Shown: positions 1 through 40,155 of the stretch, one piece after another
How the letters are laid out: the number at the start of each line of letters is the position of its first letter
Position numbering within the stretch: position 1 is the first letter of the stretch
From: Candidatus Poribacteria bacterium
GTDB lineage: Bacteria > Poribacteria > WGA-4E > GCA-2687025
Assembly (NCBI GenBank): GCA_028818695.1
Contig: JAPPNK010000001.1
Coordinates: 1 to 40,155 of the forward strand
Length of the DNA stretch: 40,155 bases
Reading direction: 5' to 3'
Program-made: the position numbers and the translations under genes
The notes under the pieces: generated by a model
What the model was told of the DNA's origin: nothing
Seen by the model: the letters and a program-made list of their open reading frames with translations, nothing else
Database searches by the model: none

Positions 1-4
1 CGCG

Positions 5-34
5 ACCCCTTAAGTATGCGCATACCTGAGGGGT
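5..34. other. stem-loop at the window edge
   Basis: Arms 5-17 and 22-34 pair at 12 of 13 positions (one G-T wobble, one mismatch) around a GCGC loop. No T-run follows on either strand, so an intrinsic terminator is only a guess. It probably belongs to a gene outside the window. Confidence 0.35.
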
Positions 35-92
35 AAAGTAATCATGTAAATGACAATCTGGTTGGCGAAGCCCTTTTTCGGATCGGCGCGGG

Positions 93-121
93 TTGACACA
101 GCGCGCCGTTTTGCGTATGCT
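93..121 (+). promoter_or_regulatory. sigma70-type promoter of the Asp-box/AKR operon
   Basis: The −35 element TTGACA (93-98) is perfect, the spacer is 17 bp and the −10 element is TATGCT (116-121). Transcription would start near 128, leaving a leader of about 38 nt before the ATG at 166, which has an AGAGAGG ribosome site just upstream. Confidence 0.65.
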
Positions 122-165
122 AGCCCGCGTCGGTCAAGCGGTATCTGTATGAGGAGAGAGGAACG

Positions 166-1110
166 ATGCCAACCATCTACGTCGGGTCGGTCGGTCAAAG
201 CGTGTGGCGCAGCAGGGACGGCGGCGCCTCGTTTCATAGGGCGTCCAAAGGCATGTGGTCGGAGAGCGACATCCGAGCGCTGACGCTCAGCCCGCACGAC
301 AGCCAGACGCTGTATGCCGGGACGGAGGACGGCGTTTTTAAAACGGAGAACGGGGGGGACGAATGGACCCGTCTCGGCGGAGAGCTCGCCGGGAAGGAGA
401 TCTGGAGCGTCGGAGCGTCGCCCCATGATCCGAACCTGCTCATTGCGGGAACCTGTCCGGCGGCGTTGTATGCGTCCGAGGACGGCGGCGGCAGCTGGTT
501 TTTAGGCAAGCAGGAGATTGCGCAGGACTGCTTCGGCGGATCGATGAAAACGCGCGTTACCTCCATACTGCCGCATCCGACGAAGCAGGACATCCTGTTT
601 GCCGGCATTGAGGTGGACGGTCCCCGCGTCTCCGACGATCGAGGCAAGACATGGCGCCGACTCGGGCTGCCCGATGTGGACGTTCACGACATGAAGATGC
701 TCAGCTGCGGAACGCTGTTCGCTTCAGCCAACAACGAAGTGTACCGCAGCGGCGACGAAGGGCAAAACTGGGAATCGCTCAACATCAAAGAGCATTTTGA
801 AAAAACCTACTGCCGAGGGATGGGAGCCGCGCCGGACGGCTCGGACGCGCTCTATGTCGGCAACGGCGACGGGCCGCCCGGGAGCGTCGGCGCCGTGTAC
901 CGCACGCGCGACAAGGGCGGATCATGGGAGCGCGTTCCGCTCAACGCCCCGGCGAACAGCACCGTCTGGCAGTTTGCCTCCGCCGGCGGATGGATGGCTG
1001 CAACGACCGTACTCGGACAGGCTTTTCGAAGCGTCGACAGCGGCGAAAACTGGGCGAAACTGGCATGGGAATTCGGCGAAGTGCGCGGGCTGGCGCTGGC
1101 GGAGCAATGA
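166..1110 (+). CDS. Asp-box (BNR/sialidase-type) beta-propeller protein
   Basis: The 314-residue protein is built of Asp-box motifs (S/T-x-D-x-G-x-x-W/F): the first is SRDGGASF at residues 16-23, followed by TENGGDEW, SEDGGGSW, SDDRGKTW, SGDEGQNW, TRDKGGSW and SVDSGENW. Seven motifs fit one propeller of about seven blades, like the BNR/VPS10/exo-sialidase-like 'glycosyl hydrolase' proteins. I see no signal peptide and no sialidase active site, so a binding or scaffold role is as likely as catalysis. The ATG at 166 follows AGAGAGG with good spacing. Its stop overlaps the start of the aldo/keto reductase (ATGA), so the two are probably translated together. The substrate is unknown. Confidence 0.8.
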   Translation: MPTIYVGSVGQSVWRSRDGGASFHRASKGMWSESDIRALTLSPHDSQTLYAGTEDGVFKTENGGDEWTRLGGELAGKEIWSVGASPHDPNLLIAGTCPAALYASEDGGGSWFLGKQEIAQDCFGGSMKTRVTSILPHPTKQDILFAGIEVDGPRVSDDRGKTWRRLGLPDVDVHDMKMLSCGTLFASANNEVYRSGDEGQNWESLNIKEHFEKTYCRGMGAAPDGSDALYVGNGDGPPGSVGAVYRTRDKGGSWERVPLNAPANSTVWQFASAGGWMAATTVLGQAFRSVDSGENWAKLAWEFGEVRGLALAEQ

Positions 1111-2045
1111 GAACGCAGACGCTCGGACGCACAGGCATTGAGGTCGGAATCGTCGGGCTTGGCGCCGCATGGCTTGGACATCAGCGCGGCTCCCGGCAGA
1201 TAGACGAAACGCTCGGCGCGGCGACCGTACACGCGGCGCTGGAAGCCGGAAGTACGCTGATCGACACGGCGCAGCTCTACGGCGGCGGAGCCAGCGAACG
1301 CATCATCGGCCGCGCGTTGCGGGAACGGCCCGACCTGGCGCAGAGTGCCGTTGTGACAACGAAATGCGGACGGCAGCCGCGCGGATACAACTATGAAGCG
1401 GACGCGATACGCCGCAGCATCGAAGTGAGCCTAGAAAAGCTGGGCTTGGAGCGCATCGAAATCGTCTTTATCCACGACGCGATGGGCGTTCCAAAAGAGA
1501 AGGTTTTGGGAGAGCAGTACGCCCTCGGCGCGCTGCGCCGGCTTCAGAAGGATGGGATCGTGCGGCATGTCGGCTGCGCGTTGAACGATCCGGATCCGAA
1601 TGCGGAGTATATTGCGACCGGCGAATTTGACGCCGCCGTTGTGCCGGAAGCGTGGAGTTTGCTGAACCAGTACGCCGAGGAACGCATTCTCCCCGCCGCC
1701 GAAAAACACAATGTCGGGCTGATCTGCGCGACGCCTCTTGAGCGCGGCATTCTCGCCGCAGGGCTGGTTGAGGGCGAAGATTATATGGCGCGCAATTTTT
1801 CCGAACGCTGCATTGAGCAGGTGAGAAAAATACAGCGGCTCTGCCAGCGGTATGAGATTCCGCTGGCGGCGGCTTCGCTGCAGTGGTGCGTCCGGCGCCC
1901 GCCCTTTGCCGCGGCAATACCGGGCGCGCGGAATCCTGAAGAGGCGCGCTCCAACAGCCTCGCCGGACAGGCAGCCGTCCCGGACGACTTCTGGGACGAT
2001 CTAGAGCCGCTTATCCAGCATTTTGAAGCGGGGGTTGATCGCTAG
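1107..2045 (+). CDS. aldo/keto reductase family oxidoreductase
   Basis: A 312-residue (alpha/beta)8 NADPH-dependent aldo/keto reductase, of a type that interconverts sugar or other carbonyl compounds and alcohols. The expected catalytic set is visible: Asp53 and Tyr58 in IDTAQLYGGG, Lys86 in TTKCGR and His123 in FIHD. The subgroup resembles D-threo-aldose 1-dehydrogenase-like enzymes, but the substrate cannot be read from sequence. The same frame is open further upstream, but that part lies inside the preceding gene. The ATG at 1107 forms an ATGA overlap with the Asp-box gene and gives the normal family N-terminus (LGRTGIEVGIVGLGAAWLG), so I chose it. Confidence 0.85.
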   Translation: MRTQTLGRTGIEVGIVGLGAAWLGHQRGSRQIDETLGAATVHAALEAGSTLIDTAQLYGGGASERIIGRALRERPDLAQSAVVTTKCGRQPRGYNYEADAIRRSIEVSLEKLGLERIEIVFIHDAMGVPKEKVLGEQYALGALRRLQKDGIVRHVGCALNDPDPNAEYIATGEFDAAVVPEAWSLLNQYAEERILPAAEKHNVGLICATPLERGILAAGLVEGEDYMARNFSERCIEQVRKIQRLCQRYEIPLAAASLQWCVRRPPFAAAIPGARNPEEARSNSLAGQAAVPDDFWDDLEPLIQHFEAGVDR

Positions 2046-2128
2046 CTGTCGGAAAAGAAGGCGTCAATCACCGCAAAAAGGATGAACGCGAGCGCCACTA
2101 ACCCAACGATGGTCCAAACTTCAAGCAT
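2042..2128 (-). CDS. possible 28-residue single-pass membrane peptide
   Basis: Reading the minus strand from ATG 2126-2128 to TAG 2042-2044 gives 28 residues: short N-terminus MLEVW, then a continuous hydrophobic stretch (TIVGLVALAFILFAVI) and an acidic tail DAFFSDS. This looks like a one-helix membrane peptide with the size and build of small subunits such as KdpF. It lies 89 nt after the polyprenyl synthase stop, so it could be the last cistron of that operon, and its stop overlaps the aldo/keto reductase stop on the other strand. Against it: the ribosome site is weak (AGAAAG), and a sequence this short can be open by chance. No known family is recognised. Confidence 0.38.
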   Translation of the reverse strand: MLEVWTIVGLVALAFILFAVIDAFFSDS

Positions 2129-2185
2129 ACGCGCTTTCTATGAATCGCTTTCAAGCTGTTTCTTAAGCTTCCCGTCTGCGCGGAA

Positions 2186-2214
2186 CGACGCTGTTCAGCG
2201 TTGCGTTTTTGTTT
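2186..2214 (+). terminator. probable intrinsic terminator after the aldo/keto reductase
   Basis: Short stem CGACGC (2186-2191) pairs with GCGTTG (2198-2203) with one G-T wobble, around loop TGTTCA. It is followed by CGTTTTTGTTT on the plus strand, a typical U-rich tail. It ends just before the convergent polyprenyl synthase gene. Confidence 0.45.
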
Positions 2215-2217
2215 AAA

Positions 2218-3306
2218 TCAAAACGTGCGCTGAATCATATAATCCGCCCAAAAATGAAGCAGGTCGCGGTATTCGGAGGGCGGAAGCGCCTCTAGCCTTC
2301 CCAACGCCCGCTCAATATGCCGCTTTGCCAAGTTTGCCGTGTAGTCGATGCCGCCAAGCTCGCGCATCAGCTCAGCGGCTTTTTTCAGTTGCTTCGCGTC
2401 CGCGTTCGGATTTCCGAGGACCGACATGAGAAGTTCGCGCTGCTCGCGGTTGCCGTTTCGGTACGCTTGGAGCGCGATGGTGGTGCGTTTGCCCTCGCGT
2501 ATGTCGGAGCCGACCGGCTTTCCGAGCGCCTCCTCGTCCCCGACGACGCCCAGTATGTCGTCCTGAAGCTGAAACGCGGCGCCGCAGTCAGCCGCAAAGG
2601 CGCTCACCGCCGCCGCAAGCGGATGGTCAGGGTCGGGCGTGTTGAGACCGATCATGGCGCCCGCTTTTCCCGCAAATTCATAAAGAACGCCTGTCTTTTT
2701 GGACAGCATATCCAGGACATCTTCCTCGGACACATCGTGAATGTTCGTTTTGGAAAATTGAACGTCGCGCATCTCGCCGTCGATCAGCAGGCTCAATACG
2801 CGCATCTCCGCGTCCTTGATGAGATAAAGCGGTATGCGCGGATCAATGCCCTCCTGCTCCGCCAGCTTTGTTAAAATGGAGACCGCCCATCCCTGCTGCA
2901 TGTCGCCCGCAAGAATGGCGATGGAGAGGCCGTAGTGGGCGGCGTCCTCTTCGCTGTATCCGAATTCGCGTATCGCGCGTTGACGAAACGCTTCATGGAC
3001 GGTGGGACCGCCGCGGCGTTTTGAGTCGCGGTCGATGATGTCGTCATGCACCAGCGTCCATGTGTGGAAGATTTCGATGGCAGCCGCGGCAGGAACCGCC
3101 TTGCGTTCGTCCCCGCCGACGGCGCCGCATGCGAACATCAACGCAGCGGGGCGCAGCGATTTTCCGCCGTTGTCCATATAGGCGTAGATGGCGTCCCGAA
3201 TATGCTGCGGATGAAAGCGGCTCGAAAACTCCTCCCTGTACAGATACTTGTACACGATCTTTTTACGCTCCGCGAGCGCGCGCATAAAGTCGTCGTACTG
3301 GATCAT
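2218..3306 (-). CDS. polyprenyl diphosphate synthase (trans-isoprenyl transferase)
   Basis: A 362-residue all-helical prenyltransferase that condenses isopentenyl diphosphate with an allylic diphosphate. The first Asp-rich motif is DDIID at residues 88-92, followed by RRGGPTVH. The second is at 249-253 and reads DDILG, so its last Asp is replaced by Gly, followed by the usual VGD, GKPVGSDI and KRTT. The first motif is the DDxxD type without a two-residue insertion, as in geranylgeranyl and longer-chain enzymes; the product length is not certain. The ATG overlaps the xseB stop (ATGA). The order ymdB-xseA-xseB-prenyl synthase resembles the common bacterial xseB-ispA pairing for isoprenoid supply. 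I leave the symbol empty because chain length is unresolved. Confidence 0.88.
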   Translation of the reverse strand: MIQYDDFMRALAERKKIVYKYLYREEFSSRFHPQHIRDAIYAYMDNGGKSLRPAALMFACGAVGGDERKAVPAAAAIEIFHTWTLVHDDIIDRDSKRRGGPTVHEAFRQRAIREFGYSEEDAAHYGLSIAILAGDMQQGWAVSILTKLAEQEGIDPRIPLYLIKDAEMRVLSLLIDGEMRDVQFSKTNIHDVSEEDVLDMLSKKTGVLYEFAGKAGAMIGLNTPDPDHPLAAAVSAFAADCGAAFQLQDDILGVVGDEEALGKPVGSDIREGKRTTIALQAYRNGNREQRELLMSVLGNPNADAKQLKKAAELMRELGGIDYTANLAKRHIERALGRLEALPPSEYRDLLHFWADYMIQRTF

Positions 3307-3572
3307 TCGGGTTCGTCCCTCTCTCCGCCGCCCGTGTTCAGCTCCTGCGGCTCAATCGGCGTCCGCAGGACCTCCCCCTCCTCGCTGACGGTCAGCTGTT
3401 CAATGCGCAGCTGCATGTTGTTGAGCGCATGCGAGCATTGGCGCACCAGTTCGATTCCGCGTTCAAAATCGCGCAGCGACTCTTCGAGCGGCTGATCGGC
3501 GCCCTCCAGTCGGTTCACGATCGCTTCCAGTTCCTTCAAGTTCTCTTCAAACCCGTTCTCATTCTCCGTCAT
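3303..3572 (-). CDS. xseB: exodeoxyribonuclease VII small subunit
   Basis: An 89-residue helical protein with the XseB pattern FEENLKELEAIVNRLE...PLEESLRDFERGIELVRQC. It forms coiled coils that bind the large subunit in the ATP-independent single-strand exonuclease VII. I start it at the ATG at 3570-3572 because AAGGAAG sits just upstream; an in-frame ATG 9 codons earlier (3599) lacks a comparable site. The gene overlaps the end of xseA by 14 nt and its stop overlaps the prenyl synthase start by 4 nt. The acidic tail (GGGERDEPE) beyond the core fold is slightly longer than usual. Confidence 0.9.
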   Translation of the reverse strand: MTENENGFEENLKELEAIVNRLEGADQPLEESLRDFERGIELVRQCSHALNNMQLRIEQLTVSEEGEVLRTPIEPQELNTGGGERDEPE

Positions 3573-4776
3573 CTTCTTCCTTTCGTACGGCGGCGGCATT
3601 TGCCAGAATCTCGCCCCGCCGCAACTTGATGCGCAGCGCGTCGCCCGGCTTCACCGTCTCGGCGCTGCGTATCGGCTTTCCGTTTTCATCGAAGCAGACG
3701 CTGTACCCGCGCTCCAAGACGGCAAGCGGACTCAGCGCGTTCAAGGTTCCCGCCAGCGCCTGCAGTCTGTTCTGCTTTTGGAGCGCCTGCGCCTTGACCG
3801 CCGATTCCAGCCGCCACGCGAGCTCGTCCACGCGCTGCATGCGGTTCCGCAGGGCGTCGCGCTGACGCTTCGGCGAGACGGCGCGCTTCAGCTCCGCCAG
3901 CTTCTGCCGCGAAGATTCGATCCGCCTGTTCATCGCCTTCGCCATACGCCCCGCGCAGACGCCCAGTTCGTTGAGAAGCGCTTCCTTGTCGGGGACGACC
4001 CGCTCCGCCGCCGCGGAAGGCGTAGGCGCGCGCGCGTCCGCGGCAAGATCCGCCAGCGTCACATCCGTCTCATGACCCACCGCCGAAACGACCGGCAGCC
4101 TCGACTCGGCGACAGCGCGGACGACCGCCTCGTCGTTAAAAGCGGACAGGTCCTCTGATGAACCGCCCCCCCGCCCGATGACGACCACATCCGCGGCGTC
4201 CAAAAGGTTCAGCATCCGCAGCGCATGGACGATTTCGCGCGGAGCGTTCGCCCCTTGAACGACGACCGGATAGAGAACGATGCGCGCGATCGGGTAACGT
4301 TCGCCGACGACGGCTAAGATGTCCTGAACGGCGGCGCCTCTGGGCGAGGTGACGACGCCGACAACGGACGGAAAGGGGGGCAGCGGACGCTTGCGTTTCT
4401 CGCTGAACAACCCCTCCTTGCGCAGCGCCTCACGCAGATGTTCCAGCGCGGAGACGACGGCGCCTTTTCCGACCGGCAGAACCCGCTCCGCCTGCAGCTG
4501 ATAGTTGCCGCCCTGTTGATAGACGGTCAGCTCGCCGCGCGCGCGTATGAGAGCGCCGTCTTCTGGACGGACATGCTGATTTCGCATCGCCGCGAGACGC
4601 CACATGACGACCGGCAGCTGCGCGTGGGCGTCTATGAGCGTGAAATACCAATGCCCGGCGCGCGAGGCGCGGAAGTTGGAAACCTCCCCCTCCACCCAGA
4701 GCGGCGGAACCGCCTCTTCGAGCAGCTCTTGGAGCGCCTGCGTGACCTGGCGAACGGAGTAGATCGGGTCGTCCAT
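3559..4776 (-). CDS. xseA: exodeoxyribonuclease VII large subunit
   Basis: A 405-residue catalytic subunit of exonuclease VII, which degrades single-stranded DNA to oligonucleotides in repair. An N-terminal OB-fold (about residues 1-100, with LWVEGEVSNF and GHWYFTL) is followed by the catalytic domain with VTSPRGAAVQD, GRGGGSSEDL and GHETD, then a long helical region that binds XseB, and a C-terminal segment with RGYSV. Length and motif order are normal for the family. The start lies 3 nt after the ymdB stop, and the 3' end overlaps xseB, so the proteins are likely made in fixed ratio from one mRNA. Confidence 0.95.
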   Translation of the reverse strand: MDDPIYSVRQVTQALQELLEEAVPPLWVEGEVSNFRASRAGHWYFTLIDAHAQLPVVMWRLAAMRNQHVRPEDGALIRARGELTVYQQGGNYQLQAERVLPVGKGAVVSALEHLREALRKEGLFSEKRKRPLPPFPSVVGVVTSPRGAAVQDILAVVGERYPIARIVLYPVVVQGANAPREIVHALRMLNLLDAADVVVIGRGGGSSEDLSAFNDEAVVRAVAESRLPVVSAVGHETDVTLADLAADARAPTPSAAAERVVPDKEALLNELGVCAGRMAKAMNRRIESSRQKLAELKRAVSPKRQRDALRNRMQRVDELAWRLESAVKAQALQKQNRLQALAGTLNALSPLAVLERGYSVCFDENGKPIRSAETVKPGDALRIKLRRGEILANAAAVRKEEDDGE

Positions 4777-4779
4777 GCG

Positions 4780-5565
4780 TCAGCTCGGCGCCGGCGCGCT
4801 TAGCCGTTCAATGCGGGAGGCGCGGCCCGTTTCAGGGTCGATCTCCACATAAACGGCGGACAGGCGCGCGTCGTTTTTTGCGGGGGTGTAGTTTGGAGGA
4901 AGCTGCGTCAAAAACCGCTCCACGCCGTTATACGGATTGACGCCGATCACGCTGTCATGCGGTCCCGTCATGCCGACATCGGTGATGTAGGCGGTTCCTG
5001 CTGGGAGTATCGTTTCGTCGGCGGTCTGCACATGCGTGTGCGTCCCGACGACGAGCGAGGCGATCCCGTCCAGATGCAGCCCCATGGCGATTTTTTCTGA
5101 AGTCGCTTCGGCGTGGATGTCGACGATCAGGACGGGCGTTTCTTGGAGCAGCCGTTCAGCCATCGGCTTGGCAATTGCGAATGGGCAGTCGTAAGGCATG
5201 AACACCTTGCCGCACAGGTTCAAGACGGCGACCTTCGTTCCGTCCCTTGCTTGCGCGATAGCGCATCCGCGCCCTGGGGTTCCTTTTGGGACATTGGCAG
5301 GTCGAACGATGTTTGGAACGTTTTCGATTTCGTTTAGAAATTGGCGTTGATCCCAGACATGGTTGCCGGTTGTCATGAAGTCAACGCCGGCGTTCGTCAT
5401 CTGCTGGGCGATTTTTTGTGTGACGCCGCGCCCCGCAGCCGCGTTTTCAGCGTTGGCGATGACAATGTCCAGGTTGTACTCATGGCGCAGCTGCGGAACC
5501 AGCGCCTCAACGGCGCGCCGCCCTGGTTTCGCAAAGATGTCGCCAATGAAAAGCGTCTTGAGCAT
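4780..5565 (-). CDS. ymdB: YmdB-family metallophosphoesterase
   Basis: A 261-residue calcineurin-like phosphoesterase of the YmdB (TIGR00282) family; the Bacillus member hydrolyses 2',3'-cyclic nucleotides and affects biofilm and motility decisions. Metal-binding residues are visible as Asp9 in FIGDI, Asn38/Glu40 in IANAEN, GNH at 67-69 followed by VWDQ, HAEATSEK and GTHTHVQ. The ATG is preceded by GGAGAAGAG. It is the promoter-proximal gene of the ymdB-xseA-xseB-prenyl synthase operon. The physiological substrate in this organism is inferred from the family only. Confidence 0.9.
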   Translation of the reverse strand: MLKTLFIGDIFAKPGRRAVEALVPQLRHEYNLDIVIANAENAAAGRGVTQKIAQQMTNAGVDFMTTGNHVWDQRQFLNEIENVPNIVRPANVPKGTPGRGCAIAQARDGTKVAVLNLCGKVFMPYDCPFAIAKPMAERLLQETPVLIVDIHAEATSEKIAMGLHLDGIASLVVGTHTHVQTADETILPAGTAYITDVGMTGPHDSVIGVNPYNGVERFLTQLPPNYTPAKNDARLSAVYVEIDPETGRASRIERLSAPAPS

Positions 5566-5597
5566 CTCTTCTCCGTTTGATTCAACCGGCGCTGAAG

Positions 5598-5626
5598 ATG
5601 ATAGCGCGCCCGCGCATGATTAGCAA
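5598..5626 (-). promoter_or_regulatory. promoter of the ymdB operon
   Basis: On the minus strand TTGCTA (5626-5621) is followed after 17 bp by TATCAT (5603-5598). The predicted leader to the ymdB ATG is about 26 nt and contains the GGAG ribosome site. Confidence 0.5.
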
Positions 5627-5809
5627 CGTCGCAAACGCGCCGTCATGGAAAGCGGGCAAGCCGCCGCCCGACAGATCGCTGTCGGCATAAGATGTTAACT
5701 TGAAACCTGCTTAGAGGATGATCGTAATGCAGCGGAGGTTCGTTTGCGCTGGCAGTCTCTACAGGCGATGAAATTCATTTTTGCGCGACAGCCCGCTGCC
5801 CAGACCGCC
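5627..5809. other. intergenic stretch without a recognised gene
   Basis: Upstream of the ymdB promoter and before the palindromic repeat. I see no ORF with start, ribosome site and plausible product, and no recognisable RNA fold. The whole span without a conventional gene is 5566-6025; the remainder is covered by the repeat and small-ORF entries. Confidence 0.5.
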
Positions 5810-5829
5810 ATTCTCGCGCAAGCGGGAAT
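5810..5829. repeat. REP-like palindrome, left copy
   Basis: Arms ATTCTCGC and GCGGGAAT (8 bp, one G-T wobble) flank the loop GCAA. It matches, in opposite orientation, the palindrome at 7536-7555, whose loop is TTGC. Such dispersed palindromes (GCGCAAGCGGGAAT type) are common intergenic repeats in bacteria. The two copies bracket the duplicated cassette region. Confidence 0.6.
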
Positions 5830-5870
5830 CCAGAGTCCCGGCAGAAATCGTCCAAACCCCTTTGACAGCG

Positions 5871-5917
5871 GCGCCAGCTAAACTCCCCCTTGAAAAGGGG
5901 GCAGGGGGTTTGGCGCG
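5871..5917. repeat. C/G-rich hairpin repeat, copy A
   Basis: Outer arms GCGCCA and TGGCGC enclose AAACTCCCC and GGGGGTTT; inside is CCCCCTT-GAA-AAGGGGG. It lies just downstream of the small ORF in cassette A on the minus strand and could act as a transcription terminator there. A near-identical element sits at the same place in cassette B. Confidence 0.55.
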
Positions 5918-5923
5918 GGGAAA

Positions 5924-6010
5924 CTAAGGCGTCTCTATCGGCGGGAGCGCGTTCACGATCTCAACCGTCTTGAGGCTAACGGAAACGACGCGCTTCATGA
6001 TCAGCGCCAT
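5924..6010 (-). CDS. 28-codon ORF downstream of the PUA/EVE-like gene, copy A
   Basis: ATG 6008-6010 to TAG 5924-5926 encodes a 28-residue peptide beginning MALIMKRVVSVSL and ending PPIETP. GAGG lies 8 nt before the ATG, and the ORF begins 15 nt after the PUA/EVE-like stop. Copy B keeps the same length and frame with three substitutions (M5I, E17A, I25L). Conservation of an open frame in a young duplication is weak evidence for coding, because the copies may simply not have had time to decay. No family recognised; it may be a remnant of a longer gene. Confidence 0.33.
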   Translation of the reverse strand: MALIMKRVVSVSLKTVEIVNALPPIETP

Positions 6011-6025
6011 AGATGCCGCCTCGGT

Positions 6026-6490
6026 TCACCAGTTGAACAATTTCGCCTTCTCTGGACTGAGCTGGTAGAGCGTTGGCCGGGAAAACCCCACTCGCGACTC
6101 TCTCAATCTCGGGTCTGGTTGCCACCGCACTTTCCGAAGGTTGCAACCCCAAGTTTGGCCTAATGCCCCTTCGTCATAGTAGGCGTCTCCCTGGAATTCA
6201 CCCAGCCCCGCGTACTTGCGCAAACCGGCCCGGGCAACAACAAGGTCGCCATCCTCAATCTCAAAATAGAACCGCTCTACCATCCTGCGGCCTCTTTCTG
6301 ACCATGCCGGGTCCGCGCGTTCTGCCCAGAGACGCCTCAAATGCTCAGGGGATTCCGGGGCCTCTTCCAAGTTCCAACCAATGGCAATCACCCCGTTGGC
6401 ATGGTCGTACTGCCAGCAAGTGTCATACCAATCCGCCTTGCTCCCACTGGAGCTGTATTCCGCAGGGGCGATTACCCAATATTTTGCCAT
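6026..6490 (-). CDS. PUA/EVE-like domain protein, copy A
   Basis: A 154-residue stand-alone protein. The pattern MAKYWVIAP..., VIAIGW near 34-39, FYFEIEDGDLVVARAG at 74-89, GLGEFQGDAYY and a final LRKVRWQ matches PUA-superfamily (EVE/YTH/ASCH-like) domains. In other bacteria such domains often sit at the N-terminus of, or next to, McrB-type restriction proteins and read modified bases; that function is inference here, as no nuclease or methylase gene is nearby. AGGAG lies 6 nt before the ATG, and a promoter lies at 6558-6586. Residues 1-82 are identical to copy B, while 14 of the last 72 differ. It has one Cys (in WGCN) that copy B lacks. Confidence 0.72.
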   Translation of the reverse strand: MAKYWVIAPAEYSSSGSKADWYDTCWQYDHANGVIAIGWNLEEAPESPEHLRRLWAERADPAWSERGRRMVERFYFEIEDGDLVVARAGLRKYAGLGEFQGDAYYDEGALGQTWGCNLRKVRWQPDPRLRESRVGFSRPTLYQLSPEKAKLFNW

Positions 6491-6557
6491 CGTTCACTCC
6501 TAACTCAGACTTCAAATGCTTTATGCGTCGTGCAGGTTCCGTTTCGGCATGGGCGTG

Positions 6558-6586
6558 TTTATAGCGCCTTTCGCGGGCGGGCGCAA
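6558..6586 (-). promoter_or_regulatory. promoter of PUA/EVE-like copy A
   Basis: Minus strand: TTGCGC (6586-6581), 17-bp spacer, TATAAA (6563-6558). Both boxes and the spacing are kept in copy B although the spacer sequence differs, which supports function. The leader is about 60 nt. Confidence 0.5.
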
Positions 6587-6613
6587 GTTGAAGGCCGTTT
6601 TGAGCCGTATGTT

Positions 6614-6688
6614 TGAACTAGGATGAAGGGATGATTAAGATTGCCAAGAGCGCCGGATCACGGGAATTCTCTTGGCAATCCTAGTTCA
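6614..6688. repeat. interrupted inverted repeat, copy A
   Basis: TGAACTAGGAT (6614-6624) and GATTGCCAAGAG (6639-6650) pair with the contiguous right arm CTCTTGGCAATC (6669-6680) plus CTAGTTCA (6681-6688). The left arm thus carries an extra segment of about 17 nt. It lies upstream of the PUA/EVE-like promoter and ends close to the junction with cassette B. It resembles the ATCCTAGTTC-type dispersed intergenic repeats seen in several phyla. Confidence 0.65.
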
Positions 6689-6703
6689 GAAGGCAACAGC
6701 GAC

Positions 6704-6750
6704 GCGCCAGCTAAACTCCCCTTGAAAGGGGGCTGGGGGGTTTTGGCGCG
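6704..6750. repeat. C/G-rich hairpin repeat, copy B
   Basis: Same element as at 5871-5917, with small length changes in the G and C runs (CCCCTT-GAA-AGGGGG core). It follows small ORF B on the minus strand and may end transcription of cassette B. Confidence 0.5.
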
Positions 6751-6755
6751 GGAAA

Positions 6756-6842
6756 CTAAGGCGTCTCTAGCGGCGGGAGCGCGTTCACGATCGCAACCGT
6801 CTTGAGGCTAACGGAAACGACGCGCTTTATGATCAGCGCCAT
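6756..6842 (-). CDS. 28-codon ORF downstream of the PUA/EVE-like gene, copy B
   Basis: ATG 6840-6842 to TAG 6756-6758, again 28 residues, beginning MALIIKRVVSVSL and ending PPLETP. Length, frame, ribosome site (GAGG) and distance to the upstream PUA/EVE-like gene match copy A. Three amino-acid changes separate the two copies and none breaks the frame. Coding status is unproven. Confidence 0.33.
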   Translation of the reverse strand: MALIIKRVVSVSLKTVAIVNALPPLETP

Positions 6843-6857
6843 AGATGCCGCCTCGGT

Positions 6858-7322
6858 TCACCAGTTGAACAATCTCGCCTTCTCTGGACTGAGCTGGTAG
6901 AGCGTTGGCTGGGAAAACCTCACTGGCGAGCGTCTCAAGCTCCGGTCTGGTTGCCACCGCACTTTCCGAAGGTTGCCGCCCCATGTTTGGTCTGAAGCCT
7001 CCTCCTCATAGTAGGCGTCTCCCTGGAATTCACCCAGCCCCGCGTACTTGAGCAAACCGGCCCGGGCAACAACAAAGTCGCCATCCTCAATCTCAAAATA
7101 GAACCGCTCTACCATCCTGCGGCCTCTTTCTGACCATGCCGGGTCCGCGCGTTCTGCCCAGAGACGCCTCAAATGCTCAGGGGATTCCGGGGCCTCTTCC
7201 AAGTTCCAACCAATGGCAATCACCCCGTTGGCATGGTCGTACTGCCAGCAAGTGTCATACCAATCCGCCTTGCTCCCACTGGAGCTGTATTCCGCAGGGG
7301 CGATTACCCAATATTTTGCCAT
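6858..7322 (-). CDS. PUA/EVE-like domain protein, copy B
   Basis: A 154-residue paralogue of the gene at 6026-6490 with the same fold signature (MAKYWVIAP, VIAIGW, EDGDFVVARAG, LRKVRWQ). Residues 1-82 and their codons are identical to copy A. From residue 83 on there are 14 amino-acid changes, such as L83F, R91L, the DEGALG block becoming EEEASD, C to G in WGxN, and DPRLRESRVG becoming DRSLRRSPVR. It has its own promoter (7391-7419) and AGGAG ribosome site. A modified-base or nucleic-acid reader is inferred from the family. The uneven divergence points to gene conversion of the 5' half or selection on the C-terminal half. Confidence 0.72.
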   Translation of the reverse strand: MAKYWVIAPAEYSSSGSKADWYDTCWQYDHANGVIAIGWNLEEAPESPEHLRRLWAERADPAWSERGRRMVERFYFEIEDGDFVVARAGLLKYAGLGEFQGDAYYEEEASDQTWGGNLRKVRWQPDRSLRRSPVRFSQPTLYQLSPEKARLFNW

Positions 7323-7390
7323 CGTTCACTCCTAACTCAGACTTCAAATGCTTTATGCGTCGGCTGCAGGTTCCGTTTCGGCATGGGATG

Positions 7391-7419
7391 TTTATAACGC
7401 CTTTCGCATGCGTGCGCAA
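7391..7419 (-). promoter_or_regulatory. promoter of PUA/EVE-like copy B
   Basis: Minus strand: TTGCGC (7419-7414), 17-bp spacer, TATAAA (7396-7391), equivalent to 6558-6586 in cassette A. Confidence 0.5.
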
Positions 7420-7447
7420 GTTGAAGGCCGTTTTGAGCCGTATGTTT

Positions 7448-7522
7448 TGAACTAGGATGGAGAGATGATTAAGATTGCTAAGAGCGTCGGATCACAGGAA
7501 TTCTCTTGGCAATCCTAGTTCA
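7448..7522. repeat. interrupted inverted repeat, copy B
   Basis: Second copy of the element at 6614-6688: TGAACTAGGAT at the left end and CTAGTTCA at the right end, with inner arms GATTGCTAAGAG and CTCTTGGCAATC. One mismatch has appeared in the inner stem relative to copy A. Confidence 0.6.
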
Positions 7523-7535
7523 GACAGCGGCTAAG

Positions 7536-7555
7536 ATTCCCGCTTGCGCGGGAAT
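7536..7555. repeat. REP-like palindrome, right copy
   Basis: Arms ATTCCCGC and GCGGGAAT (perfect 8 bp) flank the loop TTGC. It is the inverted counterpart of 5810-5829, so the duplicated cassettes lie between two oppositely oriented copies of the same repeat. Confidence 0.65.
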
Positions 7556-7623
7556 GACGGGGAGGGGCGAGAAAACGACGGGAAGGGGCGCGGGAACGAC
7601 GGGGAGGGGAGCGGGAGTAACGG
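7549..7623. repeat. 21-bp tandem repeat, 3.5 units
   Basis: Three 21-bp units (7549-7569, 7570-7590, 7591-7611) and a 12-bp partial unit, built on CGGGAAnGACGGGGAGGGGCG. The first unit begins inside the right arm of the palindrome at 7536-7555, so the array seems to have grown from the palindrome's tail. Because 21 is a multiple of 3, it reads as an artificial Gly/Asp/Asn-rich extension in front of the LamG gene. Confidence 0.75.
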
Positions 7624-7637
7624 CTGCCGTTCTGTCA

Positions 7638-7646
7638 TGATAGAAT
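7638..7646 (+). promoter_or_regulatory. extended −10 promoter of the LamG operon
   Basis: TGaTAGAAT carries the TGn extension directly before the −10 hexamer TAGAAT (7641-7646). The −35 position overlaps the end of the 21-bp repeat array and matches poorly. Predicted leader is about 30 nt. Confidence 0.42.
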
Positions 7647-7681
7647 CGCGCAAACCTGCATCGGCAAAACAGGAGGAACCG

Positions 7682-8443
7682 ATGAAATACGCGCGATGGA
7701 CATTCGCTCTGCTAGCCGCCTTGACCGCCGTTTCAGCCTACGCCGAAGGCGTCATTGACAACAACGTGATCGCTTACTGGGCATTCGATGAAGGCGAGGG
7801 GGATTCCGCCGAAGACTCTTCGCAGTTCGATAGCGACGGCGAAATTGAAAAAGGCGAATGGACGGCGGGCATTTCCGGAACGGCCCTGCTCTTCAACGGC
7901 TCCGACGCCCGCGTCGTCGTCCAAAACAACGACAATCTTCACCCCGACACCGGCGACATCACCATCGAAGCATGGATACGCGCCGACTCCTCGCCCGACA
8001 AATGGACAGGCGCCGGCGCGATCGTCTTTAAAGGAGGCGCCTACCAATGGGTCGTCCACGGCGCCAACAAAGGCGCGCTCTGGTTCGGCATCTGGGGCGC
8101 CCGCCTCGAGTCGACGAACAACTACCATTTCATCGACCATGTCGGCGAATGGCGCCATACCGCGCTCACTTTTGAAGGCGACAGCCGGGAAGCGAAAATC
8201 TATGTGGACGGCGAACTGAACACCGAAGGAGTCGTCAACGAAGCGGTCGACCCCACCGCCAACGTCCTTTACATCGGCTTCAAGGGCGACGGCAACGGAT
8301 ACTTCCACGGCGCCATTGACGAGGTGCGCATCTCCGACGTCGTCCGAACGCAGAACGAAATACAGGATCAGATGAATACGACGCTGTCGGTGGAACCTGC
8401 CGGCAAACTTCCGCTTCAATGGGGAAGGCTCAAACGGCAATGA
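7682..8443 (+). CDS. secreted LamG/concanavalin A-like domain protein
   Basis: A 253-residue protein with a signal peptide (positive MKYARW, hydrophobic FALLAALTAVS, cleavage after AYA at residue 21). A LamG-like jelly-roll domain follows: IAYWAFDEGEGDSAEDSS, ALLFNGSDARV, ITIEAWIRADS, WRHTALTFEGDSREAKIYVDG and GAIDEVRISDV. These domains usually bind carbohydrate. The last 20 residues (PAGKLPLQWGRLKRQ) lie outside the fold. The ATG at 7682 follows AGGAGG; the frame is open further upstream, but only through the 21-bp repeats. Its stop overlaps the aminotransferase start by 4 nt (ATGA), an odd partner for an exported protein. Confidence 0.82.
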   Translation: MKYARWTFALLAALTAVSAYAEGVIDNNVIAYWAFDEGEGDSAEDSSQFDSDGEIEKGEWTAGISGTALLFNGSDARVVVQNNDNLHPDTGDITIEAWIRADSSPDKWTGAGAIVFKGGAYQWVVHGANKGALWFGIWGARLESTNNYHFIDHVGEWRHTALTFEGDSREAKIYVDGELNTEGVVNEAVDPTANVLYIGFKGDGNGYFHGAIDEVRISDVVRTQNEIQDQMNTTLSVEPAGKLPLQWGRLKRQ

Positions 8444-9357
8444 AAACGCGGACGGAACCGACTCTCCCAGACTCGCGCAACGCCGACATTCAGGTGTGGA
8501 TCGACGGACGGCTTTACCATCGGGACGACGCCAAAATCTCCGTCTTCGACAGCCTCGTTCAAGGAGGAGACGGCGTCTGGGAAGGGCTGCGCGTCTACGA
8601 CGGGCGCATCTTCGCCTTTGACGAGCATCTTGACCGGCTCATCGACTCCGCCAAAGCGATGGCGTTTGAGGACATCCCCGACCGCGGCGTGATACGGAAC
8701 GCTGTCTTCGCCGCCCTTGAAGCGAACGGAATGCGCGACGGCTGCCATGTGCGCCTGACGCTCAGCCGAGGGTTGAAGATCACCTCCAGCATGGACCCGC
8801 GCCGAAACCAGTACGGCTCCAGTCTCATCGTTCTGCCTGAATGGAAGCAGCCGATCTACAACCCGGCGGGCGTCTCGCTCATCACGTCCTCGGTGCGGCG
8901 CAACTCGCCCTCCACGCTCGACTCGAAAATCCATCACAACAACCTTATCAACAACATTCTGGCGAAGATTGAGGCGAACCTTGCGGGCGCAGACGACGCG
9001 GTCATGCTGGACTTGTACGGTTATGTGTCCGAGACAAACGCGACGAACATTTTTATGGTGAAGCGCGGGCGGCTGCTGACGCCGCGGGCAGACAGCTGCC
9101 TGCCGGGCATCACGCGCGGGTTTGTGATTCAGATTGCGCGGCAGGCGGACATCCCTGTCGAGGAGCGGAACATTTCGATGGCTGAAGTGTACGCCGCCGA
9201 TGAGATGTTCACGACCGGGACGATGGGAGAGCTCAGCCCCGTGTTGAATGTGGACGGACGGGTCATCGGAAGCGGCGGGATCGGCGAGACGACGCGGCGG
9301 CTTCAAGACCTGTATGCGGAAAGGACCGCCTCAATGGGCGAGCCGCTGCCGTTCTAG
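8440..9357 (+). CDS. PLP class IV aminotransferase (branched-chain aminotransferase type)
   Basis: A 305-residue fold-type IV PLP enzyme, probably a branched-chain or D-amino-acid type aminotransferase. The Schiff-base lysine is Lys163 in DSKIHHNN, followed by LINNILAKIEAN. Glu198, which binds the pyridine nitrogen, is in SETNATNIF. The cofactor-proximal TGTMGEL occurs near the C-terminus. The early SVFDSLVQGGDGVWEGLRVYDG is typical of IlvE-like proteins. The start at 8440 (ATGA overlap with the LamG gene, GGGGAAGG upstream) is preferred to ATG 8419 inside that gene. Substrate preference cannot be settled by eye. Confidence 0.85.
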   Translation: MKTRTEPTLPDSRNADIQVWIDGRLYHRDDAKISVFDSLVQGGDGVWEGLRVYDGRIFAFDEHLDRLIDSAKAMAFEDIPDRGVIRNAVFAALEANGMRDGCHVRLTLSRGLKITSSMDPRRNQYGSSLIVLPEWKQPIYNPAGVSLITSSVRRNSPSTLDSKIHHNNLINNILAKIEANLAGADDAVMLDLYGYVSETNATNIFMVKRGRLLTPRADSCLPGITRGFVIQIARQADIPVEERNISMAEVYAADEMFTTGTMGELSPVLNVDGRVIGSGGIGETTRRLQDLYAERTASMGEPLPF

Positions 9358-9408
9358 CAATGAATGACATCGTCTGTAGGCGCTGCTGAAAAAAGGAAAC
9401 AACCTGCC

Positions 9409-10311
9409 ATGAACTCCAAAATCCCCATCCTGTTTGACACGGACATCGGCTCCGACATTGACGACGCCGTCTGCCTCGCCTATCTGCTGCGTCAGGAGCG
9501 GTGCGAGCTGCTTGGCGTCACGACCGCAACCGGCGACACGCAGCAGCGCGCCGCCTTAGCCGCGCTCATCTGCGAAGCCGCCGAAGCCCCTGAAACGCCC
9601 ATCCATGCAGGCGCCCCTGGGCCGCTCCTCACAGGGCCGGGGCAGCCCCAGGTCCCGCAATACGAAGCGGTCCGAGACCGACCCCATCGTACCGACTTCC
9701 CGCCGCATTCGGCTGTCTCGTTTCTCCAAGAAACGATACGCGCCCGCCCCGGCGAGATCACGCTCCTAGCTGTCGGTCCCTTAACCAACATCGCGCTGCT
9801 CTTCGCTGTCGATCCTGAAATACCGGCGCTCCTGAAAGAGCTTGTTCTCATGTGCGGCGTCTTCACCTCCAACAACGGAGCAGGACCCGGCGCCCGCGAA
9901 TGGAACGCCCGAAGCGACCCGACAGCGACCGCTATCGTTTACCGCGCCCGACCGCCCCGTTTCATCTCCATTGGGCTTGAAGTTACGACCAAATGCCAGC
10001 TCTCCGCCGACGAATGCAGACGCCGCTTCCAAAAAGCGGGAGGACCGCTCAGCGTCGTCGTCGACATGGCGGAGATATGGTTCCGCGGACGCAGCGGCAT
10101 CACCTTCCATGACCCGCTCGCCGCCGCGGCGGTCTTCAAGCCCGACCTCTGCGACTATGCCGACGGACTTGTCTCGGTTGAAACGGTCAGCCCCGCGCTG
10201 GAAGGAACAACTCTCTTCTCAAGCGCCAGCGGCGAGAAACCGCACCGCATCGCCGTCCATGTGGACGCGGACGCCTTTTTTGAGGAGTATTTTGGCGTCG
10301 TCGGAGGTTAA
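9409..10311 (+). CDS. inosine-uridine preferring nucleoside hydrolase family protein
   Basis: A 300-residue member of the calcium-dependent nucleoside hydrolase family, which splits the N-glycosidic bond of ribonucleosides. The family N-terminal motif is present as DTDIGSDIDDA (residues 10-20), with Asp residues for Ca2+ and ribose binding. Also visible are LLAVGPLTNIALL, EWNARSDPTA and FHDPLAAA near the C-terminus. I start at ATG 9409 because the motif then begins at the usual distance and AAGGA lies 12 nt upstream; the longer frame from 9364 adds a non-conserved tail. It lies 51 nt after the aminotransferase and probably shares its transcript. Its TAA overlaps the oppositely oriented LLM gene stop by 4 nt. 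Confidence 0.87.
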   Translation: MNSKIPILFDTDIGSDIDDAVCLAYLLRQERCELLGVTTATGDTQQRAALAALICEAAEAPETPIHAGAPGPLLTGPGQPQVPQYEAVRDRPHRTDFPPHSAVSFLQETIRARPGEITLLAVGPLTNIALLFAVDPEIPALLKELVLMCGVFTSNNGAGPGAREWNARSDPTATAIVYRARPPRFISIGLEVTTKCQLSADECRRRFQKAGGPLSVVVDMAEIWFRGRSGITFHDPLAAAAVFKPDLCDYADGLVSVETVSPALEGTTLFSSASGEKPHRIAVHVDADAFFEEYFGVVGG

Positions 10312-11564
10312 CCGCTCCCCGCTTTCTCGCGCTGAAGCGGATACGCATCGATCGGCTCTCCCGGCTCCGGACGCGGATCTAACGGGGGCATGCGCCGCTC
10401 CGCCGCCTCTACGGCAGACGCCAGACGTTCCCGTTTCCGCGCCTCAATGCCGGCTCGGCGCTCCTGAAACGCCGGCATCGTCTCCTCGGCGAAGGTTTGA
10501 AGCGACTCGCAGATATGCTCATGCCGATTCTTGCCCGCCTGCTGCAAAAACACGACCTGGTCGACGCCCGCCTCCTCCATCTGGAAAAGGCGCTCCCCAA
10601 CCTGCTCAGGCGTTCCGATGCCGACTCCTCCGCTCTTGAAAACGCTCCCTCCGACCTGTTCAGGCATTTCCATGCCGACTTCGCCTCTTCCAGGCTTGGA
10701 ATCCTGCTCTTTGAACCGCTTCCAAACGTCGGTGCGCCCAGGCTGATGCGATCCGTTCACATAAAAATGCGCAAGCGCAAACTGAAAGAAACGAAACCCT
10801 TCAAAGCCGCGTTCGAACGCCGTCCGCTCATCCGTATGGCACGAAAAGCTGGCGACCATCGCCACATTCGGATTCACCGCCCGTCCAATCGGATTGCATT
10901 CCGCTTCAAAGACGCGGTAGTACTCGTCCACCCACATCTTCGCATCCTCCGGGCTGACAAACGCAAACGCCAACGCGCCCATCCCCAGACGCGCCGCCCG
11001 GCGTATCGTCTCCCGACTTGAACAAGCGACCCACAACGGCGGATGCGGCTTCTGAACAGGCTTCGGGATCACATTCCGCGCGGGCATTGAAAAATGCTCG
11101 CCTTCATAACCCGCGTACGGCGTCTGCGCCATCATCTTTGCCGTCTCGCGCACCGACTCCTCCCACATGCCGCGCTTCTCTCCCGGCGCGATGCCAAAAC
11201 CCTCCAGCTCCATGCGGGACGCCGACTCGCCCGTTCCCCATTCAACGCGCCCGTTCGACACAAGGTCTAGCGCGGCGATGCGCTCCGCAATGCGGGCGGG
11301 ATGGTTATACGCCGGCGGATGCTGCACGATTCCATGACCCAAGCGTATTCGGCTCGTCCGCTGACTGCATGCCGCTAAAAACACCTCCGGCGCCGACGAA
11401 TGCGAATACTCGTCTAAAAAATGATGTTCCACCTCCCAGATGCAATCGTAACCGAGGCGGTCTGCCAGCTCCGCCTGATCAAGCGACTCATGGTAGAGGC
11501 GCAGCTCGGAGCCTTCGTCCCAAGGACGCGGCAGCTGATGCTCATAAAACAGACCAAACTTCAA
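10308..11564 (-). CDS. LLM class flavin-dependent oxidoreductase
   Basis: A 418-residue TIM-barrel protein of the bacterial luciferase-like monooxygenase family. Typical segments are MKFGLFYEHQLP, YDCIWEVEHHFLDEYSHSSAPEVFLAA, TSRIRLGHGIVQHPP, RIAERIAALDLVSNGRVEWGTG and GTPEQVGERLFQMEEAGVDQVVF. These use reduced FMN to oxidise organic substrates; the substrate is not inferable. The start codon is TTG (11562-11564) with AAAGGA 8 nt upstream, and no better ATG exists. A Pro- and Arg-rich tail of about 50 residues extends beyond the usual domain. It is the last gene of a minus-strand run, separated from the TPR gene by a terminator-like hairpin. Confidence 0.87.
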   Translation of the reverse strand: MKFGLFYEHQLPRPWDEGSELRLYHESLDQAELADRLGYDCIWEVEHHFLDEYSHSSAPEVFLAACSQRTSRIRLGHGIVQHPPAYNHPARIAERIAALDLVSNGRVEWGTGESASRMELEGFGIAPGEKRGMWEESVRETAKMMAQTPYAGYEGEHFSMPARNVIPKPVQKPHPPLWVACSSRETIRRAARLGMGALAFAFVSPEDAKMWVDEYYRVFEAECNPIGRAVNPNVAMVASFSCHTDERTAFERGFEGFRFFQFALAHFYVNGSHQPGRTDVWKRFKEQDSKPGRGEVGMEMPEQVGGSVFKSGGVGIGTPEQVGERLFQMEEAGVDQVVFLQQAGKNRHEHICESLQTFAEETMPAFQERRAGIEARKRERLASAVEAAERRMPPLDPRPEPGEPIDAYPLQREKAGSG

Positions 11565-11590
11565 CCCAACGATCCTTTCTATTCTTTTAA

Positions 11591-11630
11591 AGCGGAAAAG
11601 GGGCGCCGTCTAAACAACGCCCCTTCCGCT
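11591..11630 (-). terminator. terminator-like hairpin after the giant TPR gene
   Basis: AGCGGAAAAGGGGCG (11591-11605) and CGCCCCTTCCGCT (11618-11630) form a 13-bp stem with a 2-nt bulge. On the minus strand the stem is followed by a short T tract (TTTAAAAG). It lies between the TPR stop and the LLM start, so it may end or reduce transcription into the LLM gene. Confidence 0.5.
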
Positions 11631-11671
11631 CATGATGAATTGCCGCATGCGCAGGCTGCGGCGCGGGCGGA

Positions 11672-14600
11672 TCATTCTGATCCGGACTTCGCCTCGCGAG
11701 CTGCCCGAACAGAATTCACATAGCGCTGAATGTCCACAATTTTTCGGTTTGCGTAGGTCAGCGCGCGTTCCATGCTCGGGTCGGCCGGCGTCATCTCAAC
11801 GCCCTGAGCGTCTACATAGCGCCTCCGCACATTGGTGAAAAACTGCAGAGATTTTTCATAATACTCGATCTCGCTATCGGTATCGCCATCGGCGGCAGCC
11901 TGCTCTGCAAAGATCATATTGCCGTCGCCAAGGCGCGTCCAAGCGATGACCGCCTGTTTCGTGTCCGTATACTCGGACGCGAACTTCTCCAGAGCAGCCA
12001 TCGCAGGGGTGAGAGCCTCAGCGCTGCGGCCCGCCCTGCTGTACGCTTCGTCCAGCGGAACGATGCGAATAGAAGCGATGTACTCCTCGGTGTCTTTGAC
12101 GAAGCTCTTCGCGCGGTTCGCCTGGTCGGCTTCCGACAGCTCCGACTCCGCCACCTTACGGTACATCGACAACGCGCTTTCCAGCTTCTCCAGTTTCGCA
12201 TTCCGCTGCTCCGGATCCGCTTCATTCAAGTCCAGCGATTCGTTGAACCTATGGTTTGCAAGCGTGATGTAAGCGTCCAGCGAACGTCTATGGTTCGGGT
12301 ATCGCGTCACGAGGAGGTCGTACGCCTCCATCATGCCGTCCTCCTGGCTCAGCTTGTCATGGCAAGCCGCCGCCGAGTAGAGAGCCTCCGGCGCGTTCTC
12401 ATGATTCGGATAGCGTTCAGCCGTCTGAATATATGATTTCAGCGCCTCGTCAAAAAGCTGCGCCGCGTAATGCGCTTCTCCCACCTGATACTGCCACAGA
12501 CCCGCCTCCTCGTGGCTCGGATACCGGTCGACCAGCGATTGAAGCGCTGCCGCCGATTGCGCAAACAGATCGGGGTCCATCTCGTTCGCGCTGGCGAGGT
12601 CGTAGTAGGCGACGCCGAGGTAGTAGAGCGCGTTCTGCAGCTCCGACAGCTGCTCCGAGTTTTCAGCATTGCTGAGATCCCTGAGCTCCACCTTAACTTC
12701 GGCTCGGATTTTATCACCTTCCTCAAGATCAAACTCATAACTTTCCAGATCGGTACCCAAAATTATGTTGACCTTGAGATTCTCTTTGTCATCCCAAACA
12801 ATGAAGTTACCTTGGTTTGTGGCAGTCACCCGATAACGTCCAGGACGTGGCGCACTGGAATCTTTTCCAACAGTGTATTGTCCCGCGCTGAGTTCACTGG
12901 ACTTCTCGCTGCTCGTCACCTCACCGCTGTCCACCATCTTGCCGCTGTCGACCAGGGCAACAAAGCGCGGCAAAGCTTCCACCGTTATTGGAAGATCGCG
13001 CGGACCGCGCAGCGAATATGAAATGACGCCCGCCTGATACAGCGCATAACCGACAAACGTTATCGACTGGTCGGGAGCCGAATCGAGCGGCTCCGCAAAC
13101 TCAACCGCCTTCAGATAGTCCTGCGCGGACAGGCGCGCCACCGTCTTATACGACAGCTCCACATCCGAAATCTCGCTTCGGGAGATCGGGCTGAAGCTCA
13201 GCTGGCCGGTTCCCTCTTGCAGGGCGCCCAGCGACAGCGACCCGTTGCTGTAGATGCCGCCGCCTGAAACGTCAATGTAGCCCTGACGGCGTCCGCCGTT
13301 GGAGAGGATGACGACATCCAGCGCGTTCGGGTCTGCCGACGCGCGCAGCTGACGCGCATAACGGTCGCGCAGGGTCGCCACCTGGTATTGCGCCTGAACC
13401 TTCTGCGCCACATCGCCCGCTTCTACGGCGCGGTCGCGCGCCGCCAGCGCTTCGTCAATGGCGCCTGATAGATCGCGCCCCGCCAGCGTGTACAGATCGG
13501 AGGCGCGCACGCCTGCGTCCGCCACCATCAGTTTCACCTGGCTGTTCTCGCTCCGCTCATAATTGGAGCTCAACCGTTCGAAGGTGACGATCGCCTGCTC
13601 CGCATACGCTTTCGCCGCCTCGTCGTCTCCGCCGCTTTGCGCGCTTGCCTTCTCGGACAGGATGAGACCCGCCCGGTAGAGCGCCTGCGCGATGAAATCG
13701 CTTTCGATCTCGACAGACGCCGCCGCTTGGTAATTCTCTAGCGCGCCTGCGGGATCGTTCAGATTGTTCTCAAGAATGTCCGCCCTCGCCATGAACGACT
13801 GCAGACGAATGAGCGGATTGGAAGACGTCGCGGCAAGGCGCTGATACTCCGCCGACGCCTCCTGATGCTGCCCAAGGCTGCGGTACATCTGCGCCAGCTT
13901 CGTGTAAGCCGCCTCAACCAGAGCCTGGTCTTCGACGCTGTCCTTCAACGCCGCAACCGCTTGGAGCGCTTGTATCGCCTCCTGCGGCTGACCCGTCTCC
14001 TGTAAAGCCGACCCGCGCGTGTAGTTGATCTTGACAAGCATCTCGTTGTCCAGCTTGTCGGCGTACGACAGCGCCTGCGCCGTCAACTCCGCAGCCTGCT
14101 GGTACATGGAGGCAGCCTTCGGATCTTCCTTTTCGCTCAGCGATTCGCCGCTTTTGAAGGCGCTCACCGCCGCCTGATACAGCCCAAGCGGAGCCTGATC
14201 GCTGTCGGGGAACATCTCGCCGAGAGCGCGGTATTCGCGCACCGCATCTTCCAAGCGCCCGTTCTCAAACAGCAGGTTCCCGATCTTCAACTGCGCCGTG
14301 ACGCGCGTCGGAGCGTCTGCCGTTTCGCTCTGCGTCACCTGACGCAAGCTCGCGACAATCTCATCGATCGAGACTTCTCCAAGCTCCTCCAGCGCCAGAA
14401 CGCGCAGCAGGTTGCCCGAATTGATCGCCTTCAGCGAGCGCTCGTCTGTCCGAGAGCCGTACATGTTTGTCAGCTGATTGACCGACGCCAGCACATCTTC
14501 CCACGAGCCGCTCTTCGACTCAGCCAGCGCCTTCTGCGACAGGGCGACGCCGTACAGCGCGTCCGGAGCGTTTGCATCGTCCGGCCACTGCGCGACGACC

Positions 14601-16732
14601 GCTTGGAACGCCGTCACAGACGCTTTCAAGTTCTCATCTGTCCGCGGCTCAATCGAGTAAAGGCTGATGCCCTGCAGATATTGCGACGCCCCCGCATACT
14701 CGCTGGAAGGGTACCGCTCAACGACATTTCCGTACGCTGTCGCCGCTTCCGCCCACCGCTTCTGATCGCGCAGCAGGTCCGCCAAGCGGATCGCGCCGAG
14801 CGACTGCCATGTTTCGTCCAGGGTTCCGTCCTCGCTGACGGCGCGGTACAGGTTGATCGCCTCGTCAATGTTGCCTTCTTTTTCATAGCTTTCCGCCGAC
14901 AGGACCCGCGCCCTGCCGTAGTTTTCGCTCGGCGGCGGGATGAGCGCATACGCCGCGCGCGCTTCCGCCCACTGCTCAAGCTTCTCATGCGCCTCCGCCT
15001 TGCTCAAAATAGAGTTTTCCAGCAGGGCGATCCGCTCTGGGAATTCGTAGTTCAGATCAAAGCCGGAGTTGTCCGGATCAGGATCTTTCGCCGTGAACTT
15101 CTCGATCGCTTCGTTCAGCGCCGGGAGAGCCTTTTCAAAGAAGCTCTTGTCGCCCGACTTGTCCGCGTGCTGGAAATAACAGACGCCAATCTGGTAGAGA
15201 GAGCGCAGCCTCGTCGCATAAAACTTCGGCAGGTGGGGATACGCGGCGGCGCGTTCATACTCGCCCGCGGCGACAAGAAACTCGTTCTGCTCAAACATGA
15301 TGTCGCCCAGTTTCGTCTGAATCTCGGCGGCTTGAATGTCAAAGTCCTCGTTGTCCGCGTTCGCCTCAATGAACGAACGCCCGCGCGCCAACACCTCCTC
15401 AAAACGCCCCAGTTCGGTCAAGCACCACAGCTCGGCGTAAAGAGAATGCGGGGCGAGCGGATCGTCCGGAAAATCTTCCTGCGTCCGCCGGAACCAGACG
15501 AGAGCGTCTTCGTAACGTTTCATCTCGTAGTTCGCTTCCCCGATCTGATAGGTGGAGTGGGACCTGTAGTCGGAGTCTGGATGCTCGCTCAGGACGCTCA
15601 TGTACCCCTGAATGGCGAGTTCGAAATTCTGCGTGTCGGGTTCGCCGCTCGATTTGGTGTTGTCGCCTGCCTCGCTCATGTGCGCTTCCCCGGCGCCGAA
15701 ACGCGCCGCGTCCACATAAGGGGAGTTCGGGTAGGTTGTGACAACCATCTGGTACGCCTCGGCGGCGCTCAGGTAGTTTTCCGCGTCCATGTAGTTGTCG
15801 CCGATCTCGTACTGAATCTCGGCTTTCAGGTCCATGTTGTCGGTGTTTTCAATCGCCAACTGGTAGTTCTGAATGGCGTTGTCAAAGTCGCTCTGGCGCG
15901 TGTAGATCGTCCCAAGGTCAAAGTGCGCGCCCGTGCGGAAGATCGAATCGGGGTAATCCGCCACAAAGCGGTTATACCGGTCGATCGCCTCTTCAAGCCT
16001 GTCCAGCTGCAGCAGCGAGTAAGCCGCCTTGTAGCTTGCTTCGGGCAGCAGCGGCGAGCCTGGGAAATCTTCCGGGGTCATCGCGTCGAATTCGCGGAAC
16101 GACTGGTCGTAGTTCTGTTCTTCAAAGTAGGTCACCGCAATGCGGTACTGGGAGTCGTCGCGGAAGTCGGAGTTTGGGAATCTGTCGACGATCTGGCGGT
16201 AGGCGTCCCTCGCCTTATCGAAGTCCTGCAGATCGTAGTTCAGCTGCGCGATGGAGTACCATGCGTTTTCATGGAACAGGCTGTTGGGGAAGTTTTGGAT
16301 CAGCTCCCGAAACTTCGGCTCCGCCTCCTCCAGCCGCTCCGTCTTCATGAGAACGTATCCCCACAGGAAGACGATGCCTTCCCGGTGCTTGTCGATGGTC
16401 GCGGTTTGGTAGATCTCCTCCAGGATGTTCAGCGCCTCGTCGTATTCCGCCACATTGCCGGTTTTTTCCGCCTGCTGCGCGTATGCGTGGGCGATCTTGT
16501 ATTTCGCCAGCGTCTGGTAGTCCGGGTCGATCACCTCGGTTTTGACGAAGCCTTTTTCCGCTTCCTCGAGCGATTCTTCATATTTTTGAATCGCTTCGGG
16601 GTAGCGTTCGTTCACTAAGAACTGCTCCGCCTCTTCGTAGAGAGTCTGCACCTTCTGCGAACTGCCGCTCGGGAAAAACAGCACCCCAAGCAGCGCCGCA
16701 ATGCCAACGCCGATGAGAACTTTGTCGTTCAT
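11672..16732 (-). CDS. giant membrane-anchored TPR protein with an inserted Ig-like domain
   Basis: A 1686-residue protein: one N-terminal transmembrane segment (about residues 5-20, VLIGVGIAALLGVLFF), then dozens of BamD/YbgF-type tetratricopeptide repeats with recurring A-xxxYQ-xxVxxYPNSxxxxxA. TPR arrays bind partner proteins; an envelope scaffold is the likely role, the partner unknown. At about 1150-1420 the repeats give way to beta-rich sequence. Within it, residues about 1280-1353 (TVGKDSSAPRPGRYRVTA, GNFIVWDD, VNIILGTD, FDLEEGDKI) resemble a small beta domain known mostly from Gram-positive cell-surface proteins, and the DNA there is AT-rich. TPRs resume afterwards. The ATG at 16730-16732 has AAAGGG at ideal spacing, better than the TTG two codons upstream. 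Confidence 0.85.
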   Translation of the reverse strand: MNDKVLIGVGIAALLGVLFFPSGSSQKVQTLYEEAEQFLVNERYPEAIQKYEESLEEAEKGFVKTEVIDPDYQTLAKYKIAHAYAQQAEKTGNVAEYDEALNILEEIYQTATIDKHREGIVFLWGYVLMKTERLEEAEPKFRELIQNFPNSLFHENAWYSIAQLNYDLQDFDKARDAYRQIVDRFPNSDFRDDSQYRIAVTYFEEQNYDQSFREFDAMTPEDFPGSPLLPEASYKAAYSLLQLDRLEEAIDRYNRFVADYPDSIFRTGAHFDLGTIYTRQSDFDNAIQNYQLAIENTDNMDLKAEIQYEIGDNYMDAENYLSAAEAYQMVVTTYPNSPYVDAARFGAGEAHMSEAGDNTKSSGEPDTQNFELAIQGYMSVLSEHPDSDYRSHSTYQIGEANYEMKRYEDALVWFRRTQEDFPDDPLAPHSLYAELWCLTELGRFEEVLARGRSFIEANADNEDFDIQAAEIQTKLGDIMFEQNEFLVAAGEYERAAAYPHLPKFYATRLRSLYQIGVCYFQHADKSGDKSFFEKALPALNEAIEKFTAKDPDPDNSGFDLNYEFPERIALLENSILSKAEAHEKLEQWAEARAAYALIPPPSENYGRARVLSAESYEKEGNIDEAINLYRAVSEDGTLDETWQSLGAIRLADLLRDQKRWAEAATAYGNVVERYPSSEYAGASQYLQGISLYSIEPRTDENLKASVTAFQAVVAQWPDDANAPDALYGVALSQKALAESKSGSWEDVLASVNQLTNMYGSRTDERSLKAINSGNLLRVLALEELGEVSIDEIVASLRQVTQSETADAPTRVTAQLKIGNLLFENGRLEDAVREYRALGEMFPDSDQAPLGLYQAAVSAFKSGESLSEKEDPKAASMYQQAAELTAQALSYADKLDNEMLVKINYTRGSALQETGQPQEAIQALQAVAALKDSVEDQALVEAAYTKLAQMYRSLGQHQEASAEYQRLAATSSNPLIRLQSFMARADILENNLNDPAGALENYQAAASVEIESDFIAQALYRAGLILSEKASAQSGGDDEAAKAYAEQAIVTFERLSSNYERSENSQVKLMVADAGVRASDLYTLAGRDLSGAIDEALAARDRAVEAGDVAQKVQAQYQVATLRDRYARQLRASADPNALDVVILSNGGRRQGYIDVSGGGIYSNGSLSLGALQEGTGQLSFSPISRSEISDVELSYKTVARLSAQDYLKAVEFAEPLDSAPDQSITFVGYALYQAGVISYSLRGPRDLPITVEALPRFVALVDSGKMVDSGEVTSSEKSSELSAGQYTVGKDSSAPRPGRYRVTATNQGNFIVWDDKENLKVNIILGTDLESYEFDLEEGDKIRAEVKVELRDLSNAENSEQLSELQNALYYLGVAYYDLASANEMDPDLFAQSAAALQSLVDRYPSHEEAGLWQYQVGEAHYAAQLFDEALKSYIQTAERYPNHENAPEALYSAAACHDKLSQEDGMMEAYDLLVTRYPNHRRSLDAYITLANHRFNESLDLNEADPEQRNAKLEKLESALSMYRKVAESELSEADQANRAKSFVKDTEEYIASIRIVPLDEAYSRAGRSAEALTPAMAALEKFASEYTDTKQAVIAWTRLGDGNMIFAEQAAADGDTDSEIEYYEKSLQFFTNVRRRYVDAQGVEMTPADPSMERALTYANRKIVDIQRYVNSVRAAREAKSGSE

Positions 16733-16821
16733 TGCCAATGCCCTTTCATTTCCAATTCGAACGGACCGCGCCCGTTACGTCTGTATGATACGTCCTTTCG
16801 ACCTAAATTTCATGTCCATTG

Positions 16822-17490
16822 CTAAATATTCAATTGCGGAAGCCTTACCTCATCGGTCGGCGATGCGATCATCCTAAACGGCGCGAACGACGAATCGCTT
16901 GCGTCCCGCGTCAAAAGCATGCTGCGCCGTCCGGGAACGAAGGAAGCCTGCCGCCGTTCCAGCAGCGCAACCAGCCGCTCCGCCGCGGCAGGCGGCTCCG
17001 ACGGCCATTCGAGAGGCGCGACGCCGTTCAGCTCCGCCGCGGCTGGGCTGGCGCGTTCCATGCCCTCCACGACGACGCCTTCCAGCGCGCGCGGGCGCGC
17101 TGGCGCCGACTCGGCGTGCGTCAAGGCGCGCTCCTTTCCGCCGCTCTCCAGGAGACGCGGCGACGCCTTCGCCGGCAAGCGGCCCACCTGTTCGGCGGAC
17201 AGGCTCTCCGCATGCGCCGGCATGCTCTCGGCGAGAGTCGCCTCCCCGCCGCGCTCCCCGCCATTAAACAGACTCCCGTACATCCAAACGCCCATCAGCA
17301 GCAGAGCCGCCGACAAACCGGCTCCGATATGCCGGCGCCGGCGAACGCGCCGTTCCCGCTCAACCCGCTCCAGCACGCGCATCGGAAGCGACTCCAGATA
17401 ACCTGGCGGAGGGGGCGACACCGTCGCGATGCGCGCCATGCGCGCCGCATTCTCCGCCGACAAACTCAACTGTTCCCCGCGTCGACTCAT
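16822..17490 (-). CDS. single-pass membrane protein, probable anti-sigma factor
   Basis: A 222-residue protein with a cytoplasmic N-terminus (PPPPGYLESLPMRVLERVERERR), a strongly basic stretch RRVRRRRH, one transmembrane helix at about 55-75 (GAGLSAALLLMGVWMYGSLF) and a roughly 145-residue exported part. Its start overlaps the stop of the ECF sigma gene (ATGA), and AAAGGG precedes that ATG; an upstream in-frame ATG at 17505 lies inside the sigma gene and lacks a ribosome site. The layout strongly suggests the cognate anti-sigma factor, but no zinc-type HxxxCxxC motif is present, so this rests on context and topology. The giant TPR gene starts 89 nt downstream and may be in the same unit. Confidence 0.7.
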   Translation of the reverse strand: MSRRGEQLSLSAENAARMARIATVSPPPPGYLESLPMRVLERVERERRVRRRRHIGAGLSAALLLMGVWMYGSLFNGGERGGEATLAESMPAHAESLSAEQVGRLPAKASPRLLESGGKERALTHAESAPARPRALEGVVVEGMERASPAAAELNGVAPLEWPSEPPAAAERLVALLERRQASFVPGRRSMLLTRDASDSSFAPFRMIASPTDEVRLPQLNI

Positions 17491-18077
17491 GACGTCCCTT
17501 TCCATGTTTTGCCAAGCGCATACGGAGCCAAGTGCCGGCGCAACTTTTCACGCGCATGATGGCGGCGGGAGCGCACCGTTCCAACCGGTATCTTCAAAAC
17601 CTCGGCCGTCTTGACGCAGCTCATTCCTTCCAGCTCGGTCAACACAATGACGGCGCGTTGACCCGCCGGCAACGCCGCGACCGCCGCCTGAACCTGCTCG
17701 CGAGCCTCCATCGCCTCCAGCCGCTCCAGAGGCGTCGCCGGCGAGCGCGGACAGGACCGCGCGCGAAACCTTTCCAAAAACTGCGACAGACGCTTCTCCT
17801 TGCGAGAATGGCTGATTGCAACATTGATGACGATGCGCACCAACCATGTCTCCACCGAAGATTTGCGTCGAAAACGGCGCAGCGAACGGAACGCGCGCAG
17901 GAACGCCTCCTGAACAATATCGTCCGCTTCCTCATGGCTGGAGCTCATTCGCCGCGCGATGCGGTACACCCGTTCGCGCCGCTTCTCCACAAATTCAAGC
18001 AGCTCCAGCGCCGTCTCCGACGCCGCGTCCTGCTCCGAATCGGTCATTTCAGCGGGTATGCCTTCAGCCCAAGCCAC
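17487..18077 (-). CDS. ECF-family RNA polymerase sigma factor
   Basis: A 196-residue sigma factor with region 2 at about residues 31-96 (RVYRIARRM, EADDIVQEAFLRAFRSL, VETWLVRIVINVA) and region 4 at about 128-184 (ALPAGQRAVIVLTELEGMS, AEVLKIPVGTVRSRRHHAREKL). No region 3 domain separates them, as expected for group 4 (ECF) sigmas. It would direct RNA polymerase to envelope or stress promoters when released from the membrane partner encoded directly downstream. The start is GTG (18075-18077) preceded by AGAGGA; ATG 18047 has no ribosome site. It begins 12 nt after the deoxyhypusine-synthase-like gene. Confidence 0.92.
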   Translation of the reverse strand: MAWAEGIPAEMTDSEQDAASETALELLEFVEKRRERVYRIARRMSSSHEEADDIVQEAFLRAFRSLRRFRRKSSVETWLVRIVINVAISHSRKEKRLSQFLERFRARSCPRSPATPLERLEAMEAREQVQAAVAALPAGQRAVIVLTELEGMSCVKTAEVLKIPVGTVRSRRHHAREKLRRHLAPYALGKTWKGTS

Positions 18078-18089
18078 GCCGTTCCTCTC

Positions 18090-19121
18090 TTACGCAGTTT
18101 CTCCGCTTTCTGTTATATTAGACGCCTTTGCGCCCAAAGCGTTCATTTTTTCTACAGAGCCGACCGCCCGCCACAGCGCCGGCAGCGTCCGCCGATGCCC
18201 GCCCTGAACGTAAACGCCTTCGCCCCGCCCCGCTACCGTGCGCGACAGCAGCGTCTTCCACGGTCGAAAATAGTAGCGCGGATCGCTCTTCGGCGCTTCG
18301 GACGAAACATCCTCCTCCAAGGGCAGAAGGTCGCACACAAGCGTTGTGAACCGCTCGATGCGCCGATTCTCCTGCGCCGCCGCGTTGCGAGCCATCGCCA
18401 GCGCCTTCAAAAACACCTCCGGACCCATCACCGCCGTTCCAAAGTTCAGCAGCGCGCCGCCTTCAAGGTTCTCCACCGAACGCGCCGCGATCAAAAAATC
18501 CGCATAGGAGGACGCGCCGAGAGCCGCTCCGTCCGCGTTCGGATGCTCATGGATAATGTCGTATCCGACGCCGATATGAACGGTCGCCGGAACGCCGAGC
18601 CGATACGCCGCCGCCAGAACGCTGATCTCCTTATGCGGATACGCGCCTTCCGCGATCTCGCGTCCGACCGCCTCGCCGAGACCGACTCCTTCTTCTGCCG
18701 CTTTTGCCGCGATCTCGTTGATGCGCCCCGTTTCGCGCCATAGCCCGAATTCTCCCGTCCGGATATACCGGGCGACGCTCTCGGTCGTCGCGCCGACAAG
18801 CGCCAATTCAAAGTCGTGGATCGGACCGGCGCCGTTCATGGCGATATGCGTCAACAGCCCGCGCTCCATCAGGTCGATCAGATACCGCTGAACGCCCGCC
18901 CGCAGAACATGCGCGCCCATCATGAGCATCGACGCGGCGCTCGACTCGCGCGCTTGAATCATCCGCCGGGCGACGCGCTCCATCTTCGCCTCGGACGCCG
19001 CTTCCAGCTTCTCCGTCAACGCTCCTAAAGGCGCCACCGCCGACAGGTCTAGGTCATGCGCCCGCTCGTTCAACGGCTTCAACACAAGGCGCGAACGGTC
19101 AAATTTGGGGTAAGGAGTCAT
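18090..19121 (-). CDS. conserved cytosolic protein, deoxyhypusine synthase-like
   Basis: A 343-residue soluble protein with highly conserved-looking blocks: ASMLMMGAHVLRAGVQRYLIDL, THIAMNGAGPIHDFELALVG, SVARYIRTGEFGLWRETG, PATVHIGVGYDIIHEHPN, LLNFGTAVMGPEVFLKALAMA and DPRYYFRPWKTLLSRTVAG. I recall this family as bacterial proteins related to deoxyhypusine synthase. The resemblance lies in the NGAGPIHDFEL and GEF...INE segments and is modest, and I cannot identify the catalytic lysine; since bacteria generally lack hypusinated eIF5A, a different reaction is likely. The start at 19121 overlaps the stop of the HAD hydrolase (ATGA) with GGGGAG upstream; an open N-terminal extension to 19220 lies within that gene and is discarded. 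Confidence 0.6.
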   Translation of the reverse strand: MTPYPKFDRSRLVLKPLNERAHDLDLSAVAPLGALTEKLEAASEAKMERVARRMIQARESSAASMLMMGAHVLRAGVQRYLIDLMERGLLTHIAMNGAGPIHDFELALVGATTESVARYIRTGEFGLWRETGRINEIAAKAAEEGVGLGEAVGREIAEGAYPHKEISVLAAAYRLGVPATVHIGVGYDIIHEHPNADGAALGASSYADFLIAARSVENLEGGALLNFGTAVMGPEVFLKALAMARNAAAQENRRIERFTTLVCDLLPLEEDVSSEAPKSDPRYYFRPWKTLLSRTVAGRGEGVYVQGGHRRTLPALWRAVGSVEKMNALGAKASNITESGETA

Positions 19122-19984
19122 CTCTCCCCGTCCAGTAGATACGCCAGCATCCGCTCCATCTCCGCATAGCCGGGGGCGATCAGATCGGCGCCCGCCTGTA
19201 TGAGCCTGTTGCGCTTCCATTCGTTCACATTCACTTTTCCGACCTCGTCCGAAGCGACGCCGACCGCTATTCCGCCAGCCTCCTTCGCGTTCAGTATTTC
19301 CACATAGCCGTCGCCGAAGGAGAGCAGCTCCGGCCCGCTCAATTCATGTTCGCGCAGCATCTGCCGTATGACCTGCGCTTTTGAAAAGTCCTCGACGCGC
19401 TCCTGCGCCGCGTAGATGCCGCCGTCAAAATAGTCTGCGACGCCAAGCATCTCCGCCTCCTCGCAAACGTACTCGTAATCGGTGCCGCTTGCAAGGTACA
19501 GGGAGAGGCCCCGCTCTCTCAACCGTTCCAGCAGTTCGGCGGCGCGCGGCATCGTCAGGTCTTCTGGACGCGCCGTTCCGTCTTTCAGCGCCTCGCGCCG
19601 TTTTCCGATGCGCGCCATGAGCAGGTCGTTATACCGGCGTTTATACTCCAACGGCTCTAGAGGTTGTCCGCCGCGTTTTTTCACCTCTTCGGCGAGCTGC
19701 ATCATCTGAAAAATGGTCTGCTTGCCGGTCAGTTTGTCGACAAACTCGCGCGTGAGCCGCTCCAGCGCGTCGGGCGGTTCGGCGCCGCTCGCCTCTTGGA
19801 GCGTCTCGACCATCATTGGAATCATCACATCCTGCCAGCCGGAGCGTATGAGCGAGATAGTTCCGTCAAAATCGAACAGCGCCGAGCGCGCCTTCCCCAG
19901 AGCGGCAGCTTCGCCGCGTATTTCGATCCGCGTCCCCGGCAAAAAACGGCCGCGCGGATAGGTGTGAAACTGGTCTAGGTCCAT
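19118..19984 (-). CDS. HAD-superfamily hydrolase
   Basis: A 288-residue HAD phosphatase/phosphomutase-like protein. Motif I is DFDGT with the nucleophile Asp in its first position, motif II is ASGTD, the motif III lysine is in FSKAQVI, and the acidic motif IV is GDGYVEI. A helical cap lies between motifs I and II (about 45-150). It is translationally coupled to the deoxyhypusine-synthase-like gene. Pairing with that gene suggests a shared pathway, perhaps dephosphorylating a sugar or small metabolite, but the substrate is unknown. The first 30 residues before the core are not typical of the family. Confidence 0.82.
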   Translation of the reverse strand: MDLDQFHTYPRGRFLPGTRIEIRGEAAALGKARSALFDFDGTISLIRSGWQDVMIPMMVETLQEASGAEPPDALERLTREFVDKLTGKQTIFQMMQLAEEVKKRGGQPLEPLEYKRRYNDLLMARIGKRREALKDGTARPEDLTMPRAAELLERLRERGLSLYLASGTDYEYVCEEAEMLGVADYFDGGIYAAQERVEDFSKAQVIRQMLREHELSGPELLSFGDGYVEILNAKEAGGIAVGVASDEVGKVNVNEWKRNRLIQAGADLIAPGYAEMERMLAYLLDGER

Positions 19985-20011
19985 TTAACCTGCGCCGTCC
20001 ATTCAGTTGCC

Positions 20012-20039
20012 ATTTTAATCGAGGCGCCCGCCGCCCCAA
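20012..20039 (-). promoter_or_regulatory. weak candidate promoter of the HAD hydrolase gene
   Basis: Minus strand: TTGGGG (20039-20034), 16-bp spacer, TAAAAT (20017-20012). The −10 is good, the −35 poor. It lies 28 nt before the ATG at 19984. Confidence 0.3.
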
Positions 20040-20079
20040 CCCGTCTTTTCCGCGCATGAACGCAGAGCGGAAACTGCGC

Positions 20080-20616
20080 TCACTTGATCAACCCCTGCAG
20101 CTCCTTAAACCGCGGATGGCGAGCATCTTGCAGCAGTTCAAACAGCGCCGTCTCGGTCGACACAAGGACGGCTCCGCTCTGGCGCATCCGCTCCAGTCCG
20201 AGGCTCTTGTTTCGAGCGGAGCGGGAGTCGACCGCGTCCACAAGCGCAAACGCATGATAGCCCGCGTCAATCAGATCTAGCGCCGTCTGCAAGACGCACA
20301 CATGCGCTTCGATTCCGCACAGAAGAACGCTTTCAATTTCACCGCCCCACATGTCGGTTCCCGCCGAGAAGCGCGTTTTTTCGATGGGCTGATACGCCTC
20401 GCCGAGCGCCTCGATCAGCGGCGGCATCGTCCGTCCAAGCCCTTTCGGGTATTGCTCCGTCACGCGCACAGGCAGATCAAGCGCCAACGCCGCAAGAACC
20501 GCAACCCGCATTCCGTTCAGGGCGCGTTCGGGGTCATGCATCGCGGGCATGATCCGCTCCTGCGCGTCTATGAGCAGAAGGGCGGCAGATTTGGGTTTCA
20601 GACGTTTTGTCTTCAT
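20080..20616 (-). CDS. isochorismatase-family hydrolase
   Basis: A 178-residue cysteine hydrolase. The triad is visible: Asp in LLIDAQERI, Lys in TEQYPKGLG and Cys in CGIEAHVCVLQTAL. The GIEAHVCV form is common to YcaC/ISOC1-like members, whose substrates are often unknown amides rather than isochorismate. The ATG at 20614-20616 lies only about 4 nt after the predicted transcription start and has no ribosome site; the same frame can be read upstream from a TTG at 20655, but that lies inside the −35 element of the predicted promoter. It is probably expressed from a near-leaderless mRNA. Confidence 0.85.
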   Translation of the reverse strand: MKTKRLKPKSAALLLIDAQERIMPAMHDPERALNGMRVAVLAALALDLPVRVTEQYPKGLGRTMPPLIEALGEAYQPIEKTRFSAGTDMWGGEIESVLLCGIEAHVCVLQTALDLIDAGYHAFALVDAVDSRSARNKSLGLERMRQSGAVLVSTETALFELLQDARHPRFKELQGLIK

Positions 20617-20626
20617 ACGTTTAATT

Positions 20627-20655
20627 AATATAGCGCGCGTCTTCCTTGCGCGCAA
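20627..20655 (-). promoter_or_regulatory. promoter of the isochorismatase-like gene
   Basis: Minus strand: TTGCGC (20655-20650), 17-bp spacer, TATATT (20632-20627). Expected start of transcription is near 20620, only a few nucleotides before the ATG at 20616. Confidence 0.5.
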
Positions 20656-20771
20656 CCATGCCCTTGAGCTGGCGGTACGCTCAAACGGAGTTCTTGGCGG
20701 CGATGGCGTTTGAGACGCTTTGGGTCAAAAAATGAAATCTCCATATAAGGCGCTGCCCCAGGCGTTGAAGG

Positions 20772-20800
20772 TTGACTGCTCATCCAACTTTAGATAACAT
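20772..20800 (+). promoter_or_regulatory. promoter of the PspA-like gene
   Basis: TTGACT (20772-20777), 17-bp spacer, TAACAT (20795-20800). Transcription from about 20807 gives a 33-nt leader that contains GGAGAGG before the ATG at 20840. Confidence 0.6.
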
Positions 20801-20839
20801 ATCTCAAGAGAGCGTTCTACTCGTCCGAAGGAGAGGTGT

Positions 20840-21688
20840 ATGGCGAACATATTCGTTCGATTCTGGCGGTATATGACCGGCTGGATGCATGACGGCCTGT
20901 CGAAGGCGGAGGCGGAACGGCCAGATATTGTGTACAAGCAGGCCATCGAAGATCAGACGCAGCGGTATCAGCAGATGGAAGAGGCGGTGTCCGGCTTGGT
21001 GGCGAACCGGGCGCGGCTCGATGAAGACCTGAAAAAGGCGGAGAACAGCCTCATAGAGGTGCGTTCGACGATGGAACATGCGATCATCAACGCGCAGGGC
21101 AGCGACAAAGAGGCTGCCGAAGAAGCGATCCTGGTCGGCTCCATGCTTCAAGAGGAAGAAGAAAAACTTGTCCAGCGCATCTACCAACTTACCGAAAGCA
21201 GAGATTCGGTGCGCGCTCAAGTGGAAAACTATCAAGAAAAACTGGTAGAGTTCCGACACAGCATTAACCAGCTCCAGACCGAAAGGGATGAAGCGGTTGC
21301 GCAAGCCCGCGTCGACAAGCAGACCATTGAGCTGAACCGGCAGCTGCAGGGCATGTCCACCGAAAGCGATATGCAGTCGCTGAACGAGTTGCGCAACAAC
21401 CTCGGACGGCTGCGCGCCCAGGCGACCATGAGCGAGGAAATGCAAAGCGAATCGCTGGACGCGCGCGTACGCAAATATAAGAATGCGGTCCGATCCGACG
21501 CCGCAAAGGCAAAATTCCTGCAGCGGGTCGAAGAATCCAAAGCGCTTGAGGCTGGAACCGCCGGCGAAAATGAGAGCGGAAGCGCCGGCGAAAGCGCGTC
21601 CTTGTCGGCGAGGGAGCGCTTTCTTGAACGCGTCGAAGGCTCCTCAAAAGACTCCGAAAAAGGCTCCGATCTGCCCGCTAAGGAGTAA
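20840..21688 (+). CDS. PspA/IM30-like coiled-coil protein
   Basis: A 282-residue protein rich in Glu, Gln and Lys with almost continuous heptad-like helix from about residue 20 to 190. The N-terminal FVRFWRYMTGWMHDGLSKAE could form the amphipathic membrane-binding helix of PspA/IM30/Vipp1 proteins, and IEDQTQRYQQMEEAVSGLVANRARL resembles their first long helix. That family protects or remodels the inner membrane. The C-terminal 60 residues are low-complexity (Gly, Ser, Glu) with two copies of an FL(Q/E)RVE(E/G)S motif. It has its own promoter and a strong ribosome site. The family call is moderately sure; a generic coiled-coil protein is the alternative. Its 3' end overlaps the convergent GT9 gene by 11 nt. 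Confidence 0.65.
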   Translation: MANIFVRFWRYMTGWMHDGLSKAEAERPDIVYKQAIEDQTQRYQQMEEAVSGLVANRARLDEDLKKAENSLIEVRSTMEHAIINAQGSDKEAAEEAILVGSMLQEEEEKLVQRIYQLTESRDSVRAQVENYQEKLVEFRHSINQLQTERDEAVAQARVDKQTIELNRQLQGMSTESDMQSLNELRNNLGRLRAQATMSEEMQSESLDARVRKYKNAVRSDAAKAKFLQRVEESKALEAGTAGENESGSAGESASLSARERFLERVEGSSKDSEKGSDLPAKE

Positions 21689-22643
21689 AGCCGACCGCCC
21701 GCAGCTTCGCCTCCGCCGCGCGCCAGACACGCTCTGCCGTGAGAAGCTGCAGGCAGGCGTTGTTGCGGCAATGGTTGCGAAACTGCTTGCAGGGGCTGCA
21801 TGCGATCGGTTCCCATAGATTCGTATGCCGATCGTTCAGTAGGCGGAACCGATCCCTGTTTCCAGGTCCGAAGAGCGCGATGGTCGGCGTTTGGACGGCC
21901 GCGGACAGGTGCATCGGTCCCGAATCGCACGCAATGAACAGGTCGCACTGCCGGATGAGCGCGGCAAGCGTCCCAAGCGGCAGGTTCACATATGTCCGCG
22001 CGCGCCCCTTCGTCAGCGCGGCGATGCGTTCGGTTCGCGCCCGTTCGTTCGTTCCGCCTACGACGACCGCGCCGCCGCCGAATCTGTCCATGACGCGGTT
22101 TGCGATCTCGGCAAACCTGTCCGGCATCCACATGCGCATCTCCCAGCTGGCGCCAGGGAAAAACCCTGTCAGCGGACGGTCGGCGCCTTCCAAGAGACGG
22201 CGCGCCTTCCGCTCCTGCTTTTCTGTTGTGAAAAATTCCATGTCGTCCTCTTCGCTCGCGACGCCGAGAGGCGCCAAAGCGTTCAGCGCTTCATGGGATG
22301 CATGCGTCGTTCGCTCATGCGTTCGATCCCGCATGAGGCGGCGCGGTATGCCTGCCGCCCGCGCCAGCAAAACCGTCTTGCGCTTGCCATGCAGGTCGAC
22401 CGACATATCAAACCGCTCCGCTCGAATCCGCTTCAAGGCGTCCAGCGTTCCCTTCGCCCCCCTTTCAAGAGGGATGACAGCGTCCACGCGCGGGTTGTGC
22501 GCATAAAGCGGCGCGTATTGCGCATAGGTCATAAAGACGATGCGTGCGTTAGGAAAGGCGCGGCGCGCGGCTCTCACCGCGGGGGAGGTTAAGAGGACAT
22601 CCCCAAGCGAGCTAAGCCGCATAAAAAGAATGCGTTCAGCCAT
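21678..22643 (-). CDS. glycosyltransferase family 9 (heptosyltransferase-like)
   Basis: A 321-residue GT-B protein of the ADP-heptose:LPS heptosyltransferase family. N-terminal MRLSSLGDVLLTSPAVRAARR and SVDLHGKRKTVLLA are typical, as is the C-terminal sugar-nucleotide site FIACDSGPMHLSAAVQTPTIALFGP. A Cys cluster (CSPCKQFRNHCRNNAC) near the C-terminus occurs in many GT9 proteins. It suggests that this organism makes a heptose-type core or related surface glycan. The start overlaps the PAP2 stop (TGATG) and has no ribosome site, so translation probably depends on coupling. Confidence 0.9.
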   Translation of the reverse strand: MAERILFMRLSSLGDVLLTSPAVRAARRAFPNARIVFMTYAQYAPLYAHNPRVDAVIPLERGAKGTLDALKRIRAERFDMSVDLHGKRKTVLLARAAGIPRRLMRDRTHERTTHASHEALNALAPLGVASEEDDMEFFTTEKQERKARRLLEGADRPLTGFFPGASWEMRMWMPDRFAEIANRVMDRFGGGAVVVGGTNERARTERIAALTKGRARTYVNLPLGTLAALIRQCDLFIACDSGPMHLSAAVQTPTIALFGPGNRDRFRLLNDRHTNLWEPIACSPCKQFRNHCRNNACLQLLTAERVWRAAEAKLRAVGFTP

Positions 22644-23305
22644 CAGAACGAAAACGCGAGAACGGCAGAATCGCGTCTCAACACAACCCGCGCGGACGAC
22701 ATCCCCAAGAGCGCGCCCCCAAGCGTGTCGCTCGGATAATGCCGTCCAAGATAAATGCGGGAAAACCCAACCCCAGCCGCAAGCCCGTAAAAAAGCGGCG
22801 CCCAGCGCGGATACTCATGCGACAACCCCGCCGCCGCCGCAAAGGCGTTCGTCGTATGTCCAGACGGCATGGAGCGCCTGTCTTCTGGATTGAGGGGGCG
22901 CGGCCGTCCGATGATCCGTTTCAACGTTTCCGAGGCGAGGCTCCCCGCGGCGACGCTCGCAAAGACAAACCGCCCCGCCCGCCGCCCTTTAGGCGTCCCC
23001 CACTCCGCCGCCGCCAGCGATCCGATCAGCAGAACGCGCCCGTCTCCGAGCTCGTTCACAACCGACACAACCCCGCTCAGCAGGGGAGAGCGCATCCCTT
23101 CATGGACGGCGATGAACATGCGCCTGTCGAGCGGCGCCGCTTCTGGGTTCAGGTCGCGCAGAATGAGCGCGCGCGTTCCCAAACCGACGCCGAGCAGCGT
23201 TCCCGCAAACAGCGCTTTTTCTTCGTTTTTGGAAAGCGCGTCGGCTGTCGGCGCGGCGCATGCCGCCGCCATTAAGACAGCCAACGCGCGCAAGGTCGCC
23301 GTCAC
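22643..23305 (-). CDS. PAP2-superfamily membrane phosphatase
   Basis: A 220-residue phosphatidic-acid-phosphatase-type protein with all three signature motifs: KRIIGRPRP, SMPSGHTT and SRIYLGRHYPSD. It starts with a signal-like segment (LRALAVLMAAACAAPTADA). Such enzymes remove phosphate from lipids such as undecaprenyl diphosphate or modify lipid A at the outer face of the inner membrane. The start is GTG (23303-23305), 5 nt after the S8 protease stop; it is preferred to the ATG at 23272 because it preserves the signal peptide. Coupling with a GT9 gene fits lipid-linked glycan or LPS metabolism. Confidence 0.88.
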   Translation of the reverse strand: MTATLRALAVLMAAACAAPTADALSKNEEKALFAGTLLGVGLGTRALILRDLNPEAAPLDRRMFIAVHEGMRSPLLSGVVSVVNELGDGRVLLIGSLAAAEWGTPKGRRAGRFVFASVAAGSLASETLKRIIGRPRPLNPEDRRSMPSGHTTNAFAAAAGLSHEYPRWAPLFYGLAAGVGFSRIYLGRHYPSDTLGGALLGMSSARVVLRRDSAVLAFSF

Positions 23306-23310
23306 GCTGC

Positions 23311-26300
23311 CTATTTCAGTATGAGCAGCCTGCGCAGGGGCGTTCGCCGGCTGCCGGCGACAATCTCCACAAAGTAAAGCCCGCTCGCCGCGAGTTCGCC
23401 GAGGTCGTTTCTGCCGTCCCAGCGCGCCGCCCGGTTCTTGGTCTTATAAACGCCCGCCGGAAGACGCCCCATATCCAGCGTCCTGACAGGGCGGCCGCGC
23501 GAGTCGTAGATGTGGACGCTCAACTCGTTCTCCTCGCCCAGCGCGAACGGTATCCATGCCTCCGGGTTGGACGGGTTCGGAAAGATCGGGAAGCTTTCCA
23601 GCGCTTTCACCCGTCCCCATTGCGTCAGCAGGTCCTGCTCCTCCGCCGATTTCACCTCAATCGTCTCGCTCATGGAGCCGCGGTTCATCGTGCCGATATT
23701 TTCCAGCCTGTAGTAGTACGTTTTTTGAGGGTCTGCCGTCGCGTCCGATGTTTGATAATCGATCGGATTGTTGGAGTAGGGTCGATAGGAGGCGCGCATC
23801 TTATCGGAGACGGGAGCGAAGGGTCCGTCCGGCGATTCGGAGCGCAGGAGCCTCCATCCGATATTGCCGCGCTCCTGCGTCGATGTCCATTTTGCGATCA
23901 TATCGCCGGATACTCTCCATCGAATCGTCAGATCTTCGATGACGCTGGGAGGCGGCAACTGGAACGGCGCGATGCCGCTTCTCATTGCGTCGCCGAGGCC
24001 TGTTGTCCAGTCGGCGCGGTGAATCGTGTAAGGCGTGTCCCACACAAAAAGCCGTCCGCCGATCTCAGGGAAGGCGATCGGATCGTCGGGGTCAGCCTCT
24101 TGGCGGTAGGTGGCAACAATGAGCTCGGCGGTATCGTCTCCGTCCAGATCGGCAAGCGTCGGGCTTCCGAAGACGCCGACGGGCAGTGTGACGAAGTCGA
24201 AGACGGAGCCGTCTCCGTCGATGAAATAGACGACGCTGCCGTAGTTTCGCCCGTAATTTCCAACGGCTATGATTTCAGACGCCCCGTCTCCGTCCAGATC
24301 GGCGAGAAGCGGAGTCGACTGCGCATAGGAGGAGAGCGGAATCGGAAACGGCTCCATTTCCGTCCCGTCGGCGTTCCAAACGTAGAGGTAGCTGTCCCTG
24401 TCGACCGCGGCAATTTCAGCTTGTCCGTCTCCGTCAATGTCTCCGACGCTGACGGGCGAGTTGATGTTGTTGACAATCGGCGCGGGAAATCCGTCTTCGA
24501 TCTGCGAAATCGCGCTGATTGCGGAGATTCCTCTAAAGGAGCCGTTGCTGAGAAAGGTGAAGAGAAGCGACAGGTCTTTGTCGTCCAGCATGGCGAGCAT
24601 GGGAGCCGCTTGCGAATTTGGGCCGCTGTCGTATTCGAACGGGTATCCGTCGCGCAGCTCAAGATTTTCATCCCAGCTCCATACGGGTCCTCCGTACGAG
24701 GTCTGGTAGATTTCAACTTTGCCGTCTAGATTGATGTCGCCGGCAATCGGCGCTGTGTACACATATTCGTCCGCTCCAAGCTCAATCGGGAAGCCTTGGA
24801 GCAGGTTTCCGTCGGCTCCAAAAGCGTACACGCCGGGCGCCGTATCGGAGGCGGAGACAAGGATTTCCAGACCTGGGTCATCGTCGATACTGGCAAGAGT
24901 TGGATTGGATCGAATGGCGCTGGCCGTTTCGGCGGGGAAGCCTGGTCGGACGATTCCGTTGGACGACCATACATGAACTTTTCGATCAGCGGCCGCAACA
25001 ATTTCCATCGTCCCGTCTCGATCTATATCGCCGACAGCGACGGAGCCGACAATCGGCGCGCCGACCGTCTGCGGCCAACCCGGCAGCATGTTGCCGTTCG
25101 CATCGAATCCGTAAACATTTCGGTCGTATCCGCCGACAAAGATTTCGAGCCGGCCGTCCCCGTCAATATCGACCGCGGCGGGCGATGTGATGATATCGTC
25201 TCCTGTTTCAAAGGGAAACCCTTCGCGTACGACAAGGCTGCTTTGAGGCTGGTTGGGCGTTGGACGGGGGCGCGCGAGAACAGGGGCGGAATAGGGGCCG
25301 ATCAATCCGTCAGCGAAAATAGGGGCGACGGCAAAATAGTAGTCGACCCCGTTTTCCATCTCTCGAATTCGGACCTCATTATTTGGAGTCGCAAAGCTAG
25401 GCTCCATGTTTTCAGGGTCGTCCCCCCCAAGAACGCTGTACCCCGCCGCGCCTTCGATGGGGTCCCAGTACAGATCAACGCCCTCGTTCAGGTTCGTCAC
25501 TTCAATTTCTTGGATTGGTCCTGCGGCGGCTCCGCCTTCGAGCAGGGTAATCGCCTGGGAGGGCGGGCTTGCTTGCCCAGAGCTGTTGACGGCGCGCACC
25601 CGATAGACGCGCGCGCTGTCGTCCAAATCTGTGATCTGATACGGTGGTTCAGAAGCGGATCCAACCGTCTCGCCGTCCGCCTCAATGCGGTAGGTCAATC
25701 CGCTCTCTTCGTTCGGCGTCCATGTAAGAGAGGCGGAGCTGCCGTCCACCTCCGCGGCGACGCCGGTCGGCGGACGAGGCACGTCTAGAAACTGGTAAGC
25801 GTCAATGATGCCGTTGCCGTATTCGGGCGACCATGCGGCGTCTCTTCCGGCGCCGCGCGCTCGTTCGAGAGCCTCTATTTGGGTAGTCCCCGAATTTTTT
25901 TGAAGCAGCATGGCGGCAAGTCCGCTCACATGCGCGGCGGCGAGGCTGGTTCCCCCATTAATCGAGTTGCGTCCGTCAGCCGTCTGCAGAAAGGGATGGA
26001 GATTGTCAACCGCATACTGCGAAAAAGGAGCGACAATGATTCTTCCCGGCGCCATGATGTCCGGCTTCTCTCCGCCGTCGGTTCGCGGCCCGATGCTGGA
26101 AAAGTAGGTGCGCGTTCCAAAATCCTCCTGACGCGGGTGAATCACATAAAAACCTTCAAGCGTCTGCCAAACGTTTCGCGTCGAGACCGACCCGACAGCG
26201 ATGATCTCATCGGCGTCGGCAGGCCCGATGACGGAATAATTGCCGTCAGGGACAACTGACAGCGGATCGTTCGGAACATGGATGAATCTTGCGCGCGCGG

Positions 26301-27678
26301 CGTATGCATGCATGACGCCTTCGCCGTGTAGCTCAATCATATAGGGTTTTTGGCTGATGGGTACGCCGAGGTTTCCGAATTGACGGAAGTAGATGAACAT
26401 GTTGTTGAGATCCACATAATCCCCGCTTGGAGCGTCGTAAATAAAGTTGACAAGCAGGTTTTGTACGGGCCCGTCGGGGACAAAGAAAACATTGTTCTGA
26501 CCTGGCTCCGCCACCTCAAATCCGAAAGGATCATGGCCTCCGTCATCGGTCGGAAAGAACATCTGGGCGGATATGTTGTCGTTGGCGGATGTCCATGCGT
26601 CCACATAGAAGAAGTCGGAGCCGAAATAAGGTTGCACATAAAGCCGTTTCGGCGGGTCGCCTTCTTTCAGTTCGATGAGCGCATGGGCGTTGTCGTCGCC
26701 GCTGTTGCCTGCCGCAGCGACCATGATTCGCCCGGGGCGCTCGCGCGCGAGGGTCTGGAGCGCCTCTTGCAGGAACCCGCGTCCGTCATGAGGTCCTCTG
26801 ATGGTTCCGAAGCTGATATTGAGAACGCAAGGCATGTTGAGCTGTTGCGCTTTCGCCGCGATGAAGTTGGCGGCGTCTAGAATGTCGGCGGTGAAATAGC
26901 TGGTTCGCACCGCGATGATGCCCGCCTTGGGAGCGACGCCGACATACCGCGGCGATGAATTCCCCTCAGGCGTCTCGCCGTCATCAACGCGGCCGTTGCC
27001 GGCTGCGATGCCGACAAGCGAGGTGCCATGCCCCGACCTGTCGACCAGATCGGCGATCCCGGCGTTGATGTCCGCCGGCGTCCATTCCGTGCCGTAGGTG
27101 AAGCCTTCGGGCATTCGCCCCGTCCGCGTGTTGATCTGGTCCCATGCGGCGAGGACGCGCGTTTCGCCTGTCTCCGTTTTAAAACCTGGATGCCCCAGAT
27201 CAAGCCCGGTGTCGATAAATCCGATGACCGCGCTCTCGCCGGTGAGAGCGGGGTCGGCAAGATGAAGCTGGTCGGCGCCGATGGCGGGAACGCTGATGTC
27301 CAGCGACGGAGCCAGCGGCACAGCTTTCCGCGGCCCTTCGAGATAGATCAGCTCCGGCGCAGACGCAAGCGCCGACAGATGATGCGGCTCTATCTCTAGC
27401 GTTGCGATGTTGCCGATGATCGAGTTGATGCGAACGCCGTAGCGCTGCAGCGATCGCGGGTCGCCCATCGTTTTGACAATCACAGGCATCCGCCCGTTCC
27501 GCGTCATTCCCTTTAAAAGCTGAGCGCGGTCAAAGCGCGAATCGCGCTCCGCATGCAGAAGCATATGCAGCTGCGGATCGATTTTACGCCTTTCGTCGAT
27601 GGTCAGCGGAGCCGCAGCAACGGTCAATGTGAATACGCATAAGGTTGCAGTCAACAAAGCGGTCGATCGTGTTCGCAT
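23311..27678 (-). CDS. secreted S8 (subtilisin-like) protease with FN3, FG-GAP and FlgD-like sorting domains
   Basis: A 1455-residue exported protease. After a signal peptide comes the S8 domain: Asp156 in FIDTG, His217 in RSGHGTS, oxyanion Asn325 in AAGNS and Ser578 in GGTSLAAAHVSG. The long insert between Asn and Ser and the WDQ...YGTEW blocks resemble the CspA-like clade. Two fibronectin-III-like domains follow (about 635-800), then about seven FG-GAP-like repeats (DIDGDGRLEI, DIDRDGTMEI, DINLDGKVEI, DIDGDGQAEI, DLDGDGASEI, DLDGDDTAEL), and finally a FlgD-like module beginning PIFPNPSNPEAWIP and ending SGLYFVEI...LLILK. This end is a sorting or anchoring signal in several phyla. I chose the ATG at 27676-27678 with GAGAG upstream. 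It heads an operon with PAP2 and GT9 genes. Confidence 0.92.
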   Translation of the reverse strand: MRTRSTALLTATLCVFTLTVAAAPLTIDERRKIDPQLHMLLHAERDSRFDRAQLLKGMTRNGRMPVIVKTMGDPRSLQRYGVRINSIIGNIATLEIEPHHLSALASAPELIYLEGPRKAVPLAPSLDISVPAIGADQLHLADPALTGESAVIGFIDTGLDLGHPGFKTETGETRVLAAWDQINTRTGRMPEGFTYGTEWTPADINAGIADLVDRSGHGTSLVGIAAGNGRVDDGETPEGNSSPRYVGVAPKAGIIAVRTSYFTADILDAANFIAAKAQQLNMPCVLNISFGTIRGPHDGRGFLQEALQTLARERPGRIMVAAAGNSGDDNAHALIELKEGDPPKRLYVQPYFGSDFFYVDAWTSANDNISAQMFFPTDDGGHDPFGFEVAEPGQNNVFFVPDGPVQNLLVNFIYDAPSGDYVDLNNMFIYFRQFGNLGVPISQKPYMIELHGEGVMHAYAARARFIHVPNDPLSVVPDGNYSVIGPADADEIIAVGSVSTRNVWQTLEGFYVIHPRQEDFGTRTYFSSIGPRTDGGEKPDIMAPGRIIVAPFSQYAVDNLHPFLQTADGRNSINGGTSLAAAHVSGLAAMLLQKNSGTTQIEALERARGAGRDAAWSPEYGNGIIDAYQFLDVPRPPTGVAAEVDGSSASLTWTPNEESGLTYRIEADGETVGSASEPPYQITDLDDSARVYRVRAVNSSGQASPPSQAITLLEGGAAAGPIQEIEVTNLNEGVDLYWDPIEGAAGYSVLGGDDPENMEPSFATPNNEVRIREMENGVDYYFAVAPIFADGLIGPYSAPVLARPRPTPNQPQSSLVVREGFPFETGDDIITSPAAVDIDGDGRLEIFVGGYDRNVYGFDANGNMLPGWPQTVGAPIVGSVAVGDIDRDGTMEIVAAADRKVHVWSSNGIVRPGFPAETASAIRSNPTLASIDDDPGLEILVSASDTAPGVYAFGADGNLLQGFPIELGADEYVYTAPIAGDINLDGKVEIYQTSYGGPVWSWDENLELRDGYPFEYDSGPNSQAAPMLAMLDDKDLSLLFTFLSNGSFRGISAISAISQIEDGFPAPIVNNINSPVSVGDIDGDGQAEIAAVDRDSYLYVWNADGTEMEPFPIPLSSYAQSTPLLADLDGDGASEIIAVGNYGRNYGSVVYFIDGDGSVFDFVTLPVGVFGSPTLADLDGDDTAELIVATYRQEADPDDPIAFPEIGGRLFVWDTPYTIHRADWTTGLGDAMRSGIAPFQLPPPSVIEDLTIRWRVSGDMIAKWTSTQERGNIGWRLLRSESPDGPFAPVSDKMRASYRPYSNNPIDYQTSDATADPQKTYYYRLENIGTMNRGSMSETIEVKSAEEQDLLTQWGRVKALESFPIFPNPSNPEAWIPFALGEENELSVHIYDSRGRPVRTLDMGRLPAGVYKTKNRAARWDGRNDLGELAASGLYFVEIVAGSRRTPLRRLLILK

Positions 27679-27728
27679 GAGGTCTCTCAATCATGTTCGA
27701 TGTTCAGAGCGGAAACGCTCCCGTCGTT

Positions 27729-27757
27729 AACATACATCATACACGATTCGCTGTCGA
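27729..27757 (-). promoter_or_regulatory. candidate promoter of the S8 protease operon
   Basis: Minus strand: TCGACA (27757-27752), 17-bp spacer, TATGTT (27734-27729); an overlapping TATGAT lies inside the spacer. The leader to ATG 27678 would be about 44 nt. Confidence 0.42.
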
Positions 27758-27819
27758 ATTGCGACATGGATCTACGCCTTTATCCTCCAAAACCGGCAAG
27801 CGCCAACCCGCGCGCGCTG

Positions 27820-27825
27820 TATAAT
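27820..27825 (+). promoter_or_regulatory. −10 element of dprA (leaderless arrangement)
   Basis: A perfect TATAAT lies 7 nt before the dprA ATG, so transcription would begin at about the start codon. No convincing −35 hexamer is present at 16-18 bp. Confidence 0.5.
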
Positions 27826-27832
27826 AAAAGAT

Positions 27833-28801
27833 ATGCGAACAACAGAGATCGACGAGCAAACGGCGCGCGCCGCCCTCGCCTCAACGCCGGGCGTCAACCT
27901 GCGCCTGTTCAACCGCCTCATGCGCCGCTTCGGAAGCGCCGCCGAGGTTCTGCGAGCCGCCTCGGCCGACCTGCTCTACACAGACGGCGTCTCCAATATA
28001 CTGGCGCCGCGCATTGCCGGACGCTTGCGGAGCGCCCGCGCCATCTCGGCGCGCGCCGCATATCTTCAAAGCACCGGATTTCAACTCATCACCGGCGCCG
28101 ACCACGCCTACCCAGACGCGCTGCGCGATCTATCGGACGCCCCCGCGATGCTCGCTGCGCGCGGACGACTGCATTTTCCCGACCGATCGGTCGCCGTCGT
28201 CGGGCAGCGAAATCCATCCAAACGCGGACGCGAAGCCGCCCGGTTCGCCGCCGAAACCGCCCGAAACCTCGGATGGTGCGTCGTGAGCGGCCTTGCGCTC
28301 GGCGTCGACACCGAGGCGCACCGAACTGCGCTCCGCATCGGCGCAAACGCGTCCCCCGAACCTGCCACCATCGCCGTACTTCCGTCCGAGCCGATCTCGA
28401 TCTACCCGCCCCGGCGGAGGCTCTTAGCCGAGAAAATCGCCGAAAAGGGGCTGCTCGTCTCCGAGCATTTATGGGGCGAACTTCAACGCTGGATGTTCGT
28501 TCAGCGCAACCGCATCATCAGCGGTCTGTGCCGCGGAGCGCTCATTATTGAAGCGGGAGAGAGGGACGGCGCGCTCCACACAGCCCGCTTCGCCGCGAAA
28601 CAGGGGCGCTCCGTCGCCGTGTGGGACTGGTCAAGCGCTCCGAATCGTTCTTTAGGCACTGCCGCCCTTGAACGCTCCGGCATTTCCGCATATCATAAAA
28701 AAACGCTGCATCGTTGGTTTAGCCGTTTGGAGCAGGGAGGTCCGTATTCCGAAATGGCGCTGTTTGAAAAAACGCTTGCATTCGACATCCAGTTGCGGTA
28801 G
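27833..28801 (+). CDS. dprA: DNA-processing protein DprA/Smf
   Basis: A 322-residue protein. An N-terminal HhH/SAM-like region (about 1-95) is followed by the Rossmann-like DprA fold: DAPAMLAARG, VAVVGQRNPSKRG, VVSGLALGVDTEAH, TIAVLPSEPISIYPP, RNRIISGLCRGALIIEAG and DGALHTARFAAKQGR. DprA binds incoming single-stranded DNA and loads RecA during natural transformation. The usual SGSLITAR is DGALHTAR here. No further competence gene is in the window apart from a CinA-like protein at 34184. No ribosome site precedes the ATG, and a TATAAT sits just upstream, so a leaderless mRNA is likely. Confidence 0.88.
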   Translation: MRTTEIDEQTARAALASTPGVNLRLFNRLMRRFGSAAEVLRAASADLLYTDGVSNILAPRIAGRLRSARAISARAAYLQSTGFQLITGADHAYPDALRDLSDAPAMLAARGRLHFPDRSVAVVGQRNPSKRGREAARFAAETARNLGWCVVSGLALGVDTEAHRTALRIGANASPEPATIAVLPSEPISIYPPRRRLLAEKIAEKGLLVSEHLWGELQRWMFVQRNRIISGLCRGALIIEAGERDGALHTARFAAKQGRSVAVWDWSSAPNRSLGTAALERSGISAYHKKTLHRWFSRLEQGGPYSEMALFEKTLAFDIQLR

Positions 28802-28811
28802 GCTATGCTTG

Positions 28812-28840
28812 TTTACAATGCCGGGCGAAACGTGTAAAAT
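28812..28840 (+). promoter_or_regulatory. upstream tandem promoter P1
   Basis: TTTACA (28812-28817), 17-bp spacer, TAAAAT (28835-28840). It lies right after dprA and well upstream of the lipoprotein gene. Confidence 0.6.
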
Positions 28841-28844
28841 ACGC

Positions 28845-28873
28845 TTTACACCGCCCGCTCGCTTTGGTATAGT
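28845..28873 (+). promoter_or_regulatory. upstream tandem promoter P2
   Basis: TTTACA (28845-28850), 17-bp spacer, TATAGT (28868-28873). It is spaced exactly 33 bp from P1, about three helical turns, so both face the same side of the DNA. Confidence 0.6.
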
Positions 28874-29236
28874 GTCGGGGCAGCCGGCGTTGCGCAGCGT
28901 CAAAACGTTGCGGTTGCGTTTTGTTTTGAGTTTGTGTAAAGTAGCGGCGTTGCGGTTCATCAGTTGACGCGGCGCGAAAAGACAGGCAGGGTATTGTTTG
29001 CGGGGCGCGGCGTCTCGCATAGAGATGGATAGGTTTTATGAGAAGTTGCTTTCTTTCAGCGTCAACGAAAGGAGGCTCATCTTTAGAATAAGGCGGCTTC
29101 GTTCGGTTGCCTGCTGAGGCTTCTTGGCGAAGCGGACGCCTGTTGGATGACATCACCTGAAAGATTCGGTAGAATCGTCATGTTCAACCCATCAGTAGAT
29201 GGCAAACGGAAACAACCAAAGGAGTTGAGGATCATC
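28874..29236 (+). other. long non-coding leader between tandem promoters and the lipoprotein gene
   Basis: From the predicted start sites to the ATG at 29237 there are about 355 nt with no convincing gene. It contains GCTTCG (29096-29101) and CGAAGC (29128-29133), which could form a hairpin, and an AAAGGAGG sequence at about 29068-29075 without a usable start codon after it. A 30-codon ORF (29025-29117) is present but weak. It could be a structured 5' leader or an independent small RNA; I do not recognise tmRNA, SRP RNA, RNase P or 6S signatures. Confidence 0.4.
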
Positions 29237-29893
29237 ATGAACAAATCATTGCGTTGGCTCTTCCCGATTGCGGCGCCGATCTTGGCCATTTCCATGACGG
29301 CCTTCTTGGCAGCCTGCGGCGGCGACGACGAACCCGATAACACGCCCGCCGTTCTCGAATCAAGCACCCCGGCGGACGGCGCGACAGCCGCTGAAGGCTC
29401 AACCGTCACGCTCAGATTCGACAAAGATCCAGGGACGGTCACCGTCAACGGAAACGCCACTGAAGGTTCCGGCAGAAACCGCACCTTTACGCTAATGCAG
29501 GCGACCAACAACATCGCTTGGGACAACGGCGGAACGGCGACGCTCACCTTCACGCTGACGGCGCCTGATGAGACGGCGCCGATGCTTGTGTCGTCAGACC
29601 CAGACGACGGGGAGACCGGTGTCGACCCGGCTCCGATCAATGACCCTGACGGCGGGATCACATTGACGTTTGACGAGGTCATCTCCAAGCAGGATCTCGT
29701 GCTCTCCAGGGGCGACACCGAAGTCGGATCGTTCCCTTCCATTGGCGAGGGCGACGAGGCCAACACTGTGACGCTAAAGCCCCAGGATCCGTTGGTGAAC
29801 GAAACGACCTACATGGTGTCCGGTTCGGTGGAGGACGCCTCCGGCAACTCGGCTGACGTGAGCATCTCCTTCACAACGAAAGCCAAAGAGTAA
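29237..29893 (+). CDS. Ig-like-domain lipoprotein
   Basis: A 218-residue lipoprotein. The signal peptide (MNKSLRWLFPIAAPILAISM) ends in the lipobox LAAC with Cys27, followed by GGDDEPDN. Two bacterial Ig-like (Big_5/SbsA-type) beta domains follow: LESSTPADGATAAEGSTVTL and LVSSDPDDGETGVDP...ITLTFDEVI, ending TTYMVSGSVEDASGNSADVS. Such proteins are structural or adhesive surface modules. The ATG at 29237 has GAGG at 6 nt; the open frame upstream to 29147 has no signal-peptide logic. There is a strong terminator downstream and tandem promoters upstream, so it is an isolated, probably well-expressed gene. Confidence 0.85.
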   Translation: MNKSLRWLFPIAAPILAISMTAFLAACGGDDEPDNTPAVLESSTPADGATAAEGSTVTLRFDKDPGTVTVNGNATEGSGRNRTFTLMQATNNIAWDNGGTATLTFTLTAPDETAPMLVSSDPDDGETGVDPAPINDPDGGITLTFDEVISKQDLVLSRGDTEVGSFPSIGEGDEANTVTLKPQDPLVNETTYMVSGSVEDASGNSADVSISFTTKAKE

Positions 29894-29944
29894 CCGCAAG
29901 CGGCGTAGAGCGTCAGCTCCGCCGCCTATACAACTCAACTGCTC

Positions 29945-29983
29945 GGCGCGTTCATCCTCTGGGTGGACGCGCCTTTCTTCTTT
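29945..29983 (+). terminator. intrinsic terminator of the lipoprotein gene
   Basis: GGCGCGTTCATCC (29945-29957) pairs fully, with two G-U wobbles, with GGGTGGACGCGCC (29961-29973) around a TCT loop. It is followed by TTTCTTCTTT. Confidence 0.85.
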
Positions 29984-30007
29984 AAAACGCCTTTTGAAAC
30001 GGCGCGC

Positions 30008-31288
30008 TCAAAAGCGGTTCGCCAACCGAATGTCCAACGCCGCAAAACGCCCCCGCGCCAGCCGCACATAGAAGCCGTCTTCCAACGCAAACCCGTATCC
30101 GCCCGACAACTTCAACCCGACCTCCGGAGCCGCCGCTGCGTCCATAAAAAAGAGCGCGTAAAGGTTCAGCGGAAACCGCTCAAAAATGCGCAGTCGGTAC
30201 TCCCCGTTGAATAAAATGCCGCGGTCGGAACGGAATTCATGCAGCTCATACCCCAGCAGCGAACCGGAGCCGCCGAAGATGAAACGCCGTTGGACAATCG
30301 CCTCCCCAAACGCCGCCTCTCCTTTGAGCCGAAGCAGCAAGATGTCTCTGTCAAAATCGCGCCGAAGACGCGCCCCCGCCGCCGCCCTCGACGCCGCAAA
30401 ATCGGAGCCGAGCGGCGGAAGCCCCTGCTCAATCTCAACAAAAGCAGCCCATTCAGGATGCAGATCGTAATCGTAACGCAGGCGCAAGCCGATATAGCGC
30501 CCCTCGTCTATGGGCGTGATCGGAAATTTGCGGGAGCGCCATCGAAAAAGGCTCCAGTCGGTCGTCTTCGGCAGGCTTAGATGCCGCTCCGCCGAGACGT
30601 TGAGCCGCGCGGCGTGGATGCCGTCGTCCAGCAGCGTCTCCACTCCGATGTCGGAGCCTGTGCGCTCATAAAAGTCCCGAAACTCATGCCCGAATAACAG
30701 CGCCATCGCCCCCTGCTCAATCGGATTGGGCGCTTCTCCGCTGTCGCGCAGGTCGGCAATGCGGCGTTTCTCCACGGTCGCGTTCAGCTCAACGCCGACT
30801 CTCCGCAGCAGGTTCACTCGTCCGCCCCATCGATGGAGCCACCGCTTGCTTGAGAAGCCGTATGCCACTTCGGCGTAAAGCGCGCCGTACGGCTCTTCTC
30901 GATGCGAGCGCCGGCGCGTCCATTCCAGGCGCGCGCCGAGATGATAGCCATGCGCCCGGTTGAACCCGTTCGCTTCCAACAGGTTCAGCTTGTTGATAGG
31001 GAGCTCTTTCACCGTCACAACCGCGACGCGCCGCCCGTCCTCCTCGGTCTTGATCTCCCATTTCACCTCATCGAACGGCAGGATCGATTCCATCACGCCG
31101 ACGGCCGTCTCAAAATGGTCAGGTCCGAGGCCGATGGCGTTCCGTATTTCAAAGGAGGAGATGAGACGGTTGCCCTCAATGCGTATTTCATCGATCGGGT
31201 TGCCTGCATCGTCCACAAACCGCGTCTGCCCCGACGCGCTCATCAGCGTCAAAGCGGTCGCGGCAAACATGGCGGCCGTCAGTCGCAT
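30008..31288 (-). CDS. Omp85/BamA-type outer-membrane barrel with a single POTRA-like domain
   Basis: A 426-residue protein: signal peptide (MRLTAAMFAATALTLMSASG), one POTRA-like domain at about 27-95 (IDEIRIEGNRLISSFEIRNAIGL...FDEVKWEI...RVAVVTVKE), then a beta-barrel of about 320 residues ending in ANRF with the typical terminal Phe. Near residue 337 the loop-6 region reads FIFGGSGSLLGYE, in the position of the V/I-R-G-F/Y motif of Omp85 proteins, but with Leu instead of the conserved Arg. BamA and TamA carry five and three POTRA domains, so this is a reduced relative; its role in protein insertion is inferred. A weak GGAA site precedes the ATG. The gene is divergent from the SDR operon. 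Confidence 0.75.
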   Translation of the reverse strand: MRLTAAMFAATALTLMSASGQTRFVDDAGNPIDEIRIEGNRLISSFEIRNAIGLGPDHFETAVGVMESILPFDEVKWEIKTEEDGRRVAVVTVKELPINKLNLLEANGFNRAHGYHLGARLEWTRRRSHREEPYGALYAEVAYGFSSKRWLHRWGGRVNLLRRVGVELNATVEKRRIADLRDSGEAPNPIEQGAMALLFGHEFRDFYERTGSDIGVETLLDDGIHAARLNVSAERHLSLPKTTDWSLFRWRSRKFPITPIDEGRYIGLRLRYDYDLHPEWAAFVEIEQGLPPLGSDFAASRAAAGARLRRDFDRDILLLRLKGEAAFGEAIVQRRFIFGGSGSLLGYELHEFRSDRGILFNGEYRLRIFERFPLNLYALFFMDAAAAPEVGLKLSGGYGFALEDGFYVRLARGRFAALDIRLANRF

Positions 31289-31353
31289 GCGATTTCCAAA
31301 GAAGACGTTCTCATTCTGCGGTATGATATTCTATCACATGAAGGAGATCGAAT

Positions 31354-32313
31354 ATGAGAGCGTTGGTTACGGGCGGGTCCGGTTTTATCGGCTCCGAGGT
31401 CGTGAAACTGCTGATAGAGCGCGGAGACGCCGAAGTGTCCATATTTCAGCGCAGCGGACTGCCGCGCAAACTGGAGCCGTACGCCGACAAGATACGATGT
31501 TACCGCGGCTCGGTCGGCAACTACTCGCATGTGCTGAACGCCGTTCAACAGAGCCGCCCCGACATTCTTTTTCACATGAGCGCGATGCTCTCCGTCCCTT
31601 CCGAGGCGGACCACTCAACCTCCATTCAGACAAACGCGGTCGGCACATTTTATGTACTGGAGGCGGCGCGTCTGTTCAATGTGAAAAAGACGATCTTCGC
31701 CAGCACCTTGGCAACCTTTGGGCTGGACATTCAGGAGCCTGTCATCGGGGACGCCTCCGTCCAACGCCCGACGCTCATCTACGGCGCTACAAAAGTGTTC
31801 GGCGAGCTGCTTGGACATTTCTACCGCCGAAAATTCGACATGGATGTGCGCGGGCTGCGCTACCCGTCCGTCGTCGGACCTGGCGTTACGAACCCTGGGA
31901 TCGTCCAGTACACCTCCTGGGTCATCGAAGAGTCGGCGAAGGGCAACCCGTTTTCGATCTGGCTCAAACCGGAAACGCGCCAGCCGATCGTGTATTATAA
32001 AGACGCCGCGCTTGGAACGATCCAACTCTCCGAGGCGCCGCGCGAGGCGATTCAGACCGTCTATTACCTGATCGACGGCGCGAAGCCGACCCCAAGCGCC
32101 CAGCAGATCGCCGACGCCGTCCGCAAACGACTGCCCAGCGCCGACATACGCTTCAAGGTGGACGAAACGCTCCAAGCGACCATTGACCAGTTCCTGCGCC
32201 CCATCGACGACAGCCGAGCGCGCGAGGAATGGGGATGGAACCCAAAATACGGCTTGGACGGCATGGTGGACGACTTTATCGCCGAATGCAGACGCGCAGC
32301 GGAAACGGACTAA
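31354..32313 (+). CDS. NAD-dependent epimerase/dehydratase (extended SDR), threonine-dehydrogenase-like
   Basis: A 319-residue extended short-chain dehydrogenase. The NAD-binding GGSGFIG (7-13) and active-site Tyr143/Lys147 in YGATK with Ser117 are present. The segment LRYPSVVGPG...IVQYTSWVIEESAKG...PETRQPIVYYKDAA resembles SDR-type L-threonine 3-dehydrogenases (GLRYPG..., PDTRLPMMY) more than UDP-glucose epimerases, but assignment is tentative. AAGGAG lies 8 nt before the ATG. It begins an operon with the ABC exporter, 3 nt apart, and probably the CinA-like gene. Confidence 0.82.
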   Translation: MRALVTGGSGFIGSEVVKLLIERGDAEVSIFQRSGLPRKLEPYADKIRCYRGSVGNYSHVLNAVQQSRPDILFHMSAMLSVPSEADHSTSIQTNAVGTFYVLEAARLFNVKKTIFASTLATFGLDIQEPVIGDASVQRPTLIYGATKVFGELLGHFYRRKFDMDVRGLRYPSVVGPGVTNPGIVQYTSWVIEESAKGNPFSIWLKPETRQPIVYYKDAALGTIQLSEAPREAIQTVYYLIDGAKPTPSAQQIADAVRKRLPSADIRFKVDETLQATIDQFLRPIDDSRAREEWGWNPKYGLDGMVDDFIAECRRAAETD

Positions 32314-32316
32314 CCC

Positions 32317-34131
32317 TTGGACCATCTCGACCAGTACGAAGAGCATGAACTGACGAAGGTCTATGACCGCGCGATCGTCAAGCGGCTCATCAGTTATATG
32401 AAGCCGTATAAGGGGTCGCTCATCCTGGCGCTGGCGTTGATTCTGGCAGGCGAAGCGGCGCGCAACTCAACCCCTATCATCGCTAAATACGCCATTGACC
32501 AGTTCATCAAGGGCGTTCGGCTAGAGGGGCTGGACCCTGCGGGCGTCTTTTTGGCGATGCGCTGGGTTTTGCTGCTCTACTTCGGCCTTTTGGCGGCGGA
32601 CCTCTCCTGCTCCTTTCTGCGCGCCTATGTGACAAAGATCATGGGGCAGCGGATCATGCGCGACATGCGCCGTCAAATCTTCCGCCATATCCACCGCCTC
32701 CACAACGCCTTTTTCGACAATACCGCTGTCGGAAAACTGCTGACGCGGGTCATGAACGATGTCGCGGCGCTGGACGAACTATTCTCGGAAGGGCTGGTGG
32801 ACGCCATCGGAAGCCTCGCCGGGCTGATCTTCGTCGTCGCGGCGATGCTCATTGTGAACTGGAAGCTGGCGATTGCGGCGCTGTGCGTCCTTCCGATCAT
32901 CGCTGTCGGGACGGCTGTCTATCAGGTCTTGTCTAGAAAAGTGTTCCGCGAATGGCGCCGCCAACTGTCGCAGCTGAACGCTTTCATGAACGAGCGCATC
33001 GGCGGACTCACAACGGTGCAACTTTTTAACCAAGAAAAAGCGACCAACGAACGGTTCCAAAATGTGAACCGCGGTTATCTCTCCGCCGCCTTGCGCGTCG
33101 TCACGGCGATGGCGATGTTCGGTCCGATGGTGGAGCTGGCGGGCGGACTCGCCACAGCCGCTATCATCTGGCATGGAGGCGGACAGGTGCTTCAAAATAT
33201 AACGACGCCGGGCGAGCTGTATGCGTTTTTGATCTGGGGACAGCGGCTCTTTTGGCCCCTGCGCCGGCTCAGCGCCCAATACACAACGCTGCTCGTCGCA
33301 ATGGCTTCCTCCGAGCGCATCTTCACGCTCCTGGACGCCGAGCCTGAAATACAGACGCCGGCTGAAGCCGCCCCCGTCCCAACGTTTCAACATGCCGTGG
33401 AGTTCAAAAACGTCGCCTTCGCCTATAAAGAGGGCGTTGACGTCTTAAAAAACGTCAACCTGACGATACGCAAGGGAGAGCGCATCGCCGTCGTCGGCGC
33501 GACAGGCTCCGGCAAGACGACGCTCATCAACCTCATGTGCCGCTTCTACGACATACAACAGGGCGAAATTCTTTTTGACGGCAAGGACATTCGGACGCTG
33601 AACCTGGAAGACCTGCGGCGGCGCGTCGGGATCGTTCAGCAGGATGTGTTTCTGTTTTCAGGCAGCGTCAAAGAAAATATCCGCCTCGGCTCCAAAGAGA
33701 TTTCGGACGAAGAGGTGGAGCGCGCCGCCGAGGTCGTTCAGGCGGACCGATTCATCCGCTCGCTGCCGGGCGGCTACGACGCGCAGGTGAACGAGGGCGG
33801 ACTCTCCTTCTCAAGCGGACAGAAGCAGCTGATCGCCTTCGCGCGCGCTCTCGCGTTCAACCCTGACATACTCATTTTAGACGAAGCGACCTCGTCTATC
33901 GACACCGAAACGGAGGCGCATATCCAGACGGGGCTGAAACGGCTGCTCGAAGGGCGCACCTCCATCATCATCGCGCACCGCCTCTCGACGACGCAGGATG
34001 TGGACCGCATCGTCGTTCTCCATAGAGGCGAAATACGCGAAATCGGAACCCATTCGGAACTGATGCGCCAAAAAGGCATCTACTACCGCCTGACGCAGCT
34101 GCAATACCAGGACTGCCATGACTGGCATTGA
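32317..34131 (+). CDS. ABC exporter, fused permease and ATPase (MsbA/MDR type)
   Basis: A 604-residue half-transporter: six transmembrane helices in about residues 20-320, then the nucleotide-binding domain. Walker A is GATGSGKTT (about 394), the Q-loop is in VGIVQQDVFLFSG, the signature is LSFSSGQ, Walker B is ILILDEATSSID and the switch His is in IIIAHRLST. It would export lipid, LPS precursor, peptide or drug as a homodimer or with a partner. The start appears to be TTG (32317-32319), since the next ATG at residue 28 would remove conserved N-terminal sequence; the ribosome site is poor, so coupling to the SDR gene 3 nt upstream is likely. LSFSSGQ instead of LSGGQ is an accepted variant. 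Confidence 0.92.
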   Translation: MDHLDQYEEHELTKVYDRAIVKRLISYMKPYKGSLILALALILAGEAARNSTPIIAKYAIDQFIKGVRLEGLDPAGVFLAMRWVLLLYFGLLAADLSCSFLRAYVTKIMGQRIMRDMRRQIFRHIHRLHNAFFDNTAVGKLLTRVMNDVAALDELFSEGLVDAIGSLAGLIFVVAAMLIVNWKLAIAALCVLPIIAVGTAVYQVLSRKVFREWRRQLSQLNAFMNERIGGLTTVQLFNQEKATNERFQNVNRGYLSAALRVVTAMAMFGPMVELAGGLATAAIIWHGGGQVLQNITTPGELYAFLIWGQRLFWPLRRLSAQYTTLLVAMASSERIFTLLDAEPEIQTPAEAAPVPTFQHAVEFKNVAFAYKEGVDVLKNVNLTIRKGERIAVVGATGSGKTTLINLMCRFYDIQQGEILFDGKDIRTLNLEDLRRRVGIVQQDVFLFSGSVKENIRLGSKEISDEEVERAAEVVQADRFIRSLPGGYDAQVNEGGLSFSSGQKQLIAFARALAFNPDILILDEATSSIDTETEAHIQTGLKRLLEGRTSIIIAHRLSTTQDVDRIVVLHRGEIREIGTHSELMRQKGIYYRLTQLQYQDCHDWH

Positions 34132-34183
34132 CATTCCGCGCCGTCCGTTTCATGATAGGCGGAGGTCTTAGAGAGAGGGACAT

Positions 34184-35005
34184 ATGGCGAACACAACGCC
34201 GCTCATAGAGCTGTTTAGCATCGGCACCGAGCTCGTTTACGGGCAGATCCATGACACGAACTCATTCTGGATGGCGAAGGAGATTGTGGGACTCGGCGCG
34301 CGGGTGCGCCGTATCACGCAGCTGATCGACGACCGCGAGGAGATCAAGCAGGCGTTTCAAACGGCCGTCGACCGCGAAACGGACCTGGCAATCTGCTCAG
34401 GCGGGCTGGGACCGACGCCGGACGATCTCACCTCTGAAATACTGGCGGAGATTGCAGGCGTCACATCCATTCCGCATGAAAATGTGATTGAGGATTATAT
34501 GAAGCGGCGCGGCTCGCACAACCGGGAGGAGATGAACCCGAACCTGGTGCGGATGGCGACCGCGCCGACAACCGCGCGCTGTCTGCTGAATCCGGTCGGC
34601 TGGGCGCCATGCATTGCGCTGGATGTAGAGCAAACAACCTTTTTGGCGCTGCCCGGCCCGCCCCGCGAAATGGAGGCGGTGTTTCGGCGGCATGTCGCGC
34701 CGTATATCTCGGACCGGTACGAGCAGCGCTCCGCGACGCAGCGGGTGCTTATCAACACGCATGAGTCGTCCGTTGCGCCCTTTTTTGAGGAGCTGAAGGC
34801 GGAGTTCCCAGGCTCCTATATGAAAGGGTATATCGCGGATCAGTCGACCCCCGGTTGGCTGCCTGTCGACATCGTCGCGGTCGGGGAAACCTCGCAGGAG
34901 GCGCATGAGACGCTTCAAGCGATCATCGACGCGCTGCGCAAAAAGGTGGAGCAGATCGGAAAGACGGTGACCGTCTCCCCCGGTTCAATAGAGGAGATGG
35001 GATAG
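34184..35005 (+). CDS. CinA-like protein, MoCF-biosynthesis domain only
   Basis: A 273-residue protein with the CinA N-terminal (molybdopterin-binding-like) domain: FSIGTELVYGQIHDTNSFWMAKEI, GGLGPTPDDLTSEILAEI, NPVGWAPCIAL and LALPGPPREMEAVF. This domain hydrolyses ADP-ribose-type pyrophosphates in CinA. The usual C-terminal nicotinamide-nucleotide amidase domain is absent; the protein ends about 100 residues after PGPPREME. Ribosome site GAGAGGG precedes the ATG. It lies 52 nt after the ABC exporter. A stem-loop follows the stop. Confidence 0.85.
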   Translation: MANTTPLIELFSIGTELVYGQIHDTNSFWMAKEIVGLGARVRRITQLIDDREEIKQAFQTAVDRETDLAICSGGLGPTPDDLTSEILAEIAGVTSIPHENVIEDYMKRRGSHNREEMNPNLVRMATAPTTARCLLNPVGWAPCIALDVEQTTFLALPGPPREMEAVFRRHVAPYISDRYEQRSATQRVLINTHESSVAPFFEELKAEFPGSYMKGYIADQSTPGWLPVDIVAVGETSQEAHETLQAIIDALRKKVEQIGKTVTVSPGSIEEMG

Positions 35006-35012
35006 GAAGGTT

Positions 35013-35041
35013 GAGCTGGGGGATACGCTGTCCCCCAGCTC
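35013..35041. terminator. convergent-gene stem-loop
   Basis: A perfect 11-bp stem, GAGCTGGGGGA (35013-35023) with TCCCCCAGCTC (35031-35041), around a 7-nt loop. It lies in the 52-bp gap between converging genes. No clear T-run follows on either side, so it may act as a weak bidirectional terminator or as an mRNA 3'-end protector. Confidence 0.5.
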
Positions 35042-35057
35042 GCCGCTTCCTTGCGTC

Positions 35058-36614
35058 TCATTCGTCGTCGCTGTCGTCCTCGTCGTTTGGCGGCTGCCTT
35101 TTGAGACGCTCCCGCTCGTCAAAGCGGCGGAAGACCTGCTCAACCTCCTCGCGCGAATGGCGTTTGCGGACGGCGTTGTAAGCGTCCTGGGCGCGCTGGG
35201 CATCTCCCGCCCTGGCGAAGGCGCGCGCCATGCCCAGCAGCGCATTCATGTAACCTTCGGGCGTCGCCTCGGAGAGACCGTACTCCATCTCAAACACATC
35301 CTGGTATGCCTTCGCAAAGTCGGCGTATGCCGCCGCCATGTCCATCGCTGCGCCAGGCGGAGGGGGCGGGGGTTCCACGCCGCGCGGGGCGTCTGGATGG
35401 TCATGCGAATGCGACGGCTCAAAGTCCCGCGGATCGAATGGACCTTCAAAGCCGGGCGCAACAGATTCTGCAGAGGGAGCCGCCTGTTGCGCCGCTTCAG
35501 CCGCCGCGGCCGCCCGCTCCTCCCAGATGGACGGGAACCGCCGGCGCTCCGGCGAAAAATTCCATGCAGGATATATAGACGGCGATCTCCCGTGCATTTT
35601 AGGAATTGGAATGAAACCGTTGTGGTAAACCGCTTTGTCCATCATGTCCAAACGCTCATAGGCGAAACTGAGATACATGTGCGCCCATACTGGAGTCTCC
35701 TTCGAAGCGAACAGCGGCTCTATTGCTGCGATCGTTTCCTCCGGGAAATCGCGCCAAAGCGCACTTGTCGCTTGGTTTACAGCCCATGTGTCGTTTGGAT
35801 ACAACTCAATAAGGCGGCGGGCGACATCTCCTTTCTCCTCTCTTGGACTCATGATGATCTTTAAGGCAAGGCCGTCGCGCGAGGTCGGGTCTTTTGCGAG
35901 CGCGCGCTCCAGATACATCTTCCCGTATTCACGCTCTGGTCTCCATCCCCATCCCCGAGTGGGGTCATAAAGTTTCTGGGCAGCGGTCAGATCGTCCATT
36001 CCCTCCACCAAAACCTCAATGATCTCCGGCGGCGTGATCTCGGAGCCTTTTGGGTAGCGCGTGGAGCCGGTCGTCGCAAGAAGCGTTTGAAAAATCCGAT
36101 TCTGTCGATCTGAAAGATGGGGGTTCCATGCCCATGTGGAATGTCCCGCATTGGCGAGATACTGCTCCCACTCGGAGGGGTCCCTGATTTCCAGCTCTTT
36201 GCGTCTTTCTTCGAGACGCTTTTCAAGCTCTTCGCCTTGGACGCCCTTTGCTTCCAGTTGCTTCCGCGCAATACGAAGCCATCGTTCGATATCGGGTCCA
36301 AGCGCACCCAGGAGCGTCTTTGGTTGGGACTGTTTAGGCGTCCCTTGAACGCTGTTTGGACTTGTCTGAGAAGGAGGCTCAACCGCCTGATCGCTTGAAG
36401 GCGGGGCAGGGAGGGCGGTCTCTTCAGCCTGTTCTGCCCTGTCCTTGCTTGCATGGCTACCCTTGTTCCCGTCGCCGCTGACCGGCAACGAGTCGGAGAC
36501 ATTCTCCTCGGCAGAATCGGAGGCGAAGTGCCGCGCCGCATTAAAGACCAGCGCGACGGTCAATGCCGCCAAGCCGGCAATCAGAGCGAATCGAATCTTT
36601 TTAGTATTGGTCAT
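35058..36614 (-). CDS. membrane-anchored helical repeat (TPR-like) protein
   Basis: A 518-residue protein with one N-terminal transmembrane anchor (about 7-26, IRFALIAGLAALTVALVFNA), a disordered Ser/Pro/Gln-rich linker to about residue 95, then helical repeats of TPR type (AQKLYDPTRGWGWRPEREYGKMYLERAL and YMNALLGMARAFARAGDAQRAQDAYNAV). A low-complexity segment contains Ala runs, SHSHDHPD and six prolines. The extreme C-terminus is acidic (NDEDDSDDE). No enzyme motif is seen. Its start lies inside the last codons of the HExxH protease (14-nt overlap), so the pair is co-translated and perhaps interacts. Confidence 0.68.
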   Translation of the reverse strand: MTNTKKIRFALIAGLAALTVALVFNAARHFASDSAEENVSDSLPVSGDGNKGSHASKDRAEQAEETALPAPPSSDQAVEPPSQTSPNSVQGTPKQSQPKTLLGALGPDIERWLRIARKQLEAKGVQGEELEKRLEERRKELEIRDPSEWEQYLANAGHSTWAWNPHLSDRQNRIFQTLLATTGSTRYPKGSEITPPEIIEVLVEGMDDLTAAQKLYDPTRGWGWRPEREYGKMYLERALAKDPTSRDGLALKIIMSPREEKGDVARRLIELYPNDTWAVNQATSALWRDFPEETIAAIEPLFASKETPVWAHMYLSFAYERLDMMDKAVYHNGFIPIPKMHGRSPSIYPAWNFSPERRRFPSIWEERAAAAAEAAQQAAPSAESVAPGFEGPFDPRDFEPSHSHDHPDAPRGVEPPPPPPGAAMDMAAAYADFAKAYQDVFEMEYGLSEATPEGYMNALLGMARAFARAGDAQRAQDAYNAVRKRHSREEVEQVFRRFDERERLKRQPPNDEDDSDDE

Positions 36615-38052
36615 AGGTCAGTTGCCCTTCATGGTTGCTGTGCAGCTTGTATTTTGAATGATGGTTTTCCCAGTCGTCCGCATCGGGAGGATCTCCGCCG
36701 GGAGGCGTGTTGTGAGTGTGCGCGTAACCCATGCCAGCCCATCTTATGTACGTAGCTGCATCGACAGGGTTAACCATCACGCAAACGTCCGAGTCTGCGA
36801 CTGGGAAAGCGACATCACCTACATCATTGAAAACGAGTGAATGATGCTCCAAGTTGACAGCATGACCGGCCTCATGAGCAATGATGATCGGCAGGATTGC
36901 ATCAGCGTCGTTATTATAAAACGCTGCAATCCGAACAGTGTAGATCACGCAGTCCGAATTATTTGGAGTGTATGGTTCAGGCCAACCCGGTCCTGGTGTT
37001 TCTCCGAAAACTACCCAAAGTACACCTTCTGGAATTGGAGAGCGGTCTTCTTCGATAATAATAGGTCTCTGGAGAAAGCCGACGATGCCTCCTTGACAGA
37101 AATTCACGTGGACGCCATCCCACTCGGCTTCGTCAATGAAATGCATCGACATTGGGAGACTGCTGGCGTAACCTGTTTCTCCCTCAGAAATGTTCGGGAA
37201 CTCGTCGCTCGGGCCAACCTCTGAGCGAATGAAGACGTCTTTGTATTCTGGATGGAGGCGGGTGTAGCTCCCTCCGACCATGAAGCCGCGGTACTCTTCT
37301 AAAACCGTGAACCCGTCGCCGGAATTCGCGCCAAACTGACGCCATTCGCCTGCTTGATCCCGGTCGCGCCAAGTCTGCTCTTCAGTAAACCGATCAGCTG
37401 TCTGTGTGTCCATAATAGTGGAGCTCCCGTACCAATAAAGATGGTCACGGTCCCATTCGTCGGCAAGCTTGTTGCCCGCGACGCCTTCCAACAATGTGCC
37501 GGACCCCCTGTGTATTTCATAGGAGCCGTCGTCCTTCGGGATCGTTTGGGGTTCAGTCACCTTTGGCAAAGTATAAGTAGGAACGTAGAGCGACGCACGA
37601 ATTTTGCCGTAGGCGGCGTAGTCGTTGCAGACGATGTTCACAGGGATCACAATCCCGTCATGTGAGGGCTTCCTCTGCCAGCTGGCTGTGATTAATGTCG
37701 AATTCTCGCCGCCTCCCGTCCATGTGATTTGACCGTCGTATAGGGTCTGTTGCTGCTCGGCCGCCGCAAAGTAAAGATCCGGTGTGGTGATTCCTGTCTG
37801 TAACAGATCGTTCATGTAGCGGCCTTCGTAGCTCGTCACCTCAGACAGGTGAAATGAAACGGAGGCAAATCCGGGGTGGGAGAGGTCCGTTTCTGCGGTG
37901 AAGACGATGGTTTCTGTGGCGGTCGGTATCCAACCTTCCCATCCGTCTGGATGCGAGAGCGTGAGCGGGTAGGGCGGCGGAATGAGCACACCACCGATCG
38001 GAATGAATATGGCGTGTCCGCGCATCAGCGCGACGCTTGCGAGAGCAAGCAC
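36601..38052 (-). CDS. secreted HExxH zinc metalloprotease, 5' end interrupted by a G10 frameshift
   Basis: The visible frame gives 483 residues from a GTG at 38050-38052. The zinc motif is HEAGHAVNLEH (about residues 393-403), a metzincin-like HExxHxxNxxH with Asn in place of the usual Gly, followed by a possible Met-turn CVMVNP. A GDGFTVLEEYRGF calcium-loop-like segment occurs earlier. The GTG start would cut through a signal peptide: upstream codons in the same frame read NFRSNRAKSALTALFL before VLALASVALMRGHA. A much better start is ATG 38141-38143, with AAAGGG 6 nt upstream, but it is one base out of frame because of ten G at 38103-38112. With nine G the frame joins. See findings. Confidence 0.75.
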   Translation of the reverse strand: MLALASVALMRGHAIFIPIGGVLIPPPYPLTLSHPDGWEGWIPTATETIVFTAETDLSHPGFASVSFHLSEVTSYEGRYMNDLLQTGITTPDLYFAAAEQQQTLYDGQITWTGGGENSTLITASWQRKPSHDGIVIPVNIVCNDYAAYGKIRASLYVPTYTLPKVTEPQTIPKDDGSYEIHRGSGTLLEGVAGNKLADEWDRDHLYWYGSSTIMDTQTADRFTEEQTWRDRDQAGEWRQFGANSGDGFTVLEEYRGFMVGGSYTRLHPEYKDVFIRSEVGPSDEFPNISEGETGYASSLPMSMHFIDEAEWDGVHVNFCQGGIVGFLQRPIIIEEDRSPIPEGVLWVVFGETPGPGWPEPYTPNNSDCVIYTVRIAAFYNNDADAILPIIIAHEAGHAVNLEHHSLVFNDVGDVAFPVADSDVCVMVNPVDAATYIRWAGMGYAHTHNTPPGGDPPDADDWENHHSKYKLHSNHEGQLTYDQY

Positions 38053-38102
38053 GAGGAAGAGAGCGGTCAGCGCAGATTTAGCGCGGTTGGAGCGAAAATT
38101 GT

Positions 38103-38112
38103 GGGGGGGGGG
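38103..38112. repeat. homopolymer tract of ten G
   Basis: A run of ten G on the plus strand (ten C in the mRNA of the protease). It sits about 10 codons after the likely ATG of the HExxH protease and sets its reading frame. Confidence 0.9.
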
Positions 38113-38140
38113 AGGGGACTTGACATTCGTTATGAAGCAT

Positions 38141-38150
38141 CATAGTTTGC
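38141..38150 (-). promoter_or_regulatory. likely true start site of the HExxH protease
   Basis: Minus strand: AAAGGG, six bases, then ATG (38141-38143), followed by a second ATG. This is the best ribosome site in the region and lies 68 nt after the predicted start from the −10 at 38218-38223. Confidence 0.55.
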
Positions 38151-38217
38151 CCTTTCTCGGCAATTGTCGTTTTGGCATTCGGCAGTCGATAACATACCGA
38201 CCCAAACGCCTGCATTG

Positions 38218-38246
38218 ATCATAGCGAAGATTCTTTTGCGCGACAA
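38218..38246 (-). promoter_or_regulatory. repeat-borne promoter, proximal
   Basis: Minus strand: TTGTCG (38246-38241), 17-bp spacer, TATGAT (38223-38218). Closest to the protease start. Confidence 0.55.
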
Positions 38247-38283
38247 CATCTTTTTACAGCGCAACAAACTCCGCCGCATTTGT

Positions 38284-38312
38284 ATCATAGAAGCGATTCG
38301 CCGGCGCGTCAA
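38284..38312 (-). promoter_or_regulatory. repeat-borne promoter, middle
   Basis: Minus strand: TTGACG (38312-38307), 17-bp spacer, TATGAT (38289-38284). It is the same element as 38218-38246, shifted by 66 bp. Confidence 0.55.
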
Positions 38313-38378
38313 CAACTTTTTGCCGCGCAACAAATTCCTATCATAACATACCCTAGCAAAAAATCTTATGCGCGTCAA

Positions 38379-38505
38379 CAATTTAATCAACGCTCACGAA
38401 TTGCGTCCATAGCATCATGGCGTTTCATTTTGCGTCAACAACGGGAGAGTTGCGCGGCTCCTCAATATGCGGCATTCTAAACGCCCAACAGAAGGGCGGA
38501 GACCT
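38379..38505. other. intergenic region before the sulfatase
   Basis: Together with the repeat array this makes about 360 bp between the divergent protease and sulfatase starts. A partial repeat word (TGCGTCAACAAC, 38431-38442) is present. No convincing plus-strand promoter was found. Confidence 0.4.
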
Positions 38506-40017
38506 ATGCCGAAGCAGCCAAACATCTTGCTCATCCAAACTGACCAGCAGCGCGCCGACACCGTGCGCGCCCTCGGAAACCCGATCATTCAGACCCCCGC
38601 GCTTGACAGGCTTGCCAACGAAGGCGCCGCGTTTTTATCGGCGTACTGTCCGTCGCCCGTCTGCGTCGCCTCGCGCTGCAGCCTCCTGCTGGGGCAATGG
38701 CCGCACCGCACCGGCTGCCACTCCAACAACCCGATGCCCCACGACCGCGTCTCGCTCATGCAGACGCTCAACGAGGCGGGCTACCAGACGCACGGCATCG
38801 GAAAGATGCACTTCTCGCCGAAGCCGCGCAACCTATGGGGGTTCGAATCGCGCGACTACTCCGAAGAAGGCTCCGGGATGGACGACTTCCGGCAGCTCAT
38901 CGATGAAAACGGGTACGACTATATCGCCGCGCCGCAGGGCGAGCGCAGCGAGTACTACTACATTCCGCAGCCCTCCCAGCTTCCCGCCCGCCTTCATCAG
39001 ACGCAGTGGGTCGGCGACAAGACGCTGGAGTTCTTGGAGCGGCGCGAACCTGACCGCCCCTTTTTCTGCTGGTCAAGTTTCATCAAGCCGCATCCGCCGT
39101 TTGAAAACCCTGTCCCGTGGAACCGGCTCTACCGGCTCGTCGAGATGCCGCCGCCGTATATGCCGGGCGGGTATGAGTCGCTGCTCACCTACTGGAACCG
39201 AAACCAGAACCGGTATAAATACCGCGATCAAGGGTTCGACATGAACCTGATACGGCTCACCGCGGCGGCGTATTACGGGACGATCTCGTTCATTGATTAC
39301 AATGTCGGGCGCATTTTGAACGACCTAGAGCGGCGCGGGCTGTTGGACGAGACGCTCATTCTTTTCACCTCCGACCATGGCGAGCTGCTGGGAGATTACG
39401 GCTCCGTCGGAAAGCGGTCGATGCTGGACGCGGCGTTCCGCGTGCCGCTGCTGGCGCGTTATCCTGCGCGGTTCGCCGCCGGGGCGCGCGTTGAGACGCC
39501 GGCGAGCCTTGTCGACATCTTCCCGACATGCGCCGCCGCGGCGGGCTTGCCCTTCGACCGAGACGACCGCGACGGAGAAGACCTTGCCGACCTCGCAAGC
39601 GGCGCGGTACAGCAGCGCGAAGTGACGGGGCAATTCAGCCGCGCCGAGACGGGCCTCTATGCGCTTGTCAACAACCATTTCAAGTATGTGTATTCGGCGG
39701 CAGACCGGCGCGAGTGGCTTTTTCAGCGGCATATCGGCATGCCCGACTTCCGCAGCGTGGACGGGAACCCCGCCTTTGGGCGGCAGCTGAACGCGATGCG
39801 CTCTCGGCTCATGGAGCGGTTCCGCAGCGACGGGTACGACGAGCCGCTGGACGGCAACCGCTGGCGAGAGTTCCCGCAGCCCGCGATGCCGAACAACCCG
39901 GACGCATGGCAGCTGTTCCAGGACGGGCGCTCCGTCTCCGACCGGTTCCCGGAAGGCTACGCGCCCGCCGTTGACACGATCAAGCCGCCTCCGCTGAAGC
40001 AGTATCATCTTGACTGA
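38506..40017 (+). CDS. sulfatase family protein
   Basis: A 503-residue alkaline-phosphatase-fold sulfatase. N-terminal ILLIQTDQQRADT supplies metal ligands. The signature is SPVCVASRCSLLLGQWPHRTG with Cys53, the residue converted to formylglycine; the core reads C-V-A-S-R, so Ala replaces the usual Pro, a form accepted by anaerobic-type maturases. GIGKMHFSP, SSFIKPHPPF and FTSDHGELLGDYG follow. No signal peptide is visible, so the enzyme may be cytoplasmic. Likely substrates are sulfated polysaccharides or sulfate esters, consistent with a marine lifestyle, but this is inference. The ATG at 38506 follows GGAG; the open frame from 38467 lacks a ribosome site. Confidence 0.92.
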   Translation: MPKQPNILLIQTDQQRADTVRALGNPIIQTPALDRLANEGAAFLSAYCPSPVCVASRCSLLLGQWPHRTGCHSNNPMPHDRVSLMQTLNEAGYQTHGIGKMHFSPKPRNLWGFESRDYSEEGSGMDDFRQLIDENGYDYIAAPQGERSEYYYIPQPSQLPARLHQTQWVGDKTLEFLERREPDRPFFCWSSFIKPHPPFENPVPWNRLYRLVEMPPPYMPGGYESLLTYWNRNQNRYKYRDQGFDMNLIRLTAAAYYGTISFIDYNVGRILNDLERRGLLDETLILFTSDHGELLGDYGSVGKRSMLDAAFRVPLLARYPARFAAGARVETPASLVDIFPTCAAAAGLPFDRDDRDGEDLADLASGAVQQREVTGQFSRAETGLYALVNNHFKYVYSAADRREWLFQRHIGMPDFRSVDGNPAFGRQLNAMRSRLMERFRSDGYDEPLDGNRWREFPQPAMPNNPDAWQLFQDGRSVSDRFPEGYAPAVDTIKPPPLKQYHLD

Positions 40018-40155
40018 CAATGCGGGTTTAGGGTCTTCGATCTCATTTCTGCGCATGACGGTCTTTCGAGACGCCCTAACTTATGTGGACTGGTCAGCAT
40101 GGTGGTACGCTCATGCGATGGCATTCATAAAAACCCTTTTACGACAGCGACGAGA
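40018..40155. other. window end, no gene recognised
   Basis: No ORF with a ribosome site and recognisable product begins here on either strand, and no terminator is evident directly after the sulfatase stop. Confidence 0.4.

Follow-up and report, generated by a model that had tools for sequence, protein, structure and literature searches.

Described systems and the locus in the window

The opa genes of Neisseria are present as dispersed copies, each of which carries a slippage-prone repeat in the leader-peptide region and is switched by a change of reading frame; the copies also recombine (PMC3960869). In the sortase-pilus loci of Bifidobacterium breve, a homopolymeric G-tract splits the first gene of the operon into two ORFs, and the ON and OFF states were shown experimentally (PMC9187656). 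Homopolymeric tracts inside coding genes are described as a general tendency across prokaryotes in the part of the source available here (PMC2831843).

The window (the whole stretch of DNA analysed, 40,155 nucleotides) is one complete contig (C10) of a genome of 3.57 Mb in 35 contigs. All features discussed below for the protease module lie on its minus strand. A preliminary description had pointed out ten G residues following an ATG (38141-38143) with AAAGGG upstream; this tract is present (G10 on the plus strand, 38103-38112), is preceded on the coding strand by CCCCT (38117-38113), and is the proposed slippage site. The coding strand has the order ..AGAAAGGGCAAACT-ATGATGCTTCATAACGAATGTCAAGTCCCCT-C10-ACAATTTTCGC.., and the tract lies between the best start (ATG 38143, with the Shine-Dalgarno-like AAAGGG at 38150-38155) and the signal-peptide codons. 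Translation from ATG 38143-38141 at the assembled length gives MMLHNECQVPSPPPQFSLQPR followed by a stop, which reproduces the termination after 21 codons described earlier (leader ORF 38078-38143, beginning ATG ATG). The protease frame opens right after the TGA at 38142-38140, stays open across the tract and over the signal peptide (NFRSNRAKSALTALFLVLALASVALMRGHA), and ends at 36601. Its part behind the tract (36601-38100, 499 codons plus stop) comprises the signal peptide and a metzincin-like secreted protein and, as had been proposed, is fused to the leader frame by a change of one unit in tract length. At its assembled length the window copy is OFF. The first ATG, GTG or TTG of the protease frame is the GTG at 38050-38052, which lies within the hydrophobic core and lacks a Shine-Dalgarno-like sequence; it is likely to be picked by gene callers and is probably not the real protease start. 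Two promoter-like elements in tandem (38218-38312), predicted from consensus match and conservation, precede the leader: TTGACG-17-TATGAT (38312-38284) and TTGTCG-17-TATGAT (38246-38218).

The arrangement resembles that of opa in that several copies at dispersed sites, with individual leader repeats, would be switched by frame. It differs in the organism, which is unrelated, in the repeat (a mononucleotide C here, the pentamer CTCTT in opa) and in the products: opa encodes one outer-membrane protein family, whereas at least three unrelated secreted families stand under related leaders here, and the metzincin-like, Ig-like or unnamed secreted proteins found are not of the Opa type. The joining of two ORFs by a one-unit length change, here read from the sequence, is shared with the B. 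breve pilus system, which in contrast consists of two loci with independent genes and no common leader cassette. The coding-gene homopolymers, as far as described in the part of the source available, belong to the same class of mechanism, whereas here one repeated cassette spreads the tract to many loci. The slipped-strand mechanism itself is textbook knowledge; the dispersed, modular set of leaders is a new form of it.

Repeated leaders and the genes behind them

A whole-genome search for G/C runs of at least 8 residues returned 28 runs, of which five are contig-end artefacts, 17 belong to repeated 5' leaders and six lie at other places. The tract is not a product of chance, since 17 of the 23 internal runs share one position in the repeated leaders. 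Outside the leaders, only two internal runs of at least 9 were found versus approximately 18 expected from a first-order model, an overestimate because the sample used for fitting was enriched in tracts. The 17 dispersed loci each carry one of three leaders with C8-C19 at the same place. Family A (five loci, the window among them) has the pattern AAAGGGCAAACT-ATGATG..CAAG-Cn-ACAATTTTCGCGCCAAC; AAAGGG is kept in all of its members, and its conserved stretch reaches upstream across the promoter-like pair, which in the window has the form TTGNCG-17-TATGAT twice. Family B (nine loci, of which one is truncated at a contig end) reads AAAGGA..AAC-(G/A)TGCGTCATTTGAAT..-Cn-GCGAGAGTCGGCTGCGTAAAGCGG, and family C (three loci) reads ATGAAACGCCTGAAAAAACTCATGTCC..AATGTA-Cn-TCGCGTAAGTCGGCTGCATAAAGC. 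Both full-length protease paralogues carry poly-C at the same place (C9 and C11, one in frame and one out), and the arrangement shared by the window and these two is seen at 14 more loci; a slippage-prone repeat thus stands between start codon and coding body in the window and in 16 other leaders.

Leader sequence models detected no further leaders in the same genome, apart from a degenerate relative (L207/L072, G000:C13:19494-19562). In this lipoprotein-like gene a B-like signal-peptide region follows an interrupted CCCTCCTCC in place of poly-C, and an ATG stands after CCCTCCTCC where B leaders have CTG; the signal is lipoprotein-like, its hydrophobic stretch being followed by a cysteine. The gene may be ancestral to a switch leader or be a derivative of one that is locked on. 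Three other runs were noted. A C8 (L206, G000:C2:109882) closes a signal-peptide-like sequence (MTKRFLMAAAIAALAIV), is out of frame, is unlike all three leaders and is possibly a further switch; a C10 (L271, G000:C32:33979) lies in frame inside an unrelated long ORF, an EF-G-like candidate; and a C13/G13 (L270, G000:C18:104176) lies within another long ORF.

Tract-free relatives served for comparison. The tract is missing from an Ig-like paralogue (C26:56112-57245), whose own start, AAAGG-ATG, is in frame. Protease homologues in related genomes possess N-terminal signal peptides and lack the tract; none was seen among them that starts at the GTG without a signal peptide, which would have spoken against the earlier reading. 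The model of the B/C leaders (R2) had no match in 57 related genomes, and that of the A leader (R1) had no convincing match in 83 other genomes of the phylum, a weak one in G014 proving on reading to be without a C-tract. No match to the leader patterns was found in viral contigs. The related genome G048, with 58 G-runs of at least 9 residues, was rejected as an instance of the same system: the 20 regions read (L208-L227) show tracts in other repeats and not in leaders, several of them in a repeated, apparently intergenic motif ending in GATCCGGTCTAGGGCATC.

The leaders precede three kinds of secreted protein at the 17 loci, and by inspection all frames behind the tract begin with signal-peptide-like N-termini. 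Family A precedes three metzincin-like proteins and, at two other loci, unrelated secreted proteins of 250-290 residues that resemble the metzincin-like set only in their first 24-30 residues; families B and C precede repeat proteins that are Ig-like by eye and have no Pfam match. As in metzincins (astacin, reprolysin), a complete HExxHxxGxxH motif (HEIGHAVGLDHH) and a CVMSY Met-turn-like stretch are found in paralogue A3. The HEAGH zinc-site motif of the window protease lies at 36862-36876 (the corresponding sequence in the C13 paralogue being HEIGHAVGLDHH), and the window copy differs in reading HEAGHAVNLEHH, with Asn in place of the motif Gly. Matches of these proteins to astacin and reprolysin are weak and below the Pfam cut-offs, the top match among solved structures is astacin (E 0.002), and the structure predicted for the window protease from its single sequence has a mean pLDDT of 32, too low for the model to be used.

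Most of the switched genes are followed by a second gene, which encodes a TPR-like membrane-anchored protein behind the proteases, a PD40/WD40-type propeller behind the Ig-like proteins, or a member of an unnamed family. The second gene in the window (35058-36614, 518 aa) has an N-terminal hydrophobic segment and a C-terminal TPR-like repeat, and its first 14 bases, beginning with the ATG, lie within the end of the protease gene, so that the OFF state may also reduce its expression. The second genes of the protease modules (window, L189 and L190) are near-identical over their C-terminal approximately 90 residues and diverged elsewhere, a pattern that suggests gene conversion. Three second genes of this type stand in tandem on contig C24, and PD40 propeller genes of the partner family occur without a recognised first gene ahead at L266 (C23:1256-2317), L267 (C17:5162-6229) and L268 (C11:7141-8118). 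The window also encodes a subtilase of 1459 residues (23311-27690) that carries FG-GAP repeats, fibronectin type III and, at the C-terminus, a sorting domain of the Por type.

Tract length, reading frame and competing explanations

Frame reading at the window and at the other leaders shows that unit changes of the tract shift each gene between frames. With start codons chosen by hand from the position of the ribosome site and from conservation, five of the 16 leaders whose start can be read are in frame (C9, C9, C11, C8 and C12) and 11 are out, the window C10 among the latter; a share of about one third matches the expectation for drifting lengths. Tract lengths of the B leaders span C8-C13, and B leaders with almost identical flanks carry C10, C10, C10, C11 and C12. 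At one fixed position of the B leaders GTG and ATG alternate, which supports this position as the start codon.

That the out-of-frame copies are pseudogenes is highly improbable. The downstream ORFs are truncated at two loci (B3 and C2) and some dN/dS values lie near 1, as this explanation would have it; most OFF copies, however, retain ORFs of 425-510 codons with in-frame gaps and no nonsense changes. Between B1 and B2, both out of frame, none of the 192 substitutions is a nonsense change (neutral expectation 5.0, P 0.007) and all gaps are multiples of three, which argues that OFF copies are not decaying; A1/A4 (586 substitutions, 19 nonsense changes expected) belongs with B1/B2 to the OFF ORFs that are still open. 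Behind the tract, 35 of 57 differences among B leaders fall at third codon positions. The dN/dS range of 0.35-1.1 would suit exported proteins that diversify or are under weak constraint; as the latter also fits, it counts against a switch, as do the absence of third-position bias in the 5' codons of the A leaders, the broken ORFs of B3 and C2, and a second ATG in A4 that yields an in-frame product in the 'OFF' state. Two leaders before Ig-like ORFs that are broken after approximately 80 codons, probably by a second frameshift, were observed at L194 (contig C7) and L201 (C13:161842).

An indel error had been put forward as the main alternative: the true tract would join the frames, and the gene would always be on. 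Illumina reads do decay into G after G-tracts ('G's end', PMC9187656), an artefact which the runs of 19-51 C at the ends of contigs C4, C11, C22 and C24 fit, and the G11 of a published genome was mostly G12 in cells (PMC9187656). Sequencing error may thus shift a length by a unit, but it cannot make 17 tracts at one homologous position, which a lone error leaves unexplained; 11 of 16 leaders would have to be wrong, and the leader tracts sit within contigs with clean flanks, so that we consider this explanation quite unlikely. (Contig C24 ends in a B leader, the tract of which may have broken the assembly there.) Very unlikely, too, is a start of translation behind the tract, for example at a CTG in the B and C leaders or at GTG 38052 in the window, which would make the tract length indecisive. 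GAGAG does stand four bases ahead of CTG-CGT-AAA in the B leaders, and L072 has its ATG exactly at the position of this CTG. CTG is a rare start, however, the A leaders have no comparable downstream site, and a start at GTG 38052 would cut the signal peptide; moreover, the ribosome site and the start codon ahead of the tract show conservation, and the paralogue that lacks a tract has its start at the upstream position. Slippage of polymerase or ribosome on the C run, transcriptional slippage being possible on long homopolymers, would supply some in-frame product at any genomic length and set a level rather than an on/off state. A programmed site would hold its length and context, whereas the lengths found are spread without constraint over all three phases, which is what DNA slippage should produce; this explanation is unlikely on its own, and such slippage may add to that of the DNA.

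Slipped-strand phase variation, the reading of the preliminary description, is well supported by the shared tract position (repeated in 16 other leaders of the same genome, including paralogues with C9 and C11), the phase counts, the length differences, the open OFF ORFs, the tract-free in-frame paralogue and the tract-free homologues. We hold with high confidence that the poly-C is a translational phase-variation switch, and, instead of reflecting a chance error, the leaders very probably form a set of related switches that turn surface or exported proteins on and off. A cassette of tandem promoters, ribosome site, start codon, approximately 7-23 leader codons and poly-C would be joined ahead of signal-peptide-coding sequence, and replication slippage would alter the number of C residues reversibly in cells. 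At one length in three the start codon would be in frame with the signal peptide and the protein made and exported; at the other two, translation would end after approximately 15-32 codons, and expression of the overlapping second gene would possibly be lowered too. Independent drift of 17 leaders would leave the exported metzincin-like and Ig-like proteins and the other secreted ones, presumably at the cell surface, in many different ON/OFF combinations across the population. Missing mismatch repair as the cause is ruled out by the MutS1 present in the genome, so slippage need not be fast; mismatch repair occurs in many phase-variable bacteria.

Modular exchange and the biology of the organism

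The B and C leaders share 16-18% identity before the tract and 82-87% after it, and this break gives the appearance of halves put together at the tract. Taken with the occurrence of leader A ahead of two unrelated protein families, it suggests cassette exchange. Tentatively, the poly-C might also be the joint of a modular system, in which leaders are swapped at the tract and promoter/start halves are recombined with different exported genes. Such exchange, if true, would give a combinatorial repertoire in which expression signals and ON/OFF state both vary.

The genome holds 56 PhyH-family genes, a number far above that in 14 control genomes, of which one has the family at all, as well as TPR, WD40-like and VCBS/FG-GAP proteins, a content that resembles the published description of Poribacteria (PMC3909097). 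By gene content the lineage is possibly poribacterial, and it is probably uncultured. The literature searched contained nothing relevant to phase variation in Poribacteria or in symbionts of sponges. Slipped-strand switching is mostly known from animal-associated pathogens and commensals.

One genome carries at least 17 dispersed switch leaders; searches of 57 to 83 other genomes of the phylum, depending on the model, returned none. Gene callers will place the starts of tract-bearing genes of this kind wrongly and miss their signal peptides. Should the lineage be a symbiont of sponges, the finding would suggest that such symbionts change their exported proteins in the manner of pathogens, perhaps to counter host defences or phages.
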